From NCBI GenBank assembly GCA_029570205.1, contig JAKQSI010000057.1, positions 1-43,973 on the forward strand: a stretch of 43,973 nucleotides of DNA. Direction: 5' to 3'. Each line of letters starts with the position of its first letter. The stretch's first letter is position 1. The notes beneath the pieces were generated by a model. It was not told where the DNA came from. It saw nothing but the letters and a program-made list of their open reading frames with translations, and made no database searches. Below, one piece after another: positions 1-43,973 of the stretch. Position numbers and translations under genes: made by a program. This stretch comes from Candidatus Omnitrophota bacterium (lineage in GTDB: Bacteria; Hinthialibacterota; Hinthialibacteria; Hinthialibacterales; JAKPRU01).

Positions 1-179
1 CCTGGCAGCCCACCAGTAGGCCAGGCGTCTCTGCCTGGCAGCCCACCAGTAGGCCAGGCGTCTCTGCCTGGCAGCCCACCAGTAGGCCAAGCGTCTCTGC
101 CTGGCAGCCCACCAGTAGGCCAGGCGTCTCTGCCTGCCCGCCCACCACCAGGCCAGGCGTCTCTGCCTGGCAGCCCACC
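1..179. repeat. Tandem array of a 33-bp hairpin repeat
   Basis: Five full 33-bp units start at 1, 34, 67, 100 and 133, followed by a partial unit at 166-179. The array probably continues left of the window. Each unit contains the 20-nt inverted repeat GCCAGGCGTCTCTGCCTGGC (7-bp stem, 6-nt loop GTCTCT), joined to the next by AGCCCACCAGTAG. Unit 3 has one stem substitution (CCAAGC) and unit 5 is more diverged (CCCGCCCACCACCAGG). Linkers are as conserved as the hairpins, so this is not a CRISPR array. It resembles REP/BIME-like intergenic repeats and shares its plan with the array at 43110-43720. Function is unknown. Confidence 0.9.
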
Positions 180-362
180 TAACTCACAAGATAGATAAAA
201 ACATTTAAGAAACGCTATCAACAAAACGGGGCGTTGTCAAGAAAAAACTGACTGTTGTGAAAGAATTTCTATCGGGAATCGTGCCGAGAATGCGCATTTC
301 AGCCCGAACGGTGGCATAATCCCTCTGATCTTACAAACGCTCGGTTTACAATTTTTCCAGTT

Positions 363-2831
363 ATGAAACCGCGAACGGTCAACCGACTGTCTTTGGTCCT
401 GCTTTTCGGCCCGATCTGCATTTTCTATTGGAGAATCATTTTCCTCTGGGAATTGCCGAATGGGGGTGATTTGCTGTCCCAATTCATCCCCTGGCGGATG
501 TTTGCGATCGTTTGCCTGAAAAACGGCCTTCTGCCGCTGTGGAATCCCTATACTTTCTGCGGAACGCCGTTTTGGGCGAATATCCAGACTTCGCTCCTTT
601 TCCCGTGGAATCTCCTTCATTTTGTGTTGGAAGTGCCGGTTTTCTTCGCGTATTGCCTTGTAATTCATCATCTCATCGCGGCCGGGGCGATGTTTGCATA
701 TTTCAAAAGCCGTTTCCATGACCCGATTCCCGCCCTGGTCGCGGGTACGATTTATGCCTGGGCGGGATTTTTCATGTTGCACGCGGATGATGGCCACTGG
801 ATTCATATTCAGGCGTATGCCTATATCCCGTTTTGTCTGCTTGCTCAGGATCGTTTGCGGGAAGGTTTTACCTGGCTTCGCCTGGCCGGCTTGGTTGTGC
901 CGCTGGTAATGATGATTCTCGCGGGACATACTCAACTGCCGCTTTATATCTTTTACCTGCTGATTTTTAGAGACTTATGGTATTTCTTTGCGCGGAAAGA
1001 ACATTTTCGAGTGAAGTCCCGCCAAATAGCCGTTACGCTTGGCGGGATTGCGTTTTCCCTGTTGATTTGCGCGGCTGTGCTGATTCCGCTTTTGGAACTT
1101 TCCGCCCACTCATCCACACGCGCGGGTGGCATGTCGTATGAATCGGCCACACATGACTCCCTCCCTCCGGTCCATATTGCTACTCTTCTTGCACCTTTCC
1201 TGTTCGGCGATCCGAATTACACCGAGCCTGAAAGGAACTTCTGGGAAACCACCATTGGGTATCATGAGATCTGCGGGTACGCGGGAGTGGCCTCGCTGGT
1301 ATTGGTGTTTCTGGCATTTGTTCCGGTAAGGAGAAAAAAAAGGGACGAATACGGACAAGCACAAACAAACACGGACAAGAAAATAACGGGAGATTCCCAC
1401 CCTCCCAGGGGCCTTCCCCCTCTCCCTCCGGAAGAGGGTTGGGGTGACGGAACCCTTGTGATCGAGCGCCGTTTTGCCCTGACACTCCTCGTCCTTTCTA
1501 TTATCCTCGCGCTTGGAAAACACACTCCTCTCTATCGCGTGGTCTATGAGATTTTGCCGGGATTTGCCTATTTTCGGGTTCCGGCGCGCTTTCTGCTTTT
1601 CTATGGATTCGCTGTTGCGATATTGGCGGGACTCGGGATGCAACGACTGCTGCTGGGTCCCTGGTGGAGCCGCAGGCTCGGGCTTTCGGTTATGCTTATG
1701 CTCGGTCTGGGACTGCTTCTGCTTGGCCTTACGGGACTGGCTTACGTAATCCAGGACGATATATGGAGTTATTTCCATTACCTTGAGGCCGAACGAAGCC
1801 GAGTCAGCCTGGACCTTCCTGTTGAAGCCCTCCAGGAAATCAGTGAGGATCTCCCGAAGAACCTCGCTGAGGGTCGGCTCCACTCATTCCTTAAGGGCAT
1901 GACCCTTGCGGTGGTCTGGTTCTGGTCGGCGTTGCTGGGCGTCGCAGCAATGCACCGCTGGGGCTTACGACGCTTCTGGCCGGCATTACTTGTGTGGGGA
2001 GTGGTCTTCGGCGACATGGTCTGGTTTGCGCACCGATTTATCCCGACATCGCCCTGGGAGCAATGGCGGGAGCATTACTATCCGAGAACCGACTTTCTCC
2101 ACCTCCTGCCGCAGAGCGAACTTTCTGCGTACCGGGTTTTGCTCACCGACGAGGTTATACTAGGCCCCACAGTCAAGGGCCACCTGGAATGCAGACCGAA
2201 CAGGTTGATGGTGCGGGGAATCAAGACTGTCCGGGGGTATGACCCGATTCAGCTGGCATCTTTCGCGGCGTTTATCAATGAAATGCAGGGCCGGGACCCC
2301 GCTTACAGGCAGGGCGGAATGCTCCATATCACCTTTCCGGCGCTGATTCGTCCCATTGCCTATCAACTGACCGCAGTCAAATACCTGATCACGACCATGG
2401 AGGTGCCAAGTACGTTTGAATTGATCTGGGAGGACCAGCTCAATCCGCTCCGCATGTACAAGAATCCCGATGCCAGGCCGGAGATGCAATTGTTTGAGGG
2501 AAGCGGCGGCACCATCCTGGTGAACCTCCAGCATCCTTCCCTGCTGGATACGAGCGTAAAGACCCCGCAAGATACCACGTTTTTCTGGTCGCAATGCTAC
2601 TATCCCGGATGGCATGTCTATGTGGATGGTGTGGAACAGCCTGTCAAGCCTTTCCTGAATGTTTTCATGCAGGTTCCTGTCCCCGAGGGGGATCACCGTG
2701 TGGTGTTCCAATTCAAACCGTTGACCGTATATTGGGGCATTACTATTTCTCTTATCACTCTCACCATTCTGACCATGCTCTGCCTGATCGAGTTTTGGAG
2801 AAGGAGCAGATTCCATGGGACTGATGGATGA
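363..2831 (+). CDS. YfhO-like polytopic membrane protein (putative GT-C type glycosyltransferase)
   Basis: The 822-residue product has about a dozen hydrophobic segments. Its N-terminal region, with GGDLLSQFIPWR and LPLWNPYTFCGTPFWAN, is typical of the bacterial YfhO family (Pfam Bacterial membrane protein YfhO), related to polyprenyl-linked sugar transferases that decorate envelope polymers. Family members have an N-terminal helix, a periplasmic loop with an early acidic residue, a multi-TM core and a C-terminal periplasmic beta domain; here the latter is seen around residues 730-790 (FFWSQCYYPGWHVYVDG). Residues about 323-367 are a hydrophilic insert unlike the rest of the protein and resemble translated intergenic repeat DNA (see separate entry). 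The ATG at 363 lacks a clear Shine-Dalgarno sequence. The next gene overlaps its 3' end by 17 nt. The family assignment is fairly sure; the substrate is unknown. Confidence 0.8.
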   Translation: MKPRTVNRLSLVLLFGPICIFYWRIIFLWELPNGGDLLSQFIPWRMFAIVCLKNGLLPLWNPYTFCGTPFWANIQTSLLFPWNLLHFVLEVPVFFAYCLVIHHLIAAGAMFAYFKSRFHDPIPALVAGTIYAWAGFFMLHADDGHWIHIQAYAYIPFCLLAQDRLREGFTWLRLAGLVVPLVMMILAGHTQLPLYIFYLLIFRDLWYFFARKEHFRVKSRQIAVTLGGIAFSLLICAAVLIPLLELSAHSSTRAGGMSYESATHDSLPPVHIATLLAPFLFGDPNYTEPERNFWETTIGYHEICGYAGVASLVLVFLAFVPVRRKKRDEYGQAQTNTDKKITGDSHPPRGLPPLPPEEGWGDGTLVIERRFALTLLVLSIILALGKHTPLYRVVYEILPGFAYFRVPARFLLFYGFAVAILAGLGMQRLLLGPWWSRRLGLSVMLMLGLGLLLLGLTGLAYVIQDDIWSYFHYLEAERSRVSLDLPVEALQEISEDLPKNLAEGRLHSFLKGMTLAVVWFWSALLGVAAMHRWGLRRFWPALLVWGVVFGDMVWFAHRFIPTSPWEQWREHYYPRTDFLHLLPQSELSAYRVLLTDEVILGPTVKGHLECRPNRLMVRGIKTVRGYDPIQLASFAAFINEMQGRDPAYRQGGMLHITFPALIRPIAYQLTAVKYLITTMEVPSTFELIWEDQLNPLRMYKNPDARPEMQLFEGSGGTILVNLQHPSLLDTSVKTPQDTTFFWSQCYYPGWHVYVDGVEQPVKPFLNVFMQVPVPEGDHRVVFQFKPLTVYWGITISLITLTILTMLCLIEFWRRSRFHGTDG
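1328..1462 (+). repeat. Intergenic-type repeat DNA carried in frame inside the YfhO-like gene
   Basis: This 135-bp stretch has two parts. At 1351-1379 the 9-mer ACGGACAAG occurs twice at a 20-bp period in an A/C-rich context. At about 1405-1455 lies a C-run/G-run segment, CCCTCTCCCTCC followed by GGAAGAGGGTTGGGGTGACGG, whose two halves can pair. A closely similar CTCCCTCC...GGAGGG(C/T)TGGGGTG segment lies between genes at 15054-15087. In translation it gives a charged, Pro/Gly-rich stretch (residues about 323-367) between membrane segments, so the reading frame is maintained. The interpretation as an inserted repeat is inference from this resemblance. Confidence 0.6.
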
Positions 2832-3264
2832 GTTTGCCGGGAACGAGGCGGACGGGCTCCTCGAATGGGCACAGGAGCTGGGTGTCAAGGTAGATATCCG
2901 ACAAATCGACCGGTATCCGACTTCCGCTTCCGTGCTATCCGAATATCAGCAGGATCCACCTGTCATAACTGTTTATCGGTATAAACCGTGGGAAGAATGG
3001 CTTCAGACAATCTGTGAGCAGAATCTCCGATTTTTCGCCCCATGGTACCTGATCCCCCTTGCCATGGAACTGTATCGTCATCTGGAAATCCATGATCTCT
3101 ATCGAGTCGAATTCCCGTGGTATGACCTTGTCGGCCGGCTTCAGTTCAAGTCATTGGACCGTCGCGCAGAGGTATTCACCCAGAGAATCTTGGACATCCC
3201 GCTGCCGCTGAATAAGTTTTGGGATGTGGTGCATGCTGCGTTACGGCCGGCGACAGGCGAATAG
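2815..3264 (+). CDS. Hypothetical protein, 149 aa, overlapping the YfhO-like gene
   Basis: I do not recognise the family. The start at 2815 has a good Shine-Dalgarno sequence (AAGGAG, 8-nt spacer) inside the 3' end of the YfhO-like gene; the reading frames overlap by 17 nt, which suggests translational coupling. A second ATG lies three codons downstream. The product is soluble, with no signal peptide or TM helix, acidic at the N terminus and rich in Trp/Tyr (PWEEWLQ, FFAPWYLIPLAMELYRHL, FPWYDL). No metal-binding HExxH or nucleotide-binding motif is visible. It converges on the ileS gene, whose stop lies 2 nt away. Its tight coupling suggests a role linked to the YfhO-like protein, but that is only inference. 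Confidence 0.7.
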   Translation: MGLMDEFAGNEADGLLEWAQELGVKVDIRQIDRYPTSASVLSEYQQDPPVITVYRYKPWEEWLQTICEQNLRFFAPWYLIPLAMELYRHLEIHDLYRVEFPWYDLVGRLQFKSLDRRAEVFTQRILDIPLPLNKFWDVVHAALRPATGE

Positions 3265-3266
3265 AA

Positions 3267-6200
3267 TTACGCCACCTTGACCAAGCCGACGAGGCCCGTG
3301 TCGTTGCCGACCTCGATGTCGCGCACAAAGCAGTCCTGTCCGGGCGCTTCTCGTGTCAATTCGACTGCCAGGGTTTCTGCGGCAATAAAGTCTTTGAACC
3401 GGTTCACAATATCGTCCATGATTTCTCCCCGGAATAAGTGCAGGCGGATTCGGTCGGAAACCTCCAGGCCGGCATCCTTGCGCATGATTTGCAGTTTGCG
3501 AACCAGCTCGCGGCAGCGCCCCTCCGCGATCAGTTCCGGCGTTAGAGTCAGATCCAGAACCACCGTCACGCCCTTTTCACTTGCGGCGGAGTACCCTTCC
3601 GTGCCTTCCATCGCGAGGCGGACATCATCCGGGGTGATCGCTACAAGGCCGCTCGGCAAATCGAGCAGAAATTCGTTCCCCATTGAGAGCGCATCGTAAG
3701 CGTCGTCCTGATTCACCTCTTCCCACGCTTTTCTGATCGCGCCGGCCTCCTTCCCAAGGCGTGATTTGAGGCTTTTCATGTCCAGCGCGACATGGCGTCG
3801 AATGTACGGCCCAGGATCGTCCAGAAATTGCGTCTCCTTAACATTAAGTTCTTCAACAATGTCCTGCTCGAACTGTCGGATGGTCTCCCGCAGCTCTTCG
3901 GGGACAACGAGCATGGCGCAGGCAAGCGGCTGCCTGACTTTCTGTCCGGCGGCATTTCGCGCTGCCAGCCCCACGCTGACCACCCGCTGAACCATCGCGA
4001 CACCTTCCTCCAGAGTTGTATGCACAAGTCCCGGGTCGCATACCGGATAGGGAGTATGGTGAATGCTCTCCGGAGCGGAGGGGTCCAAACTTCTTACCAG
4101 GTTCTGATAAATATGTTCCGAAATAAACGGCACAAACGGCGCCATCAGTCGGCAAACGGTGGTAAGAGTGTAGTAGAGAGTCTGGTATCCGGCGATCTTG
4201 TCCGGTCCCGTTTCTTCCTTCCAGAAGCGGCGACGATTGCGACGGACATACCAGTTGGAGAGATCCTCCCACAGATTCTCAATTGCAATGACCGCCTTGC
4301 GGACTTCGTAGTTCTCTACCGAGGCCCGAATGAGCGCATCGGCGGAATTGACTCGCGAGATCAGCCAACGATCCAGAAGACGGGTGTTTTCTTGAGGCAC
4401 ACGGTCGTAGACCAGGCCTGGCTTATCCTCCTGGGCATACAGCACAAAGAAGCTATAGACATTCCAAAACTGGAGGAATTTCCGTTTGATCTCTCGGCTG
4501 GGTCCGTACCCGAATCGCAGGGGTTCCGTTGTGGCCTGTCCCAGGTACATCCACCGGACCACATCCGGCCCCATTTTCTCGACAGCCTCATCGAACCAGA
4601 TTGCATTCCCCCAGGATTTGTGCATCTCCCGGCCATCCTCGGCCAGTACCTTTTCATGGGTCATCACACACTTGTACGGGGCCGTTTTCTCCAGAGCCAC
4701 CGACATGAACAAGAGTGAATAGAACCAGCAGCGCAGCTGCGCCCGCATCTCCAGAACCAGGTCCGCCGGAAACCAGTCTTTCCAGTATTCACGGTCCTCG
4801 AAATACTTCATGGTCGAAAACGGCACAATGCCCGCATCCAGCCAGCAGTCCCCCACATCGGTGATTCGCGTAACCGTCTCGCCGCATTTCTCGCAGCGGA
4901 TTTTCACTGCATCGATCCACGGACGGTGAAGTTCCGGAAGATCGAACGGCTCGGTGGCACGTTCGCGCAACTCTTCAAGCGACCCGATCACATTCAGATG
5001 CCCGCAGGCCTTGCAGGGATAAAACGGCAACGGCAATCCCCAATAGCGTTTCCGTGAGATACACCAGTCTCCCATGTTGACAAGCCAATCGTCCATGCGT
5101 TTCTGGACATGAGAGGGAACCCAGCGCACCTTTGAGTTTGCCTCGCGCATTTGCGGACGGATTTCCTCGCTGGAAATGAACCATTCATCGACCAGCCGGA
5201 AAATGAGTTCCTCGCCGCAACGCCAGCAGCTGGGGTAGCGGTGTGTATACGATTCGGTTTTGAACCGGACCCCTTTTCGCTTGAGGTCTGCAAAGATGGC
5301 CTGCTGCAAATCCTGCACTCGTTTGCCTGTGAATTCGCCGAATCCCTCCAGATACGTTCCGGTCTCGTCCACAGGTTGGATGATCGGCAGGTTCTCCACA
5401 CCGGAGAGTTCAAAGTCTTCTTGCCCGCAGCCCGGGGCAATGTGCACAATCCCGGTTCCTTCCTGGCTCCCCACCATGTCCCAGGCAATCACACGGTGAT
5501 CGATGTTCTTTGCAGCCTCCAGATCATCGAACGGCCCATCGTAATGCAATCCGAGCAGGTCCTTCCCGAAACACTTCCCCAGAACCCGGTAGTCCTTGCC
5601 CTCCGTTCCCACACGATGCACGGTCTCCGCCCCCACAATGAGGATATGTTCGCCTGCCTGAATTCGCAGATATTCCAGTTCAGGATGAACCGCCGCCGCC
5701 ACATTCGCCGGCAGGGTCCAGGGGGTTGTTGTCCACACAAGGAGGCTCTCTCCCGGTCGTTCCTTGATGGGAAACCGAACATAGACCGCCTTGTGAGTCA
5801 CCTCATAGTAGGTTTCCAGCATTTCGTGCTGAGAAAGGGAGGTTTCGCAGCGCGAACACCACGGCATGGCGCGATGCCCCAGGTACAGCCAACCCCGCTC
5901 ATGGCAGACCTTCAGAAAATACCAGATCGACTCAATGTTTGTATCGCTCATGGTGTAGTACGAGTTGGGCCAGTCCATCCACTGTCCCAGCGATATGGAC
6001 TGTTGAGTCTGGATTTGGCTGAACTTGTTGACCCGTTCCCGGCATTTCCGGCTGAACTTTTCCAGACCGTAGTTCTCAATTTCGCGCTTGGAGTTCAGAC
6101 CCAGGTCTTTCTCGACCTCCACCTCCACCCACAGCCCCTGGCAATCAAAGCCATTCTGGTAGCGCTGGTGGAAACCCCGCATCGCGTAATAACGCTGGTA

Positions 6201-6398
6201 GAGGTCTTTCAGGGTTCGCCCCCATCCGTGATGCACCCCCATGGGGTTATTGGCCGTAATCGGCCCATCCAGGAAAGAAAACCGTGGCCCGCTACCGTTC
6301 TTTTCCACCAGGGTCTGGAAACATTTGTGTTCATCCCAGAATGTCAGGATGTGTTTGTAGATAGCAATAAAATCCAGTTCTCCAACCGGATGAAACAT
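3267..6398 (-). CDS. ileS: Isoleucine--tRNA ligase, divergent subfamily
   Basis: The 1043-residue class Ia aminoacyl-tRNA synthetase activates isoleucine and charges tRNA-Ile in the cytoplasm. Visible parts are: the Rossmann start FLDGPITANNPMGVHHGWGR with the HIGH equivalent HHGW at residues 56-59; GFDCQGLWVEVEVEKDLG; the CP1 editing-domain motif GTGIVHIAPGCGQEDF; the KMSKS equivalent EMHKSWGN near residue 590; and a C-terminal anticodon-binding domain (KRKFLQFWNVYSFFVLYA, LWEDLSNWYVRRNRRRFW). Several CxxC pairs (CSRC, CWRC, CKAC, CEKC) could bind zinc. The length fits the long eukaryote-like IleRS group, and the PMGVHHxWGRTxKD variant belongs to a known divergent bacterial IleRS subfamily. 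The start is supported by GGAGAGG 5 nt upstream. I saw no T-box upstream. It could be the only IleRS or a second one; the window does not tell. Confidence 0.9.
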   Translation of the reverse strand: MFHPVGELDFIAIYKHILTFWDEHKCFQTLVEKNGSGPRFSFLDGPITANNPMGVHHGWGRTLKDLYQRYYAMRGFHQRYQNGFDCQGLWVEVEVEKDLGLNSKREIENYGLEKFSRKCRERVNKFSQIQTQQSISLGQWMDWPNSYYTMSDTNIESIWYFLKVCHERGWLYLGHRAMPWCSRCETSLSQHEMLETYYEVTHKAVYVRFPIKERPGESLLVWTTTPWTLPANVAAAVHPELEYLRIQAGEHILIVGAETVHRVGTEGKDYRVLGKCFGKDLLGLHYDGPFDDLEAAKNIDHRVIAWDMVGSQEGTGIVHIAPGCGQEDFELSGVENLPIIQPVDETGTYLEGFGEFTGKRVQDLQQAIFADLKRKGVRFKTESYTHRYPSCWRCGEELIFRLVDEWFISSEEIRPQMREANSKVRWVPSHVQKRMDDWLVNMGDWCISRKRYWGLPLPFYPCKACGHLNVIGSLEELRERATEPFDLPELHRPWIDAVKIRCEKCGETVTRITDVGDCWLDAGIVPFSTMKYFEDREYWKDWFPADLVLEMRAQLRCWFYSLLFMSVALEKTAPYKCVMTHEKVLAEDGREMHKSWGNAIWFDEAVEKMGPDVVRWMYLGQATTEPLRFGYGPSREIKRKFLQFWNVYSFFVLYAQEDKPGLVYDRVPQENTRLLDRWLISRVNSADALIRASVENYEVRKAVIAIENLWEDLSNWYVRRNRRRFWKEETGPDKIAGYQTLYYTLTTVCRLMAPFVPFISEHIYQNLVRSLDPSAPESIHHTPYPVCDPGLVHTTLEEGVAMVQRVVSVGLAARNAAGQKVRQPLACAMLVVPEELRETIRQFEQDIVEELNVKETQFLDDPGPYIRRHVALDMKSLKSRLGKEAGAIRKAWEEVNQDDAYDALSMGNEFLLDLPSGLVAITPDDVRLAMEGTEGYSAASEKGVTVVLDLTLTPELIAEGRCRELVRKLQIMRKDAGLEVSDRIRLHLFRGEIMDDIVNRFKDFIAAETLAVELTREAPGQDCFVRDIEVGNDTGLVGLVKVA

Positions 6399-6561
6399 GA
6401 TTCCTCTCCGTTTTCGATGAGTTGTCTAAGAATTCGCCGGCCGATTGATCCATGCAGGCTTCGGACGCCAAGTTGTTCAGATTACCACAGCTATCCCATG
6501 CATGGTATCCCGGTCTGTTGAAAAGGCTTTGATCGTATACCCTCCGCCTGCGTCGCTTTTC

Positions 6562-6589
6562 TTGACAAACAGGTTGCTCTTCGTAAATT
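6562..6589 (+). promoter_or_regulatory. Candidate sigma-70 promoter before the zinc-ribbon gene
   Basis: A perfect -35 box TTGACA (6562-6567) is followed after 16 nt by TAAATT (6584-6589), a moderate -10 match. It points toward the gene starting at 6699. The -10 overlaps a 17-bp palindrome. Prediction by eye only. Confidence 0.4.
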
Positions 6590-6604
6590 ATTGTGCAACA
6601 ATAA
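6588..6604. promoter_or_regulatory. Palindromic operator-like site
   Basis: TTATTGT-GCA-ACAATAA is a perfect 7-bp inverted repeat with a 3-nt centre. It overlaps the candidate -10 box and covers the expected transcription start, the usual position for a repressor operator. It lies in the divergent region between ileS (-) and the zinc-ribbon gene (+). The binding protein is unknown; a short RNA hairpin is the alternative reading. Confidence 0.4.
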
Positions 6605-6698
6605 GTTCTGTTCACTGTCCTGTTCGGAATTCTATTAAGCCGCTTGTCGTCTGCTCCTTGGGTTGCCGGGGAAACCGCTTCGCGAAAAGGGTGAGACC

Positions 6699-7151
6699 AT
6701 GTCACATAAGAGATGTCATTTATGCGGTCATGGATGCAATATGGATGATCTCGATGTGACATGCGAAACATGCCGGGATCGAGAGCTGGATGTTCTTCTG
6801 GCTACGTACGGTATGATTCACTGCTCCGGCTCGGATTTCTGCGCAGTAAGCCGAATATACAACGACCTGGACCCCGTGGGAGGCATCCGCGCCGATCCGG
6901 TCATGTTGCGGTCCTGGATCAACAGGGGATACCTGGAGCTGAATGCAATAGGATGTGTCGGTGTCCCCAAATGCCTGGCAACTTATCTGGAGGAGCACGG
7001 ATACAACATTACACGGGCTTTCAAAGCCACGCTTAACCGGGTCAAGTCCGAGACGCTCGAAAAGTATCGACGTGGCTTGGCAAAACCTGTTGAGGAGGTG
7101 GAGGCTAAGCCTCATCAGCGGATGGTATTCGCCGAGAAGATTCATGGGTAG
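6699..7151 (+). CDS. Zinc-ribbon hypothetical protein, 150 aa
   Basis: The start at 6699 is preferred over 6663 because AAGGGTGAG precedes it at proper spacing. The N terminus carries a treble-clef or zinc-ribbon-like CxxC pair, CHLCGHGC...CETCRDRE (residues about 5-27), which fits a structural zinc site. The middle part contains two more Cys (IGCVGVPKC) and the C terminus is Lys/Glu-rich and likely helical. There is no signal peptide or TM helix. I do not recognise a named family. It is followed after 43 nt by a PilZ-like gene and lies behind a candidate promoter with an operator-like palindrome, so the two may form a small transcription unit. A regulatory or adaptor role is a guess. Confidence 0.7.
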   Translation: MSHKRCHLCGHGCNMDDLDVTCETCRDRELDVLLATYGMIHCSGSDFCAVSRIYNDLDPVGGIRADPVMLRSWINRGYLELNAIGCVGVPKCLATYLEEHGYNITRAFKATLNRVKSETLEKYRRGLAKPVEEVEAKPHQRMVFAEKIHG

Positions 7152-7194
7152 TCCCGGTTTTCAGACCGCGCAGAGCGTGCAGAGGGAACCAGAA

Positions 7195-7572
7195 ATGATA
7201 ACGACCGGATATGAAGAAAAGCGCGAATTCACACGGGAAGATGTATCCATTCCTTTCATCTACAGCCTCGATAGAGGGAACAGCCTGTTGGAAGGTGAAT
7301 GGAAAGAGGCTGTCACACTCGATATCGGCCCGGTTCTCGTGGGAGGAATCGGATTCAACACCACGCGCGACGATTTTCGGGAGGGTCAAGCGGTTCGTGT
7401 AGCCTTATTCATGGACCTGAAAATCAAAGAAGTCTGGGAACGCGAACGGGAGAATTTCCCGATCATCTACGATGCCAAGGTCCTCCGGGTGACCAACAGG
7501 GGCGACCACAAACGCGTGGCGCTGGTTTTTGGGGGGATGATTTCTGGGGAGGAGGAGAAGGGAGAAGCATAA
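7195..7572 (+). CDS. PilZ-like domain protein, 125 aa
   Basis: The start at 7195 is chosen because GAGGGA lies just upstream and the protein then begins at the domain boundary (MITTGYEEKREFTRED). PilZ domains bind cyclic di-GMP through an N-terminal RxxxR and a D/NxSxxG motif. Here RxxxR is present (REFTR, residues 9-13), followed by the expected strand VSIPFIYSL, but the second motif reads DIGPVLVGG and lacks the Ser. The remaining pattern (GIGFNTTRDDFREGQAVRVALFM) follows the PilZ barrel. It may be a c-di-GMP-independent or degenerate PilZ protein. It is probably co-transcribed with the zinc-ribbon gene upstream and converges on mazG. The fold call is moderately sure; ligand binding is doubtful. 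Confidence 0.6.
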   Translation: MITTGYEEKREFTREDVSIPFIYSLDRGNSLLEGEWKEAVTLDIGPVLVGGIGFNTTRDDFREGQAVRVALFMDLKIKEVWERERENFPIIYDAKVLRVTNRGDHKRVALVFGGMISGEEEKGEA

Positions 7573-7593
7573 CCGGCAAGCCCCTCGCACGGA

Positions 7594-7613
7594 CTCTCTC
7601 CAGTGGGAGAGAG
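7594..7613. repeat. Hairpin between convergent PilZ-like and mazG genes
   Basis: CTCTCTCC-AGTG-GGAGAGAG forms a perfect 8-bp stem with a 4-nt loop, 21 nt after the PilZ-like stop and about 60 nt after the mazG stop. No U-run follows on either strand, so it is either a weak bidirectional terminator or a member of the CTCTCC/GGAGAG repeat type seen at 1405-1455 and 15056-15077. Confidence 0.5.
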
Positions 7614-7675
7614 AATATCTTGCCTATATCCGTACGCATGTTCCCACCCATTGGGACCATAGCGGGCAGATCCGA

Positions 7676-8470
7676 TCAGTCTTCTTTCTCGCCCTCTTTC
7701 GCTTCTTCCCACAAGCGGTCCATTTCCTGCAGAGTCGATCCCTGCAATGTCCCGCCCTGTTCTTTGATTTTCCGTTCGATGTAATGGAAGCGGGAGGAGA
7801 ACTTATCGACGGTCATGGACGCGCACTGTTCCGCGTCAATCTCCAGGAGACGGCAGATATTCACCAGCGCGAAAAACAGATCTCCCAGTTCCGACTGGAC
7901 CGCCTTTCGATGGTTCTGTCCATAAGCCTGCCGGAATTCGCGCCATTCTTCTTCGAACTTGTCCAGAACTTCCTCGAAATGCTCCCAGTCGAAACCGACA
8001 TAAGCCGCCCGGTCCTGCATCCGCTGTGCCCGCATGAGCGCGGGAAGGGTCTTGGGGATACCCTCCAGGATGGACTTTCGGTCTTCTTTTTCGTTCTGTT
8101 TATCGCTCTCCCAGCGTCTCAGGACATCTTCGGCGGTCTCCGCGGTCGCATCTCCAAACACATGCGGATGACGGCGGCGCATCTTGCTGCAGATTTTGTC
8201 CAGGACATCCGAGATCGTGAACCGGTTCTCTTCCGAGGCAATCTGGGCGTGAAACACGATCTGAAGCATCACATCCCCCAGCTCTTCCGCCATGGACTCG
8301 TCATCCTTTGCAGCCACCGCCTCGGAGAACTCGTAAGATTCCTCAATCAGGTATTTCACCAGCGATTCATGGGTCTGTTTGAGGTCCCAGGGACAGCCGC
8401 GTTCCCCTCTCAGACGCTCCATGATTCTCAGAAGTTCAACAAACTTGTCGGCGGGGTATGAATCTTTCAT
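7676..8470 (-). CDS. mazG: Nucleoside triphosphate pyrophosphohydrolase MazG
   Basis: MazG hydrolyses NTPs and dNTPs to the monophosphate and pyrophosphate, removing non-canonical nucleotides in the cytoplasm. The product from 8470 is 264 residues, the usual length of the two-domain form. The first domain shows RGERGCPWDLKQTHESL and the metal-binding EExxE...ELGD set (EESYE near residue 43, EELGD near 62), then RRRHPHVFGD and W(E)SDK. The second domain repeats the pattern (KFEEEWREF, SELGDLFFALVNICR). The ATG at 8470 is preferred over an upstream in-frame start because GAGAGG lies 6 nt before it. It diverges from the secreted-protein gene at 8551. Confidence 0.93.
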   Translation of the reverse strand: MKDSYPADKFVELLRIMERLRGERGCPWDLKQTHESLVKYLIEESYEFSEAVAAKDDESMAEELGDVMLQIVFHAQIASEENRFTISDVLDKICSKMRRRHPHVFGDATAETAEDVLRRWESDKQNEKEDRKSILEGIPKTLPALMRAQRMQDRAAYVGFDWEHFEEVLDKFEEEWREFRQAYGQNHRKAVQSELGDLFFALVNICRLLEIDAEQCASMTVDKFSSRFHYIERKIKEQGGTLQGSTLQEMDRLWEEAKEGEKED

Positions 8471-8550
8471 TGAAAACCTCTCAAGGTGGGGTAACAATTC
8501 TTCGAAACTATAGGATACGCGGAAATCCCGCTATGGCAGGTGGTTTCTCG

Positions 8551-9456
8551 ATGCAAATAGTTATTAACATAAATGGACGAGCAGTCCCGATCCTGGCCGC
8601 AATTATTGTGGCGGGTTTGTGCGTTTATGCGCACGCCGATGAGATCACGCTGATAGACGGGACAAAACAGACAACAGACAAAATCGTGGGACTTCGAGGG
8701 CCAGAACTGATTACGCTCCCGAATGGACAGACGGGAAACGAGGTTCGCATTGCTGTATCCAACGTGACTGCTTTTCAGATCGATCCTCCTCCCCAGGCCC
8801 GGCAGTCGGCCACGAACGCCGATGCCGAATTGATTCGCTGGGACCCGGCGGAATCATCACGCGATCTGATTACGTTTACCAACGGGGATCAATACCGGGG
8901 ATTGGTTCTGGGGTACCGGGACCGGAAACTGATGCTCGTTCTGAACGCGCAACAGATCGCCTTTGCGCCCAACGCCATTCAGGGATTTGAGATTCAATGC
9001 GATCCGACGCAAAAACCGGCCGGATTGGATACCCGAGTAAAGCCACCGGAGGGGGTCACCGATATGGTTCAGCGAGCCGCCGGAGTGGATACCGAATCGG
9101 ATACCCGCGATCTCGGCGAGAAACGCAAACTGGTGGTTGTCGCCGAAAAGGGCATGTCTGTCCCTGCGCTGATGATGGGCGCTATTTCCGCCTCGTTTTA
9201 CAGCCAAAGGGGATGCTATATCAGGGGGCTGGTACGAAACGATTCCATCGGCACACATCAGGACACACAGAACCTGACCCGCATTCGAGGCTTTGACTTT
9301 GTTATCGAGATGTTCGATGCAAACGATCAACTTATTACTTCCCAGAGATTCTATATCTTTCGATTTCCGGTCGGGCATCCGGTGCCGTTTACGGTCCATC
9401 TGCTGCATCTCACCTGGGAGCGAGTTGCCAAGGTTGAGGTGAAACGGCAGTTTTAA
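8551..9456 (+). CDS. Secreted hypothetical protein, 301 aa
   Basis: From 8551 the product begins with a clear Sec signal peptide (MQIVININGR, then a hydrophobic core AVPILAAIIVAGLCV, cleavage after YAHA). The CAGGTGG just upstream supports this start; 8533 is an alternative, and still earlier starts would place non-signal residues in front. The mature part has two short strand-rich repeats of similar form: EITLIDGTKQTTDKIVGLRG... and DLITFTNGDQYRGLVLGYRD..., each of the kind 'line of text for a gene/term, then a beta hairpin' seen in planctomycete-type surface proteins. The C-terminal part (about residues 200-301) is beta-rich and contains one Cys. I do not recognise a named family. It is divergent from mazG. 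Confidence 0.75.
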   Translation: MQIVININGRAVPILAAIIVAGLCVYAHADEITLIDGTKQTTDKIVGLRGPELITLPNGQTGNEVRIAVSNVTAFQIDPPPQARQSATNADAELIRWDPAESSRDLITFTNGDQYRGLVLGYRDRKLMLVLNAQQIAFAPNAIQGFEIQCDPTQKPAGLDTRVKPPEGVTDMVQRAAGVDTESDTRDLGEKRKLVVVAEKGMSVPALMMGAISASFYSQRGCYIRGLVRNDSIGTHQDTQNLTRIRGFDFVIEMFDANDQLITSQRFYIFRFPVGHPVPFTVHLLHLTWERVAKVEVKRQF

Positions 9457-9497
9457 CCCGCATTTCTCATAAGCCTCCTGGAAAAGGATAAAAGCCG

Positions 9498-9686
9498 TTG
9501 GATATCGCGGAAATCAGCGACATGATCGGATCTCTGAAGAGACAAAACCACGCGAATCAAAAAAAACAGAAAAAACAATCCGAAAAATGGGGCGCACAGG
9601 AGGAATTGCAGCCATCTACAACCCTGCAACACCGCCCGGCGCATACACCAGGTCCCCGGAACTCAAAAGACCGTTTGACACATTAA
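9498..9686 (+). CDS. Possible small protein with TTG start
   Basis: A 62-codon frame begins with TTG (LDIAEISDMIGSLKRQ) preceded by AAAAGGA at suitable spacing. The product is very basic and Gln-rich (KKQKKQSEK) with a helical N terminus. There is no homology I can name, and the frame may be chance in an intergenic region 41 nt after the secreted-protein gene. Weak call. Confidence 0.2.
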   Translation: MDIAEISDMIGSLKRQNHANQKKQKKQSEKWGAQEELQPSTTLQHRPAHTPGPRNSKDRLTH

Positions 9687-9746
9687 ACGGGTGAGGATTA
9701 TAGGCAGGCAGGATATCCTCGACAGCCGTCAACGCCTTACGCTGAA

Positions 9747-10097
9747 TTATGTCATCGACAACAGCCATTGGATGATCGGCTCCGTCTGATGGAGATAATC
9801 CCGCGCGATTTTGGCGGATATTCCCCGGGATGTGGCATCCATAATGTCCGGGTATTGCGTCTTTTTGTAACATTCCGAGAGAGACCGCAGGATCTCATCC
9901 TGCTTCTCATTCCGCTCAACCCCGGCGCGATCGGCAAGTTCAACGAGATCGGGCAGACACGGCGGCAGTTTCCGCGTTTGGTTCGCGATGATCTCCTTCA
10001 ACATCTTTTTAACGATCCGATTATGCCCCGATTTCCGGGCGTCCGCAAGCACCAGAGTCGAAGCGGTCTGTCTTAAATCACCCCAATTTCTGTCCGG
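9747..10097 (-). pseudogene. HEPN-domain protein, apparently N-terminally decayed
   Basis: HEPN proteins are small helical proteins, often paired with MNT nucleotidyltransferases in toxin-antitoxin modules. The C-terminal half matches the family layout: LPDLVELADRAG, then LSECYKKTQYPD (the family has xxRYPD here), then IARDYLHQTEPIIQWL. Reading upstream without a stop, the frame continues as NWGDLRQTASTL...GHNRIVKKMLKEII, which fits the family start (W..QA..DL..A......VEKALKA). A TAG at 10098-10100 closes the frame and no ATG/TTG lies in the conserved N-terminal part; only a GTG at 10052 remains, which would delete the first helix. The RNase motif Rx4-6H is not evident. A possible MNT remnant follows (see findings). 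I infer a decaying gene; a functional short HEPN from GTG is the alternative. Confidence 0.55.
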
Positions 10098-10262
10098 CTA
10101 TTGGGGAGGAAGTGTAAATAAGTTACAAGTATGGTTCCCCCCGCTCGCTGCTGCCGTATTTTTTGTTCCTCTTTCTCCGTACCGAATTAAACACTTCACT
10201 GCCACATTTTATGATACCCCCCGTTATGTTAGAATGAGGGATCAAAAAGACGTTTTCCTTCT

Positions 10263-10688
10263 ATGATGAGTGAAACCATCACGCGACAAGCCGAGCAGAC
10301 CGAGAAACTCGTGCTGTATTATCTCCCGCCCCTTCTGTGCATGGGATTGATCTTTTATCTCTCCTCGCGCAGTTGGGTGCCGATTCCCCTGCCGGTCTGG
10401 ATGATTGTGCGCGATAAGGTGGCGCATGGGATCATGTACGGATTCCTGTGTTACCTGTGGATTCGCGCGTTCCGCACTGGGGAAGAGCGTCCCGTAAGGC
10501 CGGTTTGGTTCATCGCGGCGGTCTGCATTTCAGCGCTGTATGGGGCCACGGACGAATATCATCAGTTATTCGTTCCGGGGCGAACGGCAACAGTCGGCGA
10601 TTTTGTTGCGGATGGTCTTGGTGCGGTAATCGTTGCCGGTGTTCTCTTTTTTCGACAGGGTACTATCCCACTCCGACAACAGAGTTGA
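10263..10688 (+). CDS. VanZ-like family membrane protein
   Basis: The 141-residue product has four predicted membrane segments. The family signature is clear: RDKVAHGIMYGFLCYL in the middle and YGATDEYHQLFVPGRTATVGDFVADGLGAVIV toward the end, both with the conserved charged residues of the VanZ-like family (named after the teicoplanin-resistance accessory protein; function in most bacteria unknown). Two adjacent ATGs (10263, 10266) can serve as start; no strong Shine-Dalgarno sequence is seen. It stands alone between the HEPN remnant and the kinase gene. There is no van cluster here, so a glycopeptide role should not be assumed. Confidence 0.85.
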   Translation: MMSETITRQAEQTEKLVLYYLPPLLCMGLIFYLSSRSWVPIPLPVWMIVRDKVAHGIMYGFLCYLWIRAFRTGEERPVRPVWFIAAVCISALYGATDEYHQLFVPGRTATVGDFVADGLGAVIVAGVLFFRQGTIPLRQQS

Positions 10689-10817
10689 GGCGCTCGGTTC
10701 TCGTGGGTACATCCGTCGCGGGAATCGTGCTATGGTGATTAAAGCATGATGAGCAAGGCAAGAACTCTGTGAAACAAGGCGCAATCGGGCGCATCCGCCC
10801 TCAGGGTTGACGGACAA

Positions 10818-12659
10818 ATGACGGCGAAAACATGGTCGTATGCCGCCGGCTGGAAACTCGGCGACCGGATCGAGGATCAATACGAGATCCGCAAGATCCT
10901 CCTGGGGAACATGGGAGCGGTGTTTCTCTGCCGGGATGTCGAAACCGGGATGCCGGTCGCAGTCAAGACTTTCCAGAAAACTCATTTCGAGACAGATCGG
11001 TCCCGCGAAGTGTTCCTGCGTGAGGTGGAAACCTGGATTCGCCTGGCCCCTCATCCCAACATCGTCCGCGCCTATTTTGCGCGAATTATCGAAAATAAGC
11101 CTTACCTGTTTCTTGAATATGTTTCCTCTTCAAAGACACGCGGGGCCAATCTGAAAGAATATATGACCAATCGCCGGTTCTCTCTTCAGGAGACTCTGGA
11201 ACTGGCGATGCAGATCTGCGATGGGATGATCCACGCATCCAACTGTGTGCCCGGGATTGTTCATCGCGATCTCAAACCCGAGAACCTGCTGTTGGCCCCG
11301 GATGGAACAGTCAAGATCACGGATTTCGGTCTGGCGTATTCCGACGCCGATGCCCCTGCGATAGCTCCCGGCGGAGTTCCCTCGGAAGCGGACATTGAAG
11401 CCATGGCGGATCGGTTGCAGGGGACTCCAGCCTATATTTCGCCGGAACAATGCCGGTGTGGAACCGATGTGGATGTCCGCTCGGATGTATATTCATTCGG
11501 TTGTGTACTGTATGAATTGATCGCGCGGAAAAAACCCTTCGAGGATGCCGGAACCATACAGGAAAACGTGCGGGCGCACCTGACAAAGATGCCGCCATGT
11601 CTTCGCTCGATTGCCCCGGCCGTTCCCGCCGAACTGGACCGCTTTGTTCAGGATTGTCTTGCAAAACGCCCTGCGCACCGTCCGCCGGATTTCTGCGACT
11701 GTCGGGCCATTCTGGGGGATTTGTATACCGGCCTGACCGGGAAGATCTTCACGTCCCGTCAGCCGGACGCGGCTACGGTGACCAATCTGGTCAATAAAGG
11801 TGTCTCTCTGATGGATATGGGGCTGATGGAGGAAGCGCTGAAAACCCTGAAAGAAGCTTGGGAATTGGACCCATTACGTGCGGAACCGCTCAATTATCTC
11901 GGGGTGGTCTATTACCGGCAGCGTCAATACGATCAAGCCGTAGACTCGTTTCGGAAAGCGGTTTTCTGCGACCCGAATAATGCCATGTCTCACTGCAACC
12001 TGGGCGCGGCCCTGGAAGCAAAAGGTGTTTTCAATGAGGCGGAGGCCTGCTACAAGAAGGCCCTCAAAACAGATCCCTCATTGCTGGCGGCCGCCTACAA
12101 TCTGAGTCTGTTGTATCAGACACAGAAGCGGAACCAGGAGGCCCTTCAGATCCTGATGAAACTGCGAGACCTTTCAGTCGGCGGATATCGGATCGAGCAA
12201 CGACTGGCCGAGCTGCACTGCCGGATGCGGCGATATGACCGCGCCATCCGTCATGCTGAAGCCGCTCTGGAGAAGAACCCGAATAACGCTTCCCTCCACC
12301 TGCTTTCCGGCAAAATCCATTTTCTATGGGGACGCGACCGGGAGGCGGAAAAGGACTTCAAGACAGCGCTTGATTTCGATCCCCAAAGCGCCGAAGCCCA
12401 TTACCGGCTCGGCCTCATCTGCAACAAGCGGAAAGAGCTGGAACAGGCGATCCGACATTGGGAGTCCGCGGTCAATCTCGATCCCAATCATGGTCCGGCC
12501 CATTTCAATCTGGCTGTTGCGCTGGCCATGCGCAGACGCTATCCCATCGCCTGGATTCATGTCCATGAGGCCGAGAAAAACGGTGTAGATGTGTCCGATT
12601 TTGTCAAAGAGCTCCGTCGCATCAGCCATGAACCCGGCTCCGCGCGCGATGGCCTGTGA
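10818..12659 (+). CDS. Serine/threonine protein kinase with C-terminal TPR repeats
   Basis: The 613-residue protein has a Hanks-type kinase domain at about residues 20-300 and a TPR array at about 320-600. Kinase motifs: glycine loop LGNMGAVF (29-36, lacking the first two glycines of GxGxxG), VAVK with Lys50, HRDLKPEN (149-156), DFG (169-171) and TPAYISPEQ (203-211). Catalytic residues are intact, so it should be active. At least seven 34-residue TPRs follow (for example PLNYLGVVYYRQRQYDQAVDSFRKA), a scaffold for protein binding. No TM helix or PASTA domain is present, so it is probably cytoplasmic. No phosphatase or substrate gene is adjacent. The Shine-Dalgarno sequence is weak. Confidence 0.9.
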   Translation: MTAKTWSYAAGWKLGDRIEDQYEIRKILLGNMGAVFLCRDVETGMPVAVKTFQKTHFETDRSREVFLREVETWIRLAPHPNIVRAYFARIIENKPYLFLEYVSSSKTRGANLKEYMTNRRFSLQETLELAMQICDGMIHASNCVPGIVHRDLKPENLLLAPDGTVKITDFGLAYSDADAPAIAPGGVPSEADIEAMADRLQGTPAYISPEQCRCGTDVDVRSDVYSFGCVLYELIARKKPFEDAGTIQENVRAHLTKMPPCLRSIAPAVPAELDRFVQDCLAKRPAHRPPDFCDCRAILGDLYTGLTGKIFTSRQPDAATVTNLVNKGVSLMDMGLMEEALKTLKEAWELDPLRAEPLNYLGVVYYRQRQYDQAVDSFRKAVFCDPNNAMSHCNLGAALEAKGVFNEAEACYKKALKTDPSLLAAAYNLSLLYQTQKRNQEALQILMKLRDLSVGGYRIEQRLAELHCRMRRYDRAIRHAEAALEKNPNNASLHLLSGKIHFLWGRDREAEKDFKTALDFDPQSAEAHYRLGLICNKRKELEQAIRHWESAVNLDPNHGPAHFNLAVALAMRRRYPIAWIHVHEAEKNGVDVSDFVKELRRISHEPGSARDGL

Positions 12660-12718
12660 CCGACTCACCCAGTCGGTAAGATCATCAGGTTCGGTGAGAC
12701 GACACCGGAACGGAGGCG

Positions 12719-12750
12719 CGCCAGAGACAGGTTCTTCTGCCTGTCGTGGC
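12719..12750. repeat. Isolated copy of the CAGG/CCTG hairpin repeat
   Basis: GACAGGTTCTTCTGCCTGTC (12726-12745) is 20 nt long, exactly the length of the hairpin cores in the two arrays, and its stem GACAGG/CCTGTC equals the outer six pairs of the 43-kb array. Flanks extend the pairing (CGCCA upstream, TGGCG downstream, small internal loop). It lies 60 nt after the kinase gene and could also act as a terminator-like structure, though no U-run follows. Confidence 0.6.
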
Positions 12751-12886
12751 GGTCTATCGGCAAAGCGCCGGTATCACAACCTTCACCCCAACACCCTTCC
12801 TCCACAACGGTATTAAAAAATAAAATATTTTTGAAAAACACGCTTGATACGCAACGGAGGGGGGATAGATTACGAATCTGTCCAAC

Positions 12887-13215
12887 AAATAGTAGGCAGA
12901 TAGATTGACTATTGAATTGATTAAGGTAAACTCCGTCACCATGACAAAGCCAGATGCACGTTCCCTGAGTCAGGAAACTTTCGAACCGGATTCGCCCAGG
13001 TACAGCCCGACCTGAATCCCGACGAGTTCCTCAATCCCGATGTGAAACAGAACGCGGTGGGCCGTCGGCGCGCCTCCAGCCGGGAGGATAGGATGGCCAA
13101 TGCGCCCGGCTACCTGTGGAGTACCCAGAAACAACCCGACATTGTTCAGAAGTTCTCTCATGCGCCGTCGGTTCGTTACGCGATGGAGTAAACAACAGTT
13201 TCCTGTCTACTATTT
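12887..13215 (+). mobile_element. Deleted IS630-family element (about 330 bp)
   Basis: Terminal inverted repeats AAATAGTAGGCAG (12887-12899) and CTGTCTACTATTT (13203-13215) match at 12 of 13 positions. They bracket two fragments of an IS630-type transposase. An intact element is about 1.0-1.2 kb, so roughly 0.8 kb is missing. The exact outer ends and the TA target duplication could not be fixed by eye. The element cannot transpose by itself, but could be mobilised in trans like a MITE if an active relative exists. Confidence 0.6.
12941..13191 (+). pseudogene. IS630-family transposase remnant
   Basis: The N terminus MTKPDARSLSQETFE (from ATG 12941) is the usual start of IS630-type transposases. 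It then runs within a few codons into RYSP, the beginning of the C-terminal YSPxLNPDE motif; the frame stops at a TGA. In the +1-shifted frame the motif continues as DLNPDEFLNPDVKQNAV and ends RAP-like with FSHAPSVRYAME and TAA at 13189-13191. The Glu in LNPDE is the third acidic residue of the DDE centre. The remnant thus shows a large internal deletion (helix-turn-helix and the first two Asp lost) plus a one-base frameshift inside the YSP/DLNPDE motif. Confidence 0.65.
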
Positions 13216-13321
13216 AGAGTTCGGAGTAATAATCTGCGGGCGTTCGGGCACACAGACATCATTCTATTTCCGGGCGGTTGGACCGAATGGGCGGCTGCCG
13301 GGTATCCCGTTGAAACGTGAC

Positions 13322-13616
13322 ATGCGGGCCGTGATAAACGTTTTACGAAATCCCAGGTTGGCGTTGTGCGCGCGGATTTTTGTGGGCGGAGTAATTCCGT
13401 ACGCCGGTTTCCGTAAAATCGGGGACCTGTCCGGCATGGCGCGGAGTGTTGAAAACGACCGACTGCTCCCTGCAAGCGGCTGATCCGATGGCTACTGTCC
13501 TGCCGGGTGTAGAGATTGTGACCGGCGCTTGTTTGATTCCAGGCTTGTTAATGAACGGTTCCCGTTTGATCGCAACGATGCTGATCCTGTTTTTCCTCGC
13601 CGGGATCCTGTGGGTA
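13322..13616 (+). pseudogene. DoxX/MauE-type membrane protein, frameshifted and truncated
   Basis: From ATG 13322 the frame reads RNPRLALCARIFVGGVIPYA, then GFRKIGDLSGMARSVENDRLLP and stops at 13483. In another frame the protein resumes as PMATVLPGVEIVTGACLIPG, then LLMNGSRLIATMLILFFLAGILWV. Together these give the typical DoxX/MauE order: first TM helix with xxAGxxKI, xxxxIxNYxLLP, xLPWxEIxxG, then two more hydrophobic segments. The conserved LPWxE appears as LPGVE. Family similarity ends at about 13616; beyond it the DNA is the antisense of the response-regulator C terminus. Such proteins are quinone- or disulfide-linked membrane redox subunits; this copy is inactive. Confidence 0.65.
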
Positions 13617-14975
13617 TCGCGCCTCCGCTTCTTCCCCATATTTCTGCAATTTGCGGATCAGGGTTCGGCGACCGATCCCGAGGGCCTCCGCGGTTTTGGT
13701 GCGATTGCCCTCGTTGCGATGAAGCGCCTCCAGAATCACATGCTTTTCCACATCGGACAGCGGCACATCGCCGGACAAAATGGAAACCGGAGCACGTTCT
13801 GTCCGCCCGCCGATCTGTGGCGGTAAATCCTCCACGGTGATTCGATCGTTCCGGCACATCACAACCATTCGTTCCACATACCCCTGCAATTCACGGACAT
13901 TGCCGGGCCAGTCGTAGACCTGAAATGCCCGAATGACCGCCGGATCGACTGTCGGAACAGGGATCTCATTCTCCGCCGCATATTGTTTCAGAAACACGTC
14001 GGTCAGCAGGGGAATGTCCTCTTTCCGTTCGCGGAGCGGCGGAACACGCAGCGTCACAACGCGAAGACGATACAAAAGATCCTCACGGAATTTTCCCTCT
14101 TTCACCCGCTCCTCCAGGTCGGCATTTGTGGCGGCGATAATACGGATATCGACTTTGATCGTTTCGGTTCCGCCGACTCGTTCAAAACAACGTTCCTGGA
14201 GAACACGGAGCAATTTCACCTGGGTGGTCGGGCTGACCTCGCTGATTTCATCCAGAAACACCGTCCCCCGATCCGCCAGTTCGAAACGACCTTTTTTCTG
14301 TCGAATCGCGCCTGTAAAAGATCCGCGCTCGTGTCCGAATAATTCGCTTTCAAGAAGGGTTTCGGAAAAGGCCGCGCAGTGCATCGGCCAGAAGGGGCGA
14401 TCTTTCCGCGGAGAAAGATCATGAATGGCGCGGGCCACCAGCTCTTTTCCGGAACCGGTTTCGCCGGTAATCAACACAGTGGTTCGGGCAGAGGCCACCT
14501 TGCGGATATCCTCGAACAGCTTGTGCATGGCTGCGCTCTCGCCGGTGAGCCGCGCCAGCCCGGAACGCTCACGGTGATCTTTCCACAGCTGTTCGTTCTC
14601 CATGGTAAGACGCCGCTGCTCAAACAACCGCTTCACCTTCAATTCCAATTCATCCAGATCGATGGGTTTCTGGAGATAGTCATACGCCCCCACCTTCATG
14701 GCCTCCACCGCATTCTTCACTTCACCGTAAGCCGTAACAACTATCACGTCCATCTCCGGCCACTGCTCTCGGGCCCGCCGAAGCAGCTCCATGCCGCCCA
14801 TCCGTGGCATTCGGATATCGGTCAACATCAGATCGAAACTCCGTTGCTGGAGCTTCTCCATGGCTTCTTTGCCGTCGGGTGCGGTCTCAATGGTCCACTC
14901 GGGGCATTCGAGGGCTTTCCGCAGACCATCCCGCGTATTCATTTCATCATCGACGATCAGTATCCGGTTGTTCAT
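13548..14975 (-). CDS. Sigma-54-dependent response regulator, NtrC/AtoC type
   Basis: The 475-residue protein has a receiver domain (residues 4-118; acidic pair D9/D10, phospho-acceptor D53, switch T81, K103), a central AAA+ domain (about 140-375) with Walker A GETGSGKE (171-178), the sigma-54 contact loop GSFTGA (218-223), Walker B GTVFLDE (237-243) and an arginine-finger region, and a C-terminal Fis-type helix-turn-helix (EGNRTKTAEALGIGRRTLIRKL). It activates sigma-54 promoters after phosphorylation. No histidine kinase lies nearby, so it is an orphan here. The last 20 or so residues (after KYGEEAEARYPQ) have no family counterpart and overlap the convergent DoxX/MauE remnant, suggesting the 3' end was replaced by a deletion. 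GSFTGA instead of GAFTGA is a tolerated natural variant. Confidence 0.93.
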   Translation of the reverse strand: MNNRILIVDDEMNTRDGLRKALECPEWTIETAPDGKEAMEKLQQRSFDLMLTDIRMPRMGGMELLRRAREQWPEMDVIVVTAYGEVKNAVEAMKVGAYDYLQKPIDLDELELKVKRLFEQRRLTMENEQLWKDHRERSGLARLTGESAAMHKLFEDIRKVASARTTVLITGETGSGKELVARAIHDLSPRKDRPFWPMHCAAFSETLLESELFGHERGSFTGAIRQKKGRFELADRGTVFLDEISEVSPTTQVKLLRVLQERCFERVGGTETIKVDIRIIAATNADLEERVKEGKFREDLLYRLRVVTLRVPPLRERKEDIPLLTDVFLKQYAAENEIPVPTVDPAVIRAFQVYDWPGNVRELQGYVERMVVMCRNDRITVEDLPPQIGGRTERAPVSILSGDVPLSDVEKHVILEALHRNEGNRTKTAEALGIGRRTLIRKLQKYGEEAEARYPQDPGEEKQDQHRCDQTGTVH

Positions 14976-15028
14976 GTCGATTCCTCACGGAAAAAGACGC
15001 TTATTCCCCTATATCCCCGCCCTATATT

Positions 15029-15110
15029 CCCCCCGTAAACCGGGGGATTTCTTCTCCCTCCCCGTTTACGGGGAGGGCTGGGGTGGGGTTCCCCCGTATT
15101 CCCCCCCCCC
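15029..15110. repeat. C/G-run repeat upstream of the response regulator
   Basis: The segment has a perfect hairpin CCCTCCCCG-TTTA-CGGGGAGGG (15056-15077), preceded by a CCCCC/GGGGG pair around GTAAAC and followed by CTGGGGTGGGG and C-runs up to a 10-C tract (15101-15110). It belongs to the same repeat type as the segment inside the YfhO-like gene. It lies between the two minus-strand genes for the DUF6807 protein (stop at 15115) and the regulator (start at 14975). Confidence 0.65.
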
Positions 15111-15114
15111 TCAT

Positions 15115-16035
15115 TTATTGGACCTTGTTTGTCCAATCTTGATATAGCCCCTCAATTCCAGCTTCGTAGGTATCGCCCTTGTGGATCACACAGCGATATT
15201 TCAGGTGCAGCCGCTCCCCCTTCGCCATTTTCAGCCCGGCCTCATCCAGCCAGTTCATTGGAGTCGGTGAAAAGAATCCGTAATTGCGTGTGAACCACTT
15301 CGGGGGAAACCATCGGTTTTTCGGATGCACGAAAATCGCCAACCCCTCTTTCACCCCATCCCGGCTTCCCCAGTAATCACACCAGGGAGATTCCTTGCCG
15401 AATGTGCCTTCCTCAGCGCTGTCGCCTTGTGCATTCACAAGGGTTCCACCGCCCTCCACGGAAAACGCCGGAATCATCCGGGCCGAGAACAGCGAATGAT
15501 TGGTCTTCTCGATCTGCACATCGTTCATGGCAGTCAGGGTGATCTCGAAATCAATCATCCGCAGGTCGGGACCGGGAGCGGAGACCAGAATTCGGCGGAT
15601 ATCCATAAACGGGGAGGGACCATCCGGTTTGCGCCATTCGCAGAGGTCCGTGAAGATCACTTCATTGCCTTCCGATTCAAGAATCTGGGTCTGACGGGAA
15701 ATTATCTGTCCTTCCTTTATAGATTCCTGCCAGTAATTGCCTCCATTCACCTTATCACACCCGAAAAAAAGCGAATGGTGATGCGGATACGGTTCCGAGG
15801 ATTCCGTGGTGATGCTCAATCCGGTCGCAGGACCATTAACCGGATAAAAATACGGGTATTTCTGGAGCTTTCTGTTGAGGTATGTTGTAAACTCCTTCCC
15901 CTCCACAGACACATGAACCCCGTCGATCTTCAGTTTCGCAGACACCCGTTGAGGAGTCTGAGACCCCGCAACATCACTGCCGAAGACAACCGTGCCGAGA
16001 CATAGCATCCACACACATACGAACCTTGCGATCAT
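15115..16035 (-). CDS. Secreted DUF6807 / PmoA-like family protein
   Basis: The start at 16035 is chosen because GGAGGGAACC precedes it and the product then begins with a Sec signal peptide (MIARFVCVWMLCLGTVVFGS). The mature protein of about 285 residues shows the family pattern: FTTYLNRKLQKYPYFYPVNGP, PYPHHHSLFFGCDKVNG, and a C-terminal CDYWG...GLAIFVHPKNRWFPPKWFTRNYG. Families named 'methane oxygenase PmoA' in databases are this beta-sandwich family; they are not methane monooxygenase and occur in sugar-utilisation loci of planctomycetes and relatives. The HHH motif suggests metal or sugar binding. It is divergent from the epimerase gene, with which it probably shares a 225-bp control region. 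Confidence 0.8.
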   Translation of the reverse strand: MIARFVCVWMLCLGTVVFGSDVAGSQTPQRVSAKLKIDGVHVSVEGKEFTTYLNRKLQKYPYFYPVNGPATGLSITTESSEPYPHHHSLFFGCDKVNGGNYWQESIKEGQIISRQTQILESEGNEVIFTDLCEWRKPDGPSPFMDIRRILVSAPGPDLRMIDFEITLTAMNDVQIEKTNHSLFSARMIPAFSVEGGGTLVNAQGDSAEEGTFGKESPWCDYWGSRDGVKEGLAIFVHPKNRWFPPKWFTRNYGFFSPTPMNWLDEAGLKMAKGERLHLKYRCVIHKGDTYEAGIEGLYQDWTNKVQ

Positions 16036-16262
16036 GGTTCCCTCCGATTCCTCGGTGATTTCCGATCCGGGTGTCCCATTCATTCTGCCGGTCAATCTGC
16101 ATGATATCATGTCTCCCATTCTGAGACAGGATCGATCCGGTTCCGGCATAATCGGTCAGGACAACCTTCTGCGCAGATACGGATCGCAGTACACTGAGTA
16201 ACGACTTTTGAGCAAAAAAAACCAATCATTGCCCGAAAACCAATTCGGGAAAGGAGGACATG

Positions 16263-17159
16263 ATGAGTCTTTTTACCGGATGTCGTGTTCCCAGCCTGTT
16301 TCTGGGATCCCTGATGCTGTCGTTCGCGTTTCCAAGTGGGGCCTTTGCCCAGAGCATGTTCCCGCCGGAATGCTGTATCGGTGGAATTGCGCTCGGACCG
16401 CAGGCGTACAGTTTCAACCGATTCACCTTCTTTGAGGCCATCGACAAGGCCAAACAGATGGGATGCAATGTGATCGAGGCGTATCCGGGACAGGCCCTCT
16501 GCCCGGACGAGAAGGGTGTGCAATTCAGCCATGACGCCCCGCCGAGCGTCTGGTCCAAAGCTTTGCGCAAACTCAATAAAACCGGCGTCCGCCTGGTCGC
16601 GTATGGTGTTGTCGGCTTGGGCAAGGATGAGGAAAGCAACCGGAAAGTATTCGATTTTGCCAAGTTGATGGGGATCTCCGTTATCACAACAGAACCGGAC
16701 GATATCCCGGAAGGTTCCCTCGATGTAATCGAGAAACTTGTCCAGGAATACAACATCAAGATCGCCATCCACAACCATCCAAAAAGCACGGACAACCCAA
16801 AGTACAAGTTTTGGGACCCGAATTATGTCCTCGAATGCGTGAAACGTCGCGACCCGCGCATGGGAGCCTGTGCGGATACGGGGCACTGGGCGCGATCCGG
16901 CGTCAATCCGATTGAGGCGCTGAAGATTCTCGAAGGCCGTGTCATCAGCGCACATCTGAAAGACCTGAACGAATTCGGCAACCGCGAAGCCCATGATGTG
17001 CCCTGGGGAACCGGCGTGTGCGACATGGGAGCGATTCTCGATGAACTCCTCCGTCAGCACTTCTCCGGCCCGGCCTCCATGGAGTACGAATACAACTGGG
17101 ACAACAGCGTCCCCGATATGATCAAGTGCGTTGAGTTCGCCCGTGAACACGGGAAATGA
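16263..17159 (+). CDS. Secreted sugar phosphate isomerase/epimerase-like TIM-barrel protein
   Basis: AGGAGG at 16252-16257 favours the second of two adjacent ATGs (16263; the other is 16260). A signal peptide (hydrophobic core SLFLGSLMLSFAF, cleavage after GAFA) is followed by a xylose-isomerase-like TIM barrel. Family features: AIDKAKQMGCNVIEAYPGQ, IAIHNHPKS (metal-binding His), GACADTGHWARSG (Asp/His of the metal site), ISAHLKDLNEFG (His) and the final Glu in SMEYEYNWDNS. These fit a divalent-metal sugar epimerase or isomerase. Export of such an enzyme is common in planctomycete-type bacteria. Neighbours suggest work on extracellular or periplasmic sugars; the substrate is unknown. Confidence 0.87.
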   Translation: MSLFTGCRVPSLFLGSLMLSFAFPSGAFAQSMFPPECCIGGIALGPQAYSFNRFTFFEAIDKAKQMGCNVIEAYPGQALCPDEKGVQFSHDAPPSVWSKALRKLNKTGVRLVAYGVVGLGKDEESNRKVFDFAKLMGISVITTEPDDIPEGSLDVIEKLVQEYNIKIAIHNHPKSTDNPKYKFWDPNYVLECVKRRDPRMGACADTGHWARSGVNPIEALKILEGRVISAHLKDLNEFGNREAHDVPWGTGVCDMGAILDELLRQHFSGPASMEYEYNWDNSVPDMIKCVEFAREHGK

Positions 17160-17190
17160 CTGTCGCCTAACGGGATGCCTTTCAGGATTG

Positions 17191-17226
17191 AAACGCAGGG
17201 GCGACTCATGTGCCGCCCCTGCGTTT
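17191..17226. terminator. Strong hairpin after the epimerase gene
   Basis: AAACGCAGGGGCG and CGCCCCTGCGTTT form a perfect 13-bp stem with a 10-nt loop, 31 nt after the epimerase stop. The stem ends in TTT but no long U-run follows, so it is probably a terminator or 3' stabiliser for the plus-strand transcript. Confidence 0.65.
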
Positions 17227-17472
17227 GCATTCCTCCCTGCCTTTTATCCGGAATCCGGCGGTTATCGTCAAGTCTCCAGGAAAGAACAGCATGAAAAAGA
17301 AAAGGCCAAATCGACTCATTCCGAATCCTCCAACCGGCGGACGTGTGCTGTTGACAATTTGAGTACTCTCCTGTTGAAATACCGGTCGTTCATCAGACAG
17401 CCGCGAAGGCCGGTTTTTCATCATCCGTCGGTGTGCTATGCTTGGACAACGGATCTTTCCACGGAGACCCTG

Positions 17473-19368
17473 ATGGTGACCACAAAGCGACTCTCTCTCG
17501 TTTTCTGTTTCTTCTTTCTCGCCGTTTCTGCTTTTTCGGAGAATCTGACCCTCCCGCTCGACCAACGCCCGACCTGGCTTCAGGACGAGGGAATCATTAT
17601 GGCAGGAAGCTGGGAGCCGCTGCTTTTCCGTATACGCCGGGACGGAAGCGAAGGCTACACACCCACTCCCGAACAACAGGCCGCTTACCTGCGCGAACAC
17701 AGCCCGGAGATGGTAGCGAAATTGAAATCTCTCGGCGTCAATTTTGTCATGATGCACGCCTACAAAGGATTCGGATTGGAGCACGAACGCGAAAGCATGG
17801 CGGATGCGGCGCAATTCTCGAAATTATGCCACGATGCGGGCCTGCATGTCGGTGTGTACAACTACAGCGGCGCTTTCGGCTGGGAGTTACTGTTCCAGGA
17901 AATGCCCGAAGCACGGGACTGGGTTGTTCTCGATGAAAATAAAAAACCCGTCACTTACGGCGAGGCTACCTATCGTTACTACTGGAACCGAAACCACCCC
18001 CGGGCGCAGGAGTTCTACAAGAACATAATTCGGTTCGCGATCGAAGAAATCGGGACGGACCTGATTCATTTCGATAACTACAAGATCGGCCCCGGTATGG
18101 ACAGCTATTCCGTTGAGCGATTCCGAGACTACCTCAAACGCAATTTCAGCCCGACTCAACTCAAGGAAATGGGTGTAGTGGATGTGAACACTGTGTTACC
18201 GCCCATGCCGGCAAATTCACAGAACATGTTGCGCGCCGCCTGGCTGAAATTCACGACGGATTCTCTAACGGAATCTTATTGGGATATGTCGAAGTACGCA
18301 CGCAGTCTCCGCAAGGATATTCTGATGGAGTGTAATCCCGGTGGAGTCCCGGATTCGATTGACCCTCCTGTGGATCACTCAACTCTGTTACAGGGCGGTG
18401 AGGCGTTCTGGGATGAAGGGCAACATCCGGGACTGCGCGATGGAACACTCATTACACGAATCCGCACGTACAAATTCGGTAGACGAATGAATAATATCGC
18501 GTTCGCATACACCACAAACCCCCTGGAGGCCGCAGAATCCATGGCTTTCAATTTGGACTGCCTGGGATGTATCGGCTGGTTTGAGTACAACAATATCGTC
18601 TCCATGCCGGGTTCAGACGTCCCTGTAACTCTGGAACTCAGTCCGTATATTCAATTCTTTAAAAATCAACGCGATCTCCTTCGCGACGCACAGGTTGTTG
18701 CAGACATCGCCGTATTGCGCAGCTTTCCATCGCAAGTCTTTTCCGATCCGGCAAACGCACGCCTGACCGGAGCTGTCGAACAACAATTGATTGAGAACCG
18801 GATTCCTTTCCAGATCATCGGGGAAAACCTGCTGGGAGAATTGAATCGCTATCGCGGCCTGGTTCTGGCCGGGTGCGCGGCTTTATCGGATTCGGAGATT
18901 GCCGCCATAAACAACTACAGAGAATCCGGTGGAAAGCTGTGCATAATCGGCCCGGTTGCCTCACACGATGAATGGATGCACCCCAGGCAATCCTCTCCGT
19001 TGAGTGGAATAAATAATCCGAATGTTCTATATCTCACGGATGTAGACGAATGTGTCAAGTCCATTACCGAACTCTGCGGCGATGAATTGTCTATGTCTGT
19101 CGATGGGCCGCTTGGGCTGTGCGCCGAAATTACAGAACAGGAGACCCGGCGACTGATCCATCTGGTCAATTATCTGCCGGAGCAACCGATCAACAATGTA
19201 ACGGTTCGGGTAAAGGTTCCCGCGGGCAGGCGTGTGGGAAAAGTGGTGACCGGCAACCCGTTACGTGAAAAGGACCTCGCCCTGGAATACAGAGAGCAGA
19301 ATAACCTGGTCGAGTTCACTGTTCCGAGCGTGTATATCTACGAAATTGCCCAGGTTGTCTGGCGATAA
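17473..19368 (+). CDS. Putative secreted glycoside hydrolase (GHL-type barrel with trimerisation-like domain)
   Basis: The frame is open from 17131, but 17473 is the likely start: GGAGA lies upstream and a Sec signal peptide follows (MVTTKRLSLVFCFFFLAVSAFSE). The 631-residue protein has an (alpha/beta)8-like region at about 30-400 with LKSLGVNFVMMHAYKGFG, CHDAGLHVGVYNYSGAFGWE and EEIGTDLIHFDNYKIG (the Asp is a catalytic candidate), then a region like the beta-galactosidase trimerisation domain (IAVLRSFPSQVFSD, RYRGLVLAGCAALSDSEIAAINNYRESGGKLCIIGP) and a small C-terminal beta domain. This fits the uncharacterised 'hypothetical glycosyl hydrolase' families. Substrate and activity are unknown. 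Confidence 0.75.
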   Translation: MVTTKRLSLVFCFFFLAVSAFSENLTLPLDQRPTWLQDEGIIMAGSWEPLLFRIRRDGSEGYTPTPEQQAAYLREHSPEMVAKLKSLGVNFVMMHAYKGFGLEHERESMADAAQFSKLCHDAGLHVGVYNYSGAFGWELLFQEMPEARDWVVLDENKKPVTYGEATYRYYWNRNHPRAQEFYKNIIRFAIEEIGTDLIHFDNYKIGPGMDSYSVERFRDYLKRNFSPTQLKEMGVVDVNTVLPPMPANSQNMLRAAWLKFTTDSLTESYWDMSKYARSLRKDILMECNPGGVPDSIDPPVDHSTLLQGGEAFWDEGQHPGLRDGTLITRIRTYKFGRRMNNIAFAYTTNPLEAAESMAFNLDCLGCIGWFEYNNIVSMPGSDVPVTLELSPYIQFFKNQRDLLRDAQVVADIAVLRSFPSQVFSDPANARLTGAVEQQLIENRIPFQIIGENLLGELNRYRGLVLAGCAALSDSEIAAINNYRESGGKLCIIGPVASHDEWMHPRQSSPLSGINNPNVLYLTDVDECVKSITELCGDELSMSVDGPLGLCAEITEQETRRLIHLVNYLPEQPINNVTVRVKVPAGRRVGKVVTGNPLREKDLALEYREQNNLVEFTVPSVYIYEIAQVVWR

Positions 19369-19438
19369 TGCGCCCTGTTCACGAACCACCGGCGAAAAAG
19401 GAACCTGTTTCGGCTTGACCTGTCCGGAAATGCCGGCT

Positions 19439-20188
19439 TTACCGCCTGCATGCGGCCCATTCGATGGACTGCACGATAATCTTTCGGAATTCAGGCAGGC
19501 GGCACGAGTTCTTATCATGGCCCAGCGCAAAATATACGCATCGCGCATTGTGTACATAGTGCGTGCAAAGCATCGGCTCCGCAACTGTGTGCCCGAATCG
19601 TTCCTCGTTTGCGGTCATAATGACGTGCATATCCGGACGCATCAGCAGGTTGAAGTAGAGTTCGTCGTTTGTTGTAAACGGCTTGACTCCCTCGATAATC
19701 GGGTGGGCTTCATCCTTCACATCCACACGAAATTCATGGTACGGCCCATGGGTAGATTTTCCGTTCACCCACATGGCGCCGAAGAGGTCGATAGAATCCC
19801 GCCAGTTCTGGCAATTTGCGACAGCAAAGTGCAGAACCACAAGGCCGCCGCCATCCTTCAGAAACTGAAGAATGCCTTCCTTGGCGTAATCGGGCAGATC
19901 CCCGTTCTCCGCCTGAACCTGGGCCGTCAACAGAACATTGAATTTCCGAAGATTCTCTATGCGAAGTGATTCCAGATTCTCTTTGCCCACAGCGGTAATC
20001 TTCACCGTGGGATCATTAGCCGCAATATCCTGCAAAGTCTCTTCGTAGATCCCCGCATCCCCGTGCGGTTCCAGCCCGATCATCAGGCAAGTTACCGGCT
20101 GCGGCTCGGCGGAAAAAGCGACTCCAAGTGACATGACGATCAGCAAAGTCGGGATTAATAAAACTCTCAGAATAGTCATTTCGCGCAT
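19439..20188 (-). CDS. Secreted ThuA-like domain protein
   Basis: The start at 20188 has AGGAGAAAG upstream and opens a signal peptide (MREMTILRVLLIPTLLIVMSLGVAFS). The 249-residue protein has the class I glutamine-amidotransferase-like ThuA fold: YEETLQDIAANDPTVKITAV, KFNVLLTAQVQAENG, ILQFLKDGGGLVVLHFAVANCQNW, GPYHEFRVDVKDEAHPIIEGV and RCVYFALGHDKNSCRLPEF. ThuA was linked to trehalose/sucrose use in rhizobia; most secreted members are uncharacterised and occur in carbohydrate loci. The nucleophile Cys of true amidotransferases is not at the expected place, as usual in ThuA. It converges on the putative glycosidase gene 70 nt away. Confidence 0.83.
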   Translation of the reverse strand: MREMTILRVLLIPTLLIVMSLGVAFSAEPQPVTCLMIGLEPHGDAGIYEETLQDIAANDPTVKITAVGKENLESLRIENLRKFNVLLTAQVQAENGDLPDYAKEGILQFLKDGGGLVVLHFAVANCQNWRDSIDLFGAMWVNGKSTHGPYHEFRVDVKDEAHPIIEGVKPFTTNDELYFNLLMRPDMHVIMTANEERFGHTVAEPMLCTHYVHNARCVYFALGHDKNSCRLPEFRKIIVQSIEWAACRR

Positions 20189-20564
20189 TATTCTTTCTCC
20201 TGATGTCTTTGTTTGTATTAAATACCAATCCGATTCCCGGATTGTAGTTGCATTTACGGCCTTGCATATTGGAGCCGGGCTGTCCTTTTCCACGGAGGCT
20301 GACCGAGATGATCCGGCCGGCGCGGCAAACGCCATTGCTGGAATCATGGGAAACCCAAGCCCCCTGCAGGGCCGGTCCCTCTCCGTAGACTACATACCCC
20401 TGTCCGCTCGACATCCATTCGGAATAGGGACCCGGATTTAACAGGGCAATTTCAGCGGGATTGCCTGTACGGGGTAATATCCGACAAAACTCGCCGCCCC
20501 AATTCCCAATACGCCCTGGAAACACATCATACTCCGGTTTCACGATGGTTACAGTCTCATCCCA
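20189..20564. other. Unassigned 376-bp gap between ThuA-like and tandem-STAS genes
   Basis: No recognisable gene. On the minus strand a frame starts with GTG at 20543, 22 nt after the STAS stop, and stays open for 118 codons up to the ThuA gene and beyond it in another frame. Its product (KPEYDVFPGRIGNWGGEF, later PGPYSEWMSSGQGYVVYG) looks protein-like rather than random but matches no family I know. It may be the remnant of a gene cut off by the ThuA gene. A promoter for thuA should also lie here. Confidence 0.3.
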
Positions 20565-21353
20565 CTACGAGGCAGGTTGATCCTTTGTCCCATGCGGATC
20601 GCCCGATCGATACGACCGGATCGCTTCTTCCAATGTGCCGAAATCCCTGAATAGCCGGTCCAGGCGAAATACCTTGAAAACCCGTCGGGTCTGTGCGTTG
20701 ATGTTCGCAAACCGAAGATCGCCCCCCTTGTCCTGAAATTTTTTTCCCATGTTCGCAAACAGTCCCAGAGCGCTACTGTCGATGAACCCAACCCAGCGCA
20801 TATCGAGAACAACCCGGATGTTGCCGGAATGGAGATCCTCCATAAGGACATTCTTGAGCCGGCGAACTTCCTCAAGATCCAATTCCCCATCGATCGCATA
20901 AACCACTACATCTCCCACAACATCCCGGCTGACGGTGAAGTTGAGTTCCTCATCGAATTCCAGCGTCTTGCCGGCCGGTTCCTCAGAATCGATTTCGGTA
21001 GATACGGCATCCCAGGCCTGCTCCGGCGTGGAGTAAATCCGAAACAACCTCCACAAGTCCGATTCCCTCAGCTGTCGTTCAATCCAGGAATTGGGAACAA
21101 CAACCAGACGCAGAGACGGTTGATCCACCCCCTTGATTAAATCATTCGCCTCTTGAAGGGTTTCCAACCCGGCGGAGTCAATAGAGGTAACCAGGCCGAG
21201 ATCCACAATCAATGACGTGACACCCTTCTTGACTAACGTCAGGATGGGACGCAAAAGCCGGATCGAGGTCAGCTCATTCAAAGGGCCGCACGGACGGATC
21301 AGAACATCCGCGCCATGTCGATAATACTTCACGCGGAAAACATCGCGGGGCAT
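20565..21353 (-). CDS. Tandem STAS-domain protein (anti-sigma factor antagonist-like)
   Basis: The start at 21353 (MPRDVFRVKYY) is preferred, since the upstream in-frame extension runs through a terminator of the preceding gene; GGGAG lies 6 nt before it. The 262-residue protein has two STAS domains. The first (about 8-115) shows SLIVDLGLVTSIDSAGLETL, the second (about 140-250) shows RVVLDMRWVGFIDSSALGLF. Both keep the Ser in the DS(A/S)xL motif phosphorylated in SpoIIAA-type antagonists, so partner switching with an anti-sigma kinase is plausible. No anti-sigma factor or sigma gene is adjacent. A second STAS protein lies at the right edge of the window. Confidence 0.85.
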   Translation of the reverse strand: MPRDVFRVKYYRHGADVLIRPCGPLNELTSIRLLRPILTLVKKGVTSLIVDLGLVTSIDSAGLETLQEANDLIKGVDQPSLRLVVVPNSWIERQLRESDLWRLFRIYSTPEQAWDAVSTEIDSEEPAGKTLEFDEELNFTVSRDVVGDVVVYAIDGELDLEEVRRLKNVLMEDLHSGNIRVVLDMRWVGFIDSSALGLFANMGKKFQDKGGDLRFANINAQTRRVFKVFRLDRLFRDFGTLEEAIRSYRSGDPHGTKDQPAS

Positions 21354-21378
21354 CGAATACTCCCGTACTGCCGGGTGA

Positions 21379-21414
21379 ATAAAAACGGGGGAAAGATCAA
21401 ACTCTTTCCCCCGT
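21379..21414 (-). terminator. Rho-independent terminator of the large cohesin gene
   Basis: On the minus strand ACGGGGGAAAGA and TCTTTCCCCCGT form a 12-bp perfect stem with a 6-nt loop, directly followed by TTTTTATT. It lies 27 nt after the stop of the gene at 21441-23837. Confidence 0.88.
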
Positions 21415-21440
21415 CTTGAGTCGAGTCGCAACCTTACCGG

Positions 21441-23837
21441 TTACCGATTCCAGAGTTTCTGGGCAATTTCAAAGTCCGTGTAAACATCCACGTCAAGATA
21501 TGGCCAAGACATACCGATCAGGATGTAGTAATTCCCCTTGCCGTCGGGACGCGCGCCGGGCGTCAGCGGTGTGACATAGCACGGAATAAACCGCGTGGAT
21601 TGACCGCCGCTGTGCAAGGCCCCGAATCCGTCCATTACCATCGAGCCGATACGCAACCCGGAGGTTTCAAAAGCCGCACCCTTGTCGTCAATCCCCAGAA
21701 TACCGTCGGTACTGATCTCGACCTCGAAATCACGCGCGATATCAAAGTACAGACCCGGTACGAAATCTTTCTGCTCCGAATCATAGTGCAGAGTGGTGTT
21801 CAACGGAGCGATCGTGTCAATGTCGAAGGTTCCGACATCGGCGTTCTTGAACGGCACAAAGGTAATTATGCCGAACCCGTCCATCACACCCAATCCGATA
21901 TACCTCGTCCCGTCGACGCTCGGAACAAATTCCATATCACGATAGATCCGAATCTCCGGATCGATACTAAGCGCCAGGTTGCTGGTATCCAGCTCAGGAG
22001 CATCACCGACACGGACTATGTATCCGAGCTCGGTCAGGACGTACGCGCCCGTTCCGGCTCCAATGGCAGAAGGCAATGTCGCGCTGGACGGATCGATGCG
22101 ATAATTCTTCACCGCATCACTGCCCCGATAGATTTCCAGATCCGTTGCAAGTCCGGTTTCGGGTTGGAGAACGGATTGCAATCTCTCCAGAGATGCGGTG
22201 GCTGTACCTTCCGCATAGATTTTTCCGTCATTGCTCAAAACATAGAATCCGCCGTCTCCTTGGGATTCCACATCCACCAGAACCGGTCCAAAGAACACGT
22301 CGCCGGTTGGATGGTTCTGTCCGGACCATGGATTGATCGGCAGAGTCTTGTTGTTGGCAGGATTGTTGTCGGTGTCGATTCCGCCGTAACCCGCACCGCC
22401 GGTTGCGCCAAGCAGTGGAATAACAGGCGGCAAAGCGTTGGAATATCCCGGGGCGGCGAAATAGCTCGTCCAAAGTATATAACCGCCTTCCGAACCGTTC
22501 AGATTCCCTGCAATCTCTCCTGAAAACTCGAAATCTCGCGCATACGGGAACCCGAGGGTCGGTCCGAGAGCCACCGGATCCGGGAGGTAATCCACAATCA
22601 GTTTGCCGAACTTGTCATATTTTTGGACCAGATGGCCCGAACTGTCGGTCACACCGATATCAAAGTTAAACATCGCAATACCGGACGGCTGCAGCGGCCC
22701 GAATTGGCTCAACGCAACCACTCCCAAGTTCGGGTTAGCCTGACGTGCGGTCGGGCTTGCGGTCGGCGTTGCCGTTGGAGTTTGGGTTGCCGTCGGCGTA
22801 TGTGTCGGCGCCGCTGTTGGTGTTTCGGTCGGTCCCACGGTTGGGACTTGGGTTGCCGTCGGCGTATGCGTCGGCGCCGCTGTTGGTGTTTCGGTCGGTC
22901 CCGCTGTCGGGGTCTCGGTCGGGACCCCCGACGGAAGAACCGTGATTGATCCGGCTACCGCAATCAGACCCGCCAGATCGTCCTTTACATTTTGAATAGT
23001 CAGCGAGGTAACTCCCTCGGGCGCGTCTTGCGCCACAGTAAAGATAAGTTCGACCAAATCACCATCACCGGAAATCGGTTGAGCGGTTCCCGCGATGGCG
23101 ACCAAAGAGAGGGGTACCTGTGCGTTCACCGCGACCGAATACCATGTTTCCGTAAGGGTTCCGCTCCTGTTCACACCCACAAAGGCGAGAACGTTCGAAT
23201 CATAAACCACTTCAAACTGGAAGGCATCCGTTGTCGGCATTCCAGTGGCCGAAATGGTGACAGAAACCTGTTCGCCCGGTCGTGCAGAAGCCTGCCCCAT
23301 GATGATATTCGCTTCCGCAACCGGCGTACTTGTTGGAACAGCGGTTGGGGATTCCGTCGGAGCCGCAGTCGGCGATTCCACCGGAGTGGCGGTCGGGGAT
23401 TCCGTCGGAGCCGCAGTCGGCGATTCCACCGGAGTGGCGGTCGGGGATTCCGTCGGAGCCGCAGTCGGCGATTCCACCGGAGTAGCGGTCGGGGATTCCG
23501 TCGGAGCCGCAGTCGGCGATTCCACCGGAGTAGCGGTCGGGGATTCCGTTGGAGCCGCAGTTGGGGTTTCCGTCGGCGTCTCCGGGATGGCCGTCGGCGT
23601 TTCCGTTGGAGCCGCAGTCGGGGTTTCCGTCGGCGTCTCCGGGATGGCCGTCGGCGTTTCCGTCGGAGCCGCGGTCGGAGTTTCGGTCGGCGTTTCCGGG
23701 ACTACTGTCGGCGTTTCGGGAACGGCAGTGGGAGTTTCGCTCTGTGCCTGGACGGCTCCCGCGAAGAGCAACGGCGCACACAGAACAGTGATCACGAAAA
23801 CCTTTCGCAGTGTCTGAGATTGAATTATACCGTGCAT
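21441..23837 (-). CDS. Secreted Thr/Pro-rich protein with cohesin domain and propeller-like C terminus
   Basis: The 798-residue protein starts with GGGAGG 8 nt upstream and a Sec signal peptide (cleavage near AVQAQ, residue 32). Residues about 34-172 are a Thr-Pro-rich linker of repeats such as [16 protein letters not shown]. Residues about 175-305 form a cohesin-like beta sandwich ([52 protein letters not shown]). A second Thr-Pro linker spans about 308-370. The C-terminal region (370-798) has five copies of a (R/T)-D-(F/L/M)-E-(F/I/V) motif and repeated VMDGFG and GxYVLxxxGxIxxxG strands, suggestive of a beta-propeller. It is likely an extracellular or surface protein that could bind dockerin-type partners; that role is inferred. 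The adjacent cohesin/dockerin-like protein may be one partner. Confidence 0.8.
22786..22917. repeat. Two 66-bp repeats coding for the second Thr-Pro linker
   Basis: Units at 22786-22851 and 22852-22917 differ at a few positions, mainly in the last 15 bp. They encode the [19 protein letters not shown] linker behind the cohesin domain and can change length by slippage or recombination. Confidence 0.7.
23341..23532. repeat. Four 48-bp repeats coding for the N-terminal Thr-Pro/Ser-Pro linker
   Basis: Units start at 23341, 23389, 23437 and 23485, nearly identical, with a partial fifth from 23533. Each encodes 16 residues of [16 protein letters not shown] type. A further related set with a 57-bp period follows at about 23551-23720. 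Identity at the DNA level indicates recent expansion. Confidence 0.9.
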
Positions 23838-23953
23838 GAAAACGTGCCTCCCTTGCTTGTTGGCTACCCGTGAATCCTCTCGTTCCGCACGTCCCGGTCG
23901 GCCACCACGAATGGTTGATCCCGAACAGGGATGGCTTTTTCTCTTACGACTCT

Positions 23954-24823
23954 TTATTCAATAGAAAGCTCGACCGATTCATCCGCCGGTTCAAGCATTC
24001 CAATGATTTCCTGATTGATAAGGACACCATTCTGCCGAGTAATTACAAGTGCCGATTCCTCGGTGATGGCAGACTTGTCCGCAAACGTCAATGTCGTGGT
24101 TCCCTTGAATCCACTGAGGGGCTGAAAAGTAATCTCCGCGACTCGCGCATCGCCGGTAAATCCGAATCCGGCAGGCCCGAAGAACGTCGCCTCGCCTTCC
24201 GCCGGCTTGTATTCGGTGGCTTCCGGATGTTCGCGCGGAAGAAGTACGCAGACAACATCATCAATTCGCCCGTTCTGATTGCTGATTGCGGGTTCCTCGA
24301 AAATCTCCACACTTTCCCGGATTGTGGTGTCATCCGTGTTGACCGTCCAGAATTTCCCCGGTTTCGCGAAATACTCCGCGATGGCATTCACATCCGCCAT
24401 ATCGAGCACGCCATAAGTCTCGGCCCGATCGTAATAAGCTTCATATAACTCATCGCTGTTCACTCTCGCCCCAACCTCCCGAATATCAAACACATTCGAA
24501 CGTCCGTCGAAATTGACATCCCCATAACTCTCCTGGATATTGACCACCCTGAGCTGATCCGGGTTGAATATCAAATCACAATTCATCCCAACCAATTTGT
24601 CGGCCCCGCTCAGAACGACCGTCACCGTAAACGGCCCATCCGCAGCGCGGATTACAGATGGAGGAGGATCGATGGTAGACTGAAGAATGGAGTCGTTGCC
24701 TGAATTGAAATCGAGTTTGAAGACAGGCCCCTGGGGAAACCCGGGGCCGGCCGCAAGTAATATCAATAAAAATGCCGAAATCCAGACATGCTGAATTCGG
24801 CCACTCCAAATGCAACTTTTCAT
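23954..24823 (-). CDS. Secreted cohesin-like protein with nested dockerin-like insertion
   Basis: GGAGGT precedes the ATG, and a signal peptide follows (core VWISAFLLILLAAGPGF). In the 289-residue protein a cohesin-like first half (residues about 33-97: PFTVTVVLSGADKLVGMNCD, LIFNPDQLRVVNI) is interrupted by about 115 residues and resumes at about 222-275 (ARVAEITFQPLSGFKGTTT, LTF). The insertion holds a calcium loop of dockerin type, DVNFDGRSNVFD (102-113; Asp/Asn at 1, 3, 5, 9, 12), a weaker second unit (YGVLDMADVNAIAEYF, 137-152) and NQNGRIDDVV (182-191). Cohesin and dockerin normally sit on different proteins and bind each other. It is probably co-oriented with the large cohesin gene and could form homotypic or paired assemblies. 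Confidence 0.75.
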   Translation of the reverse strand: MKSCIWSGRIQHVWISAFLLILLAAGPGFPQGPVFKLDFNSGNDSILQSTIDPPPSVIRAADGPFTVTVVLSGADKLVGMNCDLIFNPDQLRVVNIQESYGDVNFDGRSNVFDIREVGARVNSDELYEAYYDRAETYGVLDMADVNAIAEYFAKPGKFWTVNTDDTTIRESVEIFEEPAISNQNGRIDDVVCVLLPREHPEATEYKPAEGEATFFGPAGFGFTGDARVAEITFQPLSGFKGTTTLTFADKSAITEESALVITRQNGVLINQEIIGMLEPADESVELSIE

Positions 24824-24935
24824 TTTTCAACCTCCGAACACTGATCCCAGTCTGGTCACCCAAGACCGTATAATACCTTCTTTTGTCCACCCCCTGGAGT
24901 CACTTGACCCGGAGTGGACATCCATTCAACACTAA

Positions 24936-25010
24936 CGGGGCTGACGAGGCTCGAACTCGCGACCTCCTGATCGACAGTCAGGCATTCTAACCAAACTGAA
25001 CTACAGCCCC
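24936..25010 (-). tRNA. tRNA-Asp (GTC)
   Basis: The minus strand folds into a full cloverleaf: acceptor GGGGCTG/CAGCCCC with discriminator G, anticodon stem CCTGA/TCAGG with loop CTGTCGA (anticodon GTC), and T arm with GTTCGAG. CCA is not encoded. It follows the tRNA-Val gene by 125 nt and is probably processed from the same transcript. Confidence 0.95.
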
Positions 25011-25135
25011 ATCCATAATTGTAGTGCCAGAAACACCGGACGTCATTCTAGGCGAATTCGGACGATTCCAATAGCCCAAACCCCCCGGATCTCACCCGGA
25101 AACTGCTCTCGCTCGCCTGATTCGAGGCCCGACTA

Positions 25136-25209
25136 TGGGCAAGACAGGGATCGAACCTGCGACCTCCTGCTTGTAAGGCAGGCGCTCTCACCAGCTGAGC
25201 TACTCGCCC
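25136..25209 (-). tRNA. tRNA-Val (TAC)
   Basis: The minus strand gives acceptor GGGCGAG/CTTGCCC (one G-T pair) with discriminator A, D arm AGCTCAGCTGGTGAGAGC, anticodon stem CCTGC/GCAGG with loop CTTACAA (anticodon TAC) and T arm with GTTCGATC. CCA is not encoded. A strong promoter lies directly upstream. Confidence 0.95.
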
Positions 25210-25229
25210 GGCACGAGAGACACTCACCA

Positions 25230-25259
25230 AATATAGCCGCTATGCTCCGTCCGTGTCAA
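25230..25259 (-). promoter_or_regulatory. Sigma-70 promoter of the tRNA-Val/tRNA-Asp unit
   Basis: On the minus strand a perfect TTGACA (25259-25254) is followed after 18 nt by TATATT (25235-25230), 21 nt before the mature 5' end of tRNA-Val. Consensus quality and position agree. Confidence 0.7.
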
Positions 25260-25363
25260 GGAGAATTTCAACCGAAAATCACACTTACCCAAACCAAAAT
25301 ATACCAAATTCTGCTCAGTGAGGCTCCCAACAACCTCTTCTGACCTCAAAATCCCCTTTCCCG

Positions 25364-25392
25364 TTGGAGAAAATACCATAAATCCTTATACT
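25364..25392 (+). promoter_or_regulatory. Candidate promoter of the uridylyltransferase gene
   Basis: TTGGAG (25364-25369), a 17-nt spacer and TATACT (25387-25392) lie 71 nt before the start codon. The -10 is close to consensus and the -35 matches at its first three positions. Confidence 0.45.
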
Positions 25393-25462
25393 TTCATAAG
25401 ATACCCTGCGTATCTCAAAGGAAAGTAAATCCATCTCACACCTTTCGTAAGGAATGGAACCC

Positions 25463-26383
25463 ATGGAAAATCTGATAGCGGTTATTCCCGTTGCGGGGCA
25501 TGGGACCCGGATGTATCCCCTGACGCGTGGTATCAAAAAAGAGTTTCTTCCACTGGTTGATCCCGATGGCCGTCCCCGCCCTTTGATCCAGGTCCTGGCG
25601 GAGGAGGCGCTGGAATCCGGGGTGCAACAAGTTTGTTTTGTTGTGAATCGCCAGCAGAGAAATCTTTTTGAGTTTTACTTTCACGGAGGTTTTTCCGATG
25701 ATCCCGGCGCACAAAAATTCCCGGAAGAGGCCGAAAAAATCAGGAAGATCGGAAAACGGGTCATTTTTGTGGAGCAATCCGAGCAACTGGGGCTGGGCCA
25801 CGCCGTATGCTGCGCTGTGGAAACCCTGGGGAGAAGACCCTTGATGGTCCTCCTCGGAGATCATGCGTTCGCATCAACAACTCATCTCCGGTGTATCCGG
25901 CAGTTGCTGACGATTGCCGAATCCGTATCGGGAAGCCTCAGCGCAGTCAGCCGGACCCGCGAGGAAGATCTGTGGCGTTTTGGAACCGTGCTCGGGAAAC
26001 CTATCCCCGGACAGCCCCGACTTTATGAGGCAATGGAAATCATCGAAAAACCCGCTGTTGATTACGCCCGGTCTCATCTTCGGACACCCGGCAATCCCCA
26101 TGCCCCTTATTTGTGCTGGCTCGGTTTCCATCTGCTCTCGCCCACGGTTCTCGATTGCCTGAAGGAGATGGTCCAATCCCGACAAGAGGGTACCGAAGTC
26201 GGCCTGACCGAGGCGCAGCAGATGGCACGCAAGAAAGAGGGGTATTTCGTCTGCGAGCTGGACGCGGTTCGCTTCGACCTGGGTATTCCTGAAGGGTATC
26301 GGCAGGCTCTCCACCAGTGGCCGGGCCCCGTAAAAACCTCCGTCAACCCAACACAACCCTCCCCAGTCTTGACGCCCCAGTAA
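25463..26383 (+). CDS. galU: UTP--glucose-1-phosphate uridylyltransferase
   Basis: The enzyme makes UDP-glucose from UTP and glucose-1-phosphate for envelope sugars. The 306-residue product has the nucleotidyltransferase A motif PVAGHGTRMYPLTRGIKKEFLPLVD, LIQVLAEEALESGVQQVCFV, EQSEQLGLGHAVCCA (nucleotide binding), VLLGDH (metal Asp) and MEIIEKP. Canonical GalU has GLGTRxLPATKAIPKEMLP; here His replaces Leu and the loop Lys pattern is shifted, so it is a divergent GalU or a related sugar-1-phosphate uridylyltransferase. The ATG at 25463 has AAGGA at 9 nt; another ATG at 25454 abuts the Shine-Dalgarno sequence and is less likely. It stands alone before the nuo operon. Confidence 0.82.
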   Translation: MENLIAVIPVAGHGTRMYPLTRGIKKEFLPLVDPDGRPRPLIQVLAEEALESGVQQVCFVVNRQQRNLFEFYFHGGFSDDPGAQKFPEEAEKIRKIGKRVIFVEQSEQLGLGHAVCCAVETLGRRPLMVLLGDHAFASTTHLRCIRQLLTIAESVSGSLSAVSRTREEDLWRFGTVLGKPIPGQPRLYEAMEIIEKPAVDYARSHLRTPGNPHAPYLCWLGFHLLSPTVLDCLKEMVQSRQEGTEVGLTEAQQMARKKEGYFVCELDAVRFDLGIPEGYRQALHQWPGPVKTSVNPTQPSPVLTPQ

Positions 26384-26608
26384 ATTGTATCCCCTCCAAA
26401 ACAGCCGGCCCCCTGAGCCAGGAACAGGTACAATAGGCCCTGCATAATTAAAAAACAGGCGGATTTTCAAATCTCTCCCCCAAAGTCGGTTAAATCTTCT
26501 CCACACGCGCGACTCTGCAAAAAAAAGAACGTTTTACCTTCACCTAGAAACAAGTCGGTCTGTTTGTTAGCATCCTTCGGAAAACCTTTGAGACAGGAGT
26601 TTCAAAGT

Positions 26609-27079
26609 ATGCCCACAATCGCAGAAGCGGCAGCCGAGGAAGCCCGTGCAATTCTGCACCGCCTGCCGAACCGTCACTCCTCTTCGATTCCCCTTTTGTA
26701 CCTCGCCTGGAAAACCTGCGCATGGCTGACCCCGGCGGCCCTTGAGGAAATAGCCGCATTGACCGGGCTTTCCCCCGCAACCGTTGAGGGCATCGCAGGC
26801 TTTTACACCATGTTCCCCCTCCACCCGCGCGGTAAATACCACATCGAAATCTGCGATAACATCTCCTGTTACATCAACGGCGCTCCCGATCTCAAAAACC
26901 ATCTCCGAAACAAACTGGGCATCGAATTCGGCCAAACCACCTCGGATGGCCGTTTTACGCTCGATCATGTCGAATGCCTCGGAAATTGCTGTGAGGCTCC
27001 CTGTATGCAGATCAACGGCAAGGAGTACGGCCGCTTAACCGTACAGAAAATAAACGAAATTCTGGATTCCCTGGACTGA
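26609..27079 (+). CDS. nuoE: NADH-quinone oxidoreductase subunit E (24 kDa, 2Fe-2S)
   Basis: NuoE is a thioredoxin-like subunit of the NADH dehydrogenase module of Complex I carrying cluster N1a. The 156-residue product shows an N-terminal helical bundle and the four ligands C82-x4-C87 (CDNISC) and C123-x3-C127 (CLGNC). The start at 26609 has AGGAG upstream; an earlier in-frame ATG (26564) lacks one. It is the first gene of a run nuoE-F-G-H-J-K-N-L-M on one strand, 9 nt before nuoF. Confidence 0.95.
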   Translation: MPTIAEAAAEEARAILHRLPNRHSSSIPLLYLAWKTCAWLTPAALEEIAALTGLSPATVEGIAGFYTMFPLHPRGKYHIEICDNISCYINGAPDLKNHLRNKLGIEFGQTTSDGRFTLDHVECLGNCCEAPCMQINGKEYGRLTVQKINEILDSLD

Positions 27080-27088
27080 GCGACTTCA

Positions 27089-28405
27089 ATGGCTGCGTCC
27101 GAAACTCGCGTTCTCCTGAAAGACCTGGACCTGACCGGCCCCCGCGACCTGGACTCCTATCGTCGGATGGGCGGATACCAGGGCCTCGCGAAATGTCTCC
27201 GGCAGTTCACTCCGGACCGGGTAATTGACGAAGTGAAACAATCCGGCCTCCGTGGCCGTGGCGGCGCGGGGTTCCCCACCGGTGTAAAATGGGGATTCGT
27301 CCCGAAAACCTCCCCAAAGCCCAAATACCTCGTCTGCAATGCCGATGAGGGCGAACCGGGAACCTGCAAAGACCGGGTCCTGATGCAATACAATCCGCAT
27401 TCCGTCATCGAGGGCTGCCTGATTGCCGCGTACGCAATCGCAGCCCACCATGCTTTCATTTATATTCGCGGCGAGTTCTCGGAAATCGCCGAAATCCTGG
27501 AACGTGCCGTTCAAGAGGCCTATCGTGCCCATCTGGCGGGCACAAACATCCTCGGGACACAGTATTCCTGCGAAATAATTGTTTACCGGGGCGCCGGTGC
27601 ATACATTTGCGGAGAGGAATCAGGTCTCCTGACCTCCCTGGAGGGCAAACGCGGTAATCCCCGCAATAAGCCGCCGTTCCCGGCGGTGGAAGGTCTCTAT
27701 CGTGCGCCCACGGTGGTGAATAATGTCGAAACCCTCGCCTGCCTGCCGTCCATCATGCGGAACGGCGCAGCCTGGTATGCCTCCCTCGGAACCGAGAAAA
27801 GCAAGGGAACCAAACTCGTTCCCGTCAGCGGGCATGTCCGAAAACCGGGCGTGTATGAAATCGAACTCGGTAAAATCACGCTCCGGGAGATCATCGCTGA
27901 TCTGGCCCGCGGTGTCCGGGAAGGACATACCATCAAGGCGGTCATTCCCGGCGGTTCCTCCAGTCCGATTTTATCGGCCGATCAACTGGATGTTCCGTTC
28001 GATTATGAGTCTGTGGCGGCGGCGGGGTCCATGTTGGGGTCCGGTGCGATTGTTGTCCTGGATAATACGGTAGATATGGTCGAGTTCGCGTTGCGTCTCG
28101 CGAAGTTTTATGCGCATGAATCCTGCGGCCAGTGCACCCCGTGCCGGGAAGGAACCAGGTGGCTCGTCGAAATCCTGAACGCGATTCACGAGGGCCGGGG
28201 GCATCCCGATGACCTCGAAACCATACAGAAATTGTTTGAAACCGAGCTGACCTCCATCTGCCTGTTGTGGTCGGCGGTGGTCATGCCGGTGCGCGCATTG
28301 ATAGAGAAATTCCCGGAAGAGTTCAGAACAGCGATTGCCCGTGGAACCCCCGACTTCAGTCGAATGGGCCAACCCGGCAGTCCGGTATCGGTCTTGGCAG
28401 AATGA
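27089..28405 (+). CDS. nuoF: NADH-quinone oxidoreductase subunit F (NADH/FMN/4Fe-4S)
   Basis: NuoF oxidises NADH, passes electrons through FMN and cluster N3, and is the entry point of Complex I. The 438-residue product has GLRGRGGAGFPTGVKW (residues 53-68) and NADEGEPGTCKD (84-95) for NADH/FMN binding, and cluster ligands C346, C349, C352 (SCGQCTPCREG) and C391 (TSICLLW). The length is normal. It overlaps nuoG by 4 nt (ATGA), which implies translational coupling. Confidence 0.96.
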   Translation: MAASETRVLLKDLDLTGPRDLDSYRRMGGYQGLAKCLRQFTPDRVIDEVKQSGLRGRGGAGFPTGVKWGFVPKTSPKPKYLVCNADEGEPGTCKDRVLMQYNPHSVIEGCLIAAYAIAAHHAFIYIRGEFSEIAEILERAVQEAYRAHLAGTNILGTQYSCEIIVYRGAGAYICGEESGLLTSLEGKRGNPRNKPPFPAVEGLYRAPTVVNNVETLACLPSIMRNGAAWYASLGTEKSKGTKLVPVSGHVRKPGVYEIELGKITLREIIADLARGVREGHTIKAVIPGGSSSPILSADQLDVPFDYESVAAAGSMLGSGAIVVLDNTVDMVEFALRLAKFYAHESCGQCTPCREGTRWLVEILNAIHEGRGHPDDLETIQKLFETELTSICLLWSAVVMPVRALIEKFPEEFRTAIARGTPDFSRMGQPGSPVSVLAE

Positions 28406-30969
28406 AAGATCCACATCGAGGTACTGTAATCCATCCGAGAGCGCGGCCCTTCGCGGGCGATGCCTATGCCGAGGAACCGAAACGGCCGGAATCGTTCCGG
28501 AAACCGGTGACCGCCACCATCGATGGGCAATCCGTCACCGTGGAGGCCGGAACGACCATCCTCCAGGCGGCGCAGATCCTCGGCATCTACATCCCTCATT
28601 ATTGCTATCACCCCGCGCTCAGCATTGTCGCCAGCTGCCGCCTCTGCCTGGTGGAAGTCGAAAAAAGTCCCAAACTGGTCCCCTCCTGCTCTACACCTGT
28701 CGGCGAAGGGCAAGTGATCTTCACCCGAAGCGACAAGGCCAAACGTGCCCGCGAGCAACAAATGCAACTGCTGCTCATCAACCATCCCCTGGATTGCCCT
28801 GTGTGCGATCAGGGCGGACACTGCCAACTCCAGCGATACAGCATGGACTACGGAACCGATGATTCCCGATACCGCTTCCCGAAACGCACCTTTCCGAAAC
28901 CCAACCTCGGACCGTTTATTGACCTGGAACGCAACCGATGCATTCTCTGTACCCGCTGTGTGCGATTCCTGGAGGAAATCGCCGGGAATGCCGAACTGGC
29001 CGTAATGAAACGCGGCAACGATTCCTTGATCGGCACGTTCCTGGAACGGCCTCTCCATGGAGAGTTTTCCGGAAACACAATTGATCTCTGTCCGGTCGGC
29101 AGTCTGACCGATAAGGTGTTCCGATTCCGCGCGCGAATTTGGGAACTGGAGGCAAAACCCTCCGTATGCCCGCATTGCGCAGTCGGCTGCAATATCCTGT
29201 TGGACTCCCGCCGACGGACCCATGAATTATTGCGCATTACCCCCCGCACCAATCCCGATGTGAACGGCCCATGGATCTGCGATAAGGGCCGATTCGGGTT
29301 CGATTTCGTCAACAGCCGCTTGCGGGTTCGATCTCCCCTGGTGAAACGCGACGGTGAGCTGAAACCGCCTGCCGACGGTATGGATGTTATCGAGTACATC
29401 GTCGCGCAATGGAAGGCCATCCGGGATCGACACGGCCCCGGCGCCTTGGCGGGCCTCATCTCGCCCCGGAAAACCAACGAATCCCTGTACCTCTTCCAAC
29501 GATTTTTCCGCAAGGTGATCGGCTCCGGCAATATCGACCACCGTATGGACCGGGTTGGCCTCGAGGATGAGGATGGTTACCTGTACTCCATACGAATCGG
29601 AGCGCGAAATGATCCCGTCGGCGAGGTACGCAAAGCGGAAACAATCTTCATCCTGGGGTCTGATTTGCCGAACGAACTGCCGATTCTGAACCTTCAGATC
29701 CGTCAGCGGCTCCGTCACGGCGCAACCCTGCTCGTGGCGCACCATCAGGGCGGTTCTTATCGAGACTTGGCCGCTCGGTATTGCGCTTATCATCCGGGCG
29801 CCGAAATGGACTTTCTCGCCGTGCTGTTTTTCCTCCTGGTTCAGGAAAAAAATGTCGGATTTCCAGGATCGCTTATCGAGACTTACAGAGACTTTAACTC
29901 CGCGGCCGTGGCAAATCGTTGCGGTGTGGCAATGGAGGCATTGCAGAATCTCGCGCGTGCCCTGGCAAATGCCTCAAACGCAACCTTGCTGCTGGGTGAA
30001 GAGGCTTGGGCCGGGGCGGATGGGATTCAAACAGTCCGCGCTTTCGCCGATATGGCCCGCGCAATGGGGCTTTTCAATGAGAATGATGTGGGAATCAATC
30101 TCCTTCTGCGCCATTCCAACAGCCGAGGCGCAATCGAAATGGGTGTCCTGCCTCATCTCGGCCCCGGATTGTCTCCGGCCGATCCCAAAGGAAAAAACAC
30201 CCACCGCATCTTGCAGGCCGCTGCCCATGGGGAACTCAAGTCTCTCTTCATTCTCGGTGAGGATTTAATCGCCCGATATCCCGACCGCGCGCTGGCAGAG
30301 GATGCCCTGAAACGCGCAGACTTCGTTGTTGTCGCCGATACGTTTGTCCATGACACAGCCCGCGCGGCACATGTCTTTCTGCCCATTGCGACATTCGATG
30401 AAATACAGGGCTCTTATACGAATGTATCGGGAAAAATTCAACAGGCGGAGCGCGTTCTCGTTCCCCTTTCCGGCACGGCAACACCGCTGCAATTGCTTCA
30501 GGCGCTGGCACGACGGTTTGGGGCGGAATGGGACACACTGACACCTCCGGCCGTTTTCGACATCCTGCGCCGGGAATCTCATCCGGCGCTTCCACCCAAC
30601 AAAATGGCCGATTACCTTCCGTTCCAAATACGGACAGAAAACACCGAGCCTGTGGAAGGATTATGTTTGCAGAGGGGGCCGTTGCTGTTCGACCGCACAG
30701 GAGACGTAATCCGCACTCCGGCGCTGTCTGCCCGAAGTCAACCCTGCACGGCAAGACTCTCGCCGGAAGATGTCGGGACCCTCGGTCTCTCTGCCGAAAA
30801 CTCCATCGTCGTTGAGTCTCCCGGCGGACGTGTTACCATCCCGTTCATTATGGATAAGAACACACCATCAGGCAGCGTCGTCATTTTAGGCGAGTATGAT
30901 GACCTCGGCATCAACCGTCTGACATCGCGCGGAAATAGCCGGGTAAGGATCATCCAGGAGGGAGAGTAG
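28402..30969 (+). CDS. nuoG: NADH-quinone oxidoreductase subunit G (75 kDa, multiple Fe-S)
   Basis: The frame is open further upstream, but the ATG at 28402 overlaps the nuoF stop (ATGA), giving 855 residues. NuoG carries electrons from NuoF through several clusters. Ligands seen: C68, C79, C82, C96 (2Fe-2S N1b); H/C of the CPVCDQGGHCQLQ loop (N5); CILCTRC...CPVGS (N4); and CPHCAVGC...WICDKGRFG, the N7 site retained only in part of bacteria. A molybdopterin-oxidoreductase-like domain follows (about 290-740), without visible molybdenum ligand. An extra 35 residues precede the ferredoxin domain. It is followed by a 245-nt repeat-containing gap before nuoH, unlike the tight spacing elsewhere in the operon. 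Confidence 0.95.
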   Translation: MKDPHRGTVIHPRARPFAGDAYAEEPKRPESFRKPVTATIDGQSVTVEAGTTILQAAQILGIYIPHYCYHPALSIVASCRLCLVEVEKSPKLVPSCSTPVGEGQVIFTRSDKAKRAREQQMQLLLINHPLDCPVCDQGGHCQLQRYSMDYGTDDSRYRFPKRTFPKPNLGPFIDLERNRCILCTRCVRFLEEIAGNAELAVMKRGNDSLIGTFLERPLHGEFSGNTIDLCPVGSLTDKVFRFRARIWELEAKPSVCPHCAVGCNILLDSRRRTHELLRITPRTNPDVNGPWICDKGRFGFDFVNSRLRVRSPLVKRDGELKPPADGMDVIEYIVAQWKAIRDRHGPGALAGLISPRKTNESLYLFQRFFRKVIGSGNIDHRMDRVGLEDEDGYLYSIRIGARNDPVGEVRKAETIFILGSDLPNELPILNLQIRQRLRHGATLLVAHHQGGSYRDLAARYCAYHPGAEMDFLAVLFFLLVQEKNVGFPGSLIETYRDFNSAAVANRCGVAMEALQNLARALANASNATLLLGEEAWAGADGIQTVRAFADMARAMGLFNENDVGINLLLRHSNSRGAIEMGVLPHLGPGLSPADPKGKNTHRILQAAAHGELKSLFILGEDLIARYPDRALAEDALKRADFVVVADTFVHDTARAAHVFLPIATFDEIQGSYTNVSGKIQQAERVLVPLSGTATPLQLLQALARRFGAEWDTLTPPAVFDILRRESHPALPPNKMADYLPFQIRTENTEPVEGLCLQRGPLLFDRTGDVIRTPALSARSQPCTARLSPEDVGTLGLSAENSIVVESPGGRVTIPFIMDKNTPSGSVVILGEYDDLGINRLTSRGNSRVRIIQEGE

Positions 30970-31107
30970 ATGGACCCTTCCCTTCCCCGAAGCTCGATGA
31001 AGACCAACTGGGGCTTAGAAACTTCCTCCCCCGAAGATCAGGGGAGGTCAGGCGGCAATGTCATTAAGTTAAACGATCCTGTAACTCACGAGGGAGACGC
31101 AGGGAAC

Positions 31108-31152
31108 CGTCATTCCGGCGAAAACCGGAATCCGGCGAAGGCCGGAATGACG
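31108..31152. repeat. CATTCCGGC inverted-repeat element in the nuoG-nuoH gap
   Basis: CGTCATTCCGGC (31108-31119) and GCCGGAATGACG (31141-31152) are perfect 12-bp inverted arms. Nested within are ATTCCGG-CGAAAA-CCGGAAT (31112-31131) and TCCGGC-GAAG-GCCGGA (31131-31146), so alternative folds exist. This GTCATTCCGGCGAAAACCGG form is a widespread bacterial intergenic repeat (REP-like). It may weaken or time transcription between the input module genes and the membrane arm. The remainder of 30970-31214 shows no gene. Confidence 0.75.
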
Positions 31153-31214
31153 CTATCTTATATTAAATGTGGATAAGAACGCAGCTGGGTGTTGACCGGG
31201 TTTTGTAAGTGAAC

Positions 31215-32279
31215 ATGGAAACCTTACTGGTTTTACTCATACATCTGCTGAAAATCATCGTCGTATTCAGCATTTTACTCGGCTGTATCGCCTATGCAGT
31301 CCTGCTGGAGCGAAAGCTGCTCGGACGGCTTCAGGTCCGTTGGGGACCCTCCCGGGTCGGTCCCTTCGGCTTGCTGCAACCCATAGCCGATGGTCTCAAA
31401 CTGTTTTTGAAAGAAGAACTTACTCCAACCCGCGCAGATCGGTTCCTGTTTGTCCTGGCCCCGCTTCTTTCCATGGGACCCGCGTTGCTGGCCATTGCGG
31501 TGGTTCCGTTTGGAGATACCACAAACCTGTTCGGGCTGCTCGATCAGCCGATCCTTTTACAAATCGCTGACATTCACGGCGGGATCCTGTTCATTCTGGC
31601 CCTGACCTCTGTCGGTGTCTACGGGATTTTCCTTGCCGGGTGGAGCTCCGATAACAAATACTCCCTGCTGGGCGCATTGCGTTCCTCGGCGCAGATGATC
31701 AGCTACGAATTGGTGTTGGGGTTGTCCATCACCGTCGCCCTGATGGCCGCCGGGGATGTGAGTTTGCGAAACATCGCGCTCTCGCAGGGGGATGGTTTCT
31801 GGAACTGGTGGATTTTCAGTCCAAAATGGTTTGTCCTGCCCGGTATCCTCGGTTTCTTTTTATATCTGATCTCCGCTTTTGCGGAAACCAACCGGCTTCC
31901 GTTCGATCTGCCGGAAGCGGAAACAGAATTGGTCGCCGGTTACCACACCGAGTACAGCAGCATGAAATTCGCCATGTTCTTTATGGCGGAATACTGCAAT
32001 ATCATTACCGTGTCCTGCATTGCCGTGACCCTCTTCCTGGGCGGCTGGTATGCCCCGTTTCCCTTCCTGCCTTCCGGCGGGCTGTTTGGTTGCGTCTGGT
32101 TTGCTGTAAAAGTATTTATTCTCGTGTGTGTGTTTATCTGGGTTCGCGGAACTTTGCCGAGACTGCGGTACGATCAACTGATGAAGTTCGGATGGAAAGT
32201 AATGTTGCCGTTGGCGATCGCCAATGTGCTGCTGGCAGCCGGCGGCATCCTCCTGTACGAAATGTGGCACGGTTCATAA
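31215..32279 (+). CDS. nuoH: NADH-quinone oxidoreductase subunit H
   Basis: NuoH is the membrane subunit that forms the quinone channel between peripheral and membrane arms. The 354-residue product has eight to nine TM helices and the family motifs LLERKLLGRLQVRWGPSRVGP (N terminus), LRSSAQMISYELVLG (conserved Glu), and SAFAETNRLPFDLPEAETELVAGYHTEYS. The ATG at 31215 is preferred over a GTG at 31209; neither has a strong Shine-Dalgarno sequence. In most operons nuoI follows; here nuoJ follows after 33 nt. Confidence 0.96.
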   Translation: METLLVLLIHLLKIIVVFSILLGCIAYAVLLERKLLGRLQVRWGPSRVGPFGLLQPIADGLKLFLKEELTPTRADRFLFVLAPLLSMGPALLAIAVVPFGDTTNLFGLLDQPILLQIADIHGGILFILALTSVGVYGIFLAGWSSDNKYSLLGALRSSAQMISYELVLGLSITVALMAAGDVSLRNIALSQGDGFWNWWIFSPKWFVLPGILGFFLYLISAFAETNRLPFDLPEAETELVAGYHTEYSSMKFAMFFMAEYCNIITVSCIAVTLFLGGWYAPFPFLPSGGLFGCVWFAVKVFILVCVFIWVRGTLPRLRYDQLMKFGWKVMLPLAIANVLLAAGGILLYEMWHGS

Positions 32280-32312
32280 AACCGTGATTGGGCGCGAGAA
32301 GGTGTCCGAAAA

Positions 32313-32855
32313 ATGATGCTGAATGCGTTGTATTTCTGGTTCTTCGGCACACTGGCGGCTGTGTGCGGCCTCGGTGTGGTTCTGTCCCGTCACCCGATGC
32401 ACAGCGCCATCTCCCTTGTCGGAACCATGATCGCCATCGCCGCCCTGTTTCTCCAACTCCACAGCGAATTCCTGGCGTATGCCCAGATCATTGTCTACAC
32501 CGGCGCGGTAATGGTCTTGATTGTATTCACCATCAGTTTGCTCAACCTCCGCCAGACCGCCGGGAATCCCATGTGCCCCAGCCGATGGTGGGGAGTTGTG
32601 TTTGTCGCGCTCCTTCTGCTCGTCTTTTCCGCGTATCAACTGATAGACAAATCGCATGGATTCGCAGGCCCCGCACGACCGTCCGTGCCGCCCGACTACG
32701 GACAGGTTCCCACCGTGGCACGCTCCCTCTTTACAACATACCTGTTCCCATTTGAATTCGTCGCCGTTCTGCTCACCGCGGCGGTGATCGGGGCAACGGT
32801 TCTGGCCCGACAGGACCCGGAACAACATCCCACCGAACAGGAAGAACAGAAATGA
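32313..32855 (+). CDS. nuoJ: NADH-quinone oxidoreductase subunit J
   Basis: A small hydrophobic membrane-arm subunit next to NuoK, with five TM helices and the family motif EFLAYAQIIVYTGAVMVLIVF (residues about 51-71) containing the pi-bulge helix region important for coupling. The product has 180 residues. Two adjacent ATGs (32313, 32316) follow GAAGGTG. Its stop overlaps the nuoK start (ATGA). Confidence 0.94.
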   Translation: MMLNALYFWFFGTLAAVCGLGVVLSRHPMHSAISLVGTMIAIAALFLQLHSEFLAYAQIIVYTGAVMVLIVFTISLLNLRQTAGNPMCPSRWWGVVFVALLLLVFSAYQLIDKSHGFAGPARPSVPPDYGQVPTVARSLFTTYLFPFEFVAVLLTAAVIGATVLARQDPEQHPTEQEEQK

Positions 32856-33166
32856 TTACTCTTAGTCATTATCTCTTTCTCTCCATGATCCTGTTCGCCC
32901 TGGGCGTAACCGGCCTCATGGTGCGTCGAAATGCCATCATCCTTCTCATGTCGGTGGAATTGATGCTGAATGCCGCAAACCTGGCCGTGGTGGCGTTCGC
33001 TCGATTTCGTCCCGCTCCGGCTTCGGCGGATAACGGAATGGTACTCGTATTCATGGTCATGGCGGTCGCCGCCGCAGAGGTGGCAATCGGCCTGGCTATT
33101 CTGCTCAATCTGTACCGACAGCGGCGGACGGTGAACGCCGACGAATTAAATGTACTGAAAGGCTGA
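32852..33166 (+). CDS. nuoK: NADH-quinone oxidoreductase subunit K
   Basis: A 104-residue membrane-arm subunit with three TM helices. The conserved Glu residues of the proton path are seen in LLMSVELMLNAANL (Glu at about 36) and AVAAAEVAIGLAILLN (Glu at about 72). Length and motifs are typical. It is coupled to nuoJ by a 4-nt overlap and is followed by nuoN after 22 nt. Confidence 0.96.
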   Translation: MITLSHYLFLSMILFALGVTGLMVRRNAIILLMSVELMLNAANLAVVAFARFRPAPASADNGMVLVFMVMAVAAAEVAIGLAILLNLYRQRRTVNADELNVLKG

Positions 33167-33188
33167 TGGAAGGAAATGATCGAATGCC

Positions 33189-34628
33189 ATGAATAATTTC
33201 GCTGTTCCCATACTCGGCATTCAGGGAATCATGCCGGAACTCCTTCTCAGCCTCGCCGCCGTCTTGATCCTCCTCCTGGAGATGACGGCTGGCGACCGCG
33301 AAGGTCACGGTGCGTTAAGCCTTTCGGTAGCTGGACTGATCCTCGCATTTATTGCCACTTTCGGAGCCGATGGCAAGCAGGTTTTCTCCTCCCTGTTGGT
33401 TAATGATAATTTGTCCGCCTTGCTGGATCGTGTGTTTCTCATGGCCGCGTTCCTCGTCACCCTGGTTAGCCGTCCCTACCTCGCAAATTATGGACTGGCC
33501 AAAGGGGAGTTCTTCGTCCTTCTTCTTCTCGCAACCGTCGGCATGATGGTGATGGGCGCGGCAATGGACTTCATTACAATGTTTCTCGGCCTGGAAATGC
33601 TGTCGCTGTCTCTGTATGTCCTGGCCGGCTTCTTTAAAAAAGATGTCCTCTCCGGCGAGGCCGCATTCAAGTATTTCATTCTGGGCGCGTTCGCAACGGG
33701 GTTCCTGGTGTTCGGGATGGCCTTTGTTTTCGGAGCGCTGGGAACCACCAATTTTGCAGCGATGGCCCACACGCTCAGCGCCGGCTCGCCGCCGTTTCCC
33801 TCCGTTCCCACACTTCTCTTCGGCCTGGCGCTGATTCTGGCCGGTCTCGGATTCAAAATCTCCCTCGTTCCGTTTCATACCTGGGTTCCCGATGTCTACA
33901 CCGGCGCTCCCACTCCGGTAACCGCGCTCATCGCTACCGGATCCAAAGCCGCCGGATTCGCTGCCCTGGTGCGCATCTTTATGATTACTTTTCCCGGCAG
34001 CTTCCAGTTCTGGGGCGCGGCATTCTGGTGGCTCGCCCTGTTGACCATGATTGTGGGGAATCTCTTCGCCCTTGTTCAGGTCGAGATCAAACGAATGTTT
34101 GCCTATTCGTCCGTCGCAAACGGCGGCTACCTGGCGATGGCTTTTCTCTCCCATTCGGATGTCGGAATCAAAGCCTTGCTCTTCTATCTCTTCGCCTATA
34201 CTTTTATGACCGTGGGGGTGTTCGGCGTGGTCTCGCTGGCGGGACGAAGAGAACGACTTCTCATCAGCGAATACGCCGGGCTGAGCCGCGAAAACCCGTT
34301 CCTCGCAGCCGTGATGAGCCTCTTCCTTCTCTCGCTGGCCGGGATGCCCGGCACGGCAGGATTCTTCGGTAAGTTCTACCTGTTTGCCGGGGCCGTTCGC
34401 TCCGGCTATTTGGGCCTGGCCCTCGTCGGCATTTTGACTACCATTCTTTCTTTTTACTATTATTTACGTGTCATTGTATATATGTATATGCGTGAAAGCG
34501 AAATGCCCCGCGAGGCGCTGGAACTTGCGGGATCGGGACGGACGGCTCTGGTACTCGCAGCGGCCGGCGTCTTGATCCTGGGCTGTTTCCCCAATTTGAT
34601 CTGGATATCGATTGAGCAGGTTTTCTGA
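33189..34628 (+). CDS. nuoN: NADH-quinone oxidoreductase subunit N (antiporter-like)
   Basis: One of three Mrp-antiporter-like proton-pumping subunits; 479 residues with about 14 TM helices. Features: FITMFLGLEMLSLSLYVLAGF (conserved Glu), GFKISLVPFHTWVPDVYTGAPTPV (Lys and His of the channel), VEIKRMFAYSSVANGGY (central Lys). It is closest to NuoN by its position of these motifs and by its length. It lies before nuoL, whereas the usual order ends L-M-N. Confidence 0.93.
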   Translation: MNNFAVPILGIQGIMPELLLSLAAVLILLLEMTAGDREGHGALSLSVAGLILAFIATFGADGKQVFSSLLVNDNLSALLDRVFLMAAFLVTLVSRPYLANYGLAKGEFFVLLLLATVGMMVMGAAMDFITMFLGLEMLSLSLYVLAGFFKKDVLSGEAAFKYFILGAFATGFLVFGMAFVFGALGTTNFAAMAHTLSAGSPPFPSVPTLLFGLALILAGLGFKISLVPFHTWVPDVYTGAPTPVTALIATGSKAAGFAALVRIFMITFPGSFQFWGAAFWWLALLTMIVGNLFALVQVEIKRMFAYSSVANGGYLAMAFLSHSDVGIKALLFYLFAYTFMTVGVFGVVSLAGRRERLLISEYAGLSRENPFLAAVMSLFLLSLAGMPGTAGFFGKFYLFAGAVRSGYLGLALVGILTTILSFYYYLRVIVYMYMRESEMPREALELAGSGRTALVLAAAGVLILGCFPNLIWISIEQVF

Positions 34629-34640
34629 AAGGCATCCGGC

Positions 34641-36602
34641 ATGGAAAACGGACAGGGAATCATCACGGCGTTCTCGACAGCGGAGCCTTTCCGATGGGTC
34701 GGCCTGGTCTGGCTTGTGCCCCTTTTCCCGGCAGCGGCAACACTGCTGAACGGCCTCCTGGGTCGGAAAGTGATCCGCTATCGCACCGGGCAACTCGCCA
34801 CGGTCGCCATGCTGGGGGCCCTGATTGTTTCCCTTCTCTGTATTTGGGATATCGCCCGGACCGGACAGCCTTACAACGTTGACTACTTCATCTGGATCGG
34901 TGTCGGTGATTTCCAGCTGCCGTTCGGATTTTATGTGGATCAATTGACCGCCGTTATGCTCTTTGTTGTCTCCTTTGTAGGAACGGTAATTTTCCTTTAT
35001 GCCATCGGCTACATGCATGGCCATCCGGGGTATTGGCGGTTTTTTACCTATATGCCGCTGTTCGCCGTTATGATGTTCCTTCTGGTTCTCGGCAATTCCC
35101 TGCCCGTGCTGTTCGTCGGCTGGGAGGGTGTCGGGTTATGTTCGTATCTGTTGATCGGCTATTTCTTCGACCGCGACTATGCCGCCCAGGCCGGACGAAA
35201 GGCCTTTATTGTCAACCGAATCGGCGATTTCGGTTTCCTGCTCGGCATGTTGCTTCTTTATTGGACGCTCGGATCGGTCAGGTTCACCGACATTGTGGAG
35301 CATGCCCCGGATATCTACCCGGCGGGATCGGTAATGATTACCGTCATTACTCTGCTGCTGTTTCTAGGCGCGACCGGCAAATCGGCACAGATTCCCCTGT
35401 TTGTCTGGTTGCCGGATGCCATGGCAGGTCCCACACCGGTCAGCGCCCTCATCCATGCGGCTACCATGGTCACCGCCGGGGTTTATATGATCGCCCGGTT
35501 GAATCTTCTTTACAGCCTCGCTCCCATCAGCCTGTTGGTCGTCGGCACGGTGGGCGCTCTCACCGCTCTCATGGCCGCAACCATTGCCTTCACCCAGCGG
35601 GAGGCAAAACGAATCCTCGCTTACTCCACCATCAGCCAGCTCGGCTACATGTTCCTGGCGCTCGGGGTCGGCGCATTCGATGCGGGAATCTTCCATTTGA
35701 TGACTCATGCCTTCTTCAAGGCCTGCCTGTTCCTCAGTGCCGGAAGCGTGCTTCATGCGTTCCACGAAGATCGCGATGTCGATATATTCCAGGCGGGCGG
35801 CTTGCGCCGGTACATGCCGATGACCCGGCTCGCCTTCCTGGTTTCTGCCGTCGCCATCGCGGGCATTCCTCCGTTCGCCGGATTCTTCTCCAAAGATGAA
35901 ATCCTGTTTGAAGCATTCGCCGGCGGCTACATTCTCTTCTGGGGAATCGGCCTCACCGCCGCCTTTTGTACCGCGTTTTACATGTTTCGACTCTATAGCC
36001 TGCTGTTCTCCGGCGAGTTCCGAGGCACGGAACATCAGCGTCGTCACCTGCATGAGTGCCCGTTCATTATGTGGTTCCCTTTAGTCATTCTGGCGCTGCT
36101 CTCGCTTGTCGGCGGCTGGGTTAATATCCCGGGCCTATTCCCGAAGTTCCATGCCTTTCTGCGTCCGGTGTTTGCCGAGGCACATGAACTCGCCGGGCCA
36201 CATCGCGAACTGGCCGGCGCCCGGATATGGGAAATCTCCCTGGCCCTCTTATCGGTACTCGTGGCCCTGACCGGTATCTTCGCAGCCCGCCTCTGCTATG
36301 TCCAATTGCCGAAACTGCCGCACTGGTTTGCCGAGACTTTCCCCAGCCTGTTTATCGCTTCGTTGCACAAGTATTGGATAGACGAAGCATACCAGGCCAC
36401 GGTGGTGAAAGGATTTTACAGCGCCTGCCGCCTTGCGCAGTGGTGCGACAATCGGATCATTGTCGCCGGCCTGAACGCATTCGCCGCGTTGATCCGACAT
36501 CTCTCGGAAATCGGTACACAATTGCAAACCGGCTACGTTCGACATTATGCCCTCGCAATTGTAATCGGCGTCGTGTTCCTATTGATCGGGATGTTGTTGT
36601 AG
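34641..36602 (+). CDS. nuoL: NADH-quinone oxidoreductase subunit L (antiporter-like)
   Basis: The distal proton-pumping subunit; 653 residues, with about 14 core TM helices plus the C-terminal lateral helix HL and TM16 specific to NuoL. Motifs: FYVDQLTAVMLFVVSFVGT, LPVLFVGWEGVGLCSYLLIGYF (conserved Glu), IPLFVWLPDAMAGPTPVSALIHAATMVTAGVY, REAKRILAYSTISQLGYM (channel Lys), and FKACLFLSAGSVLH. The Shine-Dalgarno sequence GAAAGG is present. It lies between nuoN and nuoM. Confidence 0.96.
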   Translation: MENGQGIITAFSTAEPFRWVGLVWLVPLFPAAATLLNGLLGRKVIRYRTGQLATVAMLGALIVSLLCIWDIARTGQPYNVDYFIWIGVGDFQLPFGFYVDQLTAVMLFVVSFVGTVIFLYAIGYMHGHPGYWRFFTYMPLFAVMMFLLVLGNSLPVLFVGWEGVGLCSYLLIGYFFDRDYAAQAGRKAFIVNRIGDFGFLLGMLLLYWTLGSVRFTDIVEHAPDIYPAGSVMITVITLLLFLGATGKSAQIPLFVWLPDAMAGPTPVSALIHAATMVTAGVYMIARLNLLYSLAPISLLVVGTVGALTALMAATIAFTQREAKRILAYSTISQLGYMFLALGVGAFDAGIFHLMTHAFFKACLFLSAGSVLHAFHEDRDVDIFQAGGLRRYMPMTRLAFLVSAVAIAGIPPFAGFFSKDEILFEAFAGGYILFWGIGLTAAFCTAFYMFRLYSLLFSGEFRGTEHQRRHLHECPFIMWFPLVILALLSLVGGWVNIPGLFPKFHAFLRPVFAEAHELAGPHRELAGARIWEISLALLSVLVALTGIFAARLCYVQLPKLPHWFAETFPSLFIASLHKYWIDEAYQATVVKGFYSACRLAQWCDNRIIVAGLNAFAALIRHLSEIGTQLQTGYVRHYALAIVIGVVFLLIGMLL

Positions 36603-36630
36603 TGAACCGTTGGAAGAGACAGATACGAGT

Positions 36631-38193
36631 ATGCTGCTGACCTTTATCATATTCATTCCCCTGCTGGGAGCCGCGCTTCTCGCGTTTCTGCCCCGGTCGA
36701 ACGATCGACTCATCCGGGACACGGCGCTCGCAACCGCGCTCCTGGACCTGCTGCTCTGTCTCCCCCTGCTCTGCCTGTTCGACTACAACGCCGAGGGTTT
36801 CGATGAGTCTTTGGCCGAATCTCATGCCTGGGTCCCTTCGTTAGGCGTCGGTTACTTGCTGGATATCGACGGTCTCGCGCTGGTTCTCGTTGTTCTGACC
36901 TGCCTCCTCTCGTTCGTTTCGGTTCTCTGTTCCTTCCGCGCGATTACAGATCGTGTAAAAGAGTACTATTTCCTCTTGTTGCTGCTCCAAACCGGTATCT
37001 TGGGAACCTTCCTGGCCTCGGACCTGTTCCTGTTTTTCGTGTTCTGGGAATTGATGCTCGTCCCGATGTACTTCCTGATCGGTGTCTGGGGCCACGAGCG
37101 CCGCATTTACGCTAGTATTAAATTTTTCCTGTACACGGCGTTCGGTTCCGCGCTCATGATGATCGCCATCCTGTGGGTCTATTTCGCGGCGTGGAATGCA
37201 ACCGGTACACCGTCCTTTGCGCTGGAACGATTCTACGAGATGTCCTTCTCGGTCACCGCCCAGCGTTGGCTGTTCGCGGCGTTCTTCCTGGCGTTTGCGA
37301 TCAAAATGCCTCTCTTCCCCTTCCATACCTGGTTGCCGTACGCGCACACGGAGGCCCCAACCGCCGGCTCCGTGATTCTGGCGGGTGTGCTGTTGAAAAC
37401 CGGCGTGTACGGTTTCCTGCGTTTTGCTCTGCCGATGTTCCCCGATGGCGCCGCGTTCTTCGCTCCGGCTATCATGATCCTGGCCCTCATCGGCATCGTG
37501 TATGGCGCACTCACCGCCATGGCACAGACCGATGTGAAACGCCTGGTCGCCTATTCCTCCGTGAGCCATATCGGAATGCTTGTGGCCGGGATTCTCGCCT
37601 TTAATGTCGAGGGGATTTCCGGCGGCATGATCCAGATGCTGAACCATGGCCTTTCAACCGGCGGCCTGTTCCTCATCGTCGGAATCATTTACGAACGTCG
37701 GCAGACCCGCGAGGTTTCAGAGTTCGGCGGTCTGGCCGCCATCATGCCCGTGTATGCAACGTATTTTTCGATCCTCATGCTTTCCTCCATCGGCCTGCCG
37801 GGACTGAACGGCTTTATCGGCGAGTTCCTGATTCTTCTGGGCTTGATGGGCAAGTCGATCCTCTGCGCCGCCATTGCGGCAACCGGGGTCATCCTCGGCG
37901 CGTGTTACATGTTATGGGTGTATCAGAAGATGATGTTCGGGCCGGTCCGCGTGGAGGCAAACAAGGGGCTGAGCGACCTGAATGCCCGTGAGATCTTGAC
38001 TTTGCTGCCGCTCGTGCTTTTCTGTTTCTGGATCGGACTCAATCCGCGTCCGCTTCAAAAGACAATTGAACCTTCCGCCCGAAACATCGTAAGGATCATG
38101 GCGGAACATCAAACACAACCGTCCTGGACGGACCGCTGGCCCGGAACCGCGTCCGCCGAATCGGTTCCCCAGGACCCTGACCATTCGAGGTAA
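36631..38193 (+). CDS. nuoM: NADH-quinone oxidoreductase subunit M (antiporter-like)
   Basis: The 520-residue proton-pumping subunit with 14 TM helices. Motifs: FFVFWELMLVPMYFLIGVWG (conserved Glu in the NuoM form), KMPLFPFHTWLPYAHTEAPTAGSVILAG, QTDVKRLVAYSSVSHIGML and LNHGLSTGGLFLIVGIIYER. A TTG at 36610 would add seven polar residues; ATG at 36631 starts directly at the first TM helix and is preferred. It is the last nuo gene in this run; the lipoprotein gene follows 5 nt later. Confidence 0.95.
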   Translation: MLLTFIIFIPLLGAALLAFLPRSNDRLIRDTALATALLDLLLCLPLLCLFDYNAEGFDESLAESHAWVPSLGVGYLLDIDGLALVLVVLTCLLSFVSVLCSFRAITDRVKEYYFLLLLLQTGILGTFLASDLFLFFVFWELMLVPMYFLIGVWGHERRIYASIKFFLYTAFGSALMMIAILWVYFAAWNATGTPSFALERFYEMSFSVTAQRWLFAAFFLAFAIKMPLFPFHTWLPYAHTEAPTAGSVILAGVLLKTGVYGFLRFALPMFPDGAAFFAPAIMILALIGIVYGALTAMAQTDVKRLVAYSSVSHIGMLVAGILAFNVEGISGGMIQMLNHGLSTGGLFLIVGIIYERRQTREVSEFGGLAAIMPVYATYFSILMLSSIGLPGLNGFIGEFLILLGLMGKSILCAAIAATGVILGACYMLWVYQKMMFGPVRVEANKGLSDLNAREILTLLPLVLFCFWIGLNPRPLQKTIEPSARNIVRIMAEHQTQPSWTDRWPGTASAESVPQDPDHSR

Positions 38194-38198
38194 AAACC

Positions 38199-38660
38199 AT
38201 GAAAAATCTTGCGGCCGTTCTTGTTCTGCTCCTCTGCTTTTCCGGATGTTCCAGCGTCAAGAAAATCAGTTCCAATACCTGGGGAGGCGCCAAGTCTCTC
38301 TTCGGGATGGGGGAACCGAAACAACCCAAAAAGGTCACTGTGGAGACCTATCAATCCCGCACCGTCGTTTCTACAGTAGAACAGCCCGAAATGCAGGTGC
38401 AAACGGAGCCGAAAAAAGTCGAGGTGCAGCCGCTGGTCCCCTCCGCACAGGAAACCTCCACAGAACCGGCCGCTCCGGCCACATCGGCCGCGCCGACTGT
38501 CCCGGCCGCGCCGGCAGCGTCCCAGGCTCCCACCACAGAAACCCCCGACCGAGCAAATCTCTCCCCCGACGAACGTCGCCTTCAGGAAGAAATAGATCGG
38601 AAGGTCAATGATATTCGTCACAAACATTCCAATCCGGGGCTGATGGGGGTGTTTAAGTAA
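38199..38660 (+). CDS. Predicted lipoprotein, 153 aa, Pro/Ala-rich
   Basis: The N terminus MKNLAAVLVLLLCFSGCSS is a lipoprotein signal peptide with lipobox FSGC (acylated Cys at residue 17). Then follows a basic start, a low-complexity Thr/Val/Pro/Ala-rich middle (PAAPATSAAPTVPAAPAASQ) and a charged C terminus (LSPDERRLQEEIDRKVNDIRHKH) likely to be helical. GAGGT lies before the start, 5 nt after nuoM, so it is transcribed with the nuo genes. I do not recognise a family. It may simply be downstream of the operon; a role in Complex I is unsupported. Confidence 0.75.
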   Translation: MKNLAAVLVLLLCFSGCSSVKKISSNTWGGAKSLFGMGEPKQPKKVTVETYQSRTVVSTVEQPEMQVQTEPKKVEVQPLVPSAQETSTEPAAPATSAAPTVPAAPAASQAPTTETPDRANLSPDERRLQEEIDRKVNDIRHKHSNPGLMGVFK

Positions 38661-38692
38661 GTCATGTAATTTCCCCGGCAATCCGAATCGCG

Positions 38693-39673
38693 ATGCTCAC
38701 ACAGTCTCCCTTGTTCTTTGAGTATCGGTGTCTTGTAACCTCCGTACCACTTTTGTTTCTCCTGAGTTCTCTTCCCGGATTCTCGACGGAATCGGTGGTG
38801 TTTGAATTGGGGAATGGCGTCGGCACTTCGTATGATATGTATTGGCGACCTGGCGATCCTTACCACCTTACTTCTCGAATTCCTCTTCGGATTTCCCGCG
38901 CGGATCTTGTGCAAAACGCCACGATTACACTCGATCTGAACCCGTTCACCCCTATGGGCATTCGGAAAGTAGAGGACAGCAATCCGTTTTCTTCTCGCCT
39001 GGACCAAATCGAGGCCGGACTCGTACAAATCGTTTTGACACGCATGCAACCGCCTACGCATGCCATGCAGGATTGCTCATTTGAGATTGCTCCCGATCTA
39101 TATGTGCCTCGTGATCTCGGGGATGGATTCGGCCCGTTCCGGTTCAAGGATGTGCAGGTCGATCCCATCGACAATCGCGATGTCCGGGTCGTCACAAAAG
39201 ATGGCTCCTGGTACTTCATAACTGATGTTATTGTCGGATTCCAGCTGCATCTTCTATCGACGGTGACGGGAAATCCTATTGAGCGTGCGCAAGTCACGTT
39301 GATGGGGATGGAGGACCTGCCGGAACTCTTTTACCCCGGATTAACTGCAATAAATCTGACAGATATTCCCGGCCAGTATTGGGTAGAATTCAATGCCGGG
39401 TGTATTGAGCCGTTGTTTTACAACCTGGGACATGCGATTGATCTGGACTTCATATTGTTGATCGAGCCACCGGAGGATTCGGGAATCAATGCGCAAACGA
39501 CCATCGTTCATGTTTATCCTGAAGATCCGACCAAGACATCTTATCGTTTTCAAGCGGTCACCGTGATCATTGGACCAACCAGCGGGATTGACGATTGGGA
39601 GCTGTATGAATCCATTCCCGGATATGAATGTCCGGGCTATTGTCATGCTGCCCAAAGGGGCGCACGAAAATAG
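38693..39673 (+). CDS. Predicted secreted protein, 326 aa, unknown
   Basis: The N terminus has a hydrophobic segment (CLVTSVPLLFLLSSLPGFS) fitting a signal peptide with a longish n-region. The mature part is beta-rich (ATITLDLNPFTPMGIRKVED, WYFITDVIVGFQLHLLSTVT) with two Cys-containing stretches, the last being CPGYC near the C terminus. I know no family. The Shine-Dalgarno sequence is weak. GC content and codon use look similar to the neighbours. It lies 32 nt after the lipoprotein gene; an imperfect hairpin (GCCCAGTAT...ATACCGGGC, about 39672-39693) follows its stop. Confidence 0.65.
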   Translation: MLTQSPLFFEYRCLVTSVPLLFLLSSLPGFSTESVVFELGNGVGTSYDMYWRPGDPYHLTSRIPLRISRADLVQNATITLDLNPFTPMGIRKVEDSNPFSSRLDQIEAGLVQIVLTRMQPPTHAMQDCSFEIAPDLYVPRDLGDGFGPFRFKDVQVDPIDNRDVRVVTKDGSWYFITDVIVGFQLHLLSTVTGNPIERAQVTLMGMEDLPELFYPGLTAINLTDIPGQYWVEFNAGCIEPLFYNLGHAIDLDFILLIEPPEDSGINAQTTIVHVYPEDPTKTSYRFQAVTVIIGPTSGIDDWELYESIPGYECPGYCHAAQRGARK

Positions 39674-39782
39674 CCCAGTATTTCAATACCGGGCATCTCT
39701 CCCGGTTCCGTATGCCCCCCGCCGTTCGCCGTGGTATCCTACCCGAAATTGGAAAGTCCCCTGAAAACCGGGTGAGGGTTTG

Positions 39783-42152
39783 ATGGTACGCTTTTACAGT
39801 CCTGTCTTCAGTCTCTTCCCCCCGTTCACGTGGCGGAGGTTTCTTCTCCTTTTCTGTGCCTTCTCCATGCTGATGCCGCTTACCATCTTTGCGCAGGACA
39901 CGGCCCCGAACGAGAAGCATCTCTTTGTGTTCGATGTCCTGGATTATTTCGACCGCAACTCGAAACGGACGGCCTCCTGGCAATACGATGTCCTGACCCT
40001 CCTGGCTTCATTGCAGGGCCTCGTCAACCGCCCCGAACCCGGCGGGGGCGTGCCGGACCACCTGCTGTATCTGATCTATATCCGCGATGGCGTCATTTCC
40101 TGGCACCAGAAGGACATAGATCGCTATTGGCTGGAACGCCTGCGTTCTCCCGGACAGCTCCTGGCTGACTATCGAATCATCGAGGTCACCGACCTGGAAT
40201 CATTGCTCCTGGACACGGAAATCCGAGACCACTACCAGAAAGTCGTATTGTGGGATGAGAGAGTGCCTTCCACCGCGAATGTCGCGGCAACAATGTGCGG
40301 CGTCGACAGCCTTCTGCCCGTTCGCTACGACCCCACTCCCGGCAGCCTGTTCTCCGATATTGTGGCGGGTGGCCCGAAAATCATGGTCGGCGGCAGGCTG
40401 GTGGATAACTTCATGGGATATGGAACTATCCCGCAAACCGATCGGGAGTCCACCCGGAGCCGCAAAGGGGATGCTTACCTCTGGGCCAAAATCCAGTATC
40501 TCGATTCCCTTCGCGGCGATCCCTCGGAACTCGCATATTACCTCGATGGATTCGACTGGGACCCCAATCAACCGGGATTCCAATGTCCCGATCTGATCAA
40601 TGCCTGTCTCCTCAATCATGACTTCTTCATCTCCCGAAAAGGTTTCTTCTTTGATCTCAGCCCGTGGTGGGATGAACGCGCAACCGATGAAACATCCCTT
40701 CTTCGGTCCATTGCCGCCGAGGAAATCCGGGACCTCCCCGAGGGCGTCGATCTGGATGTTCTTAAGGAAATCCTCAAGTCCGCCGAGGTCAACACACGCG
40801 GGGAACGCAAAATGATCCGGATCGGCGGATATATCCCCTGGTGGCTCAAATACACCAACCATGCTTCCGTCGGCGGAAAACACACACCCGAAGAAACCCA
40901 GAATGAGTTCATCGCCGTCGCCTCCTGCTTTAACGCATACCTGGAACCGGACGCCTACGGCATGGGAGGGGTCGCCAATACCTCCGTCTTCCAGCATGTC
41001 CGCCTCCAGGAACCATTCCTTCAAAATGCCATCCCGAAACCCAGAAATCTGGAAAAAAAGGTCTACCTGCTTTTCTACATGGGAGACTTCGAATCCGCCT
41101 CCTGGCTGGCCCAGTCGGTTCCGACTTTATGGGATGATGCCTGTCGGGGAAGTGTCCCCCTTGCCTGGGGCATCAACCCCACCTTATCCGACCGGCTCCC
41201 CCAGGTGTTCAATTACCTGTATTTCACGCGCACCGGCAACGACTTCTTCGTCGGCAGTCGGTCCGGCGCCGGGCTGATCAATCCCGGCTTTCTCCTCGAG
41301 GGCAATCGCCCTCACTCCGGCCTCCCCGGCGGCCTGGATATCTGGGTCGCACATAATCGTGTACTCTATCGGCAGTTCGATATTCAAATCACCGGGCTGG
41401 TCGATAACGGCAACGCAGGCGAGATCTCCAAACCTCTCCAGGAGGCCTTTTTCGACTTCTCCCCTCATGGTGTCGGCGCCGCAGGACCGTTCTTTGAACC
41501 GCTTTCTCTGCGCCTCATCCCGTTCCTCCAATACACGGATCATCTCTCCCACCGGATGGAGGAACCCATCGGCAACATGATCCAAACCATTCGAGATCAT
41601 GATCCCGGGGAAAAACCGGCGTTCCAGATCTATCGCTGCACCCTCACTACCCCCACGATTATCTATCTCCTGGCGAAAGAACTCGAACGGCTATTCCCCA
41701 ATCAGTATGAAATCGTTGACCCATACACGTTCTTCTTCCTGTTGCGGGAAAACCTCGGCGGGTCCAACGAGTCCATCGCCCAGTATATCGATCACAACGT
41801 TCCCCAGCGTCTTTCCGTGGGACAGACATTTCAGGCCACGGTCCGGCTGCGAAACGATGGATGGGATACCTGGAACCCGAAGGGAACACCGCCTCAGCAG
41901 AGCTATCGTCTTTGCTACAAATGGCTGTACCATGCTCCGGGCGGCGAGATCGCAGAACTTCCCGGGCGACATAATGTCTATCTTCCCGAGAATGTTCTCA
42001 CCGGCAAATACGTGGATGTCAATCTGCTGATCGAAACGCCCCCGTATCCTATGATCTATCAGCTGCGCTTCTATCTGGATCGTGAGGGCATCGGGCCGTC
42101 TTTGAATTGGAGAGATATCAACGTCATGGTCACCGACGAACAACCTCAATGA
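39783..42152 (+). CDS. Secreted GxGYxYP-domain protein (putative glycoside hydrolase)
   Basis: GGGTGAGGG precedes the ATG at 39783 (a TTG at 39780 is adjacent). A Sec signal peptide (core FLLLFCAFSMLMPLTIFA) opens a 789-residue protein. The GxGYxYP family signature region is present at about 430-510: KKVYLLFYMGDFESASWLAQ, SVPLAWGINPTLSDRLPQVF, GNDFFVGSRSGAGLINPG. In the name-giving motif SGAGYxNP the Tyr is Leu here (GAGLINPG). The N-terminal part has the family's low-complexity order LTLLASLQGLVNR. A C-terminal beta domain follows (about 680-789). Families of this type occur in carbohydrate loci; no activity is established. It is translationally coupled to the methyltransferase. Confidence 0.8.
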   Translation: MVRFYSPVFSLFPPFTWRRFLLLFCAFSMLMPLTIFAQDTAPNEKHLFVFDVLDYFDRNSKRTASWQYDVLTLLASLQGLVNRPEPGGGVPDHLLYLIYIRDGVISWHQKDIDRYWLERLRSPGQLLADYRIIEVTDLESLLLDTEIRDHYQKVVLWDERVPSTANVAATMCGVDSLLPVRYDPTPGSLFSDIVAGGPKIMVGGRLVDNFMGYGTIPQTDRESTRSRKGDAYLWAKIQYLDSLRGDPSELAYYLDGFDWDPNQPGFQCPDLINACLLNHDFFISRKGFFFDLSPWWDERATDETSLLRSIAAEEIRDLPEGVDLDVLKEILKSAEVNTRGERKMIRIGGYIPWWLKYTNHASVGGKHTPEETQNEFIAVASCFNAYLEPDAYGMGGVANTSVFQHVRLQEPFLQNAIPKPRNLEKKVYLLFYMGDFESASWLAQSVPTLWDDACRGSVPLAWGINPTLSDRLPQVFNYLYFTRTGNDFFVGSRSGAGLINPGFLLEGNRPHSGLPGGLDIWVAHNRVLYRQFDIQITGLVDNGNAGEISKPLQEAFFDFSPHGVGAAGPFFEPLSLRLIPFLQYTDHLSHRMEEPIGNMIQTIRDHDPGEKPAFQIYRCTLTTPTIIYLLAKELERLFPNQYEIVDPYTFFFLLRENLGGSNESIAQYIDHNVPQRLSVGQTFQATVRLRNDGWDTWNPKGTPPQQSYRLCYKWLYHAPGGEIAELPGRHNVYLPENVLTGKYVDVNLLIETPPYPMIYQLRFYLDREGIGPSLNWRDINVMVTDEQPQ

Positions 42153-43111
42153 ACCGACTACCGGCCGGATTTCGTCGCAGACGCTTCCGCGCAAGAGTCG
42201 GTTCTGTCTCTCCGCGCCGCCCAAAACAAATATCCGTCTTGCGGCTTGATACGCAATTCGCTCCCGATTCCCACGACCGCCGGGCGCTGCGACAGTACTT
42301 CGAAACCAACCGCTCTTATCTCCGGGACCTCCGGACCCATGACGAACCTTATCATCGGCAGTTCCTGACTCTCGTTCGACAGTGGATTCCCCCAGGGACG
42401 CGTGTGCTGGATGTCGGCTGCGGAACCGGACTCTCCACAGTCCTTCTCTCCCGAGCCGGATACAACACGGTCGGCGTGGACATTTCTTCATTGTTTCTTC
42501 AGGAAGGCGGACAACATGGAGAGGCCGACTTCGTGGCCGCCGATGCCGAAAGTCTTCCCTTTCCGTCGGCGACATTTGGGGCCGTCGTAGCATTCGAATT
42601 CATCGAGCATGTGGCCGATGTCCCTGCGGTTCTCACGGAATTCATTCGAATCCTGAAACCGGGCGGCGTCCTGCTGCTTCATTCGCCCAACCTCTGCTCG
42701 CCGTTCTTCCCTCTTCGGGACCTCTTTTCTCTTTTGCTCGGTGGAAAAGGAAGGCCGGTCTTTGCGGAGACACCGGACCAGGCGTGGCAGTGGCTTGCAA
42801 CCAACCTGAAACACACCGTTCATAAATTCCGCAGCCCGTTCCCGGACTTTCTGTATCGCAAACCGGACTTGTCTGGACAATACGCAGGCGGGGATGCCGA
42901 CAGTGTCTATCTCGCTTGCCAGATTGACCTTGCTTACTATCTGCGCCGTCAACACTTAGACATACTTCAGAAAGCCTGGGGTGAAAAAAGGCTTTCGCGA
43001 TGGCTTGCCTTTCTGCTGCCGAATTGCGCCCCCTATATTGCACTGGTGGCCCGCAAACCTCGTGACGTGAACGAGATTCTTTGTTCGTCGGGCATTCGGC
43101 AGCCGCCCTAG
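42149..43111 (+). CDS. Class I SAM-dependent methyltransferase
   Basis: The ATG at 42149 overlaps the previous stop (ATGA). The 320-residue protein has a basic N terminus (FRRRRFRARVGSVSPRR) and a Methyltransf_11-type Rossmann domain at about 85-220: motif I VLDVGCGTGLSTVLLSRAGY, VGVDIS (acidic residue binding the ribose), ADAESLPFPSATFGAVVAFEF, IEHV, and LTEFIRILKPGGVLLLHSPN. A C-terminal helical region follows. The substrate is unknown; coupling to the GxGYxYP gene hints at a small molecule or glycan. The stop codon TAG (43109-43111) is also the first bases of the repeat array. Confidence 0.88.
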   Translation: MNRLPAGFRRRRFRARVGSVSPRRPKQISVLRLDTQFAPDSHDRRALRQYFETNRSYLRDLRTHDEPYHRQFLTLVRQWIPPGTRVLDVGCGTGLSTVLLSRAGYNTVGVDISSLFLQEGGQHGEADFVAADAESLPFPSATFGAVVAFEFIEHVADVPAVLTEFIRILKPGGVLLLHSPNLCSPFFPLRDLFSLLLGGKGRPVFAETPDQAWQWLATNLKHTVHKFRSPFPDFLYRKPDLSGQYAGGDADSVYLACQIDLAYYLRRQHLDILQKAWGEKRLSRWLAFLLPNCAPYIALVARKPRDVNEILCSSGIRQPP

Positions 43112-43720
43112 TAGGACAGGCCTCCGTGCCTGTCAATGTACTGGTGCCTGTCAATGCCCTGTACCGGTAGGACAGGCCTCCGTGCCTGTCAATGTACTGA
43201 TGTACCGGTAGGACAGGCCTCCGTGCCTGTCAATGCCCTGTACCGGTAGGACAGGCCTCCGTGCCTGTCGATGCCCTGTACCGGTAGGACAGGCCTCCGT
43301 GCCTGTCGATGCCCTGTACCGGTAGGACAGGCCTCCGTGCCTGTCAATGTACTGATGTACTGGTAGGACAGGCCTCCGTGCCTGTCAATGCCCTGTACCG
43401 GTAGGACAGGCCTTCGTGCCTGTCAATGTACTGATGTACCGGTAGGACAGGCCTCCGTGCCTGTCAATGTACTGATGTACTGGTAGGACAGGCCTCCGTG
43501 CCTGTCAATGTACTGATGTACCGGTAGGACAGGCCTCCGTGCCTGTCAATGTACTGGTGCCTGTCAATGCCCTGTACCGGTAGGACAGGCCTCCGTGCCT
43601 GTCGATGCCCTGTACCGGTAGGACAGGCCTCCGTGCCTGTCAATGCCCTGTACCGGTAGGACAGGCCTCCGTGCCTGTCAATGTACTGTACTGGTAGGAC
43701 AGGCCTCTGTGCCTGTCGAT
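43110..43720. repeat. Tandem array of 15 hairpin repeats (38/41/56-bp units)
   Basis: Fifteen copies of GACAGGCCTCCGTGCCTGTC (7-bp stem GACAGGC/GCCTGTC, loop CTCCGT; two copies have single loop changes) are joined by GTACC-rich linkers. Unit lengths are 38 bp (linker ...AATGCCCTGTACCGGTAG), 41 bp (...AATGTACTGATGTACCGGTAG) and 56 bp (two units at the start and at 43539, which contain both). The linker itself holds the palindrome TACCGGTA. The array begins inside the methyltransferase stop codon. Variation in linkers shows recombination between unit types. It shares its plan with the array at 1-179. Confidence 0.95.
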
Positions 43721-43741
43721 GAGCGAGCTTTCTCAGGAACA

Positions 43742-43973
43742 TTACTCGCCCGGTTGGACGTGAAGAAAATCCTCAAGATGAGCAAGTCGGAATACATTGT
43801 AGACCGTGGCAGTGGGATTCCGAATCTCCAGCGCAGACCCCCGCAATGAAAGCATCGAATGAATATCGATCAAAACCGCCAGACCCCCACTGGTGATACT
43901 GGAAACTTTCGCAAGGTCAACAACCACGGTTTTCTCGATTTGGCATTGATACAAATGATCGCGAAGTTTCTGC
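43742..43973 (-). CDS. STAS-domain protein, 5' part outside the window
   Basis: The frame is open to the window end; the codon set as start (43954, TTG) is only an interior codon. Visible residues QKLRDHLYQCQIEKTVVVDLA continue with KVSSITSGGLAVLIDIHSML, then ALEIRNPTATVYNVFRLAHL and EDFLHV, the second half of a STAS domain. The Ser of SITSGGL is at the site phosphorylated in SpoIIAA-type antagonists. The gene ends 21 nt from the repeat array. It may be a single-domain anti-sigma antagonist or the end of a longer protein. Confidence 0.75.
   Translation of the reverse strand, partial: QKLRDHLYQCQIEKTVVVDLAKVSSITSGGLAVLIDIHSMLSLRGSALEIRNPTATVYNVFRLAHLEDFLHVQPGE

Follow-up and report, generated by a model that had tools for sequence, protein, structure and literature searches.

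The two hairpin arrays in the 43,973-nt window, which is the entire contig G000:C117:1-43973 of the 4.39-Mb source genome (G000), represent two subfamilies of a repeat that occurs throughout that genome, and we consider it highly probable (about 0.92) that they are GTAG-tagged REPs accompanying their own REP-associated tyrosine transposase (RAYT), that is, a REPtron. We assign the units in this way since the same genome has a RAYT gene with arrays of this hairpin on either side. Such a combination of GTAG-REP and REPtron is a known kind of system and not categorically new. Its significance is that two previously unexplained arrays can be understood as a transposase-associated mobile repeat, in a lineage that has received little study.

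The left array (positions 1-171, + strand) comprises five GTAG-REP units with scores of 33.6-41.3 bits against the covariance model of the family. Its tags lie at 16, 49, 82 and 115, with a degenerate one at 148, giving a period of 33 nt, and the array is cut by the contig end and hence continues beyond the contig. The right array (43111-43717, + strand) is a head-to-tail tandem of 15 units (37.5-41.6 bits), with spacings of mostly 38 and 41 nt. The left subfamily is GCCAGGC-GTCTC-T-GCCTGGC and the right is GACAGGC-CTCCG-T-GCCTGTC. Their 20-nt cores, GCCAGGCGTCTCTGCCTGGC and GACAGGCCTCCGTGCCTGTC respectively, and a stray core, GACAGGTTCTTCTGCCTGTC (12726-12745), are present as written and at the places given in a preliminary description of this DNA, and the two-sided swap of the second stem pair from C-G to A-T that it noted between the arrays is real. 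The window thus carries an array in or near each contig end, and since arrays are also found at contig ends in C14, C16, C19 and C69, it is probable that the assembly breaks at these repeats. A methyltransferase-like gene (42107-43111, + strand) has its TAG stop codon (43109-43111) overlapping the first tag of the right array; its ortholog in G001, a genome of the same genus, diverges at this first tag and uses a different stop. The window also contains repeats of other kinds. A 40-nt stretch (1413-1453) within a YfhO-like gene (363-2831) has dozens of matches at 83-95% identity in G001 and in G002, the latter also of the same genus, and represents another dispersed repeat, read through in the gene. 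Between 200 and 43080, with the arrays excluded, the count of 20-nt hairpins with a 6-bp stem is 27, compared with 12.5 (sd 3.6) in simulated sequence, an excess that may consist of other palindromic repeats or terminators.

One stem variant of the hairpin has 261 matches across the source genome and none in the reversed control. Using 56 distinct elements, we built a covariance model of the kind that the preliminary description had suggested for scanning the source and related genomes; it recovered at least 255 matches in G000, at least 109 in G001 and at least 184 in G002, these counts being lower bounds as 150 candidates were scored per genome. There were no matches among the candidates scored in six genomes of the same order, and at least 14-16 in each of two more distant genomes. 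In approximately 370 kb of G000 stretches picked around matches, there are 284 elements, which form 60 clusters, including 18 singletons. The unit consists of a 5' GTAG or GTGG tag followed by the 20-nt palindrome: the four bases 5' of the hairpin are GTAG in 179 of 284 elements and GTGG in 67, such that about 87% are tagged, and GTAG is enriched 128 times 5' of 20-nt hairpins. The 3' side of the hairpin has no conservation matching the 5' tag. Neighbouring elements, spaced 25-41 nt apart, are mainly head-to-tail, with 168 in the same orientation and 56 in the opposite one. When genes were roughly called, 46 of 54 clusters proved to be intergenic, though 83% of the sequence was called coding. 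The sites also differ between species: at the left-array site G001 lacks a REP, G002 has an inverted pair and G000 carries at least five copies in tandem, while the right-array site has 15 copies in G000 and none in G001.

The hairpin structure, rather than the stem sequence, is maintained, as had been proposed from the window. Across clusters, stem pair 2 is A-T, C-G or T-A with few mismatches, and for the inner pair (core positions 8 and 12), after which comes an unpaired T, either C-G or G-C is found. For the 56 distinct G000 elements, 96.4% of the pairing cells are paired compared with 85.3% in shuffles, and there are 43 two-sided changes compared with 16.9; the covariation score is 0.295 as against 0.116 in shuffles and about 0.05 or less for slid structures. 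Both covariation beyond chance and further copies in the genome were therefore found. Since the 56 rows are related and their structure was derived from the consensus, more weight is given to a test across many phyla, in which sites beside RAYT relatives were selected by tag and loop alone (GTRG-N7-GTCYC-N7). Choosing sites in this way, with altered-tag and altered-loop controls, avoids a selection bias when hairpins are counted. Near the RAYT relatives, 112 of 124 sites pair at 6-7 of the 7 positions, with 44 different stems, while the altered-tag and altered-loop control sites are rare and have no such pairing. The GTRG-tag/loop sites are also concentrated around the transposases (124 in 112 kb near RAYTs vs 18 in 220 kb farther off). 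The conserved unit is the tag plus the hairpin, and in different phyla the RAYT relatives have GTRG-tagged hairpins on their flanks, with stems that differ. This RAYT lineage follows one rule across phyla, of a fixed tag, a fixed loop and a free but paired stem, which makes the co-evolution of transposase and repeat measurable.

The RAYT gene (G000:C89:46017-46526, 170 aa) has an array of this hairpin on each side. Its product scores 86.6 bits against the NCBIfam model for REP-associated tyrosine transposases, NF047646 (cut-off 80), and its profile finds the TnpA_REP structure 4er8 at 6e-11. The predicted structure (pLDDT 83) has as its best solved-structure match the same 4er8, TnpA_REP bound to a REP hairpin (E 5e-7). 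The HuH histidines H81 and H83 and the catalytic Y141 are invariant in A2. The protein therefore has the Y1 fold with HuH and Tyr, a score above the curated cut-off and cognate flanking REPs, as is expected of a RAYT/TnpA_REP. Its motifs are DHVH, WQ and YISKNP, of which the first two fit RAYT subclass 2.7 ([ND]HVH, WQ, YI[LR][NQ]NP; PMC6006769) and the third does not. A RAYT gene 90% identical to it and flanked by units of the hairpin family is present in G002 and in a Candidatus Omnitrophota bacterium record. The source genome encodes several Y1 transposases, and among those whose surroundings were read (C48, C51 and C89) only the one at C89 is flanked by this hairpin; one further Y1 transposase lies at C126. 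The transposases at L021 (G000:C48:81488) and L019 (G000:C51:63620) were considered as servers of this hairpin and rejected because they are flanked by other repeats. Each has its own, different array, these arrays consisting of GCGGGAGCTGACGCTCCCGC units and of longer units with several hairpins.

The units closely resemble the published GTAG-tagged REP families, which have an unpaired 5' GTAG, with GTGG in the Opitutus terrae GTAG-20 family, and have been reported from Verrucomicrobia and Planctomycetes (Di Nocera et al. 2013, PMC3733652). Shared with them are a small (20-40 bp) palindrome with a 6-9 bp stem, an unpaired 5' tag at one end only, high copy number, clustering, a mostly extragenic location, subfamilies with alternative complementary stem pairs and the association with a RAYT gene. 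Unlike them, the present family has an unpaired T after the inner pair, and its subfamilies have that pair in opposite orientations. A further difference is the predominance of head-to-tail tandem arrays, since the published families occur mostly as inverted pairs and head-head pairs are typical of them, albeit not universal (PMC3733652); here such pairs are not the main multi-copy form. We counted this difference against the REP/RAYT reading, together with the finding that G001, whose assembly is in 810 pieces, has the repeats and yet no RAYT was found in it. Like the REPs of Stenotrophomonas (SMAG) and Pseudomonas, which belong with RAYT group 3, subclass 2.5, the units have a tag at the foot of a short hairpin and conserved loop bases; unlike in those REPs, the loop is GTCYC/CTCYG. 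The E. coli REPs are longer than the units of this family. The E. coli REP/TnpA_REP system (4er8; Corneloup et al. 2021, PMC8266576) has in common with the present one the RAYT fold with HuH and Tyr, and the tag and palindrome with an unpaired base, while the proteins are 21% identical in the structural match. The Tyr motif YISKNP also differs from the YI[VI]ANP of subclass 2.5 (PMC6006769).

In the mechanism that we propose, the REPs would be non-autonomous units recognised by the RAYT (TnpA_REP) as folded single-stranded DNA, with the tag being the short sequence that is read 5' of the hairpin. The stem would be free to change provided that both arms change together, copies would land in new intergenic places, and local amplification, perhaps through slippage, recombination or the RAYT acting repeatedly, would give rise to the head-to-tail arrays. 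By analogy with characterised TnpA_REP systems, the C89 RAYT would be expected to recognise the single strand, to cleave it with its HuH/Tyr site and to mobilise the REPs.

A hairpin that is conserved in structure could also be an RNA element, such as a terminator or a processing or mRNA-stability hairpin, that has spread because of its function in transcripts. Many of the hairpins do lie 3' of genes, convergent gene contexts are somewhat over-represented among the clusters, and stem changes of the G-U type occur. Counting against it, the unpaired tag is conserved on one side of the hairpin only and the RAYT gene has arrays on either side; eight clusters lie between divergent genes, the stray hairpin is without a terminator-like T run, and the Rfam search matched two tRNAs and no other family. 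We therefore regard this explanation as improbable, and the evidence points to folded single-stranded DNA that a transposase reads, more than to an RNA motif, while a secondary RNA role for the REPs may exist. Less probable still is that the arrays are ordinary satellite DNA produced by slippage with no transposase involved. Slippage would suit the head-to-tail arrangement and the 25-41 nt periods, and may have caused the arrays to grow, but it would not be expected to produce paired changes at two positions together with a conserved tag, the 18 singleton clusters are spread over the genome, and this very unit is also found on both sides of the RAYT.

The stray hairpin (GACAGG-N8-CCTGTC, + strand), 67 nt downstream of a kinase-TPR gene, had been described as a third copy linking the two arrays. 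It is not established as a copy, and what links the arrays is the 5' GTAG tag and the RAYT. Against the covariance model, where the array units of the window reach 33-42 bits, it scores 8.4 bits (E 2.4), a value also reached by true copies read on the wrong strand and by several noise hits in coding sequence. It has no GT[AG]G tag, reading CAGA in G000 and CAAA in G002, and lacks the inner pair; given the absent tag and the E value, we rejected the idea of an ordinary family copy. It could have arisen by chance, unrelated to the family, a possibility that we place somewhat short of even odds. The window does contain 26 other, unrelated 6-bp hairpins of its size, which together with the low score and the lack of tag and inner pair would agree with a chance origin. 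Against this, the exact GACAGG/CCTGTC stem is expected only 0.007 times per window (GNCAGG stems occur in 0.7% of simulated windows), and at the orthologous spot in the sister species G002 the stem has been kept although the loop has changed. On these grounds it is plausibly, at best, an old and decayed REP. There is no intrinsic terminator at this hairpin, and in G001 the neighbourhood downstream of the kinase-TPR gene is not alignable. Beside it, the intergenic stretches 12796-12864 and 12869-13233 recur elsewhere in G002, which implies that this intergenic region is made of dispersed repeats.

Unexpectedly, distant relatives of the RAYT were also found in frame inside host genes. Among 63 RAYT genes examined, mostly fetched as relatives by one protein query and so no random sample, 30 lie within a longer open frame that extends for more than 200 residues upstream of the RAYT and for more than 100 beyond it. 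Loci with embedded RAYTs include L077, L079, L080, L084, L087, L092, L094, L097, L099, L102, L104, L106, L107, L109, L112, L123, L127, L130, L131 and L071, the last (G002:C679) being in the window's own genus, within a D12-type DNA methylase. The host domains identified with Pfam around embedded RAYTs are PglX, IspG, LeuS, MetH, CarB, PurH, DinG, ValS, XseA, DnaE, MmeI, HsdR-type helicase and SNF2 helicase. Chance open frames were rejected as an explanation since one and the same frame has host domains on either side of the insert and there are also empty host genes. All 30 have kept the metal-binding histidines and 29 the tyrosine, and the REPs flanking the embedded RAYTs are translated through. 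It is very likely that RAYT relatives and their REPs are in-frame passengers in housekeeping and defence genes, occupying an intein-like niche without known splicing, where the host protein would be produced with a transposase domain, catalytically intact, in one of its loops. Six Verrucomicrobia genomes, two of which are isolates, have the RAYT-interrupted IspG as the sole one found. Isolates with an embedded RAYT include Luteolibacter pohnpeiensis, in IspG, and Lamprocystis purpurea, in PglX. Since the interrupted gene is the only copy found, we infer that such fused host proteins work. LeuS is interrupted at the identical site, in the editing domain after the motif FGLP..QVV, in three genomes (L084, L123, L196) and uninterrupted in two (L193, L195). 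Of the LeuS-borne RAYTs, L084 and L123 were placed in the tree, where they are not sisters (moderate support), which hints at repeated insertion at one site.

Whole RAYTs in frame inside essential genes look new. REP-only in-frame insertions are already known (PMC3733652), whereas no earlier report of a whole-RAYT insertion was found in a literature search that covered few subscription papers or domain databases. The palindromic repeats of Rickettsia (RPE) and the intragenic REPs of Opitutus terrae (PMC3733652) are likewise read through in frame inside genes, but those are the repeat only, while the relatives described here carry a whole RAYT along with the repeats. The embedded RAYTs raise the questions of how an essential enzyme tolerates a transposase, whether the protein releases it and whether an essential host guards it from loss. 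Separately, in a genome of the same class as the source, an Eco57I-type methylase (L167, G013:C191) contains a Y1 transposase domain.
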